From Brevinematales bacterium (GTDB lineage: Bacteria; Spirochaetota; Brevinematia; DTOW01), in NCBI GenBank assembly GCA_026415355.1, contig JAOAHF010000007.1:1-64000 (forward strand): 64,000 nt of DNA, in the 5' to 3' direction. Shown here in pieces: positions 1-64,000 of the stretch; position 1 is the first letter of the stretch, and every line of letters begins with the position of its first letter. Both the position numbers and the translations under genes were made by a program. A model generated the notes under the pieces. That model saw only the letters and a program-made list of their open reading frames with translations. It was not told the DNA's origin and searched no databases.

Positions 1-78
1 AGTTACGAAGATGCTATGAAGATTCTAGAAAAAGCAAAAAAACTCAATAGCTCAGCCTTCTTGGTAGTAAGTAAATAG
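1..78 (+). CDS. 3' end of a truncated gene (TPR-like C-terminus)
   Basis: The first 26 codons read open in frame 1 and stop with TAG at 76-78. The 25-residue tail (SYEDAMKILEKAKKLN...) has the Ala/Leu spacing of a TPR helix (A-x-x-x-L-x-x-A). The gene begins before the window, so its function cannot be assigned. It converges on motB, whose stop lies 2 bp away. Confidence 0.45.
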   Translation, partial: SYEDAMKILEKAKKLNSSAFLVVSK

Positions 79-79
79 T

Positions 80-826
80 TTACCTATATGTAGGTAAAGT
101 AGATTTTTTAATGAGTTTTATGTAAATATCTGTTCTTCTGTTGAATGCTCTTCCTTCAGGTGTATCATTGGATTCTACAGGTTCAAATTCTGCTCTACCG
201 CTTGCTGTCATGATTTCAGGATTTGCTCCAAAGTCAATAAGTGCTCTAACAACCGAGGATGCTCTTGCTGTTGAAAGTTCCCAGTTTGAGGGGAATTTTT
301 CTTTGATTATCGGATTTATAACGGGTGATTTATCTGTGTGACCTATAACATCAACTTTCACATCTTTTAAACTAGAAATTAAATCTGCAACTTTTTTGAT
401 AGTTGGCATTAATTCTTCTCTTATATCAGCACTTCCACTCTCAAAGAAAAAGTCGTCAGCTAGACTTATTTTTATTCCTTCTTCAGTTATTGTAACCTTC
501 ACTTTTTTACTTTTTATTTCTGGTTTAAAAAGTTCCCTTGCTTCTTGTTGGACTCTTGACATAGCAATACCTGTTTCTCTTGATGGCAAGGATTCTATGG
601 ATGAGCCTAGCTCTGCAAATTGTCCTTGAGATAAACTCTTCCCTCCTGTCAAAAAACCTATGTTTCCTGAAAACGAGGAAAGGATCATCCTGGCTTCTAA
701 TCCTTCTATGGTTGCTTCTGACATTAGTACTACAAATAGAGCTAAAAGTAGATTATTCATATCCGCAAAAGTAAATATCCAAAGAGGCATTTCTCTTTTA
801 TGGCCTAATTCCTTCTTTTTTGCCAT
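80..826 (-). CDS. motB: Flagellar motor stator protein MotB
   Basis: Stator subunit that couples ion flow to flagellar rotation and anchors the stator to peptidoglycan. One N-terminal transmembrane helix (about residues 15-36) carries the family's essential Asp in W-I-F-T-F-A-D-M, at D22. The C-terminal OmpA-like peptidoglycan-binding domain (about 115-236) shows GHTD at 162-165, NWELSTARA at 181-189 and RRTD at 230-233. At 248 residues it has the usual length. It starts 2 bp after motA ends, in one operon with motA and flbD. No fliL follows: the next gene is on the opposite strand. Confidence 0.95.
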   Translation of the reverse strand: MAKKKELGHKREMPLWIFTFADMNNLLLALFVVLMSEATIEGLEARMILSSFSGNIGFLTGGKSLSQGQFAELGSSIESLPSRETGIAMSRVQQEARELFKPEIKSKKVKVTITEEGIKISLADDFFFESGSADIREELMPTIKKVADLISSLKDVKVDVIGHTDKSPVINPIIKEKFPSNWELSTARASSVVRALIDFGANPEIMTASGRAEFEPVESNDTPEGRAFNRRTDIYIKLIKKSTLPTYR

Positions 827-828
827 AA

Positions 829-1626
829 TTATGCTCCTTCTTTTTTAGCGAGGATTTGTTCCCTCATTTTTGGTGGTAGGAAAGCTGTTAGTTTTTCTCT
901 TGTTAATGTTGGGTTATCTCCTGCTTGAATTGACAGCACTCCTTCTAACATTATTGTTTTTACAAGTATGTCTTTTTGGTTTTTGAGATCTAATCTAGTA
1001 GCCATAGGTAGTACTATAGCATTTGATATGAAAACTGCGTAAAGTGTAGCAATGAATGCTATAGCAACTCCATGCGTGACTGCTGATTTGTCTTCTGCGT
1101 GACTTAATGCTGCTATTAGACCTACCAGTGCTCCTGCCATACCTAATGCAGGACCATAATATCCCCATTCATCAAAAAATTTCTTATTGAAAAGGTGCCT
1201 AAGTTCCATTTGTTCCATTTCTGTTATCATGATATGTTTTACCATTTCGGGATCAGTACCATCAACTATAAGTTGAATTGCCTTTCTTAGGAAAGGTTCT
1301 TTTATATCTTGGACGTCGTTTTCTAATGATAATAATCCTTCTCTTCTAGACTTCTCAGCAAATGTTACTAGAGTTTCTATGAGCTCTGCAAAATCTATGT
1401 CCTCAGTTGAAAATAAAACTCTGAATATATTGGGTAAGTTTTTTACGTATTCAAAAGGTACAGATACTATTGCTGCACCAAAAGGAGATACAACAGATAT
1501 TAGGAACGCGGCTAAGTCGGCGTAAGTGTACAATGGTACCCCGTGAAGAAGTATGGCAACAAACATTGATACTACTGATATTACTAAACCTATAACTATG
1601 TATAGGTCAAACTTTCTATCACCCAT
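829..1626 (-). CDS. motA: Flagellar motor stator protein MotA
   Basis: Four-helix inner-membrane stator subunit, partner of MotB. Two N-terminal helices (about 7-27 and 35-57), a large cytoplasmic loop, then two C-terminal helices (about 155-175 and 187-210) match the MotA/TolQ/ExbB layout. In the loop, R-R-E-G-L-L-S-L-E (residues 94-102) fits the conserved Arg and Glu that contact FliG. A Pro starts the third helix (YYGPALGMAGALVG) and another lies near the end of the fourth (IVLPMA). The start overlaps the end of flbD by 8 bp, and motB follows after 2 bp, so translation is probably coupled. Confidence 0.95.
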   Translation of the reverse strand: MGDRKFDLYIVIGLVISVVSMFVAILLHGVPLYTYADLAAFLISVVSPFGAAIVSVPFEYVKNLPNIFRVLFSTEDIDFAELIETLVTFAEKSRREGLLSLENDVQDIKEPFLRKAIQLIVDGTDPEMVKHIMITEMEQMELRHLFNKKFFDEWGYYGPALGMAGALVGLIAALSHAEDKSAVTHGVAIAFIATLYAVFISNAIVLPMATRLDLKNQKDILVKTIMLEGVLSIQAGDNPTLTREKLTAFLPPKMREQILAKKEGA

Positions 1627-1831
1627 TCTTTGCCTCCAAAATAGAGGAGATGAAAATCTCCTTTAGCTTAAGTTTTATTTTTTCTTCTATGTAAGAAGGT
1701 TCTTCAATTACTATATACATAACTTCGTTCATCATCCTTATAACGGTATTATTTTTCTTTTCCACCATTTCAATCTGGAATGGATTTATGTTTATCTTTG
1801 AACCATCTATTCTTGTTAGCTCTATGAGCAT
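1619..1831 (-). CDS. flbD: FlbD/SwrD-family flagellar protein
   Basis: Small 70-residue protein of the FlbD/SwrD family, which sits before motA in spirochaetes and many Firmicutes and supports stator function or motor torque. The N-terminus (MLIELTRIDGSKININP-) and the following E-x-V-E-x-x-x-x-T-V-I pattern are typical, and the C-terminus is Lys/Glu rich. It is the first gene of the flbD-motA-motB operon. No Shine-Dalgarno sequence is visible, and a -10-like box lies only 6 nt before the ATG. Confidence 0.88.
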   Translation of the reverse strand: MLIELTRIDGSKININPFQIEMVEKKNNTVIRMMNEVMYIVIEEPSYIEEKIKLKLKEIFISSILEAKNG

Positions 1832-1837
1832 ATTCTT

Positions 1838-1867
1838 AGTTTATTATGTTTTGTAGCTGTCTTTCAA
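1838..1867 (-). promoter_or_regulatory. Candidate flbD-motA-motB promoter
   Basis: On the minus strand, TTGAAA (1862-1867) and TAAACT (1838-1843) are 18 bp apart. The -10 box ends 6 nt before the flbD ATG, so transcription should begin at or next to the start codon. This fits a vegetative sigma-70 promoter rather than a sigma-28 type. Found by eye. Confidence 0.5.
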
Positions 1868-2038
1868 GAAATTTAGCTACTAGTTTAAGAAATCCTTGTA
1901 TTCTGATGAATTACGTGGAATGTCTTTACTTTGTTTGGTATTAGTGATTGAAGTAGTTAGTGATTAAGCATTATGAATCTATGGACTAATTTTTATTGAT
2001 AAACTTTTCATACTCGTAAATAATTTAGAATGAGGTAA

Positions 2039-3763
<1,725 letters not shown>

Positions 3764-3975
3764 GGATAGTTGAAGGATAAATTTTAGCACATTTGGAAGT
3801 CAAAGTTTTTTAAGATTTCCTGATGGTGTTTATTGTTATCCAACTGATTTAACTTAAGTATTGGCAATATCATACAGTATAGTAAAGGCTTTGATCTTCA
3901 GTTGATTTTTTATTTTGAATTGTTGTTACGATACCTTTATAATAAGGTTGCTAAATTATTCTAAGGAGATAGGAT

Positions 3976-5310
3976 ATGAAAATTTTGATAGCTAATAGAG
4001 GTGAGATTGCGGTTAGAGTTATAAGGACTTGTAAAGAGCTTGGTTTTAAAACAATTGCTGTTTATTCCGAGGCAGATAGAGATTCGCTTCATAGAAAACT
4101 TGCTGATGAAGATATATGTATAGGTGGTTCTTATAGTAAGGATTCTTACCTTAATATTCCAAATCTTATAAGTGCTGCTACTATACTCAAGGCTGATGCT
4201 ATACATCCTGGGTATGGATTTTTATCGGAAAATGCTAAGTTTTCAGAAATATGTAAAAATCATGGTATAACATTCTTAGGTCCTTCGCCTGAGGTTATAT
4301 CTCTTATGGGTGATAAATCGACTGCAAAGAATACGATGAAAAAATTCAACGTTCCAACGGTACCGGGTAGTGAGGGCGTTATAAGTAGTGTAGATGAAGC
4401 TCTTGAGGTTGCTAGAGCAATTGGGTATCCAGTGATAATAAAAGCTACTGCTGGTGGTGGTGGAAAAGGAATGAGGATATGTTATTCTGCTGATGATTTA
4501 AAGAAGCTTCTACCCTTGACACAATCAGAGGCACAAGCGGCGTTCGGTAATCCTGGAGTTTATATTGAAAAGTACATACAGAACCCAAAACATATAGAAA
4601 TACAATTTATTGGTGATAAATACGGTAATGCTGTTACGTTTGGAGAAAGAGATTGCTCGATTCAGAGAAAACACCAAAAACTTATAGAAGAAGCTCCTGG
4701 ACCTACTATAACTGAAGAACAAAGAGAAAAAATATCAAACATAGTAAGGAATGCTGTAAGCTCAATAGGTTACGTGGGAGCTGGAACAATGGAATTTATA
4801 ATGGATGAGAATGGAAATTTCTATTTCATGGAAGTTAATACGAGAATACAAGTAGAACATCCTGTAACTGAAGAAGTAACAGGATATGACCTTATAAGAG
4901 AGCAAATGCTTGTTTGTTTAGGTGAGAAACTGTCTGTGAAACAAGAGGATGTAAAAATGAACGGACACGCTATGGAATTTAGAATAAACGCTGAAGATCC
5001 ATTCAACGAATTTAGACCATCTCCAGGACAAATAAAGGTTTTACATCTGCCTGGTGGATATGGAGTAAGAGTTGATACTCATATATACCAAGGATATGAA
5101 ATTCCTATGTATTACGATTCCATGGTTGCTAAACTTATAGTATGGGGCAAGAATAGGAATGAGGTAATAAACAGAGCTAAACGAGCATTAAGTGAATTTA
5201 CTATAGAGGGTATACCTACTACTATACCATTTCATTCCAAAGTACTAGAACATCCTGTATTTCTTAGTGGTACACATACAACAAAGTTCCTTGAAAACTT
5301 TAGTATGTAA
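3976..5310 (+). CDS. accC: Biotin carboxylase subunit of acetyl-CoA carboxylase
   Basis: ATP-dependent carboxylation of biotin on BCCP, the first half-reaction of acetyl-CoA carboxylase. 444 residues, normal for AccC. It has the N-terminal MKILIANRGEIAVRVIR, the ATP-grasp glycine loop GGGGKGM (160-166), RDCSIQRKHQK, and the active-site E-V-N-T-R-I-Q-V-E-H (286-295). It ends after the biotin carboxylase C-terminal domain and carries no fused biotinyl domain. A good ribosome site (AAGGAGAT) precedes the ATG. No accB, accA or accD is adjacent; a BCCP-like gene lies 35 kb away but lacks the biotin lysine. A pyruvate or other carboxylase partner is possible. Confidence 0.93.
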   Translation: MKILIANRGEIAVRVIRTCKELGFKTIAVYSEADRDSLHRKLADEDICIGGSYSKDSYLNIPNLISAATILKADAIHPGYGFLSENAKFSEICKNHGITFLGPSPEVISLMGDKSTAKNTMKKFNVPTVPGSEGVISSVDEALEVARAIGYPVIIKATAGGGGKGMRICYSADDLKKLLPLTQSEAQAAFGNPGVYIEKYIQNPKHIEIQFIGDKYGNAVTFGERDCSIQRKHQKLIEEAPGPTITEEQREKISNIVRNAVSSIGYVGAGTMEFIMDENGNFYFMEVNTRIQVEHPVTEEVTGYDLIREQMLVCLGEKLSVKQEDVKMNGHAMEFRINAEDPFNEFRPSPGQIKVLHLPGGYGVRVDTHIYQGYEIPMYYDSMVAKLIVWGKNRNEVINRAKRALSEFTIEGIPTTIPFHSKVLEHPVFLSGTHTTKFLENFSM

Positions 5311-5314
5311 ATAT

Positions 5315-5566
5315 ATGAAAAAAGTTTCAAAGCGAGAGTTATATGGGATATTCATAAGAAATTTTTGGGGTATTGTCTATGCTACTTTAGCTGTACTGTC
5401 GGTTGTCTTAATACTAGTAGTAGGATTAGGGGTATTTGTACTTTTGGTACTTGTAGGGTTTGTTGCATTTCTCGTAGGAAATTCAAGAGATAAAAATGTA
5501 TCGACTGTTCAGAATATAAAGGATTTTATAGACAAGTTAAATGATAAAATCAAAGCACTTAAATAA
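5315..5566 (+). CDS. Small membrane protein (DUF2273-like)
   Basis: 83 residues from the ATG at 5315, 4 bp after accC stops. A basic start (MKKVSKRELYG) leads into one long or two close hydrophobic helices (about residues 13-53), then a polar tail with a short amphipathic Lys/Asp helix. The shape resembles DUF2273, small integral membrane proteins of unknown role, but I cannot confirm membership. Its stop codon overlaps the tsaB start (TAATG), so the two are translationally coupled. Confidence 0.6.
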   Translation: MKKVSKRELYGIFIRNFWGIVYATLAVLSVVLILVVGLGVFVLLVLVGFVAFLVGNSRDKNVSTVQNIKDFIDKLNDKIKALK

Positions 5567-6162
5567 TGAAAGTACTTATTATTGATACATCTTATATAGA
5601 TTTCTCTTCAGTGTGTGTTTTTTTAGGGAGTGAAAGTTTGTGTTTTCATATATCTACGAATGAGCCTTTGTTTTGGGATCTACTAAAGACATCAATTGAT
5701 ATTAAAAATATTGACCTAGAAACCCTTGAAGCAGTAGCAGTTTCTATAGGGCCTGGACCATTTACCTCACTTAGGAATGGTATTTCAATAGCGAGAACTC
5801 TATCACAAATTCTTAATATCAGGATAGTAGCGTTTTCTCTGATAGACGTTGTTTACGATAACTTTTATCCTTTGAAACCTAACATACTTTTTGATGGTAG
5901 AGCAGGCAAATTTATACTAAAAAGACCCGAAAGTGAAAATATTGAGATTGTAAGTGTTGGTGATATTTACGAAAGTATATCTGAAAAGAATATTACAGTA
6001 TCTGTTGGTTGTTCAAATTTAGTATCTAAAACAGCTATAAATCTCATAAACTTTGATTACTTACCAATGAGTTATATAATTAATACTGTTTTAAGAAAAA
6101 TAGAAAGAGATGAATTTAGGAATTACAATGAAGTACTACCTATTTACTACAAAAACTATTAA
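5566..6162 (+). CDS. tsaB: tRNA threonylcarbamoyladenosine biosynthesis protein TsaB
   Basis: Member of the ASKHA (actin-like ATPase) fold; TsaB pairs with TsaD in making t6A37 of ANN-decoding tRNAs. The N-terminal phosphate loop M-K-V-L-I-I-D-T-S and the hallmark I-G-P-G-P-F-T-S-L-R-N-G-I-S-I-A-R (about 62-78; family G-P-G-S-F-T-G-L-R) are present. The family Ser after the second Gly is Pro here. At 198 residues it is slightly short, with a reduced C-terminal half as is common in TsaB. Its ATG shares a base with the preceding stop codon. Confidence 0.86.
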   Translation: MKVLIIDTSYIDFSSVCVFLGSESLCFHISTNEPLFWDLLKTSIDIKNIDLETLEAVAVSIGPGPFTSLRNGISIARTLSQILNIRIVAFSLIDVVYDNFYPLKPNILFDGRAGKFILKRPESENIEIVSVGDIYESISEKNITVSVGCSNLVSKTAINLINFDYLPMSYIINTVLRKIERDEFRNYNEVLPIYYKNY

Positions 6163-6336
6163 TTTACCATATGCTTCATCTTTTGCTATTGAAGATTTTA
6201 CGAATATATTTACAACATAATTTTGCTAGGACATTCTTTTGGTTTTTAAATTCAAGTTATCATTAAGTACGAGTAATTTTCTGAAGGGTTTTTTTATATT
6301 TGCTAATCAGTAGTAAAGTAGTTTTAAGTTGTTTTT

Positions 6337-6366
6337 TTGAAATGTTTCATTTGCTTCACATAAAAT
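6337..6366 (+). promoter_or_regulatory. Candidate sigma-70 promoter of the barrel-like gene
   Basis: TTGAAA (6337-6342) and TAAAAT (6361-6366) are 18 bp apart. They lie upstream of the ribosome site GGAGGTGG and the ATG at 6389. Found by eye. Confidence 0.5.
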
Positions 6367-6388
6367 CGATATATGTTTGGAGGTGGTT

Positions 6389-6952
6389 ATGAGGAGAGCT
6401 TTGTACGTTGTTTTATTGATTTTGGTATATATAAATGCTTTTGGTTTTAAGGAAGTTATACTTAACAAGGGACTTGAAGTTGGATTTGGTTATACATTTG
6501 GTGGTGCAGGTCTTGAAATAGGTTTTGAAAGGAAATTATCGGGTAATGTTGATATCTACCCATGGTTTACATTTGGTGGAGTGGGAGGTCCCAATGGATC
6601 AGTAGGCTTTGGTTTTCAAGTAGATTTACCTATAACTGTGTATTCTCAGTCGTTTTTTAGCATAGCGGTATCTCCATTTGCTGGATTTGATTTAGTTACT
6701 TCAAGAAATGATTCTTCTTTTGAGTTTGATTTTGGTGCCTATGGCTTATTTTCTTTCGATATAAGAAAGGAAAAGGTACCTTTGTCAATATCTTTTGGTT
6801 TTGGACCTGATATGAACTTCGGTAGATTTTTTGGAATTGGTGTTTACTGGACAATAAATATGTCTTTTTATTTAGAAGGTGTTGTACTTCAGATAGGAGG
6901 TAATACAGATTTTGCTGGATTCGTAATTAAGATACCAAGTGTTTCTTTCTAG
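6389..6952 (+). CDS. Outer-membrane beta-barrel-like protein
   Basis: 187 residues. A signal peptide (MRRALYVVLLILVYINAFG) is followed by alternating hydrophobic/polar, Gly- and aromatic-rich strands (for example E-V-G-F-G-Y-T-F-G-G-A-G). The last residue is Phe, the usual BAM recognition residue. I recognise no named family; an outer-membrane barrel of about eight strands is the likely fold. The start was chosen at the ATG directly after GGAGGTGG, not at the in-frame TTG at 6377. It stands alone between tsaB and recO. Confidence 0.72.
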   Translation: MRRALYVVLLILVYINAFGFKEVILNKGLEVGFGYTFGGAGLEIGFERKLSGNVDIYPWFTFGGVGGPNGSVGFGFQVDLPITVYSQSFFSIAVSPFAGFDLVTSRNDSSFEFDFGAYGLFSFDIRKEKVPLSISFGFGPDMNFGRFFGIGVYWTINMSFYLEGVVLQIGGNTDFAGFVIKIPSVSF

Positions 6953-7043
6953 ATTAGGGTTTTATTTTGTAAAGACTATCCTAGCTAAGATTTGAGTTTA
7001 TGTAAAATCCTGAAGCTTCTAATATTCAGTAAAAAATAGCTTT

Positions 7044-7703
7044 TTATATTAGGATCTTAATAAGATCGATAGAAACAATACGTTTGTTGGTTACTGCTCT
7101 TGATAGTTTTTCTTGGAACCAAATTAAGAAGTTAAGTTTAGTTTCAGTGTCGATTTTTGCGATCTCCTTGTTTTTTATTATTGATATTATGAACATTTTG
7201 GTTTTTTCTGAGATTTTTTCCTCTTTTATGTAGGGTAGTATACCTTGTAATCTTAACATGGATATGAGAAATTTTGATAATGTTAAGAATGTTTCATCGT
7301 CAGATTGAGAGTTTGATATGGTGAATATAGATTTTATCGTGGTATCATATAAAATCTCATCAAAGACTTCTAATGGCACTAAGATATTTATTACTTCAGT
7401 TATAAAGTTTACTGCGAAAAGATTGAATGGCCTTGTTTTTATAGTGTCAAAAAAGTTCTGTAGTAGATCTACTTCTTCAAGTGATGGAATTTTATCTGAT
7501 GATGATGGATATCTTACAAATCCTTTTATGAAGTTTGCTATATTTACCCGATTTGAAAAACGGTTTTTGAAACTATTTCCACCATACATCATAAGGTTTG
7601 ATTTACCAATTTCTGGTGAAAATAAAACTACCATTTTGTCGTATTCATTTATGTCCTTAGTTCCTAGTACCATTCCAGATATTCTTCTAAATTTTTTTAT
7701 CAT
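7044..7703 (-). CDS. recO: DNA repair protein RecO
   Basis: Recombination mediator that loads RecA on SSB-coated DNA with RecR. The N-terminal OB-fold shows the family pattern: G-M-V-L-G-T-K-D-I-N-E-Y-D-K-M-V-V-L-F-S (10-29), with the conserved D/E-Y-D and an F-S-P-E-x-G-K. The helical C-terminal half contains L-R-L-Q-G-I-L-P-Y. The 219 residues contain no cysteine, so the zinc-binding Cys cluster of many RecO proteins is absent. Sequence divergence lowers certainty a little. Divergent from gyrA. Confidence 0.78.
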   Translation of the reverse strand: MIKKFRRISGMVLGTKDINEYDKMVVLFSPEIGKSNLMMYGGNSFKNRFSNRVNIANFIKGFVRYPSSSDKIPSLEEVDLLQNFFDTIKTRPFNLFAVNFITEVINILVPLEVFDEILYDTTIKSIFTISNSQSDDETFLTLSKFLISMLRLQGILPYIKEEKISEKTKMFIISIIKNKEIAKIDTETKLNFLIWFQEKLSRAVTNKRIVSIDLIKILI

Positions 7704-7944
7704 GCTATGCTAGTTTAATTTTGAATGCTTGTGTTTATTGTATCAAAAATACTTTTGTAAGTGATGTTGTAGGTTTTTTATAGAAAGTTAATATATACCT
7801 TTAATTGAAAATTGATAGTAAATTGTATTTTTGTTTTGTTATGAGGTTGGTAATTTTAGACTCTATTCTAGTGGAAATAATATGCTTTTGAATAGGGATA
7901 TCGTTCATAATTCATTAGAAACTGTTTAGTTTGTTGAGGGATGT

Positions 7945-10350
7945 ATGGAGAGGATTATAGAAACTGTACTTGAAGAGGAAGTAAAAAAGTCTTACTTGAC
8001 TTATGCGATGAGTGTTATTGTGAGTAGAGCTTTGCCTGATGTAAGAGATGGACTTAAACCAGTCCAGAGGCGAATACTCTACACTATGGATGAACTTGGG
8101 GTAAGAAGTAATGCTCCTTATAAGAAATGTGCTAGAATTGTTGGTGATACTTTGGGTAAATATCATCCCCATGGAGATACTTCGGTTTATGAAGCTCTTG
8201 TTAGAATGGCTCAAGATTTTAATATGAGATATCCTCTTATTGATGGGCAAGGTAATTTTGGATCAATTGATGGTGATCCTCCGGCAGCTATGAGATACTC
8301 TGAGGCAAGATTGCAAGAAATAGCCGAGGAGTTGCTAAAAGACATAGATAAAGGTACTGTTGATTTTAGACCTAACTTTGATAACTCATTGGAAGAACCT
8401 ATTGTATTACCTGCTATGGTACCTAATTTGCTCATAAACGGTGCAAATGGAATAGCGGTAGGTATGGCAACAAATATTCCTACTCACAATCTTAAAGAGG
8501 TTTGTGATGCTATAAGTTATTACATAGATCATAGGAATTCGACAGTAAGAGACTTGATGAAGTTTATTAAGGGGCCTGATTTTCCAACAGGTGGAATAAT
8601 ATTGGCAAATGAAGATATGATAAAGGCTTATGAAACTGGTGAAGGTAAAGTTATTATACGAGCAAAACTGAAACTTGAAAAGCTTAAAAGTGGTAAAGAT
8701 GCTATAGTAGTAACAGAAATACCTTATCAGGTTAGGAAGTCTGCTATACTTGAAAGAATATCTGATCTTATTAAGGAAGGAAACTTTGATGAGATATCTG
8801 ATATAAGAGATGAGTCTGATAGAGATGGTATAAGGATAGTAGTTGAACTGAAGAGAGGTGTAAATCCCAAAGTAGCGATAAATAAACTGTACAAGCATAC
8901 TCAACTTCAGGAAACATTTAGCATAAATATGGTTGCTCTGGTTAATAACCAGCCAAAAGTTCTGTCTCTTAAGGATATTATACATTACTATGTAGAACAT
9001 AGAAAAGAAGTTATAGTTAGGAGAACTAAGTTTGATCTTAAGAAAGCCGAAGAAAGGCTTCATATAGTCGAGGGGCTTTTGGTGGCTTTAAGTAACATTG
9101 ATGAAGTGATAAAAATAATAAAGTCTTCAGAAAATCCTTCCTTGGCAAGGAACAAGCTAATGGTAAGGTTTAAGTTGTCAGAAGTTCAGGCAAATGCAAT
9201 ATTAGATATGAAACTTCAGAAACTCACTTCTATGGAGGTTAAAGATTTGAATGAAGAATATAAGATTTTGAATGGAACCATAAAAGATCTAAAGGATATC
9301 TTATCGAAGGAAAGTAGAGTTTATAACATTATAAAACAAGATTTGAAGTATATTTCAGAGAAGTACGGTGATGAAAGAAGAACTACCATAGAATACAGTG
9401 AGATTGAAGATGTTGAGGAGAAAGACCTTATACAGAAAGAGGATGTTACTATAATAATAACTAATCTGGGAATGATAAAGAGAATACCATTATCAGTTTA
9501 CAGGTCGCAGAAAGCTGGTGGTAGGGGAATTATAGCGACATCTACTATGGAGGAAGATTCGATAGAACATCTTATTATTGCAAATACACTTGAGGAGCTG
9601 CTCATATTTACGGACAAAGGTAAGGCATACTCTCTCGATGTTTATAAGATACCTGAATCTTCAAGAACCTCAAGAGGAACCAACATTAGGATGATACTTA
9701 ATATTGCTAATGATGAAAAAATCAGATCTTTGGTTGTTTTCGACAAGAGTGCCAAGGGGTTTATAACAATGGTTTCAAAAAAAGGAATAATAAAAAAAGT
9801 AGATGTTGATGAGTTTAAAAACATACGATCAACAGGAATAATAGCAATGTCTTCTGATGAGGATGATGTGTTACAAGACGCTATATTTACTACTGGTAAT
9901 GATGATATAATTATATCAACAACTAATGGACTTGCTTTGAGGACTTCCGAGAAAAATATTAGGCCTATGGGTAGAAATGCTAGAGGTGTCGTGGGTATAA
10001 GGTTGAGAGGTGATGATTATGTTGTGGGACTTGTAAGATATAATTCTAGGAAGGAAATACTTGCAGTGACTGAAAAAGGTTATGCTAAGAGAGTTAAAAT
10101 GGAAGAGTTTCAACCGAAAGGTAGAGGTGGAATAGGAGTGGTTTATTTTGGGGTTAGTGAAAAAACTGGTAAAGTTGTTAGGACTTTGCCAGTAACTAGT
10201 GATAATGATGTTGTATTAATAACATCAAAAGGTATGATAATACGTATGCCTGCTGATAATATATCTCTTATGGGACGACCCGCTAGAGGCATAAGAGCAG
10301 TTAATCTAAAAGAGAATGATATAGTGGTAGATGTTGAGGTATTTGAGTAG
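7945..10350 (+). CDS. gyrA: DNA gyrase subunit A
   Basis: Breakage-reunion subunit of DNA gyrase, introducing negative supercoils. 801 residues. The N-terminal domain carries catalytic Tyr118 in [12 protein letters not shown] and the quinolone-region sequence [11 protein letters not shown], with Thr79 and Glu83 at the positions of E. coli Ser83 and Asp87. The C-terminal beta-pinwheel repeats run from about residue 500. The GyrA box reads QKAGGRG (522-528), where the consensus is QRRGGKG, so its third residue is Ala. A ribosome site (GAGGGA) precedes the ATG. A ParC assignment cannot be excluded by eye, but the full pinwheel favours GyrA. Confidence 0.93.
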
Positions 10351-10354
10351 GAGA

Positions 10355-11293
10355 ATGAGTGATATTTTTCTGGATGTTGTTAGTGTTTCACATACATTCT
10401 TTGTTAAGGATCCGAATAAGTTTGCTTTCCATATTCCAGTTATAGCACTTGAAAGAGTTAGTTTTAGTTTACTTAAAAATACTACTTTTTCAATAGTAGG
10501 AGAAAGCGGTTCTGGCAAGACTACATTAGGTAACGTAGTACTTGGAGCAATAAAACCAACACAGGGGAATGTTTTTTGGAAAGGTAAATCAATATTTCAA
10601 AAAAGTGTAAGAAAAGAATATCTAAAACATATACATGCTGTTTCGCAGAATCCGTTGAGCTCTTTAAATCCTAGGATGAGTGTAAGATCAATAATATTAG
10701 AACCACTACTTTTTAGGTTTAAGTTGACTGAGAAGGAAATGGATAGTAGATTGCTATCTGTTATCGATGATGTTAAGCTAAGTAGAGATGTTCTTTATAA
10801 GTATCCTCATGAGCTAAGTGGTGGAGAAAAACAAAGAGTAAGTATAGCAAGGAGTATAATATCGAGGCCTTCATTAGTTGTTCTTGATGAACCTGTTTCT
10901 TCACTTGATGTTTCAATTAGATCTCAAATCCTAAACTTATTGGTTGATATAAAAAAGCAGTATAAATTGAGTTATCTTTATATATCTCATGATATATCTA
11001 CGACTAGGTTTATATCAGATTATCTTATGGTTTTGTATAAAGGTAGAGTTATGGAGGTAGGGCTTTCTGAGAAGATATTTAGTAATCCTAAAAATCCTTA
11101 CACTCTTTTTCTATTATCTTCAGTCCCAGGACAGAAGATAGTAAAAGATTTTCAGAATCTTAATAGAGATGAAGAAGGAAATGGTTGCCCTTTTTATTCA
11201 AGATGTCCTGTGGCTACAGAAATATGTAAGAAACAATTTCCTCAACCTTTTAAATTAGAAGATGATCATGTTTCCTACTGTCATAACTTGTGA
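10355..11293 (+). CDS. Oligopeptide/dipeptide ABC transporter ATPase (OppF/DppF type)
   Basis: 312-residue ATPase. Walker A GESGSGKTT (49-57), Q-loop S-Q-N-P-L-S-S-L-N-P, signature LSGGE (154-158), Walker B L-V-V-L-D-E-P (DEP at 178-180) and a switch His in Y-I-S-H-D. The C-terminal oligopeptide/dipeptide extension has four Cys (C-x5-C-x6-C, then a Cys near the end), the pattern linked to a [4Fe-4S] cluster in DppD-type ATPases. It starts 4 bp after gyrA ends, with a ribosome site (TAGGAG) inside the gyrA stop region. No permease, binding-protein or second ATPase gene is nearby, so the partners must lie elsewhere. Confidence 0.88.
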   Translation: MSDIFLDVVSVSHTFFVKDPNKFAFHIPVIALERVSFSLLKNTTFSIVGESGSGKTTLGNVVLGAIKPTQGNVFWKGKSIFQKSVRKEYLKHIHAVSQNPLSSLNPRMSVRSIILEPLLFRFKLTEKEMDSRLLSVIDDVKLSRDVLYKYPHELSGGEKQRVSIARSIISRPSLVVLDEPVSSLDVSIRSQILNLLVDIKKQYKLSYLYISHDISTTRFISDYLMVLYKGRVMEVGLSEKIFSNPKNPYTLFLLSSVPGQKIVKDFQNLNRDEEGNGCPFYSRCPVATEICKKQFPQPFKLEDDHVSYCHNL

Positions 11294-11466
11294 TAACTTT
11301 GAACTTTTTTATTAAAGTTGAATAGCAACAGTTGATTATCTATTTGAAGGTTGATTTATTGGGTAGTTGAAAAAAGTTTCAATTATTTTTTAAAATTCAA
11401 AATTAAGGGTATTAACTCTAAAAGTAGTAAATTTGTTTCTTCGAAAAAATAAATAGGGAGGTTAGT

Positions 11467-12471
11467 ATGAATAGGTTTTCTGATAGAATAAAAGAAAATT
11501 TAAATGCTCTGCTTTATGATTTCAGGAGGTGGTTAAAAATTAAAAACTCTGAAATACAGAAGTGGGGGCACGAAAAGTTAACTATAATGTTTGTTCCTCA
11601 TTCTGAAAAGAGAGTTATAACGATTCATATATCCAATTTTGCATTACTTTTTGTTTCTATAATTCTATCAATTATTGTTGTAACATCAATTATTGCAGTT
11701 TCGAATAGAAAGATGACAGATCAAAAGGTTATAAGACTTGAAAAACAGAATGAGATTAAGGATCAGTATATAAACAATTTCATCAATAATGCTAATCTTC
11801 TCAAGGACAGATTTGCTAGCTTTAGGTCTGATGTGAATAAGATATTTTCTCTAACTACTTTGCAAAACGTAAATAGTGAGATAAAGTATCCAGAGAAACA
11901 AGAAGAAGATAAAACACCTATTTCTTCTGTTGATGATGTTATATATAACAAGCCGAAAGAAATTGATGAACTTTATAAACTGAGAAAGGAAATAGAAATA
12001 TACAAAATACAGATACAGAAATTTGCTAAGTTTGTTGAGAATTCTCAAAATGTTATAAAATATATACCTTCAGTTTGGCCAATAAAGGATGGTAGTGGAC
12101 ATATAACTTCAAAATTTGGTTATAGAAGAGATCCATTTATGAATGTAGCTAAATTTCATTCAGGTATCGATATAGCTCATTGGCCTGGAACGCCAGTTAT
12201 AGCGACAGCAGATGGTGTTGTTTCCTCAGCAGGTTGGTCTGGTGGCTATGGGAAAGTTGTAAAGATATCTCATAAATATGGATTTGTTTCAGTTTATGGA
12301 CATCTTATGTCCATTTATGTATCTGAGGGACAATTTGTTAGAAAAGGGCAGATTATAGGTTCTGTTGGAATGTCCGGTAGAGCAACAGGTTATCACTTGC
12401 ATTATGAAGTTAGAATAGGTACAGAACTAGTTGATCCGATGCCTTACTTGTCTATCAGATTGTTTGAGTAG
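11467..12471 (+). CDS. M23-family (LytM-like) peptidoglycan peptidase
   Basis: 334 residues. A cytoplasmic or basic N-terminus is followed by one transmembrane helix (about 56-78), a coiled-coil stretch (about 85-200) and a C-terminal LytM zinc endopeptidase domain. Zinc and catalytic residues are visible: H231 and D235 in HSGIDIA, Y-G-H-L, and H310/H312 in HLHYE. S-K-F-G-Y-R-R-D-P at the domain start is typical. It should cut, or regulate cutting of, cross-links in the periplasm. A ribosome site (AGGGAGG) precedes the ATG. Confidence 0.92.
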   Translation: MNRFSDRIKENLNALLYDFRRWLKIKNSEIQKWGHEKLTIMFVPHSEKRVITIHISNFALLFVSIILSIIVVTSIIAVSNRKMTDQKVIRLEKQNEIKDQYINNFINNANLLKDRFASFRSDVNKIFSLTTLQNVNSEIKYPEKQEEDKTPISSVDDVIYNKPKEIDELYKLRKEIEIYKIQIQKFAKFVENSQNVIKYIPSVWPIKDGSGHITSKFGYRRDPFMNVAKFHSGIDIAHWPGTPVIATADGVVSSAGWSGGYGKVVKISHKYGFVSVYGHLMSIYVSEGQFVRKGQIIGSVGMSGRATGYHLHYEVRIGTELVDPMPYLSIRLFE

Positions 12472-12574
12472 TCTAATAGTTATGTTTAGTAGGAGATTTG
12501 GAATCAATCGAAGAATGGGAATTATTTTTTATGACATTTTTAAGGTTTTATAATTGATTACTTTCCAAAATTCC

Positions 12575-12604
12575 TTGAAGACAAAAAGTCTAATGATCTA
12601 TACT
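12575..12604 (+). promoter_or_regulatory. Candidate promoter for the LytR_C gene (leaderless)
   Basis: TTGAAG (12575-12580), 18 bp spacer, TATACT (12599-12604). The ATG at 12613 follows after 8 nt with no Shine-Dalgarno sequence, so the mRNA would start at or within 2 nt of the start codon. Confidence 0.5.
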
Positions 12605-12612
12605 TGTTTAAT

Positions 12613-13215
12613 ATGATAGATATTTATAGCTATAGGAAGCTCAAATTGAAGAAAAAGAAAGTAAGAAATTGGGTTTTACTAGCTTTGATACTAGTTACAT
12701 CTTTTATAACATTGGCGTTACTGAGTTCAATAAGTAGTAATTCATTTCAATCTTCTTACCACAACATAGTAGTTTCGAGTAACACCATAATAGTTAACTT
12801 GACAAAGTTAGATTTAGATAGTACTGTTTGGGATGATATTTCAAAGCATATAAATAGTAAGGATTCTTTTGTGAAGATAATTATGGAGGGTAATGTGGTT
12901 GCTTATTATTCTTGTACTAATCCTGAAATATCTGTTTTGAATGCGAAAAAAGAGCAAGATTTAGCAATGAATGTATCTTTACATCTTCTTAGGAAAGGTT
13001 TCAATATAAAAAACTATGGTAACTTTCCGTTAACTTTGGAAAACTCTTACATACTTAATAGAACTCCGAATAAAGAAGTAGTTTATGCTATATCGAAAAT
13101 TTTGAAAATAAAAGTAGTGTCAAATTTTGTTTTTGATGAAAATTTAAAAGATGACACCTCAGGTATAATTGTAATACTTGGTAAAGACTTTGACGTTAAG
13201 AGAATGGAAAATTGA
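12613..13215 (+). CDS. Membrane-anchored LytR_C-domain protein
   Basis: 200 residues from the ATG at 12613. A Lys-rich N-terminus is followed by one transmembrane helix (about 21-43). The C-terminal half (about 105-195) fits the LytR_C fold: I-S-V-L-N-A near its start, helix D-L-A-M-N-V-S-L-H-L-L-R-K-G-F-N-I, and a terminal I-I-V-I-L-G-K-D-F. The role of this domain in cell-envelope proteins is unclear. An in-frame TTG at 12604 is less likely because it overlaps the -10 box. It follows the LytM gene and may also act on the envelope. Confidence 0.72.
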   Translation: MIDIYSYRKLKLKKKKVRNWVLLALILVTSFITLALLSSISSNSFQSSYHNIVVSSNTIIVNLTKLDLDSTVWDDISKHINSKDSFVKIIMEGNVVAYYSCTNPEISVLNAKKEQDLAMNVSLHLLRKGFNIKNYGNFPLTLENSYILNRTPNKEVVYAISKILKIKVVSNFVFDENLKDDTSGIIVILGKDFDVKRMEN

Positions 13216-13350
13216 TTTTTTGATAGATCTTTGCAATGACATTATTTCGAGAAATCATTTAAGTAAACTAATCGATTTTTTGTAGAACTTGAGATTGAAA
13301 GAATATGTATTTTTCTTAAAACATTCTTATTGATTATGGAGGTATAATGT

Positions 13351-15018
13351 ATGCCGAGATTAAGGAGTAGTGATTTTGATGGTTACCACAGAGCACCTAA
13401 TAGATCTCTAATGAGAGCAGTTGGTTTTAAGGATGAAGATTTTACAAAACCACTTATAGGTATTGCGTCAACATGGGCAGAAATAACTCCATGTAATATT
13501 CATATTAATGATTTAGCGAGAGAAGCAAAAAGAGGCATAATTGAGAATGGTGGAGCAGCTATGATATTCAATACAATAACTGTAGCAGATGGTATTGCTA
13601 TGGGAACGGAAGGGATGAGATATAGCCTTCCGAGTAGAGAAATAATAGCAGATAGCGTTGAAGATGTTGTGAATGCTGAAAGGTTTGATGCGGTTATTGG
13701 TATAGGAGGGTGTGATAAGAATATGCCGGGTTTGATGATGGCATTTTTCAGACTTGACTTGCCTTCCATATTTCTTTATGGTGGTACTATAAGACCCGGT
13801 AAATATAAGGGAGTTGATATTGATATAGTTAGTGTATTTGAAGCTGTGGGTCAGTTTAATGCAGGTAAGATATCAAAAGAAGACCTTATTGAAATAGAGA
13901 AGAGAGCATTACCTGGTCCTGGATCTTGTGGTGGTATGTATACTGCAAATACTATGGCTATGGCTATCGAAGCAATGGGATTTAGTTTACCTAATAGTTC
14001 TTCTAATTATGCGGAAAGTCCTGAAAAAATGAGAGATGCTTACGAGTCGGGTAAAAAAATAGTAGAATTAGTCGATAAGTGGTTAACTCCTAGTAAGATT
14101 GTTACTAAGAAATCGTTTGAAAATGCTATTGCTATGGTTCAAGCTATGGGTGGTTCAACTAATGCTGTATTACATCTACTTGCTATGGCTCATACGATAG
14201 GGGTGGATCTTAATATTGATGACTTTGAGAGAATAAGAAAACGAGTACCCCATATAGCAGATCTAAAACCTAGTGGCAAGTATGTTATGGAAGATGTATA
14301 CAGGATAGGTGGTATAGCACCAATAATGAAAATGCTTCTAAAAGAAGGATTGTTGCATGGAGATGCTATGACTATAACTGGCAAAACATTGGCTGAAAAC
14401 CTTGAAGCTTTTCCTGATTTCAATGAAGCACAAGAAGTTGTGAGAAGTTTGAAAAATCCCTTGAAACCAGAGGGACCTCTTGTGATACTTTATGGTAGTT
14501 TAGCACCAGAAGGAGCTGTCGCAAAGGTTTCGGATATCAAAGATAAGTTCTTCAGAGGACCTGCCAAAGTATATGATTCAGAAGAAGAATGTACAAAAGC
14601 ATTACTTTCTGATCAAATTAAAGAGGGAGATGTTGTTGTTATAAGATACGAAGGACCAAAGGGAGGTCCTGGTATGAGAGAGATGTTACAACCAACGTCT
14701 ATAATAGCAGGTAAAGGACTTATAGGTAAGGTTGCTTTGATAACAGATGGTAGATTTTCTGGGGGATCTCATGGATTTATAATTGGACATGTTTCACCGG
14801 AGGCTCAAGTTGGAGGTCCTATAGCACTGGTTAAAAACGGGGATGTAATATCGATTGATCTTGAAAAAAGAGAAATAAACCTTGAGGTATCAAAAGAAGA
14901 ACTCGATAGAAGAAGAAAAGAATGGAAAGAACCTGAACTAAAGTATAAAAAAGGGGTCCTATATAAGTACGCCAAGCTGGTTTCTTCTGCATCAAAAGGT
15001 GCTGTAACTGATGCTTAG
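13351..15018 (+). CDS. ilvD: Dihydroxy-acid dehydratase
   Basis: Iron-sulfur enzyme dehydrating dihydroxy-acids in valine, isoleucine and pantothenate precursor synthesis. 555 residues, the typical length of the short IlvD type. Fe-S ligands are visible at C48 (ITPCN), C121 ([11 protein letters not shown]) and C193 ([14 protein letters not shown]). Also [11 protein letters not shown] and [12 protein letters not shown] ribosome site (GGAGG) precedes the ATG. No other ilv gene is adjacent. A strong hairpin terminator follows. Confidence 0.96.
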
Positions 15019-15035
15019 TCAAAATCCAAAAATCA

Positions 15036-15070
15036 AAAAAGCTCCTCTTTTTGACAGAGAGGAGCTTTTT
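15036..15070. terminator. Bidirectional rho-independent terminator after ilvD
   Basis: Perfect 13-bp stem: AAAAAGCTCCTCT (15036-15048) pairs with AGAGGAGCTTTTT (15058-15070) around a 9-nt loop. The flanking A and T runs let it work on both strands, ending ilvD and the minus-strand NuoE-like gene. Confidence 0.85.
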
Positions 15071-15269
15071 AATAATATAACTCCAAGACAGTAGGTAAAT
15101 TTTTAAATTTTGTTCTTATATAATTGACCCCCCAAACGTTAGAAAGCTTAGTATCTTTGGAAAATGAACGCTAAACGATAATACAATACCAGCAAATCAT
15201 CTACTTTTAGATTGGCGAGGTTTTGTAGTAATTTATGAGGATAAAATATACTAAAATTTCAGTAAAAAC

Positions 15270-15782
15270 TTAGTTTTCAGATTGCGAGTTGTTTTCTTTT
15301 TTCCATTCCTGTATTTTGCTTTCAAGTTTTTCTATAGAAAAGTATGGTTCAAGAACTCCGTCAACTATCGCAGCAGGGGCAACTCCACAAGCTCCAACAC
15401 ACCTTGCTGACATAAAACTCACGAGGTTATCTTTTGTAGTTTGGCCTAAATCCGTATCATACTTTTCCTTCATATACTCAACTATCTTATTAGCACCTTT
15501 CACATAGCAGGCAGTTCCCATACAGAGGACTATGACATGTTTACCTTGAGGTTTAAGTTTGAAGAAATGGTAGAATGTTACAACGCCGTAAACATAGGAC
15601 TTTGGAAGTTTCAAGGCGTTTGCTATGTATGTTAGGACTTCATCTGTTAAAAATCCGAATGCTTCTTGAGCCTTATGTAATATTTCTATTAAAGAATCTT
15701 TCCTGTATTGGTGTAATTTGAGCTGACCTTCTATTATCTTCCATCTCTTATCAACTTGTTGTCCACTTTTAACAGTTTCCAT
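15270..15782 (-). CDS. NuoE-type [2Fe-2S] thioredoxin-like subunit
   Basis: 170 residues. An N-terminal helical part (L-I-E-I-L-H-K-A-Q-E-A-F-G-F-L) and a thioredoxin-like ferredoxin domain with four Cys ligands: C87 and C92 (CMGTAC), C128 and C132 (CVGAC). This is the 24-kDa subunit type found in complex I (NuoE) and in NAD(P)-linked or bifurcating hydrogenases (HndA/HydC). No NuoF, NuoG or hydrogenase gene is beside it, so I leave the symbol blank. A purine-rich GAGGTGCAG precedes the ATG. Confidence 0.87.
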   Translation of the reverse strand: METVKSGQQVDKRWKIIEGQLKLHQYRKDSLIEILHKAQEAFGFLTDEVLTYIANALKLPKSYVYGVVTFYHFFKLKPQGKHVIVLCMGTACYVKGANKIVEYMKEKYDTDLGQTTKDNLVSFMSARCVGACGVAPAAIVDGVLEPYFSIEKLESKIQEWKKENNSQSEN

Positions 15783-15854
15783 ACCTGCACCTCTGAGTTT
15801 AATTATTTAGAATGATAGCTTTTTTATTCTATCTTTGTTTTTACTACTACTAAA

Positions 15855-16103
15855 CTAGTAGGTTTTTATTTCGTTTAATTTTCTTACTTCAACTACTAGA
15901 ATACCAAGGTTGCCATATATATTTACGATTTTTCCAAAGATTATAACTTCTTCGTTGGTATTTATGATTTCCTTTGATACAGCTTTTATCCAATTTTTTG
16001 AGGACAGAATTGTATAAAGATTATATCTTTTACCACTTTTCGTATGTACTTCAAGATTATCATTATAAACTTTACCAGAAATTGCTACAAAATTTATCTT
16101 CAT
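15855..16103 (-). CDS. Small OB-fold-like protein
   Basis: 82 residues from the ATG at 16103, chosen because TTAGGAGG lies just before it. The pattern of short beta strands (NFVAISGKVY, LEVHTKSGKRYNLYTI, EVIIFGKIVNI, GILVVEVRKL) resembles an OB-fold of the SSB/PriB kind, with G-K-V near the start and a G-K-I in the fourth strand. No acidic SSB tail is present. Family membership is a guess; a nucleic-acid-binding role would fit. Possibly part of the transcription unit leading into the NuoE-like gene. Confidence 0.55.
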   Translation of the reverse strand: MKINFVAISGKVYNDNLEVHTKSGKRYNLYTILSSKNWIKAVSKEIINTNEEVIIFGKIVNIYGNLGILVVEVRKLNEIKTY

Positions 16104-16269
16104 AGCAAAACCTCCTAATAGATAATTAAACAATTAAAATTGAGAAATTGTTACATAAAAGTGTTCTTAAAAGTAATAAACACACAAAATTTTAGACTTT
16201 ATTGGAATTGGGATGAGTTTATTGAAATCCAAACTTGATACAAGTTAAAATTGTATAAAGGAGAAGTGT

Positions 16270-17742
16270 ATGGATAAATTTTACACCGACGAGGTTGCTT
16301 TAACCTTTGATGATATTCTTATACTACCTGGAGAGTCAAATGTATTGCCTAGCGAGGTTGATACTTCAACAATGCTTACAAGGAATATTAAATTATCAAT
16401 ACCTATTGTAAGTGCTGCTATGGATACTGTTACTGATTCTAGAATGGCTATTTCTATGGCTCAACTTGGGGGTATTGGTATAATCCATAGAAATCTTTCT
16501 ATAGAAGATCAAGTAAAGGAAGTCATAAAAGTAAAGAGGTTCGAAAACATCATGATAAATGATCCTATAGTTGTAAAGCAAGACGAGGATATTTCAAATG
16601 CTATTAGGATTATGGAACAAAACAACATATCCGGTTTGATAGTTGTTGATGGAGGTAATAAGGTTGTTGGTATATTAACCAGGCGAGATGTTAGAGCAAG
16701 TGAGGGGAGGGGCAAAGTTAGTGATGCTATGACTCCAAGAGAGAGATTAGTTTTTTCTTATGAAGGTATATCAATAGATGAAGCTAGATCGATTATGCTG
16801 AAGAATAGAGTTGAGAAGTTACCAGTAGTAGATAAGGAATTTAGGATAAAAGGGCTTATTACTATGAAAGATATGGAGAAAATACAGAGTAACGATACTT
16901 CTTCAAAAGATGGTAAAGGTAGATTAAGAGTAGGTGCTGCAGTAGGTACTAGTGAACAGGATAAAGATAGAGTTTATGAACTTGTTAAAGCGGAGGTTGA
17001 TGTGATAGTTATTGACACTGCTCATGGTCATACTACTAGAGTTAGGGAAATGCTAAAATACATAAAAAACAAGTTTGATGTTGATGTAATAGCAGGCAAC
17101 GTAGCTACTTACGAAGGTGCTAAATTTTTAATAGATTCAGGAGTAGATGCTGTTAAAGTAGGTATAGGGCCAGGTTCCATATGTACGACAAGAGTTGTTA
17201 CAGGTGTTGGAGTACCTCAGATATTTGCTATTATGGAAGCATCCAGAATAGCTAAAAAGGAAAATATACCAGTAATAGCGGATGGAGGTATAAAATATTC
17301 AGGTGATATAGCAAAAGCCATAGCAGCAGGTGCTGACAGTGTTATGCTAGGAAGTCTTTTAGCGGGTACTGATGAAAGCCCAGGAGAAATGATAATCTAC
17401 AAAGGTAGAAGCTACAAGATATATAGGGGTATGGGATCTCTAGGAGCAATGATGTCGGGATCAAATAGATATCCTCAAGGAGTTCCCGGAAAGTATGTAC
17501 CTGAAGGTATCGAAGGAATGGTACCATATAAAGGTCCGCTGAAAGAAACAATTTATCAACTTATAGGTGGATTAAAATCGTCAATGGGATACATAGGAGC
17601 GGCTAATATAAAAGAATTACAAACCAAAGCTAGATTTGTTAGGATTACTAACGCAGGATTACGAGAAAGTCATCCCCATGATATCATAATAACAAAAGAA
17701 GCACCGAATTACAATACCTCTTCATTAAATGATAACCTTTAA
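16270..17742 (+). CDS. guaB: Inosine-5'-monophosphate dehydrogenase
   Basis: NAD-dependent oxidation of IMP to XMP, the committed step to GMP. 490 residues. The TIM barrel is interrupted by a CBS pair (about 93-205; V-V-G-I-L-T-R-R-D and I-K-G-L-I-T-M-K-D). Catalytic Cys305 lies in GPGSICTTR, and the flap motif is [11 protein letters not shown] ribosome site (AAAGGAGAAG) precedes the ATG. Single-gene transcription unit. Confidence 0.97.
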
Positions 17743-18044
17743 TACCTATACTAGATTGGTCTAGAAAATACTTTTGGAGCTATATTATCTATGTTGTAAC
17801 GATTAATTGGACTTCTACCTAAATTACCAAGTAAAAATTAAATTGTTTCCTGCTTAAATATACTATTGTTCTGTTTAAGGATATTTTTGTTTATGTTTAA
17901 AATTAGACTGTGAGGTTAAATTGTGTAAAAAATTGTTAGTTGTACCAATAGTGTTACTGGTAACTTCCAGCGTTAGAAGATTTTAGCTTTTGTTGGAGTT
18001 TTGATTGTTTACAAGTTTGGATAATGTTCTTGAAAGAAGTGATT
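17743..18044. other. Intergenic region guaB-thiG
   Basis: About 300 bp between convergent genes. I see no tRNA, clear terminator or conserved RNA. The only feature is a 21-codon reading frame (17921-17986, TTG start after GAGGTT) whose product looks like an isolated signal peptide (MCKKLLVVPIVLLVTSS...). It could be the remnant of an exported-protein gene or chance. Confidence 0.4.
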
Positions 18045-18821
18045 TTATTTTCTCAGGAATCCTGTTAAATATTCTTCCATTGGTGATGAAGGTTCAGCAA
18101 ATATCTTTTCAGAAGGCAGACCTGAGAGATATGCTATTCTACCTGCTTCTATTGCTTTTGCGAAAGCTATGGCGGTTTTTACGGGATCTTTTGATGTTGC
18201 TATTGCAGTATTTATTAGTATAGCATCTACTCCTATTTCCATTGCTTCTGCAGCCTGAGATGGTTTACCTATACCTGCATCAACTATAACGGGTACATCG
18301 AGTTCATTTTTTATCATCTCGATAAAGTACTTGGTGATTAATCCTTTGTTAGTTCCGATAGGTGCTCCTAAAGGCATAACGCAGACAGCCCCAGCTTTAA
18401 CCATATATCTGGCAGAAACTAAATCTGGCATCATGTAAGGAAAAGGTTTAAATCCTTCGTTTGCTAACATTTCGCATGCTCTTATTACTTCTCTATTATC
18501 AGGCATAAGATATTTAGTATCAGGTATTATTTCAACCTTTATAAGATTACTACCAAGAAGTTCTCTGCCAATTTTAGCTATTTTTAGTGCTTCTTCTGCA
18601 TTTCTAGCTCCAGATGTGTTTACAAGTATCTTTACCCCCTCTGGTATATAATCTTTTAAGGGTTTCTGGGTACCATCTCTTGCTCGTCTTACTGCGACTG
18701 TTACCATCTCGCAGCCAGTGTTAGATATTATTTCTGGTATGTATTCATAACTGCTAAACTTGCCTGTACCTATTATTAGTCTATTTTTAAGTGTTATGTC
18801 ACCTATTATGAGTTGATCCAT
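18045..18821 (-). CDS. thiG: Thiazole synthase ThiG
   Basis: Forms the thiazole phosphate moiety of thiamine from deoxyxylulose phosphate, dehydroglycine and ThiS thiocarboxylate. 258 residues in a TIM barrel. Schiff-base Lys95 lies in S-N-L-I-K-V-E-I-I. Family motifs include L-I-I-G-T-G-K-F, C-E-M-V-T-V-A-V-R-R, P-L-G-A-P-I-G-T-N-K-G-L and V-D-A-G-I-G-K-P-S-Q-A. Its ATG overlaps the thiS stop (TAATG). Confidence 0.96.
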   Translation of the reverse strand: MDQLIIGDITLKNRLIIGTGKFSSYEYIPEIISNTGCEMVTVAVRRARDGTQKPLKDYIPEGVKILVNTSGARNAEEALKIAKIGRELLGSNLIKVEIIPDTKYLMPDNREVIRACEMLANEGFKPFPYMMPDLVSARYMVKAGAVCVMPLGAPIGTNKGLITKYFIEMIKNELDVPVIVDAGIGKPSQAAEAMEIGVDAILINTAIATSKDPVKTAIAFAKAIEAGRIAYLSGLPSEKIFAEPSSPMEEYLTGFLRK

Positions 18822-19018
18822 TATCCACCTCCCATTATTGTAAGAATTTCTATATCGTCACCTTCTTTAATAGTTAGTTCTGGAATTTTGCTTTTTGGTA
18901 CTATTTCGCCGTTTAGTACTACCACATAACTGTGTATGTTGTATCCTAGCTTTTCAAGGATTTCTTTTAGATTTTCCAGATTTACCTCAGTTTTTTGCCC
19001 ATTTATAGTTACCTTCAT
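18821..19018 (-). CDS. thiS: Sulfur carrier protein ThiS
   Basis: 65-residue ubiquitin-like sulfur carrier. It ends in Gly-Gly-Gly, supplying the C-terminal Gly that is adenylated and thiocarboxylated; most ThiS end in Gly-Gly. The N-terminal M-K-V-T-I-N-G-Q and V-V-V-L-N-G-E-I-V-P are typical. It is translationally coupled to thiG. No thiF, thiH/thiO, thiC or TPP riboswitch is visible nearby. Confidence 0.92.
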   Translation of the reverse strand: MKVTINGQKTEVNLENLKEILEKLGYNIHSYVVVLNGEIVPKSKIPELTIKEGDDIEILTIMGGG

Positions 19019-19219
19019 TGAATAAATTTAATAAACTTCAGGTTTTTTTTTCAACAAAGTATGCTATGATGAATGAGTATAAACTTTTGAATTTTTTTAT
19101 TTTCAATAATCAGTAGTTTGGGAAATTATCAAAATCACTGTAGTTTATCATACCTATATCTTTCTGAAGTAAAAGGTTATGTTAATTTTAGATTTTACTA
19201 AGAGATAGAGTAGAAATTG

Positions 19220-20656
19220 TTATTTGCTTAACAACTTAGTTAGAATTTCGTTTACGAGTTTTGGGTTTGCTTTTCCTTGAGTTTTTTTCATGACTTGGCC
19301 TACCAGAAATCCTAGTACATTAGTTTTACCTGATCTATATTTTTCAGTTTCTAATGGGTTTTCTTGGATAACCTCTTTGCATATTTTTTCTATTTCAGAA
19401 GCATCAGAGACTTGTATGAGTCCTTTTTCTTCGACGATCTTTGAGGGAGATTTTAAAGTTTTTATCATTTCCGGGAATATATCCTTTGCTATTTTTATAC
19501 TTATCTTGTTATCCTCAACCATATTTAGTAGTTCTGATATGTGTTCTGGTTTTACACCGAAAGACGATATTTCTATTTTTTCTTCGTTTAGATATCTCAT
19601 TACTTCACTCATAATCCAATTTGAAACTTTTTTAGGATCGCCTTTGAAGCTTTTTACTACCTTTTCAAAGTAATCTGCTAGACTTTTATCTTCTGTCAGT
19701 AGTTGTGCATCATAAGATGGTAGATTATATTCTGATTTAAACCTCTTATACTTATCGTAAGGTAGCTCGGGTATTTCTTTCTTTATTGACTCAACAGTTT
19801 CATCTGATATTACTACTGGTGGTAAATCGGGATCTGGAAAGTACCTATAGTCTTCTGCTTCTTCTTTTGTTCGCATTGTATAGGTTTTCCCGCTTTCAGG
19901 ATCGAATAATCTTGTTTCCTGTATTATCTTTTCCCCTTTATCTAGTATAGATATTTGCCTTTTGATTTCATATTCGAGAGCTTTTTTTAGGAAGTTAAAT
20001 GAATTCATATTTTTTATCTCGACTTTGGTTCCGAGTTTATTGCTGCCTTTTGGTCTAATGGAGATATTGGCATCAACTCTTAAAGACCCTTCTTCCATAT
20101 TTACATCGCTTACGCCTATATACTTCATGGTATTCTTAAGGGTTTGTAAGTAGTGATAAGCTTCATCTACACTAAATATATCTGGGTATGAAACTATTTC
20201 TACTAGAGGGGTACCTGCTCTATTCAGATCTACGTAACTCTCATTACCGTTTTCTGCGTGTATTAGTTTGCCTGCATCTTCTTCTAGATGTGCTCTTATT
20301 ATTCTAACTCTTTTTATACTTCCATCTAAGCTTTCAAATTCGAGGTATCCTTCATAATTTAGTGGCATGTCGTATTGTGAAATTTGATATCCTTTAGGTA
20401 GATCTGGGTAGAAGTAGCTTTTTCTGTCGAATTTAGTATATTTTGCGATTTTACAATTGAGTGCAATTCCTACCATGATAGCCTTTTTCAGTGCTTCATA
20501 GTTGAGTTTCGGGAGTACTCCTGGATATCCCATGCATATGGGACAGGTATTTGAGTTTGGTTCTGCACCGAATTCTGTGGAGCATGAGCAAAATAATTTT
20601 GACTTTGTATTCAATTGTACATGTACTTCTAATCCTATGACTGGTTCGTATTCCAT
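19220..20656 (-). CDS. gatB: Asp-tRNA(Asn)/Glu-tRNA(Gln) amidotransferase subunit B
   Basis: tRNA-binding kinase subunit of the GatCAB complex that converts Glu-tRNA(Gln) (and Asp-tRNA(Asn)) to the amide. 478 residues from the ATG at 20656, which follows GAGAGG; an in-frame TTG at 20686 lacks support. G-L-E-V-H-V-Q-L-N-T-K-S-K-L-F-C and the zinc-type C-x-C / C-P-I-C cluster lie at the N-terminus. Y-F-P-D-P-D-L-P-P sits mid-protein, and the YqeY-like tail (G-K-A-N-P-K-L-V-N-E) at the end. gatC is 9.5 kb away, and gatA is not in the window. Confidence 0.96.
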   Translation of the reverse strand: MEYEPVIGLEVHVQLNTKSKLFCSCSTEFGAEPNSNTCPICMGYPGVLPKLNYEALKKAIMVGIALNCKIAKYTKFDRKSYFYPDLPKGYQISQYDMPLNYEGYLEFESLDGSIKRVRIIRAHLEEDAGKLIHAENGNESYVDLNRAGTPLVEIVSYPDIFSVDEAYHYLQTLKNTMKYIGVSDVNMEEGSLRVDANISIRPKGSNKLGTKVEIKNMNSFNFLKKALEYEIKRQISILDKGEKIIQETRLFDPESGKTYTMRTKEEAEDYRYFPDPDLPPVVISDETVESIKKEIPELPYDKYKRFKSEYNLPSYDAQLLTEDKSLADYFEKVVKSFKGDPKKVSNWIMSEVMRYLNEEKIEISSFGVKPEHISELLNMVEDNKISIKIAKDIFPEMIKTLKSPSKIVEEKGLIQVSDASEIEKICKEVIQENPLETEKYRSGKTNVLGFLVGQVMKKTQGKANPKLVNEILTKLLSK

Positions 20657-20852
20657 AAAAATCCTCTCAATTTCCCAAATTTTCAATGATTTGAAGTTGT
20701 TTTTTCATTTTATTCGTTACTTCAAGTTTTGTTCAAGAGTTCAATGGTGTAGTAATAACTAGATGGTGGATTCTGTGTAATGGAGAAGTTTTACAGAAAA
20801 AACTTTGAATCTCTGGACATATACCGATAATTTAATTTGAGGGTATTACTTT

Positions 20853-21527
20853 ATGGTTAACATGCTAAAGGTTAATTTGATTTTTTTTACATTTTTTATG
20901 TTCATATCATGTGCGAGTAATGGAGGTATAAAATCTAATTTAAATCAAACTCAACATAAGGTTGGTAAGGTAATGAAGATAAATAGTACACCTAAGGTTG
21001 TAAAAGTAAAGGAAGTTTTTATCTTCGATCTTAAGAAAATACAGGTTTCTAAAGGTATTCCAGATGAAATAAAGACGGTGAATGTTGGTATTATAATGAT
21101 GAAAAAAACTAACGTGACTATTCTTGTCTCGGAATATCATTCTTCCATTGATGGTGCTACGAACTCGATACTCGAGAAAGATGATGTAATTAATTTAGTT
21201 TTTAATAATTTTGTTGTATATGATGATGGTAAGGATTCAAATAAAGATTTTGTAGAGGGTGTTAATATTAGAAACTATATGTACAAAGATGATTTTAATT
21301 TTGAAAAGTCATATATAGCTAACGTTGTAGTAGATGATGGCAGAGAAGTTTACAAAACTGTTTCAATATATACTGTTGATGAGGAAGCGTTAGAAAGGAA
21401 TATAGTTTCTGCTTGGGAAGGTATATGCTGGGATAAGTCTATAAACTTAAATATAACTGAGAAGTTTATGAGGCTTATAACATCAAACTATACTCAGATC
21501 AAAAAATCTGGTAAGTGGACTAATTAA
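20853..21527 (+). CDS. Putative lipoprotein of unknown function
   Basis: 224 residues. The N-terminus has a hydrophobic signal (L-I-F-F-T-F-F-M-F) ending in a lipobox-like F-I-S-C-A-S, so lipidation at the Cys near residue 20 is likely. The rest is beta-rich and hydrophilic, with no family I recognise. An alternative ATG three codons in would not change the signal. It runs 2 bp ahead of rlmH and is probably co-transcribed. Confidence 0.65.
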   Translation: MVNMLKVNLIFFTFFMFISCASNGGIKSNLNQTQHKVGKVMKINSTPKVVKVKEVFIFDLKKIQVSKGIPDEIKTVNVGIIMMKKTNVTILVSEYHSSIDGATNSILEKDDVINLVFNNFVVYDDGKDSNKDFVEGVNIRNYMYKDDFNFEKSYIANVVVDDGREVYKTVSIYTVDEEALERNIVSAWEGICWDKSINLNITEKFMRLITSNYTQIKKSGKWTN

Positions 21528-21529
21528 GG

Positions 21530-21988
21530 ATGTTTGTTATAAGGATAATATCAGTTGGGAAGATACACTATAAGGAATTGATTCAAACTATTTCGAGATT
21601 TAAGAACATGATTTCTAGGTTTGCTAGAGTAGAAGAAATAGAAATTGGAGAGTCAAGAAAGAACTACCCTAGAAACCTTGAAGAGGAGGGTACAAAAATA
21701 CTACACAAAATCAAGGATGAAGATTTTATCGTACTTCTTGACAGAGATGGTAAAGAAATTACATCAGAAGATTTTGCTTACTTAATTAAGCGGAATATGG
21801 ATATAGGTAGAAATATAACCTTTATAATAGGTGGACATCAAGGTGTAGATGTTTCTGTAAAAACAAGATCAAATTTTACTTTATCTTTTTCGAAAATGAC
21901 ATTTGGCCATAACGTGTTTAGGGTTATGTTATATGAGCAAATATATAGGGCATTTTCGATAATATCTGGTACTCCTTATCATAAATGA
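21530..21988 (+). CDS. rlmH: 23S rRNA pseudouridine-1915 N3-methyltransferase RlmH
   Basis: 152-residue SPOUT methyltransferase acting on helix 69 of 23S rRNA in assembled ribosomes. The signature trefoil-knot segments are present: F-I-I-G-G-H-Q-G-V, L-S-F-S-K-M-T-F-G-H-N, and the C-terminal R-V-M-L-Y-E-Q-I-Y-R-A-F plus the invariant P-Y-H-K end. The family usually reads G-G-A-x-G; here it is G-G-H-Q-G. It follows the lipoprotein gene after 2 bp. Confidence 0.94.
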   Translation: MFVIRIISVGKIHYKELIQTISRFKNMISRFARVEEIEIGESRKNYPRNLEEEGTKILHKIKDEDFIVLLDRDGKEITSEDFAYLIKRNMDIGRNITFIIGGHQGVDVSVKTRSNFTLSFSKMTFGHNVFRVMLYEQIYRAFSIISGTPYHK

Positions 21989-22138
21989 TTTGCCCATAAT
22001 GCAAAGTTGTTTTGAGAAATGTTAATAAACTTTAAAGATATTAGAAAGTCGTAATTTCGAGTAATATTCTGAAATTATAGTGTTTTATATTTGTTTTGAT
22101 GTAAGAATGGGATGATTTATTTTAAAATCACAGAGTAT

Positions 22139-22774
22139 ATGTGGGATGATTTGTCTCCTAAACAGTCGAAGACACTTGAGTTTATAATAAGTTATTACAA
22201 GAAGAATTCGTACTCTCCTACTTACCAAGAAATTGCTAAAAACCAGAAAATAAATATCAAAAGTGTTTCTCAAAGGTTGGAGCAGCTCAAGAAAAAAGGA
22301 TATATTGATATAAAGAGAAATATACCCAGAGGAATTGTATTGACTCAAAAAGTAGGGTTGAATGTATGTAAAACTATATCTGTCAATATATATAGGAGAA
22401 TTGAGAAATATAAAAGGCATTTCAAGCTCAAGGAATTTGAAAGAAGTATAGTTATTTCTTCTGATATGTTTCAGGGCATTCAATCTGAGAGTAAAGAAGA
22501 TAGAGTTTTTATTTTACGTTTACAAGAAGGATTTCAATTTGATAACTATTTGGATATTGGTATAGATTATGAGGATATGCTTGTAATTTTCAGAAGTAAT
22601 GAGTTGAATGAAAATGACAAAGTTGTATCGATATATGAAGGTAAACTGATAATTGGTGTTGTATCAAGAGTTGATAAATTTTACACAATACAACTTAAGA
22701 AAGGATTTATTCCAATAGGTGGTAGTAATGCTCTTATTGTAGGAAAACTTGTAAGTGTTATAAAGAAAGTTTAG
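22139..22774 (+). CDS. LexA-like protein lacking the autoprotease residues
   Basis: 211 residues from the ATG at 22139, giving the canonical LexA beginning (D-L-S-P-K-Q-S-K-T-L-E-F-I). The N-terminal winged-helix domain is well conserved (S-Y-S-P-T-Y-Q-E-I-A, L-K-K-K-G-Y-I, R-G-I-V-L). The C-terminal half aligns with the S24 fold (F-I-L-R-L ... D-Y-E-D-M-L-V-I-F ... V-G-K-L-V-S-V-I-K). However, there is no Ala-Gly cleavage site, no G-x-S-M serine and no matching catalytic lysine. It probably binds DNA but cannot self-cleave. An ATG at 22112 would add nine residues. Sits just before groEL. Confidence 0.72.
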   Translation: MWDDLSPKQSKTLEFIISYYKKNSYSPTYQEIAKNQKINIKSVSQRLEQLKKKGYIDIKRNIPRGIVLTQKVGLNVCKTISVNIYRRIEKYKRHFKLKEFERSIVISSDMFQGIQSESKEDRVFILRLQEGFQFDNYLDIGIDYEDMLVIFRSNELNENDKVVSIYEGKLIIGVVSRVDKFYTIQLKKGFIPIGGSNALIVGKLVSVIKKV

Positions 22775-22780
22775 TTAGTT

Positions 22781-22809
22781 TTGACAAATTTAAACTTTTT
22801 TATTATATT
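22781..22809 (+). promoter_or_regulatory. groEL promoter (sigma-70 type)
   Basis: TTGACA (22781-22786), 17 bp spacer, TATATT (22804-22809), followed by the ribosome site GGGGGTG before the ATG at 22835. No CIRCE (TTAGCACTC-N9-GAGTGCTAA) or other long inverted repeat is seen, so HrcA control is not indicated. Confidence 0.7.
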
Positions 22810-22816
22810 TTTATAA

Positions 22817-24463
<1,647 letters not shown>

Positions 24464-24465
24464 GC

Positions 24466-24488
24466 AAAAAGGGGGGGATACCTCCCCT
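24466..24488 (-). terminator. Terminator of the secreted-repeat gene
   Basis: Stem of 8 bp with one G-T pair: AGGGGGGG (24470-24477) against CCTCCCCT (24481-24488) around a 3-nt loop. On the minus strand it is followed by a run of five T. It overlaps the stop codon of the minus-strand gene and lies just after the groEL stop. Confidence 0.6.
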
Positions 24489-24861
24489 ATCTTGTGAAAT
24501 TAACATTTGTTATTATAACTATCATTTTCCCTATCTCGGTGGGTGGTATTGTAAGGTTACCGTATTTTGTAGGTACAACTATATTAGGAGATGTTATAGT
24601 GCCTTTAACCATTTCTCCTTTGAATGTTTGTATGCTGTGAACGTTATTAGTTACCATGGTTATCCTTTGTATTGATGTTATGTTAAAATTGAGTTCTCCA
24701 TAGTCGGTTCTAACCCTGATATTTATATTTGTATATTGTGGTGGCATTGGGACGTTTATTACAGATCCATCAATAGTTACTATAGTAAGCTTATCTGAAA
24801 ACCCATTCACGAAAGTAAGTGTAAGTGCTAGTGTTAAACAAAAAATAGTAAAGTATTTCAT
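24487..24861 (-). CDS. Secreted small protein with two internal repeats
   Basis: 124 residues from the ATG at 24861, preceded by a GGAGTG ribosome site; longer in-frame starts lack one. A signal peptide (MKYFTIFCLTLALTLTFVNG) leads into two similar units of about 40 residues. Each ends in T-x-Y-G-x-L-x-x-x-x-T-x-I (TDYGELNFNITSI and TKYGNLTIPPTEI). No named family is recognised; the repeat looks like a small all-beta module. It is the only gene in its transcription unit. Confidence 0.65.
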   Translation of the reverse strand: MKYFTIFCLTLALTLTFVNGFSDKLTIVTIDGSVINVPMPPQYTNINIRVRTDYGELNFNITSIQRITMVTNNVHSIQTFKGEMVKGTITSPNIVVPTKYGNLTIPPTEIGKMIVIITNVNFTR

Positions 24862-25091
24862 AAAACACTCCGTATGAAATATCGGAATGTTACTATTCAT
24901 AATTTTACTCATAATAGAGGTATATAGTGTTGTTTTATAATTCGAGACTCTCTAGGATTTTTGATAAACATGGTGTAAATTTCATATCTCCATTTTTATT
25001 ATCTGAATATTGACCACGCTAGTTAGAGACATTGATAACACTGAGACTATGCTTATTACAAATTTATAACGATTTCGTAGAGTTTGGTTTT

Positions 25092-25400
25092 CTATTTTGA
25101 TTTTAGAGTTCTTATCAGTACTTTAACAAGTTCGATAGCATCGAAATTTCCACAATCTTTTTGGTTGTTCATGCACATTTCCATATGTCCTTCCAAAAGT
25201 TTTACAATAGTTTCGTTTAATGCTGATTTGACTGCTGATAATTGAAGTACTATTTCTTCACATGCTCTGTCTTCTTCTATCATTTTGGATATTGATTCAA
25301 GATGTCCTTTGGCTCTGCTTATTCTATTCTTTAAATTTTCCTTTAGTTCGTGTGAAAGATGGGATGGTTTATATGTTTCTACATTTAGTTTCTTTTCCAT
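25092..25400 (-). CDS. CsoR/RcnR-family metal-sensing repressor
   Basis: 102-residue all-helical DUF156 regulator. The family core R-I-S-R-A-K-G-H-L-E-S-I-S-K-M-I-E-E-D-R-x-C is clear. Candidate metal ligands C47, H72 and C76 match the Cys-His-Cys set of copper-sensing CsoR rather than the His-rich RcnR/FrmR set; C83 is extra. It starts 8 bp after rpoD ends and looks co-transcribed with it, which is odd for a metal repressor. No copper ATPase or chaperone gene is adjacent. Confidence 0.88.
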   Translation of the reverse strand: MEKKLNVETYKPSHLSHELKENLKNRISRAKGHLESISKMIEEDRACEEIVLQLSAVKSALNETIVKLLEGHMEMCMNNQKDCGNFDAIELVKVLIRTLKSK

Positions 25401-25408
25401 AAGTTTAA

Positions 25409-27358
25409 TTACATGTCAAAATATTCTTTTAGGATGTTCTTTATCTCTGGGCTTTTGAGTTTTTTGAGAGCCTTTGTTTCAATTTGTCTTATTCTTTCTC
25501 TTGTAACTTTGAATATATATCCTACTTCTTCAAGAGTATGGACATAACCATCTTCTAGGCCGAATCTCATTTTTAGCACTTTTTGTTCTCTTTTGGGCAG
25601 AGTTGATAAAACTTGTTCTATAACTTCTGATAGTAGATTGTTCATAGTTTTGGTATACGGATTTACGGATTTTACATCTTCTATAAAATCGCCAATGTTA
25701 GCATCCTCACTTCTTGCAGTTGGACTGTCTAAGGATATCGGATCTTTCATTGAGTTAAGTATCTGTGCTATTCTTGCTTCTGGTACTCCCATTCTTTCGG
25801 CTATTTCATGGTTCATAGGTTGTCTTCCTAACTCTTCCATGAGTTCTTTTTCAACTTTTCTTATTTCGTTAACATATTCTATAAGATGTATTGGAATTCT
25901 TATAGTTCTTGATTGTTCAGATATAGATCTTGTTATTGCTTGTTTTATCCACCAAGTGGCGTACGTTGAAAATTTAAAACCTTTTTTGTATTCAAACTTT
26001 TCAACAGCTTTCATTAGGCCTATATTACCTTCTTGAATTAGGTCAAACAATGATAAACCTTTGTTTACATATTTCTTTGCTATTGATACAACTAGTCTTA
26101 AGTTTGCTTCTATCAATTTATGTTTTGCTTTTTCAATCTTTTCTTTTGCTGCTTTTACTCTAGAATACCATTCATCTAGTAGGGATAAATCTTCAATATT
26201 TAGCTGCCTTTTTATCTTATTTATAGCAGCTTTTGCCCTTTTTATTCTTGCTATGTCTGTTATAAGGTCATCATCTGTAAGTTCGGCTTCGTATAAAAAG
26301 TAATCATCTAGGTATTTAAGATCTTCCATTTGTTCTATCTCATCAACAGGTTTGCTATATTTGAGCTCTATGTCTCTGAGAATCTTGAGATTATTTTTTG
26401 TTTCATTATATAGGTCTATTATTCTGTCAGCGCTTCTCTTTATGAGATCTATATTAAGGTTGAGATCTTTTATTTCGTCAAGTAGCACTTTTCTAACTTC
26501 TTCAACTTCTTTAACTGGTACAACTTCAGGTGGATATTGCTCGTGTATGGTTTTTATTCGCTTAAGCCCCCAACTAACTATATCTCTAAGTTTTTTTATC
26601 CTTTCGGACAATGCTTTTCTATCTTTGGGTGAAAAACTGTATATTCTCGGCAAAGAAAGCACTTCGTATAGTTTGCTTCTACTTTCTTTTGCTCTATCTA
26701 ATGCTCTCTTAACTTCAAATATTATTACACCAGATTCGTTTGCAACTCTATAGATTTCTTGGTTACCTTCTTCCATTTGTTTCGTAAGTTCTATTTCTTC
26801 TTCGTGTGTTAGTAGTTTTACATAACCTATTTTTTTCATGTATATTCTAAGTGGGTTATCATTAGTTGAGAAACCGTCAATATTTATAAGTTTTGGATCA
26901 ATTTCTTCATCGTTCTTTATGTCTTCTATTATTTCTATTCCCATCTTTTGTAGGATATTAAATAGGTATTCGACTTTTTCAGGGTCAAAATCTTCGGGTA
27001 GAAGATCGTTAATCTCTTCATAAGTTATTTTGCCTTTTATTGAACCAAGAGATATGACTTTTTTTACTGCTGGAATACTCATTATTTCTTTTTCTATGTC
27101 AATATCATCTTCATCTTCTTCACTGCTTGTGTTGTTAGATTTGTCTGAAATTGTGTTCTCAGAAGAACTATCAAGATCGTTATCTTCTGAGTATATGTCT
27201 TCAGATAGAGTGTCACTTTCAGGGATTTCATCGTCTATGTCATTATATGTTTCATCGTTATTTTCGTCTCCTGTTTCGAAGTTGTCTTCATTTTCAATTT
27301 CATCTACATAGTGAAATCCTTCCAAGTTTTCTTTAATCTCTTTTGACTTTTTATACAT
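25409..27358 (-). CDS. rpoD: Primary sigma factor RpoD (sigma-70)
   Basis: 649 residues. A long acidic Ser/Asp/Glu-rich N-terminus (about 18-90) precedes a region 1.1-like segment (I-S-L-G-S-I-K-G-K-I-T-Y-E-E-I-N-D-L-L). Region 1.2 is N-P-L-R-I-Y-M-K-K-I-G, followed by a non-conserved insert. Region 2 has L-F-D-L-I-Q-E-G-N-I-G-L-M and Y-A-T-W-W-I-K-Q-A-I-T-R. Regions 3 and 4 end in T-R-E-R-I-R-Q-I-E. A strong ribosome site (TAAGGAGG) precedes the ATG. Confidence 0.97.
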   Translation of the reverse strand: MYKKSKEIKENLEGFHYVDEIENEDNFETGDENNDETYNDIDDEIPESDTLSEDIYSEDNDLDSSSENTISDKSNNTSSEEDEDDIDIEKEIMSIPAVKKVISLGSIKGKITYEEINDLLPEDFDPEKVEYLFNILQKMGIEIIEDIKNDEEIDPKLINIDGFSTNDNPLRIYMKKIGYVKLLTHEEEIELTKQMEEGNQEIYRVANESGVIIFEVKRALDRAKESRSKLYEVLSLPRIYSFSPKDRKALSERIKKLRDIVSWGLKRIKTIHEQYPPEVVPVKEVEEVRKVLLDEIKDLNLNIDLIKRSADRIIDLYNETKNNLKILRDIELKYSKPVDEIEQMEDLKYLDDYFLYEAELTDDDLITDIARIKRAKAAINKIKRQLNIEDLSLLDEWYSRVKAAKEKIEKAKHKLIEANLRLVVSIAKKYVNKGLSLFDLIQEGNIGLMKAVEKFEYKKGFKFSTYATWWIKQAITRSISEQSRTIRIPIHLIEYVNEIRKVEKELMEELGRQPMNHEIAERMGVPEARIAQILNSMKDPISLDSPTARSEDANIGDFIEDVKSVNPYTKTMNNLLSEVIEQVLSTLPKREQKVLKMRFGLEDGYVHTLEEVGYIFKVTRERIRQIETKALKKLKSPEIKNILKEYFDM

Positions 27359-27699
27359 AAAACCTCCTTAAGAAAACTAAAACGAAAAACTGATATTTAA
27401 AGAATTAACACTAACAATATGCATAAAACGAAAAATCACCTATATAATATATACAAAAAAAATGAAAGAAATCCTAAAATTACTCTATTTTCTGATAGAA
27501 AATTTACAAATTTTTATTCTAAAAATCAAGGATTTTTATTTTGGCTATAATTCTCATTAATACTCTTGGAGCCTTGATTCCTTTTGTCTAGTTTATCAGG
27601 AGTTGAGATTTGGTTGTGTAAATTAGGATTTTATCAATTTTAGTTTTTATTAGTTTTTATTTAGTTATTTCATTTGGGGTTTTTTGAGACAAAGATTTT
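27359..27699. other. Intergenic region upstream of rpoD
   Basis: About 340 bp, very AT-rich, between the GerMN gene (minus) and rpoD (minus). It should hold the rpoD promoter. Two direct copies of AAAACGAAAAA start near 27379 and 27425, and several TATAAT-like boxes cannot be ranked by eye. T-rich stretches near 27640-27690 show no clear stem. No RNA gene or reading frame of note. Confidence 0.4.
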
Positions 27700-28503
27700 T
27701 TAGTTTAATTTGGGTTTTTTAGTTATATCTATAGGATTTTGGAAAAATATACCCTCCCCACTTATGTAATTTGGTTTTGTACCTTCTATTAGTACAAGTA
27801 CTTTTTTGACTTTAGCGTACTCTCCTAAAGTATATGCTATTTGGTATATGGCGTATAAAACTCCAGTACCACCGTACTCATTAAATTCTATGTCATCTGA
27901 AATGTTCAAAATTAATATATCATCAGAAACTTTGTAGTCTATCAGTCTTACATTACTTCTTATAAATGATACTTCCTTTTCGGTGCTTTTGATCTTTTTT
28001 AAACTTTTGAAAACTTCAAGTAAGTTGTTATCCTGGATATTAATACTTTTTGATGATAACACCAAGTTGTCTTCAGAAACTCTGTAATAGAATATAAGTG
28101 CTGATCTGCTTGTTACATTTTTTTGATCGATATAGTTTTTCGAAGTAGACTTTTGTTTATTTGTTTTTGTCTCAGGTTTTATATCAGTTTGGTTTGTTAC
28201 TATCATTTCAAGTACTTCTTTTTCTCGTGGTGTATATGAATTTGTTTCAACTGTGTTTGATAGTGAATTGGGTATATCTTTGACTATTTCTGTACTGTAA
28301 TGCTTGTTGTCTTGAAATACATTTACAAAATTCTTTATGGAGTTTCCAGCAAAATCATAAATTATGTACACTATGCCAACTATTGCTATAATGAAAAGTA
28401 TAACTACCATAATCTTACCTAGATAATTCTTTCTCCTATTTTCGCTTCTTTTTGTTTTGGTAGCCCTTCTGTTTAGAGTCTCTCTTTTTTTACTCTTAGG
28501 CAT
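27700..28503 (-). CDS. Membrane-anchored GerMN-domain protein
   Basis: 267 residues. A strongly basic N-terminus (K/R-rich, 1-28), one transmembrane helix (about 29-49), a low-complexity polar linker and a C-terminal GerMN domain (about 130-255). The domain pattern I-F-Y-Y-R-V-S near its start, L-I-L-N-I-S-D-D-I, a helix A-I-Y-Q-I-A-Y-T-L-G-E-Y, then V-L-V-L-I-E-G fits GerMN modules of envelope proteins. The ligand is unknown. No Shine-Dalgarno sequence is evident. Confidence 0.72.
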   Translation of the reverse strand: MPKSKKRETLNRRATKTKRSENRRKNYLGKIMVVILFIIAIVGIVYIIYDFAGNSIKNFVNVFQDNKHYSTEIVKDIPNSLSNTVETNSYTPREKEVLEMIVTNQTDIKPETKTNKQKSTSKNYIDQKNVTSRSALIFYYRVSEDNLVLSSKSINIQDNNLLEVFKSLKKIKSTEKEVSFIRSNVRLIDYKVSDDILILNISDDIEFNEYGGTGVLYAIYQIAYTLGEYAKVKKVLVLIEGTKPNYISGEGIFFQNPIDITKKPKLN

Positions 28504-28664
28504 ATATAGTTATTTACGGAATTGTAACGAAAACTGTTAGTAGTACCATATGTAGTTTATGGAGTATAGTTTATAAGGAGTTAAATTTGAAAACATTTTA
28601 TGAAACTGTTTATTGAATTTAGATTTCCGATTATTCAAAATATATCAAAGATCTAGGTAAATTT

Positions 28665-28997
28665 ATGAAAGTTGAAAAAGTGAATGATATTTTTATAGTA
28701 AGGTTAAGTGGTGTTATAAATGTTCAATCTTCTCTTGATCTTGAAACGCAAATTACTTTGCTTATAAATGAGAAAAATCCTCGTAAGGTTATAGTAGATT
28801 TTTCTGATGTTCAGCATATATCTAGTAGTGGTTTAAGAGTTATAGTAAGTTTTTACAAAATGGTGATATCAGAACAGGGTAAATTTGCGATATCGGGACT
28901 TAATAGCAATATAAAAAAGATATTTAAAATTGTTGAGTTAGATACAGTATTCGATATATATGATACGCTTGAGGAAGCAATACAAAAAATATCATGA
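28665..28997 (+). CDS. STAS-domain anti-sigma factor antagonist
   Basis: 110-residue single STAS domain, as in SpoIIAA/RsbV. The phosphorylation loop reads D-F-S-D-V-Q-H-I-S-S-S-G-L-R-V (47-60); S54 aligns with the phosphorylated Ser, and the usual preceding Asp is Ser53. It should switch partners with an anti-sigma kinase, but none is encoded nearby. It lies 12 bp before a SurA-N-like gene, probably one operon. Confidence 0.88.
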   Translation: MKVEKVNDIFIVRLSGVINVQSSLDLETQITLLINEKNPRKVIVDFSDVQHISSSGLRVIVSFYKMVISEQGKFAISGLNSNIKKIFKIVELDTVFDIYDTLEEAIQKIS

Positions 28998-29009
28998 GGG
29001 TATTTTGTT

Positions 29010-30020
29010 ATGGTGATAGCCAAAATAGGGGATAGATCGATAACTTCAGAGGAATTTATAAACTCTTTTTTATCGCTTTTAGTAGGGTATACAACTTTTG
29101 AAAAATCAGGAAATACAAAGCTATCAAGGGATGATATTGAGAAATTTTCAAAACTTATGTTTGATATAACTCTCGAAGAGGTAATAACTAGAAATTCGAT
29201 AGTTTTGATGGCTGAAAAAAGAGGTATTGTTAATAACTTAAGTGCAAGTTCTGATATAGGTTACCTCAAAGATATTATGTCTTCGAAACTTGAACTCATA
29301 GGTGTTGGAGATTTTTCTTCTCATATATCTTTAGAAATTCTAGAAAGAATAATAAATCAAACTAATCTCATTTCAAAGTTAATTGAAAACGAATTAAAGA
29401 ACTCTGGTATTTTAGATTATGAAAAGATAAAAGAATATTATGATATCCAGTTTAAGGGATTTCTTCTACTTTCTTTTCTATTTGCATCAATACCTAAAAG
29501 TACTTCTGAGAGTGAGAAAAACGAACTTATTAATAAGATAAAAAATGATAAACCTTTTGATGTGGAGTTGTTTTATACTAACGATTTAAATAAGATAGTT
29601 TATTATTATGAGAACATAGATGTCTTTAAGTATTTTACTAGTAGTGAAGATTTTGAAAACCAAAAGATGTATAAACTGTATGATATATTGTCTCTAATAG
29701 GTATAGAACCTGAAAATATGTTGCTAGATGAAAAATTGACTAATAGTGTGATTTCTATAAGTACGGATAATAGAGAAAACTACTATAAATTTACAAGAAT
29801 AGATTATGATAAACCTAATTTCAATGATGAAATATATGAATATATGAGAAATGAGGTTTTAAACTCAATGTACGATGAAGTTTATGATAAGATGTATGAT
29901 GAATCATCTGATATTTTATCTGTGAAATATGAAGAAGAGAACTTAAAGTTATTAGAAAAAATTATAAGACCGATTTCAAAAAAGTGGTTTGAGAATTTCA
30001 GTAAGCTGAGTGATTTTTAA
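29010..30020 (+). CDS. Hypothetical protein with SurA-N-like start
   Basis: 336 residues, highly charged and helical. The first residues (M-V-I-A-K-I-G-D-R-S-I-T-S-E-E-F) resemble the opening of SurA/PpiD/PrsA chaperone domains (V-N-G-x-x-I-T-x-x-E-F). There is no signal peptide and no recognisable rotamase domain, so it may be a cytoplasmic relative. The C-terminal part has acidic Tyr/Met/Asp-rich helices. Co-transcribed with the STAS gene. I cannot assign a function. Confidence 0.55.
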   Translation: MVIAKIGDRSITSEEFINSFLSLLVGYTTFEKSGNTKLSRDDIEKFSKLMFDITLEEVITRNSIVLMAEKRGIVNNLSASSDIGYLKDIMSSKLELIGVGDFSSHISLEILERIINQTNLISKLIENELKNSGILDYEKIKEYYDIQFKGFLLLSFLFASIPKSTSESEKNELINKIKNDKPFDVELFYTNDLNKIVYYYENIDVFKYFTSSEDFENQKMYKLYDILSLIGIEPENMLLDEKLTNSVISISTDNRENYYKFTRIDYDKPNFNDEIYEYMRNEVLNSMYDEVYDKMYDESSDILSVKYEEENLKLLEKIIRPISKKWFENFSKLSDF

Positions 30021-30067
30021 ATCTTTTGATTGATCTTAAACTCATGCACGAATTTAAGATAAACAGC

Positions 30068-30097
30068 TTGAAATAAGAACTTATAAACTTATATACT
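30068..30097 (+). promoter_or_regulatory. Candidate gatC-plsY-panC promoter
   Basis: TTGAAA (30068-30073), 18 bp spacer, TATACT (30092-30097). The gatC ATG is only 9 nt downstream. A GGAG sequence sits inside that gap but would be mostly outside the transcript. Confidence 0.5.
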
Positions 30098-30106
30098 TGG
30101 AGATAT

Positions 30107-30394
30107 ATGATTACAAAAGAAGTTGTTAAGAAGGTAGCAGAACTTTCTAGATTGAGTTTTTCTGAAGAAGAGCTTGAGAAGTTTGCAGAAGAATTCAGTA
30201 ATATAGTTTCTTTTGTCGAAATGATAGGGGAACTAGATACTGAAAATATTGTCCCATCACCGTATCCTATTGACATAATAAATGAGCAAAGGGAAGATAT
30301 TGTGAAGCCAAGCGACAAAGTTGAAAATATGCTTAAAAACAGCCCGAAGAGAAAAGGTAATTTTATAGTAGTTCCGAAAGTTATACAGAAGTAG
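30107..30394 (+). CDS. gatC: Glutamyl-tRNA(Gln) amidotransferase subunit C
   Basis: 95-residue GatC, the small belt that stabilises GatA-GatB. Typical N-terminus I-T-K-E-V-V-K-K-V-A-E-L-S-R-L-S-F-S-E-E-E, then F-S-N-I-V-S-F-V-E-M-I-G-E-L-D-T, and a C-terminal F-I-V-V-P-K-V. gatA does not follow; plsY comes next after 9 bp. Confidence 0.93.
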   Translation: MITKEVVKKVAELSRLSFSEEELEKFAEEFSNIVSFVEMIGELDTENIVPSPYPIDIINEQREDIVKPSDKVENMLKNSPKRKGNFIVVPKVIQK

Positions 30395-30403
30395 GAGATT
30401 AAA

Positions 30404-31027
30404 ATGGTGTGGGATATAGTTTTTATAGTATTATCTTTTCTTTTAGGGAGTATTCCATTTGGTAAAGTAATTGCGTCGTTTAAAGGAATTGATATAACTA
30501 AAGAAGGTAGCGGAAATATTGGAGCTACTAATGTATTCAGGACAGTTGGTAAATTTTGGGGTGTTATAGTTTTGATACTTGATGCTTTGAAAGGTGCTAT
30601 ACCTACGTTCGTTGTTTGGTTGTTTTGGAAGAGTAATAACATAACATTTTTCTTACCAGAAGTTTATGTGTTTGTTGGGGTGTCTGCTATATTGGGACAT
30701 ATATTCTCTCCATTTGTTGGATTTAAGGGAGGTAAGGGGGTGGCTACTTCATTAGGTGTTTTCCTTGTTTTGACACCGGTTGGGACACTTATCGGTGCAC
30801 TCGTTTTCGGGATATTTATTCTTATCTTTAGAATAGTATCAATATCTTCGATTGCTGCTACTATATCTGTATTTTCTTACTTACTTATTTCTTCAATAAT
30901 TCAGAATAGTTTATCGAATAATTATGTTTTAATTTCAACTACCTTTCTTGTTATGTTTTTGATAATTATTAGGCATTCTTCAAATATCAAGAGACTTTTA
31001 AAAGGAGAAGAGAAAAAAATAGTATGA
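30404..31027 (+). CDS. plsY: Glycerol-3-phosphate acyltransferase PlsY
   Basis: Integral membrane enzyme transferring acyl groups from acyl-phosphate to glycerol-3-phosphate, the first step of phospholipid synthesis. 207 residues with several transmembrane helices. The three family motifs are visible: L-G-S-I-P-F-G (15-21), G-S-G-N-I-G-A-T-N-V-F-R, and G-F-K-G-G-K-G-V-A-T. The 3' end overlaps panC by 4 bp (ATGA). Confidence 0.95.
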   Translation: MVWDIVFIVLSFLLGSIPFGKVIASFKGIDITKEGSGNIGATNVFRTVGKFWGVIVLILDALKGAIPTFVVWLFWKSNNITFFLPEVYVFVGVSAILGHIFSPFVGFKGGKGVATSLGVFLVLTPVGTLIGALVFGIFILIFRIVSISSIAATISVFSYLLISSIIQNSLSNNYVLISTTFLVMFLIIIRHSSNIKRLLKGEEKKIV

Positions 31028-31872
31028 GAATAATACACAAACCAGAAGAAATTCAGAGAGAAATGATAAGTCTAAAAAAATGTAATAAAACAATAGGATT
31101 TGTGCCTACTATGGGAGCTCTACACGATGGGCACTTGTCGCTAGTTAGGCAGTCAAAAAAAGACAATGACGTTACAGTAGTTAGTATTTTCGTAAATCCA
31201 ATACAATTTGGTCCTTCGGAAGATTATGATCGTTATCCTAGGCAGTTTGATAAAGATAGGAAAATACTCGAAAAGGAAGCAGTAGATTATGTTTTTTATC
31301 CTTCTGTAGATGATATGTATCCCGATGGATTTGAAACTTATGTAAACCTTGAGAAGCTACCTAATCATCTTTGTGGACTTTCGAGGCCAGGACATTTCAA
31401 GGGAGTTGCTACTGTTGTTTCAAAACTTTTTAATATAGTTCAACCTGATAGAGCTTATTTCGGACAAAAAGATTATCAACAGGCGCAGATAATAAAAAAG
31501 ATGGTAAGAGATTTAAACTTTCCCATAGAAATTGTAATGATGCCTATAGTTAGAGAAGAAGATGGACTTGCTATGAGTTCTAGAAATGTTTATCTGTCTG
31601 ATGAAGAAAGACAAAGAGCATTGTATGTGTATAAAACACTACAGAAAGCTAGAGAAATTATCCTTTCTGGTAGCCGTGATGTAGCTGAGATAAGAAAGAC
31701 ACTTTCTAACTTTATAGAGCCATTTGTGTCAAAGGTTGATTATATAGAAATAATTGATCCTGAAACGCTTGATAGTCTTAAAGAAATACCTCAAAAGGGT
31801 AGTGTTGTAGTGGCTATAGCGGTTTTTATAGGTAGAACTAGGTTAATCGATAATGAGATAATTAGCTTGTGA
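31024..31872 (+). CDS. panC: Pantothenate synthetase
   Basis: ATP-dependent condensation of pantoate and beta-alanine. 282 residues. H-x-G-H in P-T-M-G-A-L-H-D-G-H, then V-S-I-F-V-N-P-I-Q-F-G, Y-F-G-Q-K-D-Y-Q-Q and the K-M-S-K-S-like M-S-S-R-N are all present. Third gene of the gatC-plsY-panC unit, coupled to plsY by a 4 bp overlap. panB and panD are not in the window. Confidence 0.96.
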   Translation: MRIIHKPEEIQREMISLKKCNKTIGFVPTMGALHDGHLSLVRQSKKDNDVTVVSIFVNPIQFGPSEDYDRYPRQFDKDRKILEKEAVDYVFYPSVDDMYPDGFETYVNLEKLPNHLCGLSRPGHFKGVATVVSKLFNIVQPDRAYFGQKDYQQAQIIKKMVRDLNFPIEIVMMPIVREEDGLAMSSRNVYLSDEERQRALYVYKTLQKAREIILSGSRDVAEIRKTLSNFIEPFVSKVDYIEIIDPETLDSLKEIPQKGSVVVAIAVFIGRTRLIDNEIISL

Positions 31873-31877
31873 TATGA

Positions 31878-31897
31878 GCCCCTACTTAAGTAGGGGC
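31878..31897. terminator. Perfect palindrome between convergent genes
   Basis: GCCCCTACTTAAGTAGGGGC is a perfect 20-bp palindrome 5 bp after the panC stop. It forms an 8-bp GC-rich stem with a TTAA loop. The following ATTTT is a weak T run. It most likely terminates panC and the minus-strand barrel gene. Confidence 0.65.
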
Positions 31898-31911
31898 CTA
31901 GATTTTGGTAT

Positions 31912-32562
31912 TTAGAAAGTTATAAAATACCATCCAACTAATGTTGATGATGTTATGTTGTATCCTATGCTTATTTCTCCTATATTCCCTAGGTTTATAT
32001 CTATACCACCAATGATAGTGTACCCAAATCCTGTAGATAGGCCAAAAGATGGATCAAACTCAAAGTATATGCTTAGAGGTCCTACTATGTTTAGTACAGG
32101 GGCAATTATTATGGATATTAGTAATTCTGGAGTAGATGTAATGAATGTACCTATCAAGTTGAGTTCTATTCCCAATATATCAACTGGTTTTATAAGAGTA
32201 TGATACTGTAAAGAAGCTAATATGCTCCCAATATAACCTACCTGTAAAGCTACAATGTTATACGGTAGTAGATCTGACTTACCGAAGTCATATCTAGGCA
32301 TAATCCAAGCTCCGCTCCAATTAAAACCATTACCAGATAGTGATATTGATGATAGGTTTGCTAGGATGTCGATATTGTCGGTAAAACCGTATCCAATGAC
32401 TAAATCTGCTGATACGCTATCAAATGAGGTTGGTAGATAAATAAACGGGTTCAAAGCAAACTTACCTTGTCCTGTCATTCCTACCCAAGCAGAGAAGCTA
32501 GCACTAAATCCAACCGTTCCGAGTATTGACAAAATACTCAAAACTATTATTGTTCTTTTCAT
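31912..32562 (-). CDS. Outer-membrane beta-barrel-like protein
   Basis: 216 residues. Signal peptide (MKRTIIVLSILSILGTVGFSA), then about eight alternating amphipathic strands rich in Gly, Ser and aromatics, and a C-terminal Phe (W-Y-F-I-T-F) as in BAM substrates. No named family is recognised. A strong ribosome site (AGGAGGT) precedes the ATG. A short inverted repeat lies 57 bp upstream, between this gene and thrC. Confidence 0.72.
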   Translation of the reverse strand: MKRTIIVLSILSILGTVGFSASFSAWVGMTGQGKFALNPFIYLPTSFDSVSADLVIGYGFTDNIDILANLSSISLSGNGFNWSGAWIMPRYDFGKSDLLPYNIVALQVGYIGSILASLQYHTLIKPVDILGIELNLIGTFITSTPELLISIIIAPVLNIVGPLSIYFEFDPSFGLSTGFGYTIIGGIDINLGNIGEISIGYNITSSTLVGWYFITF

Positions 32563-32617
32563 ACATACCTCCTGTTTTACGTTTTACAATCAAGTAATAT
32601 GCCAAATTGGTTGATCT

Positions 32618-32641
32618 TCTTGAATACCTTTAAATTCAAGA
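32618..32641. repeat. 8-bp inverted repeat in a divergent promoter region
   Basis: TCTTGAAT (32618-32625) and ATTCAAGA (32634-32641) are perfect inverted copies with an 8-nt spacer. It lies between the divergent barrel gene and thrC, closer to the barrel gene. The symmetry suits a dimeric repressor; a chance hairpin is also possible. Confidence 0.4.
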
Positions 32642-32821
32642 TGTTTGAAAAAATTATTTTGCTAAAAGCATATATAAAATTTTGCTCAAATGATAAGCAA
32701 CTAAAATAAAATGATGTATTTTTAGGCATTAATAGAAAGTATTGTTATGTATATGATTTAGTTAATCCTTACTAATATTATGATTTACTGAGCGTTCTAG
32801 AAAGGAATATGTAAAGACAAT

Positions 32822-32827
32822 TATAAT
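32822..32827 (+). promoter_or_regulatory. thrC -10 box (leaderless start)
   Basis: Consensus TATAAT ends 7 nt before the thrC ATG at 32835. No Shine-Dalgarno sequence fits in between, and no good -35 box is seen at 16-18 bp. Confidence 0.5.
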
Positions 32828-32834
32828 GTAGTTT

Positions 32835-33884
32835 ATGATTTGGAATGGTGTGATACAGAAATACAGGGATTTGATACCAATAATAACAGATAAAACACCA
32901 ATTGTTACCCTTTTAGAAGGAAATACGCCACTCATAAGGGCTTATAATCTCGGTAAAGAGTTAGGTATAGATTTATTCGTGAAGTATGAGGGCTTAAATC
33001 CTACTGGATCTTTCAAAGACAGAGGAATGACTGTTGCTATATCGAAAGCTTTAGAAAGAGGAGTTAAGGCTACTATATGTGCTTCGACAGGTAATACGTC
33101 TGCTTCTGCTGCTGCGTATTCTGCTAGAGCTGGTATAAGATCAATAGTTCTTATACCCAAAGGATATGTTGCAATTGGTAAATTAGCACAAGCTATGATT
33201 TATGGAGCCATAGTACTTGAGGTTGAAGGAAACTTTGATGATGCTCTAAATGTTGTTAAGGCTTCAGAAGATGAACTTGGTATTGAAATAGTAAATTCTA
33301 TAAATCCTACCAGACTTGAAGGACAAAAAACTGCTGCTTTTGAGATATGTGATGTTTTAGGTAGGGCACCTGATATTCAAGTTATGCCAGTTGGAAATGC
33401 TGGTAATATAACATCGTATTGGATGGGATATAAACAATACAAAGATATAGGGAAAATAAATTCTCTTCCCAGGATGTTTGGAATACAGGCAAGTGGGGCT
33501 GCGCCTATAGTTTATAATAGGGTTTTTGAAAAACCTGAAACTATAGCAACTGCGATAAGAATAGGTAATCCAGCAAGATGGAAAGAAGCAGTTGTTGCTA
33601 AGGATGAATCAGGTGGTAAAATAATAGATGTTACTGATGAAGAAATAATAGATGCTTATAAAAAAATAGCATCAAAAGATGGTATATTTATGGAGCCTGC
33701 ATCAGCAGCATCAGTAGCAGGGCTTATAAAGCTAGTCAAAACAGGAGATATACCGAAAGGATCTCTAGTGGTATCAATTGCTACTGGAAATGGATTAAAA
33801 GATCCAAATACAGCAATCTCAAACTTGCCTCCTACCTTTACAATAAAACCATCAATTGATGAAGTGAAGAAATTCATTTCTTGA
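32835..33884 (+). CDS. thrC: Threonine synthase
   Basis: PLP enzyme converting O-phosphohomoserine to threonine. 349 residues, the short bacterial type. The PLP lysine is K61 in N-P-T-G-S-F-K-D-R-G-M. The substrate loop S-T-G-N-T-S-A-S and a phosphate-binding G-N-A-G-N are present. No thrA or thrB is adjacent. It appears to be transcribed without a leader. Confidence 0.95.
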   Translation: MIWNGVIQKYRDLIPIITDKTPIVTLLEGNTPLIRAYNLGKELGIDLFVKYEGLNPTGSFKDRGMTVAISKALERGVKATICASTGNTSASAAAYSARAGIRSIVLIPKGYVAIGKLAQAMIYGAIVLEVEGNFDDALNVVKASEDELGIEIVNSINPTRLEGQKTAAFEICDVLGRAPDIQVMPVGNAGNITSYWMGYKQYKDIGKINSLPRMFGIQASGAAPIVYNRVFEKPETIATAIRIGNPARWKEAVVAKDESGGKIIDVTDEEIIDAYKKIASKDGIFMEPASAASVAGLIKLVKTGDIPKGSLVVSIATGNGLKDPNTAISNLPPTFTIKPSIDEVKKFIS

Positions 33885-33940
33885 AATGCTATGTTATGTA
33901 CTAATATGGGTTAAAGTATTTAAATCGCATTAGGTGAGTT

Positions 33941-34534
33941 ATGAATGATGGTATGTTTAAGTATTTTATGATATCTGTTTTGATACACACTTTTGTGATA
34001 TTTTTAGTGTTGTTTAACTGGAATGTACCCTTTCCGAAACTTAGGAATGATAGTCATAATCATGATAAGATGCTTTTACTCATAAAATTTAGCCTAGATA
34101 ACCAAAAGTTACAACAGGTTGAAGATAAAAAAAAAGGTGTTACTAAACAGACAGAAACTCATAAAGTAGTTGATGGACAAAGTGTTCAAAGTCAAAACTT
34201 AGTTGAGAATGTTAATGAGGTAACTTACGAAACTGAAAGATCAATCAAAACTGAGGGACAAATAATTCCACCTAGGATATTATCTAATCCACCTATAAAC
34301 TATCCATTATCTGCTAGAATAAAAAGGATAGAAGGTAAAGTTTCTATTGAAATTGTCATATCAACGAATGGTAGGGTGAAGGATTGTAATGTAGTACAAA
34401 GTAGTGGTAGTAGTTTATTAGATAATGAAGCTATAAAGTACGTAAAAAATATATTATTTGAACCTGCTAGAGATGAATTTGGTAATCCAATTGAGTTTAA
34501 CACCATTTACGTGGTTCATTTCGTACTCAGATAG
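33941..34534 (+). CDS. TonB-like protein
   Basis: 197 residues. An N-terminal transmembrane helix (about 6-27), a polar Lys/Gln-rich periplasmic spacer, and a C-terminal TonB domain (about 103-197): P-P-I-N-Y-P-L-S-A-R, G-K-V-S-I-E-I-V-I-S-T-N-G-R-V, S-S-G-S-S-L-L-D-N-E-A. No ExbB/ExbD genes are beside it. It would link inner-membrane energy to outer-membrane receptors. A second such gene lies at 48.8 kb. The ribosome site is GGTGAG. Confidence 0.85.
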   Translation: MNDGMFKYFMISVLIHTFVIFLVLFNWNVPFPKLRNDSHNHDKMLLLIKFSLDNQKLQQVEDKKKGVTKQTETHKVVDGQSVQSQNLVENVNEVTYETERSIKTEGQIIPPRILSNPPINYPLSARIKRIEGKVSIEIVISTNGRVKDCNVVQSSGSSLLDNEAIKYVKNILFEPARDEFGNPIEFNTIYVVHFVLR

Positions 34535-34731
34535 TTAGATTGTCAGTGATTGTTTGACAAAAATAAGGTTATATTTGAAATTGATAAAATGCATAAATGT
34601 TTTATGTAGTTAATTTTTTTACGGTTTAGTAACTTTCCTTGATGGTTTTGAAACTTATTTGCTGTGACAATAAAATTTTAGGAGTTGAATATGTTAAGAT
34701 GCTACTTAATAGGATTGTTGGTTTTAAAGCT

Positions 34732-37700
34732 TTAGTATTTACCATTTTTGTATTCTTGTAATGACTTAACCTTAAATTCTTTTTCTTTTATAGACTTTAG
34801 TGCTTCAACTGCTGCATACATTGCTGGTACAGTTGTGATCAAGGGAATTTTATATCTGATAGCTAATTTTCTAATACTTACTTCATCTTTAATAGATTTT
34901 CTTGTCCGAGTTGTATTAAATACCATTCCTATTTTGCCGTTTTTTATCTGATCTAGTAAGTCTGGTCTTCCTTCACCTATTTTTAGAACTAATTCTGATT
35001 GGACACCGTTTTGATTTAGGAAGTTGTGGGTACCGGATGTTGCGTATATTTTTACACCTATTTCTTGTAAGGATTTTGCGATATTCAATATTTTATGCTT
35101 ATCTTTATCATCTATGGTTAGTAGTACACTTTTGAGTGAAAGGTTAGTTCCTGCAGCGATTTCTGCTTTTGCATAAGCCATTGGGAATGTTTCATCTATG
35201 CCCATAACTTCACCTGTTGATTTCATTTCAGGTCCTAGTATAGGTTCAACTTCAGGGAATTTATCAAAAGGTAATACTACTTCTTTAACTGCGTAGTAGT
35301 TTAATTTTGGTTCCTTAACACCTATTTCTTTTAGAGATTGACCTAATATAACTCTTGTTGCTATTTTTGCCCAAGGTATTCCTGTTGCTTTGGATACAAA
35401 TGGGATTGTTCTAGAAGCTCTGGGGTTAGCTTCTAAAACATATACCTCTCCATCCTTGACTGCGTACTGAATGTTTATAAGTCCTATTACATTTAGTGAT
35501 TTTGCTATACTTATGGTGTATTCTTTTATTTTGTTGATTATTTTTTCTGATAATGAAAAAGGTGGTAAAACTGTAGCACTGTCACCAGAATGTACTCCTG
35601 CCTCCTCGATGTGTTCCATAATCCCAGCTATTACAACATCATTTCCATCACTTACTGCATCAACATCAATTTCTATAGCATCTTGAAGAAATTTGTCTAT
35701 TAGTATTGGTGATCCTTCTGAGACTTTTATTGCTTCTCTTGCGTATTCAAGAAATTCTTCTTCACTATATACTATATTCATTGCTCTACCACCTAATACA
35801 TATGAAGGTCTTACTAATACTGGGTATCCGAGTTCTTCGGCCATTTTTAGAGCAGATTCTATACTTGTGGAAGTTCTACTTTCTGGTTGTTTTATGTTAA
35901 GGTTGTTTAAAAGCTCTCTAAATTTTTCTCTATCTTCTGCTATGTCTATACTTTCTGCTGATGTTCCTAGAATTTTTACACCTGCTTTTCTAAGTTGGAG
36001 AGATAGTTTCAGAGGTGTTTGTCCACCAAACTGTAATATTACACCATCAGGGTTTTCTTTTTCTATTATATTCATTACATGTTCAAATGTGAGTGGTTCA
36101 AAGTATAATCTACTTGATATATCATGATCTGTAGAAACTGTTTCTGGATTTGAGTTAATCATTATAGCGTCGTAACCAATCTTCTTAGCCTCTATTGAGC
36201 AATGTACACAACAATAATCAAATTCTATACCTTGTCCTATTCTGTTAGGTCCACTTCCAAGTATAACAACTTTCTTATTTTCATTAGGAATATACTCACA
36301 CTCTTCATCATAAGTTGAATAGTAATACGGAGTTTTAGCTTCGAACTCAGCGGCACACGTATCGACTATCCTATAAGTTGGTGTGACACCTAAAGTTTTT
36401 CTGTATTCCCTTACTTCTATCTCTGTTTTGTTTGTTTTTAGTGCTATAAGATAATCTGTGATACCTATCTGCTTATAGTATTTCATTTGGTCGTAAGTTA
36501 TGTCTTCTAATTTACTGGGTATTGTTTTTTCAGCGTCTAATATTTCTCTCATATTATACAAGAACCATTTGTCTATCTTTGTATACTCGTATATTTCGTC
36601 AATTGTCATTCCTATTTCAAGGGCATCTCTAATATAGAATATTCTTTCGGGGTTTGGTTCTATTAGTTTTGAAGTAATTGTCTGTCTTATTTTGTCAGGG
36701 TTTTCTAGTAGGGTACTATCTTTTGTTAGTATTCCTTCAAAGAATTTTTTGCCAGTTTCGAGTCCAACTATTGCTTTTACAAAAGCCTCTTTGAAGCTTC
36801 TGCCGATAGCCATTGTTTCTCCGACTGACTTCATTTGAGTACCCAATACTGGTCTGGCATCTGGAAATTTCTCAAATGTAAATCTTGGCATTTTTACGAC
36901 GACGTAATCAAGAGTTGGTTCAAACGAAGCTGGAGTTTCTTTAGTTATATCGTTTGGTATTTCATCTAAGGTGTATCCGATGGCTAATTTAGCTGCTATT
37001 TTGGCAATCGGAAATCCAGTTGCCTTTGATGCTAGGGCTGAGCTTCTTGATACTCTAGGATTCATTTCTATTACCATGAAATCAAACTTTTCAGGGTTAA
37101 CTGCAAATTGTATGTTCGAGCCACCAGTTTCAACACCTATTTCTCTTATTATGGCTATTGCTGCGTCTCTTAATACTTGATATTGTTTGTCGGTAAGTGT
37201 TTGTGCTGGAGCAACAGTTATTGAATCTCCTGTATGAACTCCCATAGGATCAAAGTTTTCTATAGAGCATACTATAACGACATTGTCTTTCTTATCTCTC
37301 ATTACCTCAAACTCAAATTCTTTCCAACCTATAAGGGATTCTTCGACAAGTATCTCTCCTATCATTGAAGCTCGCAATCCTCTTTCTGCTATGACTTTAA
37401 ACTCGTCTATGTTGTATGCTATTCCACCTCCAGTGCCACCAAGTGTAAAAGCAGGTCTTATAATTACAGGAAAACCAATATTAGTTGCTACTTCAATTGC
37501 TTCTTCAAGAGAGTGTACTGCTTTACTATAGGGACACTTAAGCCCTATTTTCTCCATACTCTTTTTGAATAGTTCTCTATCTTCACCCTTCTTTATTGCT
37601 TCAACATTAGCACCTATAAGTTTAACTTTATATTTGTCAAGTATTCCTTCTTCGTAAAGCTTGACTGTTAGGTTTAGAGCAGTTTGTCCTCCCAGCGTAG

Positions 37701-37962
37701 GTAATAGAGCATCAGGTCTTTCTTTGTCTATTATTTTTTCAATAAATTCAACTGTAAGAGGTTCAATGTATGTTACGTCTGCTATTTCAGGATCAGTCAT
37801 AATTGTTGCGGGATTCGAGTTTACTAGTATTACTTTAAAACCTTCTTCCTTAAGAGCTTTACAAGCCTGAGAACCAGAGTAATCAAATTCACATGCTTGA
37901 CCTATAACAATAGGTCCTGAACCAATAACTAAAATACTGTTTATATCCTTTCTCTTTGGCAT
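34732..37962 (-). CDS. carB: Carbamoyl-phosphate synthase large subunit
   Basis: 1076 residues, full length. Makes carbamoyl phosphate for pyrimidines and arginine using ammonia from CarA. Two homologous ATP-grasp halves begin with [13 protein letters not shown] and [14 protein letters not shown]. The allosteric MGS-like domain is C-terminal ([11 protein letters not shown]). carA is not adjacent. A GGAAG ribosome site precedes the ATG. Confidence 0.97.
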
Positions 37963-38123
37963 AAAATCTTCCGAAACTTCATTGAATTATAAATATGAGG
38001 TTTTTGTGCTTTCATTTTGTGAATAAAACTATACAACAAATTTTCAGATAGTCTTTTGTATTCCCAATTTGAAGTATTGACGTAAACAAACTTAAAATAT
38101 ACCAAAATTTGGAGGTTTTGGAT

Positions 38124-38882
38124 ATGAGAAGATGTCTAATAGCAGGTAACTGGAAGATGAATAAAACTGTTTCTGAAGCTGTTACTTTGGCGAGAGGGCT
38201 TGTTGAAAACTTAAAGGATGTAAAAGATAGAGATATTCTCATTTGTCCTCCTTTTACGGCACTTTATCCTGTTTATGAAGTTATAAAAGAAACTAATATA
38301 AAACTAGGAGCGCAAGATGTATTTTACGAGGATAGCGGTGCATATACTGGTGAAATATCTCCTTTAATGCTTAAGGATGTTGGGTGTGAATATGTTATAA
38401 TAGGTCATAGTGAAAGAAGGCATATAATTAAAGAGACTGATGAGTTGATAAACAAGAAAGTTAAAGCTTCATTGAAGCATAATCTTAAGGTTATACTTTG
38501 TGTTGGAGAATTACTTGAAGAAAGAGAATATGGTAAAACACTAGATGTTGTCAGGGAGCAAACTATTAGAGGACTTGAGGGAGTTAGCTCTGAAGAAATA
38601 AAGAATGTAGTTATAGCTTACGAACCTGTGTGGGCTATCGGAACTGGTAAGACAGCAAAACCTGAAGATGCTCAAGAAGTACAACAATACATAAGACAAT
38701 TATTAGCGCAAATGTATTCAAAAGAAATAGCTAACAATATCATAATACAGTATGGTGGTAGTGTGAAAGCTTCAAATATAGATGACCTTATGGCAATGCC
38801 AGACATCGATGGAGCGCTAGTTGGTGGTGCGTCATTAAACCTTGATGAATTTACGAGAATAATTAGGTTTATTCAGAAATAG
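38124..38882 (+). CDS. tpiA: Triosephosphate isomerase
   Basis: Interconverts DHAP and glyceraldehyde-3-phosphate. 252 residues from the ATG at 38124, which follows GGAGG; an upstream TTG at 38109 overlaps that ribosome site. Active-site residues: N9 and K11 (A-G-N-W-K-M-N), His in I-G-H-S-E-R-R, and Glu in A-Y-E-P-V-W-A-I-G-T-G. G-G-S-V-K near the end binds phosphate. Its stop directly abuts the stop of the convergent cNMP/TPR gene. Confidence 0.97.
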   Translation: MRRCLIAGNWKMNKTVSEAVTLARGLVENLKDVKDRDILICPPFTALYPVYEVIKETNIKLGAQDVFYEDSGAYTGEISPLMLKDVGCEYVIIGHSERRHIIKETDELINKKVKASLKHNLKVILCVGELLEEREYGKTLDVVREQTIRGLEGVSSEEIKNVVIAYEPVWAIGTGKTAKPEDAQEVQQYIRQLLAQMYSKEIANNIIIQYGGSVKASNIDDLMAMPDIDGALVGGASLNLDEFTRIIRFIQK

Positions 38883-39938
38883 TTAGATTGATATCTTTGC
38901 TATAACTTCTTTTGCTTTTTGAGATATTTCATCAAAAGGTGGTGTAGATGATACCTTCCTTAAAATTCCAATTGCATTGACTTTATCTCCTTTTTCTATG
39001 AATGCTATAGCCATATTGAACATAGATATTTTTATATTTTTGGAGTTTGGGAACTTGTCGATTATTTCCTTATATGTTTCTATTGCTTGATCATACATTT
39101 TCATTTTTGACAAACATTTTGCTTTTATTCCTAAAGCCTTTTCAAGTAAATCTATACTAGGTATATCTTTTAGATCAAGAATTTTGCTTACAATGTTTAG
39201 AGACTCTTGTAGTTTCCCTCTTTGTAAGTTATTTTCTGCTATGGTTATAGCATTCAGTATGCTTGATATGGTACCGTTTACAACAATGTCTGATGTTATT
39301 GAAGATTCTTCTAAGACTTTGTTTTCATCGATAGGAGTAAATTTGTCAACTATTCCTGTTTCTATTGCTTTTTTGGCTATTTGTATCCTTTTCTTAGCTT
39401 CGTTTACAAGTTCAGAATTAGGGTATGATTTTATGAACCTTTCAAATACTTGTATTGACTGCTTGTACTTTTTGTTCATCAAGAAATATTCGCCTATTTT
39501 AAACATTCCGAAATCATGTCTTATTATAGTGTTATTAGATAATAGGTTGCTTACTCTTATACCAATATTCCTAAGCTGGTTACTTAGGGCTTTAAGGGTT
39601 TTAAACAGTACTTCAGGTTTACTGGAAATAAAGTTTTCGAACTCTTTTACGTCAAATATTATAACTTCTGACATTTCAGCAGATATAGCTGTTTCACCTC
39701 TAGGAGCAGATATTATGGCTGACTTTAAACCAAATATTTCACCAGGTCTAACTACTTTTGATACTTCCTCATTTGTGTCTTCGGATATGTATTTGATTAT
39801 AACTCTACCACTTTTTAGTAAAAAGACGTTATCACCTATATCTTTGTCAAAGTATATTATAGAACCTTCGTTGTACTTCTTGACGCTAGGCATACTAATA
39901 TTATATGGTAGTAGCTTTTCTTTATCAAGAAATTCCAC
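38883..39938 (-). CDS. Cyclic-nucleotide-binding-domain protein with TPR repeats
   Basis: 351 residues. The N-terminal Crp-like cNMP domain (about 15-130) has G-D-N-V-F-L-L-K-S-G-R-V, R-P-G-E-I-F-G-L and a phosphate-loop-like P-R-G-E-T-A-I-S-A. It carries no HTH. The C-terminal half has TPR-like helices (Y-K-Q-S-I-Q-V-F-E-R-F-I-K-S-Y-P-N-S-E and Y-D-Q-A-I-E-T-Y-K-E-I). It is probably a soluble effector that reads a cyclic nucleotide through protein contacts. The start is GTG with no ribosome site; an ATG at 39893 is an alternative. Confidence 0.8.
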   Translation of the reverse strand: MEFLDKEKLLPYNISMPSVKKYNEGSIIYFDKDIGDNVFLLKSGRVIIKYISEDTNEEVSKVVRPGEIFGLKSAIISAPRGETAISAEMSEVIIFDVKEFENFISSKPEVLFKTLKALSNQLRNIGIRVSNLLSNNTIIRHDFGMFKIGEYFLMNKKYKQSIQVFERFIKSYPNSELVNEAKKRIQIAKKAIETGIVDKFTPIDENKVLEESSITSDIVVNGTISSILNAITIAENNLQRGKLQESLNIVSKILDLKDIPSIDLLEKALGIKAKCLSKMKMYDQAIETYKEIIDKFPNSKNIKISMFNMAIAFIEKGDKVNAIGILRKVSSTPPFDEISQKAKEVIAKISI

Positions 39939-40077
39939 ACTGGTATAGTGAAATTGAAAGTTTTTATAGGTTATCTATGATTTAATCCATGTGATTTAGT
40001 ATCGGGGTATTTTGCTTTTGCGGAAACGTAGAATTTTAATATTAATAAAATAACTCTTAGAGAGAGATATCTTCAGT

Positions 40078-40107
40078 TTGATATAACATTGGAGTTAAGA
40101 ATATAAT
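40078..40107 (+). promoter_or_regulatory. Promoter of the BCCP-like/kinase/terC operon
   Basis: TTGATA (40078-40083), 18 bp spacer, consensus TATAAT (40102-40107). It is followed by the ribosome site CTGGAGG before the ATG at 40130. Confidence 0.6.
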
Positions 40108-40129
40108 TTTAAAACTGGAGGTTCTGATT

Positions 40130-40567
40130 ATGGTTGAAGAGATAAAGAAGGTAGTAGAAATAGCTAAAAACTCTGGTATAAAGGAACTCTATGTTAAGTT
40201 AAAAGATACTAAGTTGTCGATTAAGTTTTCAGGAGATTCTCATAGCGTGGATGTTGGTAGCATTTCTTACTCATTACAGCACCAGGAGTTTGAAGAAACT
40301 ACTGAACAGGAAATAGAAGATGTTAAAAGTTTGGAAGTTAAGTCGACGTTTGTAGGTATATTTAGGTTAAATGATAAAAAAGGTAATCCTATAGTATCTG
40401 TTGGTAAGTCTGTTTCAAAAGGTGATTTATTGTGTAATATTGAAGTTTTAGGTGTCTTGAATGAGATTAAGTCTCCTGTTAATGGTGTTATAACGAAAAT
40501 TTTTCTGAAAGATGGAGATATCGTAGGATATGGGGATACTATTATTGAAATAAAACCTAATGAATAA
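40130..40567 (+). CDS. BCCP (AccB)-like protein lacking the biotin-accepting lysine
   Basis: 145 residues with the whole AccB layout. An N-terminal helix pair (E-I-K-K-V-V-E-I-A-K-N-S-G-I-K-E-L) is followed by a variable linker, then a C-terminal biotinyl/lipoyl-type hammerhead (about 70-143). The domain keeps F-V-G-I-F, V-S-V-G-K-S-V-S-K-G-D-L-L-C, S-P-V-N-G-V-I and V-G-Y-G-D. The hairpin that should read E-A-M-K-M-x-N is E-V-L-G-V-L-N (105-111): the biotinyl Lys is Gly108. It therefore cannot carry biotin. Its stop overlaps the histidine kinase start by 8 bp. It could regulate AccC or the kinase. Confidence 0.8.
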   Translation: MVEEIKKVVEIAKNSGIKELYVKLKDTKLSIKFSGDSHSVDVGSISYSLQHQEFEETTEQEIEDVKSLEVKSTFVGIFRLNDKKGNPIVSVGKSVSKGDLLCNIEVLGVLNEIKSPVNGVITKIFLKDGDIVGYGDTIIEIKPNE

Positions 40568-41879
40568 TATAAGGAGATTTTTAGTACTACTGGGATTTCT
40601 TGATAATAGAACTAAACTTATAATATCTATTTTGGTAGTTTTCGGAATTATATTTATAATACAGCTTTTGTATAGTATAGTTAACAGGAATATATTATTC
40701 GCAGTAGAGAGTTTTTTAATGGTTATTGGTACTGGTTATGGTATTTATTTAATTCTAAGATATGTTTGCAGCATTGCCTCTGCAACAAAGGTTATAAAAA
40801 GACTTCATTCGGGTTACTATCCTTTAAGTTCTGTTAATGAGTTTCCAGTATTTGTGATAAAAAATTTTTATTCCATTCTAAGAAATATGAAAATTCTTGA
40901 AGAGAAAAATAACACTATGTTAAAACTCTTTCAAAATATTAAAGAAGTAGGGTTGGTAGTAGTTGATAAGGATAAGAATGTGGTGTTTTATAATGACTTT
41001 GTTAGAGAATTTTTTGGGCTACATGGAAATTATATAGGTAAAAAGTTCTACTCATTGTTTACTTTGTCATCGAGTAAGTTACGGAATCCTGGAAGTGATT
41101 TGCCTCACAAGCTTGAAGTTATATCTGGAAGAGGAAAAAGAAGGTTGATAAAGATGTATCAAAATACTATTAATGATCTTACAGTTATATACTTCTTTGA
41201 TATAACTAACTTTAAAAAGCTTGAAAGTGTTGTAGACATAACTATGAGTATCATATCTCATGAGCTTAAAACACCTATTACAAACTTATCCCTTGCTATT
41301 GAAAATATACTTATGTCAAAAGAGTTTTCAGAAAGAGTAATTAATATAGCACTATCAAATATATCAAGAATAACTAACACTATATCAAACATAATGAGTC
41401 TTTCGAATATAAATACCAAAAGGTTTGTTATAAATAAGGAAGAGTTTAATATAAAGCAGGTTATACAAGGAATAGTTGAAAATATTTTACCTTCTTATCA
41501 GGAAAAACTTATCAAATTTGAGTTTCAATGTATTGGTAATGAGTTTGTATATGAAGATAAAGAGAAAATGTCATTGATACTGTTTAATCTTATAGAAAAT
41601 GCTTTTAAGTTTTCTCCCAAGAAGGGTATTGTTAGAGTTTTAGTCGATAATACAGATAAGCTTTTAATTTCCATTTCAAATACTGCTTCTTACATAAGTG
41701 ATGATGATCTTGAGAGAATATTTAATAAGTTCTATAGAGCAAAAAATAGCCTTGGGGTTAGGGGTAGTGGATTAGGACTTTATATAGTTAAGGTTCTTTC
41801 AAAGATACTTGGATTCAAAGTTGAAGTTTCAAGGGATGATAGTATTATAATTTTCAGAGTTTTTAGGGATAACAGGTAA
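40560..41879 (+). CDS. Sensor histidine kinase (orphan)
   Basis: 439 residues. Two transmembrane helices (about 17-39 and 45-67), a PAS-like segment (about 125-220) and a kinase core. H-box I-S-H-E-L-K-T-P with His234, N-box L-I-E-N-A-F-K-F-S, and G-box R-G-S-G-L-G-L-Y-I-V. No response regulator is adjacent, so it is an orphan kinase. The reading frame begins inside the BCCP-like gene (8 bp overlap), and terC follows after 13 bp. Confidence 0.9.
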   Translation: MNNIRRFLVLLGFLDNRTKLIISILVVFGIIFIIQLLYSIVNRNILFAVESFLMVIGTGYGIYLILRYVCSIASATKVIKRLHSGYYPLSSVNEFPVFVIKNFYSILRNMKILEEKNNTMLKLFQNIKEVGLVVVDKDKNVVFYNDFVREFFGLHGNYIGKKFYSLFTLSSSKLRNPGSDLPHKLEVISGRGKRRLIKMYQNTINDLTVIYFFDITNFKKLESVVDITMSIISHELKTPITNLSLAIENILMSKEFSERVINIALSNISRITNTISNIMSLSNINTKRFVINKEEFNIKQVIQGIVENILPSYQEKLIKFEFQCIGNEFVYEDKEKMSLILFNLIENAFKFSPKKGIVRVLVDNTDKLLISISNTASYISDDDLERIFNKFYRAKNSLGVRGSGLGLYIVKVLSKILGFKVEVSRDDSIIIFRVFRDNR

Positions 41880-41892
41880 TAGAGGAGAAAGT

Positions 41893-42831
41893 ATGAGTAA
41901 TATTGATTTTTTGTTATGGGTTGTTTTTATATCTGTTTTCTTTACGGTGTTATTTCTTGATTTATTTGTATTCTTTAGAAGGACTAAAGAAATTGATGTA
42001 AAAAAAGCGCTTCTATTGTCAGCTAGTTGGATATCAATAGCATTACTATATTCAATACTTATTTTTTACTTTAAAGGTGGTAAGTTAGGTATTCAGTATA
42101 TAACTGCATATCTTGTAGAGTTGTCATTGAGCGTTGATAATCTTTTTGTTTTTCTTGTGATATTTGCATTTTTTGCTGTTCCTAAAGAGTATCAGCACAA
42201 AGTTTTATTTTGGGGTGTGATTGGAGCAATAATATTTAGAGGTATATTTATATTCTTAGGAGTAGAATTAGTTAGTAGATTTTCTTGGCTTTTCATAGTC
42301 TTTGGATTGTTCCTTGTTTATACTGCTTTAATGCTTATATTCAAGAAGGAGGATGGTGAGAAAATTGAAAAGAGATTTGCATATAAACTTGCCACAAAAA
42401 TTTTTAGAATTACACCTAATTATATAGGGGACAAATTCTTTACAAAGATTGATGGAAAACTTTGGGCAACCCCTCTATTTTTGTGTTTGATTTTAGTCGA
42501 GGTAACTGATGTTATGTTTGCTGTTGATTCAATACCTGCTGTTCTTGGTATATCAACTAATGTTTTGATAGTTTATACATCTAACATATTTGCGGTGATG
42601 GGACTTAGATCGATGTATTTTGCTTTAGCTGGAATAATGGGAATGTTTAGATTTCTTAAGTACGGTTTGTCTGTAATACTTGCTTATATTGGTTCAAAGA
42701 TGATATTAAAAGAAACTCTTCATATACATATAGACTCTTTTATTTCATTCTCCATAATAGTGTCCATTCTAGTGGTGTCGATTGCACTTTCTATTATAAT
42801 AAAAAATGACAAAAGAGTTACTGAAAATTGA
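41893..42831 (+). CDS. TerC/Alx-family membrane protein
   Basis: 312 residues with about nine hydrophobic helices. Signature acidic intramembrane motifs: A-Y-L-V-E-L-S-L-S-V-D-N-L-F-V-F and L-V-E-V-T-D-V-M-F-A-V-D-S-I-P-A. Members include E. coli Alx and related proteins linked to manganese export and to tellurite resistance. Metal export is the best guess. No yybP-ykoY-type riboswitch space exists, as it sits 13 bp behind the kinase gene. The ribosome site AGAGGAG precedes the ATG. Confidence 0.9.
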   Translation: MSNIDFLLWVVFISVFFTVLFLDLFVFFRRTKEIDVKKALLLSASWISIALLYSILIFYFKGGKLGIQYITAYLVELSLSVDNLFVFLVIFAFFAVPKEYQHKVLFWGVIGAIIFRGIFIFLGVELVSRFSWLFIVFGLFLVYTALMLIFKKEDGEKIEKRFAYKLATKIFRITPNYIGDKFFTKIDGKLWATPLFLCLILVEVTDVMFAVDSIPAVLGISTNVLIVYTSNIFAVMGLRSMYFALAGIMGMFRFLKYGLSVILAYIGSKMILKETLHIHIDSFISFSIIVSILVVSIALSIIIKNDKRVTEN

Positions 42832-42855
42832 GATTATATGTGAGTTTACAAGTAA

Positions 42856-43665
42856 TTACCTTATCATCATGAGAATATAGGTAACTATATAGTCAATAAT
42901 TATTATGAATATTACAGATACTACAACCGATTTTGTAGTTGATATACCTACACCTCTTGCACCTCCTTCTGATTTAATTCCATAAAAGCAACTTACAACA
43001 CCTATAAAGAAACCTAATATTGAAGCTTTTATTATCATATCAAGTATGTCTCTAGATCTTAGTACAAAAATTGTTTTATCGATGTAGGTGAATATGCTTT
43101 GATCTAAATAAGTAATAGCCATAATCATTCCACCCAGGACTCCAGAAACTACTGCTATTGAGGATATAAATGGCATCATTATAACCATTCCCCAAACTTT
43201 AGGTACAACTAAGAATTTCATTGGTGATATTGACATTATTCTTAATGCATCTATTTGTTCCGTTGCCTTCATTGTTGAGATTTGGGATGTTATACCTGAT
43301 CCTACTCTGCTTATTAATGCTATTGCTGTAAGCACAGGACCAAATTCTTTTATCATGACTAGCATTATTCCTGATCCGATATATTGAGAGGTACCTTTAA
43401 CTATACTGTCCATGCTCTTACCAACGTTGAGTGTCATTATCATACCTGAAAAAAAAGATATGGTTACTACAATTGGTAATGATTTGTATCCAATTTCGAC
43501 TAGTGCTTCAAGTAGTTCTTTTTTGTAAAAAGGTTTTGAGAATGTATTTTTAATAACATAGTATACAAATATAGATATTTCACCTATGTATGAGAAAAAA
43601 TCATAGAATATTCTACCTACTACGGATAAGAGTACATGGATTTTAATCATTTTCTGCTGATACAT
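42856..43665 (-). CDS. mlaE: MlaE/YrbE-family ABC permease
   Basis: 269 residues, permease of the lipid-transport ABC system that moves phospholipids between the membranes. Five to six helices with the family stretch G-x-I-M-V-M-I-K-E-F-G-P-V-L-T-A-I-A-L-I-S-R-V-G-S-G, M-K-A-T-E-Q-I-D-A-L, and the C-terminal G-A-R-G-V-G. The MlaF ATPase and MlaD MCE protein are not adjacent. The start overlaps tldE/pmbA by 23 bp; an ATG at 43650 (8 bp overlap) is equally possible. Confidence 0.9.
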   Translation of the reverse strand: MYQQKMIKIHVLLSVVGRIFYDFFSYIGEISIFVYYVIKNTFSKPFYKKELLEALVEIGYKSLPIVVTISFFSGMIMTLNVGKSMDSIVKGTSQYIGSGIMLVMIKEFGPVLTAIALISRVGSGITSQISTMKATEQIDALRIMSISPMKFLVVPKVWGMVIMMPFISSIAVVSGVLGGMIMAITYLDQSIFTYIDKTIFVLRSRDILDMIIKASILGFFIGVVSCFYGIKSEGGARGVGISTTKSVVVSVIFIIIIDYIVTYILMMIR

Positions 43666-44956
43666 TTATACCATCGAACATAATATATGGTAGAAAATAG
43701 TTACCTACAGCTTTGACTTCTTTTGATATAGCTATTATTCTTTTAAATATATCGAAGACATTTCCAAAAAGCATAGTATCTTTAATCCTGCCGACAACTT
43801 TACCATTTTCGATATAAAATCCTGTTTCGATATTGACAGAAAACTCACCAGCATTTATGTTACTTTGTCCACCACCAAGTATCTGATAAACTATAAGTCC
43901 TCTATCAACTAGATTTATGATTTCTTTCAGGGTTTGGTCTCCTCTAGGTACAACTATATTTGAAAAATGGGGTTTAGGTAAGGATGAATAGGATCTAAAT
44001 CCATTTCCCGTTGAAACTGTGTTCTTAAGATAAGCAGTTCTCAAGTCATCTATGAAGCCTTTCAAGATACCATTTGAGATTATTTCTTTGTAGTTTGTTA
44101 ATACCCCTTCGTCATCAAATTCCTGGGATCCAATACCCCACTCAAGATGTGGATCGTCTATAAGAGAAAACTTTTCAGAAGCAACTTTTTCACCTATTTT
44201 ATCTCTGAGTGGAGAGATACCTTTGTATACGTTTTCACCATTTAGAGAAACTCCTAGTATGTATATCAATGGGCTTAGTGCCGAAGGTGAGAATATAACA
44301 GGATATCTACCACTTTGGACTTTGCTATTTGTTTGTGCGAAGAAGTAAATATTCCTTAGGTAGGAGATCATGGAAGAAAAATCTATGTCGTATCTAGATG
44401 TATGTTTATCATCGTATAGCCATAATAAGCTTTCGTCTTTGCCTACATATACTCCTTCTATCGATATACTCCATATGCTTTTATTAAGCGATAGATCTAG
44501 ACCTGATGAATTTATTATAGTTTTCTTAATGAAACTTTTTTCAATGTTAAGGTTAACAGATATTGTAGGATCTATTTCCTTTATAGAAGTTATTATTTCT
44601 TCACCTAGTTCTGCCATGTCTCTTTCATTTACATTTTCTAGTGATTGATCATAGGACTTTATAGGTATTACTACGGATGGTTGTCTGGGGAAGGATATAT
44701 CAAGTTCTTCACCAAATTTACTCATTTCTTCTGCACTACTAAATATGTTATCAATATCTCTAATATCATTTGTAGAAACAAATCCTACCTTACCATCTTT
44801 TATTACTCTAACACCGATGCCTTCTTTTTCGACATTATCTATTGAGTTGAGTTTATCGTTTTCAAATCTAACGCTGGTTAGATTTTCCTGAACTACAAAC
44901 ACATCTCCTTTGCAAGAAGAAATTTTATCCTTGATTTTTATGAAATTTACTGACAT
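43643..44956 (-). CDS. pmbA: TldE/PmbA-type protein of the TldD/E protease pair
   Basis: 437 residues. The TldD/PmbA fold is visible in the N-terminal V-R-F-E-N-D-K-L-N-S-I and G-I-G-V-R-V-I-K-D-G-K-V-G-F, and in the C-terminal F-S-V-N-I-E-T-G-F-Y-I-E-N-G-K. The zinc motif HExxH of TldD is absent, as expected for the non-catalytic TldE/PmbA partner. tldD is not in the window. A TATAAT lies 17 nt before the ATG with no ribosome site. Confidence 0.85.
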   Translation of the reverse strand: MSVNFIKIKDKISSCKGDVFVVQENLTSVRFENDKLNSIDNVEKEGIGVRVIKDGKVGFVSTNDIRDIDNIFSSAEEMSKFGEELDISFPRQPSVVIPIKSYDQSLENVNERDMAELGEEIITSIKEIDPTISVNLNIEKSFIKKTIINSSGLDLSLNKSIWSISIEGVYVGKDESLLWLYDDKHTSRYDIDFSSMISYLRNIYFFAQTNSKVQSGRYPVIFSPSALSPLIYILGVSLNGENVYKGISPLRDKIGEKVASEKFSLIDDPHLEWGIGSQEFDDEGVLTNYKEIISNGILKGFIDDLRTAYLKNTVSTGNGFRSYSSLPKPHFSNIVVPRGDQTLKEIINLVDRGLIVYQILGGGQSNINAGEFSVNIETGFYIENGKVVGRIKDTMLFGNVFDIFKRIIAISKEVKAVGNYFLPYIMFDGINVSAEND

Positions 44957-45118
44957 ACATGTTTAACATACTAATTATACTCAAGGTTATAGAGAGATTT
45001 CAAAAACTTGAAATCTAAATTAATAAATTTCAGCTTAAAGTGTTAAGCATGCCTACTTAATATCCAATTTTAGAGTTTATTGAAGTACTCTATCTAGAAC
45101 TTACAAATATTCATCAAC

Positions 45119-45124
45119 TATAAT
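45119..45124 (+). promoter_or_regulatory. -10 box of the membrane coiled-coil gene (leaderless)
   Basis: Consensus TATAAT ends 8 nt before the ATG at 45133, with no Shine-Dalgarno sequence between. The -35 region is weak. Confidence 0.45.
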
Positions 45125-45132
45125 AATTTGAC

Positions 45133-46572
45133 ATGAAACTAAAATCAGTTATTACAATTATCACTCTGATATTGATATTTATAATACTGGTAATTATACT
45201 AATAATAAATGTCAGGGTACCTTTGAGTTCAGTTGAGCAAAGCTATATAAACGATAAAATATTAAGAATATTCAACATATCGTTTCTGATGTCTAAGCCT
45301 AGTAGAGATATCTTTGGTAATCTATTATTTGAAGAGATTTCTTATAAACCTGAGTTCTACTTAGGTGGCATTACAACAGATTATGAGAGTTTTATGAGAT
45401 TCATAAAGCAAGAAACTAACGTAATACTTTTGAAGGCTATCTCAAATACTTTTAACTTTTCAGAACTATCAAAAATAATTGGCCGCTTAGGACTTACCGA
45501 TGAAGATATGTTTGAAATCTCAACAAATGTACTAAATCTATATATTGATAAGATCTCAGAACACAGTTTTGATAGTTTGATTATGGGGGGAGAAGCTGTA
45601 GACAAAAACATATTTTATAACCACTCTGAGAAATTCATAAATGGATGGGTGGATGCTTCAGCTGAAATAAGCGAAATGGAGATAAGTATTTCTAAAGAGA
45701 TAGATACAATCAAAAAAGAAATGGAGAACCTCATCAACAATTTTAGAGAGGAAACTTATAGTTACTATGTTAACGTAAGTAGGAGTAAAAGAAACATTAA
45801 AAGTATTGATATTTTCATAAAGGAATTAGATGGCGAGATAAAATATCTAAAATCAGAACTAACATCTCATCAGAAAAGAATTGATGATATATTTTCAAAG
45901 CTTTCCATTTTGAGAGAGGGTTATAAAATTGCTTGGGATGAAAAGGTGAATATCATCAAAAAGAATCCTGAAAAGTATATAAGTAGATACATATCTGATT
46001 TCCCTATATACGTAATTAGGAAACTGATGAAGTACAACCTCCTAGGTATACCAGAAGTTATGTACGTTAAAGATGTAGAATACAGAATTGTACATTCAAA
46101 TAATACATTTATAATCAATGTTATAGGCAAGTGGAATGATAACGATTTTAAATTTGATGGTTTTTTTTCAAATAGTGTCTGGGGAGGAACTGTAAAACTC
46201 GGAAACATAGAAAGAAATTTAGGAATTGATAATATTGAAGCTACTTTTAGTGTTATACCTTTTGCTGATACATTAGGTGGTGAATACAAGTATAATGTAA
46301 AAGTTGAAGGAGGTGACCGAAAAAATATCTTTAAAACTCTTTTTACAAACCAAAACTTTGTAGAAAAAGTAATATCAGAGTTAACAAGTGAAAAAGGTTT
46401 TGTTAGCATGTTTGTTGAAGAAGAAGTAGACAATCTTCTTAGAAGCTATAAAGAGCAGTTTGATAGATACAAGGTAGGTATAATTAAAGATACTAGAAAA
46501 ATCTTTGATAACTTCAGGATAAAAGTTGAAAAATCAAAGATAAAACTAAAAAAATCCATAGAGGGGGTTTAA
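45133..46572 (+). CDS. Membrane-anchored coiled-coil protein of unknown function
   Basis: 479 residues. An N-terminal transmembrane helix (about 5-27) is followed by a helical region, then a coiled coil (about 180-265) rich in Glu/Lys/Ile. A beta-rich part follows (about 330-400, G-K-W-N-D-N-D-F-K-F-D-G-F), and a basic helical tail ends the protein. The layout recalls AsmA-like inner-membrane proteins that face the periplasm, but I recognise no domain. A lipoprotein gene follows after 7 bp and malQ after that; the three may be co-transcribed. Confidence 0.6.
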   Translation: MKLKSVITIITLILIFIILVIILIINVRVPLSSVEQSYINDKILRIFNISFLMSKPSRDIFGNLLFEEISYKPEFYLGGITTDYESFMRFIKQETNVILLKAISNTFNFSELSKIIGRLGLTDEDMFEISTNVLNLYIDKISEHSFDSLIMGGEAVDKNIFYNHSEKFINGWVDASAEISEMEISISKEIDTIKKEMENLINNFREETYSYYVNVSRSKRNIKSIDIFIKELDGEIKYLKSELTSHQKRIDDIFSKLSILREGYKIAWDEKVNIIKKNPEKYISRYISDFPIYVIRKLMKYNLLGIPEVMYVKDVEYRIVHSNNTFIINVIGKWNDNDFKFDGFFSNSVWGGTVKLGNIERNLGIDNIEATFSVIPFADTLGGEYKYNVKVEGGDRKNIFKTLFTNQNFVEKVISELTSEKGFVSMFVEEEVDNLLRSYKEQFDRYKVGIIKDTRKIFDNFRIKVEKSKIKLKKSIEGV

Positions 46573-46579
46573 TATAAAC

Positions 46580-47134
46580 ATGTGGTATAAATTTTTTTTT
46601 GTTATTCTAGCGAGTTTGGTTTTGTTTGGGTGTCCAAGAGAGAGATATAGTGTGCCGAGTGGTAGTGTAAATATACCACTTAATACCTACTCAGGAGTGC
46701 TTGTAGCTAAATTGAGTGCTTTCGATGAGGAAAAAAAGTTGTACTACTCAACTTTTAGAAATGTACCACTAAAATATCCAACTAATAAAGTATTCATGGT
46801 AAAAGATATAAGAGAATTAAGAAACATATACAATGAACTAAAGCAATATGTACCTTCTGCTGTAAGAGAAGACAATCTCATGATAAGAGTTGGAGAGGAA
46901 GTTGTAGATTACAACTTTCTAAAAGATAAATCAGCGATTCTAATAACATTTAATCCAGGAGTGTACGAAGTCAAACTTGTATCGTCGAAAGCTATTGAAA
47001 AAAATGAGAAAGTTTTTGTTAATATAGAATACTCAATACTGTCTTCTTACTCTAAAAACTACCCATATCTTTTAGTTTTATTTGAAAACCCAATAAAAAA
47101 AGATATAGAAGTAGAAATTGTAGAGAAAAAATAA
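46580..47134 (+). CDS. Putative lipoprotein
   Basis: 184 residues. The signal peptide ends in a lipobox L-V-L-F-G-C (Cys18), with Pro at +2 and Arg at +3. The mature part is beta-rich with no recognised domain. It starts 7 bp after the coiled-coil membrane protein gene and ends 16 bp before malQ. Confidence 0.68.
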   Translation: MWYKFFFVILASLVLFGCPRERYSVPSGSVNIPLNTYSGVLVAKLSAFDEEKKLYYSTFRNVPLKYPTNKVFMVKDIRELRNIYNELKQYVPSAVREDNLMIRVGEEVVDYNFLKDKSAILITFNPGVYEVKLVSSKAIEKNEKVFVNIEYSILSSYSKNYPYLLVLFENPIKKDIEVEIVEKK

Positions 47135-47150
47135 ACTTGGAGGTAAAGAG

Positions 47151-48638
47151 ATGTTTACCAGAAAATCTGGTATATTAATGCATATAACTTCCTTACCAGG
47201 GAAATATGGAATAGGTTCTTTGGGTAAAGATGCCTATGATTTTGTTAAATTTCTTGTTTCATCAGGTCAGAGATTGTGGCAAATTTTACCTTTGGGTCCT
47301 ACAGGATATGGTGATTCTCCATACCAATGTTTCTCAGCATTTGCTGGAAACCCACTGCTTATAGATATCGATAGGTTAGTAGAAAGGGGGCTTATTTCAA
47401 AAGGTGATATCCCAAGTGAAGAGTTTGACGATGGTTTTGTTGACTACGGAAGAGTTATAAATTTTAAATACCCTATTTTCAGAAAAGCTTTTGAAAAGTT
47501 TAAGAAAGATAACTCTTACTTAAGAGATAGTTTCAAAGGTTTTTGTAGAGAAAACGCTTGGTGGCTTGACAGTTTTGCATTATTTATGGCAATAAAATCA
47601 AGTTATGGGGGGAAACCATGGCTTGAATGGGATACTGATATCAAGTTCAGAAAACACCAAGCTATTGAACATTACCGAAACGTTCTAAAAGATGAAATAG
47701 AGTTTCATAAATTCCTTCAATTTATCTTCTTGGATGATTGGCTTGAACTTAAGGCTTTTGCCAATAGAAATGGTGTGTATATAGTCGGAGATATACCTAT
47801 TTTTGTTGCTATGGATAGTGCTGATACATGGGCAAATACTGACATATTCATTTTTGATGAAAATTTAGTGCCTAAAAAGGTTGCTGGAGTACCACCTGAT
47901 TACTTTAGTGCTACAGGTCAATTATGGGGTAATCCTCTGTACGACTGGGATAAGTTAAAATCAACAAAATATGTTTGGTGGATCAATAGAATAAAAATGT
48001 CTCTAAAAATGTATGATTTTGTGAGAATAGATCACTTTAGAGGATTTGCTGGATATTGGGCTGTACCTTACGGCTCTGAAACGGCGATAAACGGCAAATG
48101 GGAAAAAGCTTATGGTGATGAGTTATTCACAGCTGTAAGTGAGGAACTGGGTAAAAACCTACCTATAATAGCAGAAGACTTAGGAGTTATAACGCCAGAT
48201 GTAGTTGCATTGAGAGATAAATTCAAATTCCCTGGTATGAAAGTACTCCAGTTTGCGTTTAACAACTGGAATGATAATGATTATCTGCCACACAATTACA
48301 ATGTAAACTCTGTTGTTTATACAGGTACTCACGATAACGATACAACAGTGGGTTGGTTTAATAGCCTATCTGATGAAGATAAAAGATATGTAATGGAATA
48401 TGCTTGTATAAAAAGTGAAAAAGAGATCAATTGGGGGCTTATAAGACTAGCTATATCATCATCAGCCGTATTCTCAATAATTCCCATGCAAGATGTACTT
48501 GGATTAGGTAGCGAAGCGAGAATGAATAGGCCAGGTGTAGCGTACGGAAATTGGAGTTGGCGGTTAAAGAAAAATCAGATAACGAAAACAGTCTCCAGTA
48601 AGCTTTACGATCTATCTAAACTCTATAGTAGGGTTTAA
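47151..48638 (+). CDS. malQ: 4-alpha-glucanotransferase (amylomaltase)
   Basis: Transfers maltosyl and longer units between alpha-1,4-glucans (GH77). 495 residues, the short bacterial/plant DPE1 type. Opening R-K-S-G-I-L-M-H-I-T-S-L-P-G-K-Y-G-I-G-S-L-G, then L-P-L-G-P-T-G-Y-G-D-S-P-Y-Q, nucleophile D294 in V-R-I-D-H-F-R-G, and acid/base Glu in I-A-E-D-L-G. A Y-T-G-T-H-D-N-D motif is also present. A GGAGG ribosome site precedes the ATG. With glgP and galU it suggests glycogen or maltodextrin use. Confidence 0.97.
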   Translation: MFTRKSGILMHITSLPGKYGIGSLGKDAYDFVKFLVSSGQRLWQILPLGPTGYGDSPYQCFSAFAGNPLLIDIDRLVERGLISKGDIPSEEFDDGFVDYGRVINFKYPIFRKAFEKFKKDNSYLRDSFKGFCRENAWWLDSFALFMAIKSSYGGKPWLEWDTDIKFRKHQAIEHYRNVLKDEIEFHKFLQFIFLDDWLELKAFANRNGVYIVGDIPIFVAMDSADTWANTDIFIFDENLVPKKVAGVPPDYFSATGQLWGNPLYDWDKLKSTKYVWWINRIKMSLKMYDFVRIDHFRGFAGYWAVPYGSETAINGKWEKAYGDELFTAVSEELGKNLPIIAEDLGVITPDVVALRDKFKFPGMKVLQFAFNNWNDNDYLPHNYNVNSVVYTGTHDNDTTVGWFNSLSDEDKRYVMEYACIKSEKEINWGLIRLAISSSAVFSIIPMQDVLGLGSEARMNRPGVAYGNWSWRLKKNQITKTVSSKLYDLSKLYSRV

Positions 48639-48745
48639 CTAGATTGTGTTATATCGAGTGTCGAAAAATTCGTCAAAGTAATCAGAACGTTTTAGATTGA
48701 GTAAAACCGTACATTTATGATTTACTGGTTTTTCGTGTTTCTAGT

Positions 48746-48775
48746 TTGACAAACTAATGTCTTAATATGTATATT
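48746..48775 (+). promoter_or_regulatory. Promoter of the second TonB-like gene (leaderless)
   Basis: Consensus TTGACA (48746-48751), 18 bp spacer, TATATT (48770-48775). The ATG at 48783 is 7 nt downstream with no ribosome site, so the transcript should begin at the start codon. Confidence 0.6.
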
Positions 48776-48782
48776 GTATCTT

Positions 48783-49571
48783 ATGGAAGTATCGTTTTTT
48801 TCAAAAAACTATAGTCCCAAATGGGATGTGTTTCTAGCAGTGTCAATTTTAATACACGTATTAGCCTTAATACTAATATTTATTAGTTTAAGAGAGGTAA
48901 GTCTGGATGTAAAGGTAAAAGAAGTAAAAATTAATTTGATGACATCACAAACAAGACAGACTCCGATATCGATATCTACTCCGCAAACTGCTCAAACGTC
49001 AAAAAAACAGTTAACAAAAAACGAGGTAGATGATATAGTTTTTCAAATAGTGTCCCCCAAGCTACAACGTACAGATATACCAAGTTACGAATCAAAAGAA
49101 GTAGCGTCCCCAACTACAGAAATAGTCCCATCTGAGAGAAAATTGGGTATTGATGCAAGGCAGCAAAGAAGTGAGAAAACTATGTCTATAAAGGGAGGAA
49201 CAAAGTCAGATGTTATAGAAGAAGTAGGTGAAAGTGAAATACTTGTTAGAAAACCAACACCTATTCCGTCGTCAAAAGCATCTTCAGCAGACAGCATAAG
49301 CGGTAATATAACTTGGATAAAGGGAGGTCCACGAAAAGTTATAGAATGGTATTCTCCTGAAATTCCACCAAATATAATAAAGAAGCAAACAGAAATAATA
49401 CTTACTTTTTACATAGAGCCATCAGGCTTTGTTTCGAGAGTAGAAATTTTAAAAACTTCAGGAGAACCATTAATAGATGATATAATCCAGAAAACTATGA
49501 GAAGAATAAGATTTAATGCAGCTGAATATAATACTGTAGCTAATGTATCAATAGTAATTACTCCAAAATAG
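48783..49571 (+). CDS. TonB-like protein
   Basis: 262 residues from the ATG at 48783; the in-frame TTG at 48774 overlaps the -10 box. A transmembrane helix (about 18-39) is followed by a long Thr/Ser/Gln/Pro-rich periplasmic spacer. The C-terminal TonB-type domain (about 180-262) shows I-I-L-T-F-Y-I-E-P-S-G-F-V-S-R-V-E-I-L-K-T-S-G-E-P-L-I-D. No ExbB/ExbD gene is adjacent. The 3' end overlaps the convergent chemoreceptor-like gene by 14 bp. Confidence 0.8.
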   Translation: MEVSFFSKNYSPKWDVFLAVSILIHVLALILIFISLREVSLDVKVKEVKINLMTSQTRQTPISISTPQTAQTSKKQLTKNEVDDIVFQIVSPKLQRTDIPSYESKEVASPTTEIVPSERKLGIDARQQRSEKTMSIKGGTKSDVIEEVGESEILVRKPTPIPSSKASSADSISGNITWIKGGPRKVIEWYSPEIPPNIIKKQTEIILTFYIEPSGFVSRVEILKTSGEPLIDDIIQKTMRRIRFNAAEYNTVANVSIVITPK

Positions 49572-51240
49572 AATTCAGATCTTTTTCTATTTCCTTGAGC
49601 GCAATATTAATATCATTCATGTTTTGACCTATAATACCAGTTAAATCAGATATTACGTTAATTGACTTGAGTATCTCCGAGTTTTTACTAACTATCGATA
49701 TGAAAGACTCTATACTTTCATCTATTTTTTTAAAGTGTAATTCAATTTGGTCTTTGTCGTTACTGAAAATATGTACTATATTATCCAGTTGCTGTTTAAT
49801 ATTCTGGATGCTAGAATTAAAGTCCTCAACTCCGTAATCATAATCTAAATTTATCTTTCCAACCTCTAATACAAGATTATTTAAGGTATTAGCTATGTTA
49901 TCTAAAAAAGATAATATTTCATACATATTTTTCTCTACATCTCCTAAGGCTTCTAGATTAGAAATACATTTATTGACAGAAAAGCTTAGGTATTTCTTGG
50001 CATAATCAATTTTCCCTATTATCTCATTTGAGTTTTTCCTTATATTATTGAATGAGATCCATAAAGGATCAATTCCATAGTCTTTTGATATCATTTCTCC
50101 TTCGACACTTATTTGTTCAAAAAATAGTACTGTGTTAAGTGATTTTTGAATTATTAGTTCAATTTCATCGATTATTTTCAAAGTTTCAGATATTATCTCA
50201 CTCAAAGACTTTACTTCTACTAAGAATGAATTGAAACGTTCAGAAATGTACCTGAATAGTTTTATGACTTCCTCTACTTTTAAGATTATATCACTTACTT
50301 TGGCATTAAACGTATTTTGATTACTCTTTATCTCATATATCAAAGATACAAACTGATTAAACTCTTCAGAGATTGTTAAAAGTGATTTGACGTGTCTGGA
50401 AAATTTTAACTTTATTTGGTGGACTTTAGTTTCGGCATCTGATAGAATGTTAATAAAATATCTAAAATAGTTGTAAATCCTCTTACTATCATTTGATAGT
50501 GAGAATATTATCTTATCTTGGAAAGCTTTATAGCTTTTTACTTTATCAATAAAGTTTGTAATACTGAAAGATGTTAACTTTACTTTATTAGCTGTTTCTG
50601 AAATACTTTTTTCAGTTTTTCTAAATAACTTGTAATTGTCAACAAATATCATAAACATGAGGATCAAGTTGTGTGTTGACAATACTATGCTAATTATTGG
50701 TATAATGAAGTGAATGGAATTAAAGTAATGCTGAGACAAGAATACAATAGATAAAGTAAGTATAACAACAAGATTTATAAAATTTTCAAAATTGTAGTTT
50801 GACAAATAAATGATCACAAAATAATAGGCAAAAACTAGTGTAGATACAATTAAAAATAAGAATACTAAGTTTGTTTGAAATATGGGTATTACAAATCCAA
50901 TAGCTATAGGCAATACGATTAGCCACTTTGATAGACCTTTAATTAATGTAGGATTCTTGATCATCTCGTACAAAACAATCATCGAAAATGCTTCTACAAA
51001 GAGTGCCTCTAATAGGCTAATCTCTAGATGTAATATTTTGGTGATTTTTAGAAAGAGTAATAACGATGAAAACAGAACTAATACGATTGATAAAATTAGT
51101 ATCAATAGCCCATTATTAGGTGTTTCAAGAGAATACAATTTAATCCAAACAAATGATGTAAATAGTAGAGTAACGATAGATAAAGATATCGAGAAAATAA
51201 GTAGTGAAAGTTCAAAGGAATTACTAAGAAAAAAATCCAT
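49558..51240 (-). CDS. Multi-pass membrane protein with degenerate chemoreceptor-like domain
   Basis: 560 residues from the ATG at 51240 (a TTG at 51276 would overlap gmk). About seven hydrophobic helices fill the first 210 residues. A long alpha-helical hairpin follows (about 215-560). Its centre aligns loosely with the chemoreceptor tip: an N-x-V-L-F-F-E-Q-I-S stretch and N-N-I-R-K-N-S-N-E-I where receptors have E-x-R-K-L-A-E. The strictly conserved E-A-A-R-A-G-E / G-F-A-V-V-A tip is missing, so CheA/CheW binding is doubtful. No signal peptide; no HAMP seen. Confidence 0.6.
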   Translation of the reverse strand: MDFFLSNSFELSLLIFSISLSIVTLLFTSFVWIKLYSLETPNNGLLILILSIVLVLFSSLLLFLKITKILHLEISLLEALFVEAFSMIVLYEMIKNPTLIKGLSKWLIVLPIAIGFVIPIFQTNLVFLFLIVSTLVFAYYFVIIYLSNYNFENFINLVVILTLSIVFLSQHYFNSIHFIIPIISIVLSTHNLILMFMIFVDNYKLFRKTEKSISETANKVKLTSFSITNFIDKVKSYKAFQDKIIFSLSNDSKRIYNYFRYFINILSDAETKVHQIKLKFSRHVKSLLTISEEFNQFVSLIYEIKSNQNTFNAKVSDIILKVEEVIKLFRYISERFNSFLVEVKSLSEIISETLKIIDEIELIIQKSLNTVLFFEQISVEGEMISKDYGIDPLWISFNNIRKNSNEIIGKIDYAKKYLSFSVNKCISNLEALGDVEKNMYEILSFLDNIANTLNNLVLEVGKINLDYDYGVEDFNSSIQNIKQQLDNIVHIFSNDKDQIELHFKKIDESIESFISIVSKNSEILKSINVISDLTGIIGQNMNDINIALKEIEKDLNSILE

Positions 51241-51265
51241 AGATTTAGAATAAAAAAGACAAGTT

Positions 51266-51853
51266 TTATTTTTCAATGTTTTTGAGAATTATTTCCTCGA
51301 GTTCCTTAATAGCTCTATCAAGATCGTCGTTTACAATAATATAATCATATAATTCTCTAAACGACATCTCATAGGTAGCCTTTTCAAATCTTCTTCTCAA
51401 TTCTTCGTCAAACTCTTTCTTACCTTCTCTTTTCAGGAGTCTATTTTTTAATTCTTCAATTGATGGTGGTATAATAAATATTGATATTGCTTCTGGGTAT
51501 CTTTTCTTTATCTTTAGAAAGCCTTTTACATCTACATCTACTATTACATTCTTACCAGAATTTATCTTGTTTTCAACTTCCCAAACAGGAGTACCATAAA
51601 AGTTACCATGAACCATAGCCCATTCTATTAACTCTTTATTCTTAAACATCTCAAGCACACGATCAATGTTTACAAAATAGTAATCAACACCGTCAACTTC
51701 ACCTTCTCTTGGTTTTCTAGTGGTTACTGATGTAGAAAAATATAAGTTAGGTATTCTGGATACAACATTTTTTAATATCGTTGTTTTACCTGCACCAGAA
51801 GGCGCAGATATTATGAATATCTTGCCTTTCTTTGGTTCTTTACCCATATTCAT
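51266..51853 (-). CDS. gmk: Guanylate kinase
   Basis: Phosphorylates GMP to GDP. 195 residues. P-loop S-A-P-S-G-A-G-K-T-T, GMP-binding S-V-T-T-R-K-P-R-E-G-E and D-G-V-D-Y-Y-F, then E-W-A-x-V-H-G-N-F-Y-G-T. Its start overlaps the yicC stop by 1 bp, the common yicC-gmk pairing. Confidence 0.97.
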   Translation of the reverse strand: MNMGKEPKKGKIFIISAPSGAGKTTILKNVVSRIPNLYFSTSVTTRKPREGEVDGVDYYFVNIDRVLEMFKNKELIEWAMVHGNFYGTPVWEVENKINSGKNVIVDVDVKGFLKIKKRYPEAISIFIIPPSIEELKNRLLKREGKKEFDEELRRRFEKATYEMSFRELYDYIIVNDDLDRAIKELEEIILKNIEK

Positions 51854-52719
51854 TACTCTACATTTTGTATATGTTCTTTTATCTTTTCCAAACTACTTTT
51901 AATTTCAACAACTAAGGAAGATATTTTGTAATCAAAAGATTTTGAAGCTATTGTATTTACTTCTCTATTTAACTCTTGTAGTAAGAATTCTATTTTCTTT
52001 CCTACCTCACCGCCGTCAATCAGCATTTTCTCTAGATCTGAAAGGTGTTGATTAAATCTAAATATTTCCTCGTTTATATCTATTTTCATTATAAAGCTCA
52101 ATATAGATGTATCAATCTCTTTTCTGTTTTCATAGTCTTTAAGGAATTTTTCAACTTTTTCTTTTATTTTACTCTCAATAGCTACATTAACCTCGTTCCA
52201 CCTATTTGTTATCAATCTTATATTATCCTTGATAGAAGAGACTAAAAATAAACAATCTCTTTTTATGTTTTCTCCTTCGTGTGACCTTTGTTTGTTTATA
52301 TCGTGTATAACTTTTCTGAAAAGTTTTTCAAAGTGGACTATAAAATCCTTAGGAATATTAGATTTGACTAAATTTATGACGTTAGGCATTTGTGCTATAT
52401 CAACTATTTCTATATCTGGTAGTAGCCCTAAATAATTGCTAAGGTCTCTTAAAGATACAAAATAATTTTTAGCTAACTCTTTATCAACGAATATGTCAAA
52501 ACTTCCATTTGTAGGAAAGAAATCTACTATAATCTCAATCTTGCCTCTTCTGAATTCTTGTTTTATTATCTTTCTTGTTCTTTCTTCGAGAGTATTCAAG
52601 TAAGATGGTATCTGGGTTTTTATTTCAAGAAATCTTGAATTTAGACACCTAACATATATGGTTACTTTACCGTAACGTGTTTCCTTGGATATGTAAGAGA
52701 ATCCTGTCATGCTTCTCAT
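51853..52719 (-). CDS. yicC: YicC-family endoribonuclease
   Basis: 288 residues. N-terminal M-R-S-M-T-G-F (the family's invariant start), N-S-R-F-L-E-I, and R-R-G-K-I-E-I. The C-terminal DUF1732 part has D-I-N-E-E-I-F-R-F-N-Q-H-L and G-K-K-I-E-F-L-L-Q-E-L-N-R-E-V-N-T-I-A-S-K-S. E. coli YicC is an RNase affecting RyhB stability. Translationally coupled to gmk. Confidence 0.95.
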   Translation of the reverse strand: MRSMTGFSYISKETRYGKVTIYVRCLNSRFLEIKTQIPSYLNTLEERTRKIIKQEFRRGKIEIIVDFFPTNGSFDIFVDKELAKNYFVSLRDLSNYLGLLPDIEIVDIAQMPNVINLVKSNIPKDFIVHFEKLFRKVIHDINKQRSHEGENIKRDCLFLVSSIKDNIRLITNRWNEVNVAIESKIKEKVEKFLKDYENRKEIDTSILSFIMKIDINEEIFRFNQHLSDLEKMLIDGGEVGKKIEFLLQELNREVNTIASKSFDYKISSLVVEIKSSLEKIKEHIQNVE

Positions 52720-52869
52720 TATTTTATATATCGGATACTAAAGATTATAATAACTCATTTTACCAATTCAATTTAAAAACACCAAAGTCTGTAAATTTTT
52801 CGCATTATGATCGTTAAAAGTTTCATACCTTCTTAGCTGATATATAACAAGACTTGATAAATTTAAAAC

Positions 52870-52898
52870 TTGAATTTATTTATGTTGTAATATATTAT
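52870..52898 (+). promoter_or_regulatory. Promoter of the paired barrel genes
   Basis: TTGAAT (52870-52875), 17 bp spacer, TATTAT (52893-52898). It is followed by a strong ribosome site (GAGGAGG) before the ATG at 52918. Confidence 0.5.
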
Positions 52899-52917
52899 AT
52901 TTTGAGAGGAGGATATT

Positions 52918-54234
52918 ATGTTAAGAGTAGTATACTTGGTATTACTTACTCTAATTCTACTGAATTCTTCGTTTGCTCAAGAACAGCAAACAAGTATTGC
53001 AGATAACCCAAGATTGGGATTTGGGTTATCATTTGGTACGGTTATAATTAATGGAGTAACTTATTTTCAAATAAGTGGACAACCAGAGTTTTCTTTTGGG
53101 AAGATAGGAGTTGGACTTGACATAAATCTAGAATTTGATGGAAAGTGGAATCTGAGAACTACCGAGTGGAATTCCTGGCAAGCGATATTATCAAAGATAA
53201 AGTACTTAAGATGGGCTACCAAAGGAGATAAACCTGTGTACTTTAAGGTAGGACAAATAGACGATGGAACAGTTGGAAGTGGTTTTATAATGAATAACTA
53301 TAACAATAATCTTAATTATCCCAACATAAAGAAGTTTGGAATTGCACTTGATGTTGACTTGGATTATGTAGGTGTAGAAACATTTGTTGATAACATATTT
53401 GATTTTGATATTATAGGTTTGAGGTTATTTTACAGACCACTTTTTGGTTCACAAATTCCCATAATAGATAATTTCGAGTTAGGTAGTTCTTTAGTTATGG
53501 ACCTTGATCCCTTAAACCCCATACCACCAAGTGAGAGACCATACCAATTTTCGGATAGCGAATATAGCACTAACAAGATTTTTATAGTGGGTGCTGACAT
53601 TTCATTACCACTAATCAATTTAAAGCCTATTTTTGATCTGGAGTGGTATTTTGATTTTGCATACATACTAACCAAGGGTACAGGTGAAGCGACAGGTTTG
53701 AAAGGAAGTATATTATCTTTCATACCATATAAACTTGAGGTCAGATTCTTACAGCCTAAATTTTTACCTTCTTTTTTTGGTAGTCTTTACGAAAGTGAAA
53801 GATACACATTGGTAAACAACACATTCCTAACAAAATATGATTTGCTTGATAACATAACAACTAGTTACTTTGGGTGGTTGTTTACATCGGGTGTTAGTTT
53901 TGAAAAAGTAGCAAGTTTTCTTTTAACAATAGAAGACTCATTTGATGCTACAACATATCCCCAAATGAGATTAACGATACACATAGACAGAGAATTGACT
54001 AAGATTGCTGGATTTGATTTTGTGTATGATAGGAAAAATATAAAAGAATTCAGAGATATATACACTACAGAATCAACAGATGCTATAATTTTAGCGAAAC
54101 TGTCCTATAAGGTATCGGACTTTGTTAGTATTGTTGTTTCTTATAGAAGATCGTTTGATTGGTTTGAGGAAGGAGTCCAAAGGTTTTTGAAACCGTTTGA
54201 AAGTACTTCTGTTTCGACTGAAATTTCTTTTTAG
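52918..54234 (+). CDS. Outer-membrane barrel protein, paralogue of the next gene's C-terminus
   Basis: 438 residues. Signal peptide (MLRVVYLVLLTLILLNSSFA), then a large Gly/aromatic-rich all-beta body ending in Phe (S-T-E-I-S-F). Its central part matches the C-terminal part of the next gene: V-G-Q-I-D-D-G-T-V-G-S-G-F-I-M-N, Y-P-N-I-K-K-F-G-I, D-V-D-L, R-L-F-Y-R-P-L-F-G, and A-T-G-L-K-G-S-I. About 16 or more strands could fit. No named porin family is recognised. The next gene starts 9 bp downstream. Confidence 0.78.
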   Translation: MLRVVYLVLLTLILLNSSFAQEQQTSIADNPRLGFGLSFGTVIINGVTYFQISGQPEFSFGKIGVGLDINLEFDGKWNLRTTEWNSWQAILSKIKYLRWATKGDKPVYFKVGQIDDGTVGSGFIMNNYNNNLNYPNIKKFGIALDVDLDYVGVETFVDNIFDFDIIGLRLFYRPLFGSQIPIIDNFELGSSLVMDLDPLNPIPPSERPYQFSDSEYSTNKIFIVGADISLPLINLKPIFDLEWYFDFAYILTKGTGEATGLKGSILSFIPYKLEVRFLQPKFLPSFFGSLYESERYTLVNNTFLTKYDLLDNITTSYFGWLFTSGVSFEKVASFLLTIEDSFDATTYPQMRLTIHIDRELTKIAGFDFVYDRKNIKEFRDIYTTESTDAIILAKLSYKVSDFVSIVVSYRRSFDWFEEGVQRFLKPFESTSVSTEISF

Positions 54235-54243
54235 GAGGATTTT

Positions 54244-56334
54244 ATGAGGAAGTTTTTTATAGTATTTTCAATGATTTTATTGTCTGTAGGGTTATTATTC
54301 GGACAAGTTGATAAGTTTCCTTATGTTGAAGTTGTGATAGGTGATGTTCAATACGCAGTCTTTAGAGATCAAACTAAGCAAGGTACTGTATACAAGAACT
54401 TAGATTCTGGTATAACTATACCGCTTTATTCCATTATTAGGACAGGACCTGATGGATATACTGAAATAAAACTTGCTCCTAACAAAACTATAAAGATTTT
54501 CGGATCTTCTACTGTATTACTCTCGAGATTTCAAACAGATAATGCAGTCGAGCTTGGAACTGGAAAAGTAAGAGCTATCTTCAAAAGAATACTACAAACT
54601 GACGAGTTTAAAATTATGACCGATACAGGTGTAGCAGCAGTAAGAGGAACAGATTTTGGAGTTATATATAGTAGAGGTCAAGGTAATATGTCTCTTATGG
54701 AAGTCTTTGTGAAAGAAGGTATTGTAAATCTTTCTACCACTACGGGAATTTCTGTTGATGTTAGAGAAGGCTTCTCAAGTACTATAAACAATTACTTGGG
54801 TAATATTGAAATATCAGATCCTAGACCAATACAGCTTTCTGACTTCGATAAGTACTTTAGTGAGCCCCAACCTATACAACAAGTACAGCAACCAACTCAG
54901 CAACTACCTCAACCATCTCCACAGCAAAATAACCAAGTTCCAACTCAGCCGTCTCAACAACCTCAACCACCTTCAACTCAACCATCTCAGACTGATGTAT
55001 TACCAACTTTTAGTTTTGGATGGGAAGTAAGTTCTCAAAATATTGATGGAAATGTCTGGAACAAGATTGTGTTATCACCTGTGTTCAAGGTTGGTAAATT
55101 CGGAATAGGGTTATATCTTGTAAGTTACTGGGATGGCAAAAATAACATATACGATACTACAAAGTGGTATAATTCAAAAGAGTATGATTTTGGTTTTCAG
55201 AGTAATAGTTTTGTAGTAACTGATTTTCTTGACGACATATCAAAGAAGATACTTTTCTTGAGTTATGGATCCAAAGGAGAAAATGTATTTGTAAGATTAG
55301 GTAGTATTCCTGACATTACACTGGGACATGGTTTTTTAATGGATAGATACTCTAATATGCTAGGGTTCCCAGCTATAAGAAAGATAGGATTTCAATTTGA
55401 CGTGGATTTTGGAATATGGGGCATTGAAACTGCTATTGCTGATATTTCGAGAAGTAGATTATTTGGTGGTAGAATCTTCCTTAGACCCCTTTATGGAACG
55501 CCATTTATTGGAAATCTTGGATTTGGAATTTCTGGGGTGGTCGATCTAGAACCGTTATCCATAGGAGGGCAAACTTTTGAAGGTAACCCTTCTGTATTTA
55601 TGTTAGGTGCTGATATTGATTTTCCTGTTGTTGATCTAGGAGTATTTTCCCTAATACTTTACGCGGATATTGGTAAAACAGGAATATATATAAATGGTTT
55701 GGGCGAAAATTCTTACATGGCCTATTTGGCTAGTATCTATGGATACAATCAAGGGTTCAATCTCCTTAAAGGAGAAGGATTTGCTACTGGCTTAAAAGGT
55801 AGTATAATAAGTATGGTACCTTACAGAATTGAGTATAGAAGAATAAATAATCAGTTTATACCATCATATTTTGATACTCTGTATGATGCTCAGAAAGAGC
55901 TTAAACTATCCCTATTGCTCTCAGGTACTCTTTCAACATTCAATGGTATTCTTGGATCTACTGGTGTCTATGTAACGAATATTGCAGAAGCAACTATACT
56001 ATACGAACAACTATGGCCGGAAGATGACTTCTCGATTGTGTCTATTAATAAGCTAGTAGGTAGATTCAAAATAAGTAAGGAATTGGTTAAAATGATATCG
56101 GGTATACCATCCTATGCTACTATAACGTATCAAAGAAACTTTATACCTTCTGCACAGGTATTCTTTGAAGATGTGCTCAGAGATTCTACAGTTGTATTAG
56201 AATTAGCATATAGTATCGATCCTAATACAGATATATCTATATCTTACAGAAGATTTTACCTGTCCTTAATAGAGTATCAAGAGAGTGTTTCAATACAAGT
56301 TAAGTCTTCTATCTTTGGTGAGTTAGGAATGTAA
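54244..56334 (+). CDS. FecR-domain protein fused to an outer-membrane barrel
   Basis: 696 residues. Signal peptide (1-20, ending L-L-F-G), FecR domain (about 28-190: L-Y-S-I-I-R-T-G-P-D-G-Y-T-E-I-K-L, G-K-V-R-A-I-F, M-T-D-T-G-V-A-A-V-R-G-T-D-F-G-V, V-K-E-G-I-V-N-L), a Pro/Gln-rich linker (about 207-250) and a barrel (about 255-696) homologous to the preceding gene. Matching segments include L-G-S-I-P-D-I-T-L-G-H-G-F-L-M, F-P-A-I-R-K-I-G-F and A-T-G-L-K-G-S-I-I-S. FecR domains usually sit in inner-membrane anti-sigma regulators; here there is none. The last residue is Met, not Phe. Confidence 0.83.
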   Translation: MRKFFIVFSMILLSVGLLFGQVDKFPYVEVVIGDVQYAVFRDQTKQGTVYKNLDSGITIPLYSIIRTGPDGYTEIKLAPNKTIKIFGSSTVLLSRFQTDNAVELGTGKVRAIFKRILQTDEFKIMTDTGVAAVRGTDFGVIYSRGQGNMSLMEVFVKEGIVNLSTTTGISVDVREGFSSTINNYLGNIEISDPRPIQLSDFDKYFSEPQPIQQVQQPTQQLPQPSPQQNNQVPTQPSQQPQPPSTQPSQTDVLPTFSFGWEVSSQNIDGNVWNKIVLSPVFKVGKFGIGLYLVSYWDGKNNIYDTTKWYNSKEYDFGFQSNSFVVTDFLDDISKKILFLSYGSKGENVFVRLGSIPDITLGHGFLMDRYSNMLGFPAIRKIGFQFDVDFGIWGIETAIADISRSRLFGGRIFLRPLYGTPFIGNLGFGISGVVDLEPLSIGGQTFEGNPSVFMLGADIDFPVVDLGVFSLILYADIGKTGIYINGLGENSYMAYLASIYGYNQGFNLLKGEGFATGLKGSIISMVPYRIEYRRINNQFIPSYFDTLYDAQKELKLSLLLSGTLSTFNGILGSTGVYVTNIAEATILYEQLWPEDDFSIVSINKLVGRFKISKELVKMISGIPSYATITYQRNFIPSAQVFFEDVLRDSTVVLELAYSIDPNTDISISYRRFYLSLIEYQESVSIQVKSSIFGELGM

Positions 56335-56341
56335 TCTAAAA

Positions 56342-56368
56342 AGGGAGAATACATACAGTATTCTCTCT
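56342..56368 (+). terminator. Hairpin after the FecR-barrel gene
   Basis: An 11-bp stem with one G-T pair (56342-56352 with 56358-56368) around a 5-nt loop, 7 bp after the stop. No strong T run follows, so efficiency is uncertain. Confidence 0.55.
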
Positions 56369-56397
56369 ATAATTATGATTTCTAGCTTTAAATTTTC

Positions 56398-56426
56398 TTG
56401 ACAAACAATTATCAAACAAATAAAAT
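56398..56426 (+). promoter_or_regulatory. HU gene promoter
   Basis: Consensus TTGACA (56398-56403), 17 bp spacer, TAAAAT (56421-56426). The ribosome site AAAGGAGGG precedes the ATG at 56457. One of the strongest promoters in the window. Confidence 0.75.
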
Positions 56427-56456
56427 AAGTCTTGTTGTTTGAAAGGAGGGTTGAGT

Positions 56457-56726
56457 ATGAACAAAAAAGAACTTATAAGAAACATTTCGAATTCTACTAA
56501 GTTGAGCCAAAAAACAGTATCTCAAGTTATTGATGCTTTTCTCAACGAGCTTGAAAAAGTTGTCAAATCGAAAAGTTCTCTTTCGTTAGTAGGTTATTTC
56601 TCTTTGTATGTCAAGGAAAGGGCAGCTAGAACTGCTATAAATCCTAAGACAAAGCAGAAGATTAACATACCATCTAAAAAGTATCCTGTTTTAAAAGTTG
56701 GTAGCAAACTCAAGAAACTCTTGTAA
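56457..56726 (+). CDS. HU-family DNA-binding protein
   Basis: 89 residues from the ATG at 56457, right after AAAGGAGGG. Typical HU beginning (M-N-K-K-E-L-I-R-N-I-S-N) and the G-Y-F-S-L-Y-V turn. The DNA-binding arm reads R-A-A-R-T-A-I-N-P-K-T-K-Q-K-I-N-I-P, where most HU have G-R-N-P-x-T; the Gly-Arg is replaced by Ala-Ile. The tail is V-L-K-V-G-S-K-L-K-K. A nucleoid protein, likely highly expressed given its promoter. Confidence 0.93.
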   Translation: MNKKELIRNISNSTKLSQKTVSQVIDAFLNELEKVVKSKSSLSLVGYFSLYVKERAARTAINPKTKQKINIPSKKYPVLKVGSKLKKLL

Positions 56727-56740
56727 AATAGTGGATTAAG

Positions 56741-56766
56741 AAAGGAAGAGCCAGAGCTCTTCCTTT
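56741..56766. terminator. Terminator between HU and glgP
   Basis: Perfect 11-bp stem AAAGGAAGAGC (56741-56751) with GCTCTTCCTTT (56756-56766), loop CAGA. It lies between the convergent HU and glgP genes and may serve both. Confidence 0.75.
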
Positions 56767-56807
56767 AATTATACCTTATTTTTTGAGAAGAAACTTAGCT
56801 GTTGATA

Positions 56808-59333
56808 CTAAATCTTGATTTCTACTGGTTTTACTTTCCAGATTTGCTCGCAATATTCCTTTATAGTTCTATCGCTAGAAAACTTACCCATCCTTGCTGT
56901 ATTAAGTAATGCTTTTTTATTCCACTCGTATTTATTCTTGTAAAGTTGATCTATTTTTTCGTGTGTCTCTCTATAGCTTTCAAAGTCAGCTAGTAAGAAG
57001 TACTCATCTGGAGCACTACCACCTCTGCCAAACAATAGTGAATTATATATAGGTTCAAATATTCCTGGTTCTTTAGGAGAAAAGTAGCTTGTATTTATCA
57101 TATCTAGTATTCGCTTTATGTTAGGGTTAGAATTATATATTTCTATAGGATTGTATCTTCCGCTTGTTCTGAGTTCAGCAACTTCTTCTGCTTTGAGTCC
57201 AAAAATAAAAATATTCTCTTCGCCCACCTCTTCCATAATTTCGACATTTGCGCCATCGAGAGTCCCAATTGTTATAGCCCCATTTATTGCAAACTTCATA
57301 TTGCCAGTTCCTGATGCTTCTTTACCCGCTGTAGATATCTGTTCGCTGACGTTTGCCGCAGGTATTATCTTCTCAGCGAGTGAGACATTATAATTAGGTA
57401 TAAAAACCACTTTTATCTTGTCTCTTATGGATTTGTCTTTGTTTATAGTTTCAGAAATACTATTTATAAGCTTTATTATAAGTTTTGCCATGTAGTAACC
57501 AGGAGCTGCTTTTGCACCGAATATGAATGTTCTAGGGTAAACATCAAGGTTTGGGTTGTCTTTCAATGTATTATATAGATGTATAATATGCATAGCATTG
57601 AGTAATTGTCTTTTGTATTCGTGTAATCTCTTCACTTGTACATCAAACATGCTTAGAGGATCTATCTTTACTCCACATACATCCTTTACATACTTAGCAA
57701 GCTTTTCTTTGTTATCTTGCTTAACTTTGTAAAACTTGTCAAGGAAAGATTTATCGTTCGAATAATTTTCAAGTTTTCTCAGCTCATACAAATCTTTAGT
57801 CCATTTATCACCAATAGTCTCGGTAATTAGATTAGCAAGACCTGGGTTTGCTAGGAGTAACCATCTTCTTTGAGTAACACCATTTGTCTTGTTATTGAAC
57901 TTGGTTGGGAATATATCATAAAAATCTTTCATTACGGTACTTTTAAGTATGTTAGTATGTAATTCTGAAACACCGTTCACTGAATGAGATCCTATAACGC
58001 AAAGATTAGCCATTCTGATCATCTTAGAAGGACCTTCTTCAAATATTGAGACGTTTCTTATCTTGTTTATGTCATTGAACCTTATTGATACTTCATTCAA
58101 GAATCTTCTGTTTATTTCGTTTATTATTTGTAGATGTCTTGGGAAGAGTCTTTCAAATATACTAACTTCCCACTTCTCAAGAGCTTCAGGCATAACAGTA
58201 TGATTTGTATATCCAAAAGTTTTAACTGTTATATCCCAGGCTTTCTCCCAAGGGATTTCTTCAATATCAACTAGTATTCTCATAAGTTCGGGTATGGCCA
58301 TAGCGGGGTGTGTATCGTTTAACTGTATGGCAACTTTATCTGGGAAAATATTGAAGTTGTTGCCAAACTGTTTCTTAAATCTTCTTATTATATCTTGTAG
58401 TGATGCTGAAACAAAAAAATATTCTTGTTTAAGTCTTAGTTCTTTACCTTCGTATATATTATCGTTAGGATAAAGTACTTTTGAAATAACCTCAGAAAGA
58501 TTTTTATTTTCAACAGCTTTTATGTAGTCTCCATGATTGAATATTTGCAAATCAAACTCTTCTGAAGCTCTAGCAGACCAAAGTCTCAGTGTATTAACAG
58601 TATTAGTATCATATCCGACTATTGGAGTGTCGTAAGGTACTGCTAAAACATCTTTTGTATCAACCCAGTCAAACTTAAGCTCGCTACCTTTCATGTATGA
58701 GTTGACTCTTCCATAAAACTTAACTTTAACAGTATATTCGGGTCTTTCAATCTCCCATGGGTTCCCAAACTTTAACCACTCTTCAGGTTTCTCAACTTGA
58801 TATCCGTTTTGAAAAACCTGTTTGAATATACCAAATTCATACCTTATACCATATCCATAAGCAGGATACTCCAAGGTTGCTAGAGAATCAAGAAAACAAG
58901 CTGCTAGTCTTCCAAGTCCCCCATTACCTAATCCTGGGTCCTCTTCGAGTTCAGCTAACTTATCTAAATCTATACCTAGATTATCCATTGCTTTCCTAAC
59001 CTCTTTATCTATCCTTAGGTTTATCATGTTATTTACTAACATTCTACCTATCAAAAATTCCATGGAAAGGTAATAGACTCTCTTAACATTCTCCGATTCA
59101 TAATATGTCTGTTGTGTTCTATTCCATTTCTCAATTAACCTATCCCTCACTGCTAAAGATAAGCTGAAAAGTTTATCTAGCTCAGTAACAGAATACTCAT
59201 CCTTACCCATTGAATACTTCAGATGTTCTGCAAATGATCTCTTTATGGACTTATAGTCGTTTCCTTTAACCTCTTCTTTCAAAACCTTCCTTGTAATTGG
59301 ATCTTTAAGAAGTATAGTAGTAAAATCTGACAT
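56808..59333 (-). CDS. glgP: Glycogen/maltodextrin phosphorylase
   Basis: Releases glucose-1-phosphate from alpha-1,4-glucans using phosphate and PLP. 841 residues, the full GT35 length. N-terminal Y-Y-L-S-M-E-F-L-I-G-R, E-E-D-P-G-L-G-N-G-G-L-G-R-L-A-A, L-N-D-T-H-P, and the PLP lysine in E-A-S-G-T-G-N-M-K-F. The ribosome site GGAGGTAG precedes the ATG. It works with malQ to degrade glucans. Confidence 0.97.
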   Translation of the reverse strand: MSDFTTILLKDPITRKVLKEEVKGNDYKSIKRSFAEHLKYSMGKDEYSVTELDKLFSLSLAVRDRLIEKWNRTQQTYYESENVKRVYYLSMEFLIGRMLVNNMINLRIDKEVRKAMDNLGIDLDKLAELEEDPGLGNGGLGRLAACFLDSLATLEYPAYGYGIRYEFGIFKQVFQNGYQVEKPEEWLKFGNPWEIERPEYTVKVKFYGRVNSYMKGSELKFDWVDTKDVLAVPYDTPIVGYDTNTVNTLRLWSARASEEFDLQIFNHGDYIKAVENKNLSEVISKVLYPNDNIYEGKELRLKQEYFFVSASLQDIIRRFKKQFGNNFNIFPDKVAIQLNDTHPAMAIPELMRILVDIEEIPWEKAWDITVKTFGYTNHTVMPEALEKWEVSIFERLFPRHLQIINEINRRFLNEVSIRFNDINKIRNVSIFEEGPSKMIRMANLCVIGSHSVNGVSELHTNILKSTVMKDFYDIFPTKFNNKTNGVTQRRWLLLANPGLANLITETIGDKWTKDLYELRKLENYSNDKSFLDKFYKVKQDNKEKLAKYVKDVCGVKIDPLSMFDVQVKRLHEYKRQLLNAMHIIHLYNTLKDNPNLDVYPRTFIFGAKAAPGYYMAKLIIKLINSISETINKDKSIRDKIKVVFIPNYNVSLAEKIIPAANVSEQISTAGKEASGTGNMKFAINGAITIGTLDGANVEIMEEVGEENIFIFGLKAEEVAELRTSGRYNPIEIYNSNPNIKRILDMINTSYFSPKEPGIFEPIYNSLLFGRGGSAPDEYFLLADFESYRETHEKIDQLYKNKYEWNKKALLNTARMGKFSSDRTIKEYCEQIWKVKPVEIKI

Positions 59334-59707
59334 TTTCTACCTCCAAATGTTACTTGTGTATTTTAAAAAATAGACTCATTCAATCTCAAAAATATCAAAA
59401 GCCAAACTAATAAAGGCTTAAAATTAACAGATTATCAAATTATTATTGTAAATTCATTATCGGTTTTTAGTTTGGTGTTTTAAAAATGCTAGTCCAAAAC
59501 TATTTCATAGCATAGAATAGAGCAATTCTACTACTGTTTGGTTAAAAATCAACATGTCATCAGTATAAGATACCTAATTCAAACAAAAAAGAAAATATTA
59601 CAAGTTTTAGTATTCTTACATAAGTCTTCACTGAATTTTTATATATGGTGGTGGAATCAAATAGAATACTAAAAAACTTACTTTTGTGATCTTTCGGGGG
59701 TAAGTTA
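59334..59707. other. Divergent glgP-galU intergenic region
   Basis: 374 bp, AT-rich. On the minus side it holds a glgP promoter. On the plus side GGGGG sits just before galU. I see no RNA gene, conserved repeat or credible reading frame in the rest. Confidence 0.45.
59360..59389 (-). promoter_or_regulatory. Candidate glgP promoter
   Basis: On the minus strand TTGAGA (59384-59389), 18 bp spacer, TAAAAT (59360-59365), upstream of the glgP ribosome site. Confidence 0.5.
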
Positions 59708-60562
59708 ATGAAAGGAGTAATAATAGCAGCAGGATATGGTAGTAGATTCTTTCCTGTAACCAAAACCATACCAAAAGAAATGTTACCTTTATACAATATT
59801 CCTTCTATACAGTTTGCTATTGAAGAACTCACAAATTCTGGAATAAAGGATATAATAGTAGTAACCAGTAGAAGAAAGAAATCGCTTGATGATTATTTTG
59901 ATATAGAATTTGAGTTAGAAAACTTTTTTCGAGGTACTGACAATGAAAAACTACTAAGACCCCCTGATGCAAATATATGTTTTATTCGCCAAAAAAGAAT
60001 GATGGGAGTAGGTAATGCTATACTTGAGGCATCAAGTTTTATAGGAAATACTCCTTTTGTTTTACTGTATCCAGATGATATAGTGATATCCAAAGTACCT
60101 TTAACTAAAAGACTCGTAGAAACATACGAAAAAACTGGAAAAAATGTCCTATCACTTCTTGATAAATCAGGGGAGGATGTATCAAGGTTTGGAGTTGTGA
60201 AGATATCAAATAAAAAAAATGAAATTTTTGAAATTCAAAGTATTGTTGAAAAACCTTCAAAAGGTTCTGAACCATCAAGTTATATAACTATTGGTAGATA
60301 TCTCTTTACTGAAGAGTTTATAGATATCCTTAAGGATGAGTGGAGAAAGTTTAGTGGTAATGGGGAATTTTATCATATATCTTCAATTAACAAGTTATGT
60401 TCTCTTTGTAAGGTTGTAGGAATAGAGGTTTACAAAGAAGAATTTTTCGATACAGGGACTCCCCAAGAATACGCCAAATCATTTATAAGATACCTAACAG
60501 AATATTCCAATATAAAAGAAGAAATCATAAAATGGATTAGAAATCACATAGAGAGACTCTAA
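59708..60562 (+). CDS. galU: UTP-glucose-1-phosphate uridylyltransferase
   Basis: Makes UDP-glucose. 284 residues. Nucleotidyltransferase motif M-K-G-V-I-I-A-A-G-Y-G-S-R-F-F-P-V-T-K, K-E-M-L-P-L-Y-N-I-P, F-I-R-Q-K-R-M-M-G-V-G-N-A-I, D-D in L-L-Y-P-D-D, and V-E-K-P. GalU-type E-F-F-D-T-G-T-P-Q-E-Y lies near the C-terminus. A GGGGG ribosome site precedes the ATG. It is divergent from glgP. Confidence 0.93.
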   Translation: MKGVIIAAGYGSRFFPVTKTIPKEMLPLYNIPSIQFAIEELTNSGIKDIIVVTSRRKKSLDDYFDIEFELENFFRGTDNEKLLRPPDANICFIRQKRMMGVGNAILEASSFIGNTPFVLLYPDDIVISKVPLTKRLVETYEKTGKNVLSLLDKSGEDVSRFGVVKISNKKNEIFEIQSIVEKPSKGSEPSSYITIGRYLFTEEFIDILKDEWRKFSGNGEFYHISSINKLCSLCKVVGIEVYKEEFFDTGTPQEYAKSFIRYLTEYSNIKEEIIKWIRNHIERL

Positions 60563-60575
60563 ACAGAGTCTCTCT
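60550..60575 (+). terminator. galU terminator
   Basis: An 11-bp perfect stem (60550-60560 with 60565-60575) with an AAAC loop overlaps the galU stop codon and is followed by a short T run. Confidence 0.7.
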
Positions 60576-60585
60576 TTAAACCAAA

Positions 60586-60780
60586 TCAAGGATTTTTAGA
60601 CTTATCTGTCTCATTCAACTCACTACCAGTGATTTTAGTGAAGATTATAGAAGCGAGTTGAGATGCAACATAATCAATGTAAGATGGATCTCTTATTTTA
60701 CTTCTCAGCTCTTTGATTTCCTCCTCCGTGAGCCTAGAACGGAGTCTATTTTTAGACTGCCTCACTCTTACCTTGGACAT
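60586..60780 (-). CDS. Small basic protein under likely CsrA control
   Basis: 64 residues, charged and helical: M-S-K-V-R-V-R-Q-S-K-N-R-L-R-S-R-L-T-E-E-E-I then a less charged second half with no membrane segment. No family is recognised. It has a canonical ribosome site (AAGGAGG) 7 nt before the ATG. Its start codon lies in a hairpin that fits the CsrA recognition consensus, and a second such hairpin lies 35 nt upstream. It is the last gene after mazG and yraN, 51 nt behind yraN. Confidence 0.7.
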   Translation of the reverse strand: MSKVRVRQSKNRLRSRLTEEEIKELRSKIRDPSYIDYVASQLASIIFTKITGSELNETDKSKNP

Positions 60781-60824
60781 CCTTGTCCCTCCTTAAATAC
60801 ATATTTCAGGAACATCCTTGTTCC
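60775..60824 (-). promoter_or_regulatory. Tandem CsrA-type binding hairpins
   Basis: On the minus strand, GGAACAAGGATGTTCC (60809-60824) and GGACAAGGATGTCC (60775-60788) each contain ACAAGGATGT. This is a perfect match to the SELEX CsrA core ACARGGAUGU, with AAGGAT as a hexaloop on a 5-bp or 4-bp stem. The downstream site encloses the ATG (60778-60780) of the 64-residue gene. CsrA binding there would block translation initiation. csrA itself is not in the window. Confidence 0.75.
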
Positions 60825-60831
60825 CTTATGT

Positions 60832-61389
60832 TTATATTAGATAGTCTTTACAGTAGGTAAACACCTTACCATCAAAAAGTAAGGCGTCATACCCTACACC
60901 TACATTATTACAATATACCTCGTTAGTAAAATCTTCGGATACCAAAAGGATTTTATTAGTTTTTGTTCTATCTAACTTCTCTTGTGGTAGAAAGGAAGAA
61001 AAGGAACTTCTAACTTCTACAAATCTGAAACTTTCTCCATCATGTGCTATAATATCTATTTCTCCCCTCTTGCTTCTGTAATTCATGATTAATATACTCA
61101 TACCCATTTGGGAAAGATTTTTGGCTCCTTTAATCTCAACTTCTCTACCTATGTTAAATTTTCCGTAAAACTTTTTGTCTAAAATATATTTCATAAGAGT
61201 TTGTGAAAATAAAAACCAATTTTCTACGAATCTATCAAGTCCATAATTATCGGATATAAACCAGTTTATAGTTATATTGTTAGCAAAGCTTCCTAGTAGC
61301 AATCTCAAATCTTCTAAGCTTATTCCATAGTAATTTAGGTGCTTTAATATTATCCTATCTCTGTTACTAGCAATACTCCTTAAATCCAT
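60832..61389 (-). CDS. UPF0102/YraN-family protein with N-terminal extension
   Basis: 185 residues. The C-terminal part (about 80-150) has the nuclease-like UPF0102 core: S-I-L-I-M-N-Y-R-S-K-R-G-E-I-D-I-I-A-H-D-G and F-R-F-V-E-V-R-S. The usual family length is about 120 residues, so some 65-70 extra N-terminal residues with no recognised domain are present. It overlaps mazG by 10 bp. A DNA-processing role is suspected for the family but not shown. Confidence 0.82.
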   Translation of the reverse strand: MDLRSIASNRDRIILKHLNYYGISLEDLRLLLGSFANNITINWFISDNYGLDRFVENWFLFSQTLMKYILDKKFYGKFNIGREVEIKGAKNLSQMGMSILIMNYRSKRGEIDIIAHDGESFRFVEVRSSFSSFLPQEKLDRTKTNKILLVSEDFTNEVYCNNVGVGYDALLFDGKVFTYCKDYLI

Positions 61390-62018
61390 TTGCGTACTCT
61401 TTTTAAGAATTTCTCTCTCATACTGATTTCCATTCTGATATTACGAAATGATAGTAACACAAGTATCAATAAAACTAAATCTTCAAGCATTTGGTTGTCT
61501 TCAAGATTAATATGCATAAGTAATTTCATAATATCTCGTTTTATCTGCTCTTCTTCTAGTTGGAGTTTGTTTTTTCTTTTTGCTTTTTGAATGACTTTAT
61601 ATACGTACATAAGAGTAGGTAAATTTTGAGGGACTTGATTTAGGATATCTCCATCTTCATTTTTCTTTGACTCCCAAACTTTTAGAGCATCATCATTATC
61701 ATCTGGTAATTTATCATCAGAAAAGACGTGAGGATGTCTGTTTATAAGCTTATTATTTAAGTTTTCTAAAACCTCAACTATACTAAATTTCCCAAGTTCT
61801 TTTGATATTTGAGAAATGAAAACTGTCTGTAATAATAAATCTCCAGTTTCATCTTTTATCTTGTCAAAATCTCTTTGCTGTATAGAATTAATGACCTCGT
61901 ATGCTTCCTCTATTATATTCTCGACAATACTTTCAAGTGTCTGCGATCTGTCCCAAGGACAGCCATTAGGGGATCTTAAAATATCAACTATTTCAACGAG
62001 TCTATCAAATTCTTTCAT
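61380..62018 (-). CDS. mazG: MazG-type nucleoside triphosphate pyrophosphohydrolase
   Basis: 212 residues. Hydrolyses (d)NTPs to NMP and pyrophosphate. N-terminal L-R-S-P-N-G-C-P-W-D-R-S-Q-T-L-E-S-I, metal-binding E-E-A-Y-E and D-E-T-G-D-L-L-L-Q, and R-H-P-H-V-F. The second half is shortened and diverged compared with the tandem-domain E. coli protein (about 260 residues). First gene of a mazG-yraN-64-residue-protein unit. Confidence 0.9.
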   Translation of the reverse strand: MKEFDRLVEIVDILRSPNGCPWDRSQTLESIVENIIEEAYEVINSIQQRDFDKIKDETGDLLLQTVFISQISKELGKFSIVEVLENLNNKLINRHPHVFSDDKLPDDNDDALKVWESKKNEDGDILNQVPQNLPTLMYVYKVIQKAKRKNKLQLEEEQIKRDIMKLLMHINLEDNQMLEDLVLLILVLLSFRNIRMEISMREKFLKRVRKWI

Positions 62019-62024
62019 ATGTAG

Positions 62025-62055
62025 ATTATATTATTGCTATCTTTGGCTTTTTCAA
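62025..62055 (-). promoter_or_regulatory. Candidate mazG promoter (leaderless)
   Basis: On the minus strand, TTGAAA (62050-62055), 19 bp spacer, consensus TATAAT (62025-62030). The ATG is only 6 nt downstream and has no ribosome site. Confidence 0.5.
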
Positions 62056-62157
62056 CATTCTTTACCGATGAATAACTACTTTATACGAATTACGTTAATA
62101 TGCTAGGTGAAATATTGAATTACTAGAGTCAACAAAAACGAAACAGTGTATTGAGAA

Positions 62158-63102
62158 TTAATTCAGATCTATTTCAAGTAACTCAGGAGATTTTGTCTTT
62201 ATTATTTCTTTCATCCTCTCTAAAGCACGATTTTCTATCTGTCTAACTCTCTCTTTTGTGAATCCCATTATTTCTCCTATTTCTTTCAAAGAGTATTGCT
62301 TTCCGTAGAAACCGAATCTATACTTTATTATTTCCCTTTCCTTCTCAGGAAGAGAATCAACTATTTTTCTTATCTCCTCAGTTAGGGCATTTCTCATTAT
62401 AGTTTTTTCAGGATGTTCAACTGTTTGAGATTCTACATTCAAAAACTCATCATAAGTTGAGTCATTATCTTCAAAAGCATTGCTATCAAAAGATATGTAA
62501 TTTTTACTCTTTCTGTTGAGGAGGATTTGAACATCTTTTTCTTTTATATTAAGTTCCTTAGATATAGTCTCAACTGATGGTGTTTTACCGTTTTCTGCTT
62601 CATATTCTCTGATAAACTTCTCAATTTTGAGAAGCTCATTAGTTCTGTTCATAGGAAATCTTACGAGTCTTGATCTCTCAGAGATGTACTTTAGAATGGA
62701 TTGTTTTATCCACCAAACAGCATAAGATATGAAATGTAAACCTCTTCTATAGTCAAATTTATCAACAGCAATCATTAATCCAACATTTCCCTCACTTATA
62801 AGATCTGCAATTGGAATACCAGTGTTTATGTAGTTTTTAGCAACACTAACAACAAACCTCAAATTAGAAAGAATAAGCCTAGATCTTGCTTCTTTATCTC
62901 CATTTGAAGCTCTCTTTGCTAATTCAACCTCTTCTTCTCTGGTAAGAAGTGGAAATTTTTCTACAGCTTTAAAGTATTTCAATACAATGTTTTCAGCATT
63001 TGTTGCATTGCATCTAGCATTGTCTAACATTTTACTCAGCTCTTCTTGAATCTTAATGGGATCTTCAGAACTGATATTCTTCCTAATGTTCCTAGTTTTC
63101 AT
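62158..63102 (-). CDS. Group 2 sigma-70 factor (RpoS/RpoD-like)
   Basis: 314 residues. Region 1.2 is shortened (Y-F-K-A-V-E-K-F-P-L-L-T-R-E-E-E). Region 2 has L-I-S-E-G-N-V-G-L-M and Y-A-V-W-W-I-K-Q-S-I. Region 3 has T-P-S-V-E-T-I-S-K-E-L-N-I, and region 4 ends T-K-E-R-V-R-Q-I-E-N-R-A-L. It lacks the acidic N-terminus and region 1.1 of the rpoD product at 25-27 kb, so it is an alternative sigma factor with similar promoter preference. Which regulon it serves cannot be told here. Ribosome site AGAGGTG. Confidence 0.92.
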   Translation of the reverse strand: MKTRNIRKNISSEDPIKIQEELSKMLDNARCNATNAENIVLKYFKAVEKFPLLTREEEVELAKRASNGDKEARSRLILSNLRFVVSVAKNYINTGIPIADLISEGNVGLMIAVDKFDYRRGLHFISYAVWWIKQSILKYISERSRLVRFPMNRTNELLKIEKFIREYEAENGKTPSVETISKELNIKEKDVQILLNRKSKNYISFDSNAFEDNDSTYDEFLNVESQTVEHPEKTIMRNALTEEIRKIVDSLPEKEREIIKYRFGFYGKQYSLKEIGEIMGFTKERVRQIENRALERMKEIIKTKSPELLEIDLN

Positions 63103-63294
63103 ACTAACACCTCTTTATATTTTTATATACAAATTGTATGCCATGATTAGAACTTGCAAGTTCTTCCTCTTTCCAAATACCGATTTGGCGACTGAATCTA
63201 ATGGAAGTATTACAATTTAATACTTGTTTAAGTTTGTGTAAAAAATATACACTTTGGCTATAAAAAAATTACTTGTATAAAAAGTATACAAATT

Positions 63295-64000
63295 TTATAG
63301 GTATTTAAAGTGATTGGTTATGGGGTATCTTCTATCTTTACCGAAAGATCTAAATGTTATTTTGGTACCGATTGGTGCTTGTCTCCTCTTATACTCGTTT
63401 TTGTTTACGGTTTGTATCACATTCTTAACCAAATTTATATCAATTCCTGTTTCTATTGATATCTCTTCAGGTGATTTTTCTTCCTCTATGTATCTTTTGA
63501 GTATTTTATCAAGTATATCATATGGTGGTAAGGTATCTTCATCTTTTTGGTTTTCTCTTAATTCTGCAGTAGGGGGTCTTTCAATTATGCTTCTAGGTAT
63601 TATATCAAAACCTTCTTTCTTATTTATATACTCTGCTAATTTGTATATAGTAGTTTTGTAAAGGTCTTTTATCAGAGCAAAACCACCTACCATGTCACCA
63701 TATATAGTTGAGTATCCCATACTCAATTCACTTTTGTTACCTGTTGAAACAACCATACAACCGAATTTATTTGAAAGAGCCATTAATAGATTTCCTCTTA
63801 TCCTAGACTGAAGGTTTTCCTCGGTTATATCCCATTCTTTACCTTCAAACAAAGGCTTCAATTCTGAAAGATATGTTTTGAATATGTTTTCAATAGGTAT
63901 TTCAATGTACTTAATTCCAAGGTTTTCGCATACTTTCTTTGCATCATTCTTTGTTGCTTCGGACGAGAATCTCGATGGCATACTAACTCCTATTACATTA
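63295..64000 (-). CDS. nadE: NAD(+) synthetase, C-terminal part (5' end outside window)
   Basis: The frame stays open through 64000, encoding N-V-I-G-V-S-M-P-S-R-F-S-S, the family's sequence before this point, so the gene continues beyond the window. It shows S-T-G-N-K-S-E-L-S-M-G-Y-S-T-I-Y-G-D, V-G-G-F-A-L-I-K-D-L-Y-K-T, and R-P-P-T-A-E-L-R-E-N-Q-K-D-E-D-T-L-P-P-Y. This matches the synthetase domain of the glutamine-dependent (two-domain) NadE. The glutaminase part is not visible. Confidence 0.93.
   Translation of the reverse strand, partial: NVIGVSMPSRFSSEATKNDAKKVCENLGIKYIEIPIENIFKTYLSELKPLFEGKEWDITEENLQSRIRGNLLMALSNKFGCMVVSTGNKSELSMGYSTIYGDMVGGFALIKDLYKTTIYKLAEYINKKEGFDIIPRSIIERPPTAELRENQKDEDTLPPYDILDKILKRYIEEEKSPEEISIETGIDINLVKNVIQTVNKNEYKRRQAPIGTKITFRSFGKDRRYPITNHFKYL

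Follow-up and report, generated by a model that had tools for sequence, protein, structure and literature searches.

A predicted bivalent CsrA operator over the start codon of a short FlgM-like gene in a deep spirochaete lineage

The locus described here raises the question of whether two short hairpins preceding a 64-codon gene constitute a site of translational control by CsrA and, if so, what kind of gene would be controlled. It lies on the minus strand of a 64-kb window, by which the whole stretch of DNA that was analysed is meant, where the sequence ACAAGGATGT is found twice and exactly, at 60812-60821 and 60777-60786, with no other exact ACARGGATGT in the window. Both copies stand in inverted repeats with AAGGAT as the loop, just as the initial annotation had described them. 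Read 5' to 3' along the minus strand, the order of elements is yraN, hairpin 1, a Shine-Dalgarno (SD) sequence, hairpin 2 together with the 64-codon ORF (60586-60780), and a terminator-like hairpin (60550-60575) that was detected by a pattern scan 3' of the small gene, converging on a galU-like gene. Hairpin 1 (60808-60825, GGGAAC[AAGGAT]GTTCCT), the upstream predicted CsrA site, is separated by 6 nt from the preceding stop codon of yraN and has a stem of six pairs, the outermost being G-U. Hairpin 2 (60775-60788, GGAC[AAGGAT]GTCC), the second predicted site, has four pairs and takes in the end of the SD and the start codon: the final G of the SD (AAGGAGG, 60788-60794) also belongs to its stem, and the ATG at 60780-60778, correctly placed in the second hairpin by the earlier reading, contributes its A and T to the loop and its G to the stem. 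This is the only ATG start available to the ORF, since an in-frame stop codon lies just upstream. The hairpins are separated by 19 nt, or 35 nt from loop to loop.

These features correspond to what is known of CsrA recognition. The SELEX-derived CsrA sequence is RUACARGGAUGU, of which ACAAGGATGT is the core (PMC7652899), and both sites carry the core ACARGGAUGU exactly, with GGA in a hairpin loop. It has also been reported that one CsrA dimer bridges intersite distances of 10-63 nt (PMC7652899); the loop spacing of 35 nt, and of 32-35 nt in relatives, falls inside that range. Moreover, one of the two sites overlaps the initiation region, hairpin 2 taking in the start codon and the 3'-terminal G of the SD. 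In RNAfold predictions both hairpins are contained in the minimum free energy structure as well as in the centroid structure, and the SD is mostly unpaired; the fold z-score is -2.73 for a 121-nt segment and only -1.38 for an 86-nt segment.

A genome without csrA would have spoken against CsrA control, as the initial annotation had pointed out, and the gene is present. It is located on another contig than the window (PF02599, 90 bits), directly after fliW (PF02623, 126 bits). When aligned by position, the encoded CsrA possesses Leu4 and Arg44 at RNA-contact positions of E. coli CsrA. Among the genomes of the class that were examined, csrA was found in 18 of 18. A link between the small protein and csrA through co-occurrence was considered and abandoned, csrA being found without the small gene in many genomes and the reverse in a few; in one Treponemataceae genome (G214), whose completeness is rated at 99%, the small FlgM-like gene is found and csrA gives no match.

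Conservation of the leader provides the main line of argument. Orthologues of the small protein, at 72-81% identity, are encoded in three further genomes of the genus and in one of a second genus, and the small gene is accompanied by both hairpins in all five family genomes examined (four of one genus, one of the second), so that the suggestion that relatives keeping the gene might have lost the hairpins was not borne out within the family. The loop-to-loop distances in the five leaders are 35, 35, 34, 34 and 32 nt, and the spacer diverges. In hairpin 1, 16 of 18 columns are invariant, against 8 of 25 in the other non-coding leader columns (Fisher p = 0.0002, a guide only, as columns are not independent), and in hairpin 2 all 14 columns are invariant. 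Eight of the ten stem pairs never vary and the other two vary on one side only (A-U to G-U and G-U to G-C), with pairing kept. The compensatory stem changes that had been sought from the start are absent, no double-sided change being seen in the small-gene leaders of these five genomes. As only one-sided changes occur, the argument is carried by conservation and not by covariation; an alignment of single hairpins does show covariation, which is partly circular, its rows having been chosen as hairpins. A sixth copy of the gene with both hairpins, nearly as in one of the five leaders (L005), lies at 2381-2660 of CALHTV010000148.1 (L112), a contig filed under 'uncultured Dictyoglomus sp.' that probably comes from this spirochaete family and was misbinned.

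Relatives from other families of the class retain the small gene and have csrA, and both hairpins are absent from them. CsrA control would therefore be a family-level trait, and one that is not intrinsic to the function of the protein, given that relatives with csrA and the small gene do without the hairpins. Their absence outside the family limits the age of this control.

The position of the hairpins invites another explanation, in which they are structures of the ribosome-binding site independent of CsrA, acting as a thermometer, in protection, or in translational coupling with yraN. Hairpin 2 is short and sits at the start codon, and hairpin 1 begins so close to the yraN stop codon that a terminating ribosome could open it. 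Base pairing alone, however, does not require the loop to be invariant, and AAGGAT is unchanged in both hairpins of all five genomes; both hairpins also match the SELEX sequence, and the SD is mostly unpaired. We consider this explanation unlikely. A leader peptide starting at an ATG in hairpin 1 (about 15 codons in the window) was also considered and set aside, its length, sequence and frame not being kept in relatives.

It could further be argued that the motifs arose by chance or are imposed by coding constraint, part of hairpin 2 falling within codons 1-2 and a single genus supplying four of the five genomes. Coding constraint does not account for hairpin 1, which is non-coding, nor for the TCC serine codon in hairpin 2, which is invariant although serine has six codons. 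Chance was assessed by simulating 64 kb 150 times with a first-order Markov model. When the window was scanned for NNGGAN hexaloops closed by at least 4 pairs, four were found, all on the minus strand, and under the stricter NRGGAN criteria (4 or more pairs, Watson-Crick pairing next to the loop and two G-C pairs) hairpins 1 and 2 were the only ones on either strand. The simulated windows contained on average 1.9 NRGGAN and 0.23 ARGGAT hairpins, and a pair no more than 60 nt apart was seen in none of the 150. In the whole genome, ACARGGATGT occurs at 11 sites, compared with 4 for the reversed control pattern. Hairpins 1 and 2 are the only clean hairpins at a start codon among these, the remaining nine being intragenic or without a clean start-codon hairpin, and the search for further ACARGGAUGU hairpins that had been recommended thus yielded no other of this kind.

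The rarity of paired perfect sites in nature, which had been asserted at the outset, was addressed by scanning one genome per species in about 85,000 species, a set from which the source genome of the window may have been left out, with the query ACAAGGATGTY, a gap of 8-38 nt, and RACARGGATGTY. This gave 90 stretches with 109 pairs, mostly in repeats (Poribacteria, Pontibacter and others). Requiring stems with two or more further pairs, a string resembling an SD and an ORF no shorter than 55 codons reduced these to nine pairs: three belong to the small gene itself, 64-70 aa long, in three separate records, the fourth precedes a Desulfobacterales gene whose product, from the predicted start, resembles a response regulator, and the other five are, in our reading, repeats or doubtful ORFs. 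Of four pairs that look like leaders and have a convincing gene, three are hence those of the small FlgM-like gene, and the asserted rarity holds in the sense that perfect pairs at a start codon were found almost exclusively in front of this gene. This observation, together with the simulations, makes an origin by chance or coding constraint highly improbable. In the Desulfobacterales gene (JAKSAX010000566.1, L125, minus strand), the two perfect CsrA sites at the predicted start are separated by 24 nt.

Other hairpins of the same type were searched for in the genome with a single-hairpin covariance model, for whose training sites were picked from these genomes and the flaB hairpin with the SD in its loop was left out. 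At E <= 3 six matches were obtained, in which hairpin 1 scores best, followed by hairpin 2, a flaB leader and flgL; the fifth and sixth matches are weak and neither in leaders nor at a start codon. Because the model was trained on these sites, the ranking shows rarity elsewhere and not an independent discovery. The flaB leader also follows a two-hairpin plan, TGCTAGGC[AAGGAT]GCCTAGTA and then ACATC[AAGGAG]GATGT, with the SD in the loop. One flaB per genome has a strong AAGGAT or AAGGAC hairpin just 5' of the SD (L171, which is G000:C8:18177-18587 plus its leader, L172, L173 and L178), and in L171-L173 the SD itself is in the loop of the second hairpin; the remaining flaB copies have leader hairpins in which the AAGGAT/AAGGAC loop is absent. 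The loop of the flgL leader hairpin is AAGGAT in this genome, and two relatives have ATGACG on an almost identical stem (L180, L183, L185). It is a less secure candidate CsrA site given this loop difference, which may possibly represent the gain or loss of a CsrA site.

That the best-scoring CsrA hairpins of the genome sit in this one leader also fits the proposal that it serves as a CsrA sponge, titration of CsrA being its main job and control of the small protein secondary, and in C. jejuni a leader with two adjacent GGA hexaloops does titrate CsrA (PMC4894983). Two sites, though, are enough for one dimer only, and a sponge needs abundance, whereas this leader appears to belong to a polycistronic unit that includes housekeeping genes and in which no strong promoter was recognised; a sponge would not, moreover, need a site placed exactly on the SD and ATG. 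A sponge thus seems improbable here. Of the two roles first put forward for this mRNA, that of a CsrA target is well supported by the sequence, and nothing specific speaks for that of a sponge.

As to the gene itself, the ORF encodes a short protein resembling the C-terminal region of FlgM, with a basic N-terminus and a predicted two-helix C-terminal part. The helices are predicted at residues 19-30 and 32-51, around DPSYI, and the two-helix model has a pTM of 0.41. A profile of the small protein gave only chance matches against PDB sequences. When compared by hhalign with a profile of spirochaete FlgM, it aligned over 36 columns of the FlgM C-terminal region with a probability of 94% and a pairwise E of 1.2e-7, a value for one pair of families chosen by us. 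The C-terminal stretch KIEEVRRKFQDPSYIDSVLDQTADKIL of the FlgM of one Treponema-type genome resembles LTEEEIKELRSKIRDPSYIDYVASQLASII of the small protein, the DPSYID motif being common to both. The Pfam FlgM cut-off (PF04316) is reached by none of nine members, one of which matches at E 0.02, and a separate full FlgM in this genome scores above it; full FlgM and the short protein are likewise both encoded in the same Treponema-type genomes. Since the cut-off is missed, a separate FlgM exists and the profile match is C-terminal, the small protein is, as judged by these comparisons, FlgM-like and not FlgM, a short protein linked to yraN and related to the C-terminal region of FlgM. At E <= 1e-4 its profile matches 205 of 296 Spirochaetota genomes, an upper bound in that some matches may be FlgM itself, and within Spirochaetota the gene is distributed much more widely than the hairpins are.

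The resemblance to FlgM, a protein that binds sigma-28 and leaves the cell by way of the hook-basal body, suggests a role in flagellar control of the sigma-28 type, and the neighbourhood has to be weighed against it. Immediately 5' of the small gene is yraN (UPF0102, 60832-61389, minus strand; Pfam PF02021, E 1.6e-10), and a simple pattern finds the yraN motif upstream of the small gene at 17 of 30 loci. The gene string that comprises mazG, yraN and the small gene also contains a sigma-70 family gene (62158-63102, closest to RpoS/RpoD models). The small protein might then be an anti-sigma factor for this neighbour and not a flagellar protein, given that the sigma gene is three genes upstream on the same strand and that sigma factors are what FlgM-like proteins bind. 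In the other family members examined, however, the small gene keeps its linkage to yraN and has different genes farther upstream, so that the sigma gene is not part of the linkage, and a clear sigma-28 (FliA) gene is found elsewhere in this genome; an anti-sigma function directed at the neighbour is accordingly quite unlikely.

The reading that we favour, and regard as probable, is that the two hairpins form a bivalent CsrA operator on the FlgM-like mRNA, at which one dimer would block initiation and be antagonised by FliW and flagellin. One CsrA dimer, with one binding site for each hairpin, would bridge hairpins 1 and 2 and cover the ribosome-binding site and the start codon, preventing the initiation of translation. 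FliW would relieve this repression and would itself be sequestered by cytoplasmic flagellin, so that synthesis of the small protein would follow the same secretion-coupled signal as that of flagellin. The system that governs the gene of the flagellar filament thus very probably shuts down translation of the small FlgM-like gene as well. Sequence, fold, conservation, the presence of csrA and fliW and a leader of similar design on a flaB gene are shown here, and from them we infer CsrA binding, repression rather than activation, the FliW relay and a role of the small protein in flagellar control; against the repression reading it may be noted that some CsrA targets are activated and not repressed. 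The locus contributes an unusually clean candidate CsrA operator, found in a deep and uncultured lineage of spirochaetes, and offers a first functional lead for a small-protein family that is widespread in Spirochaetota beside yraN. If the proposal is true, CsrA would control both flagellin and a FlgM-like regulator, joining translational and sigma-28 flagellar control.

The closest known leader is that of B. subtilis hag, which has two CsrA sites, one over the ribosome-binding site, and FliW as antagonist (PMC7652899). Similarly, two CsrA sites are predicted in the present leader, one of them on the ribosome-binding site, and the genome encodes csrA and fliW. Unlike in hag, which encodes flagellin, the gene here specifies a short FlgM-like protein, the ATG itself falls within the downstream site, and the SELEX core is matched perfectly at both loops. 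In C. jejuni, CsrA binds flgM mRNA in gel shifts, and flaA mRNA is both a target and a titrator of CsrA (PMC4894983). The C. jejuni flgM gene is of full length, with CsrA enrichment reported in the ORF, in contrast to the truncated FlgM-like gene with a predicted start-codon operator seen here, and the spacing is 21 nt in C. jejuni against 35 nt; by analogy, C. jejuni flgM may be seen as a precedent of sorts for CsrA control of a FlgM-like gene.

In spirochaetes, CsrA represses flagellin genes or has sites near their SD, as described for Borrelia flaB, Leptospira flaB3 and Treponema denticola flaB1/flaB2 (PMC9481697, PMC8668096), and the present genome has such a predicted site on a flaB. In the literature searched, no control of a short FlgM-like gene by CsrA was found. 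T. denticola FlgM (TDE0201) has been reported to interact with CsrA (reviewed in PMC12655853), which makes a feedback of the small protein on CsrA conceivable; the 64-aa protein differs from it in having no N-terminal half. The short protein could be a second, flagellin-independent arm of the CsrA-FliW system, repressed by CsrA and acting back on CsrA or on FliA, such that the state of secretion would set sigma-28 activity by translational control instead of, or besides, FlgM export, a reading that we put forward tentatively and hold to be rather doubtful. Compared with these systems, the kind of leader is known, and the kind of target, a short FlgM-like gene, is new.
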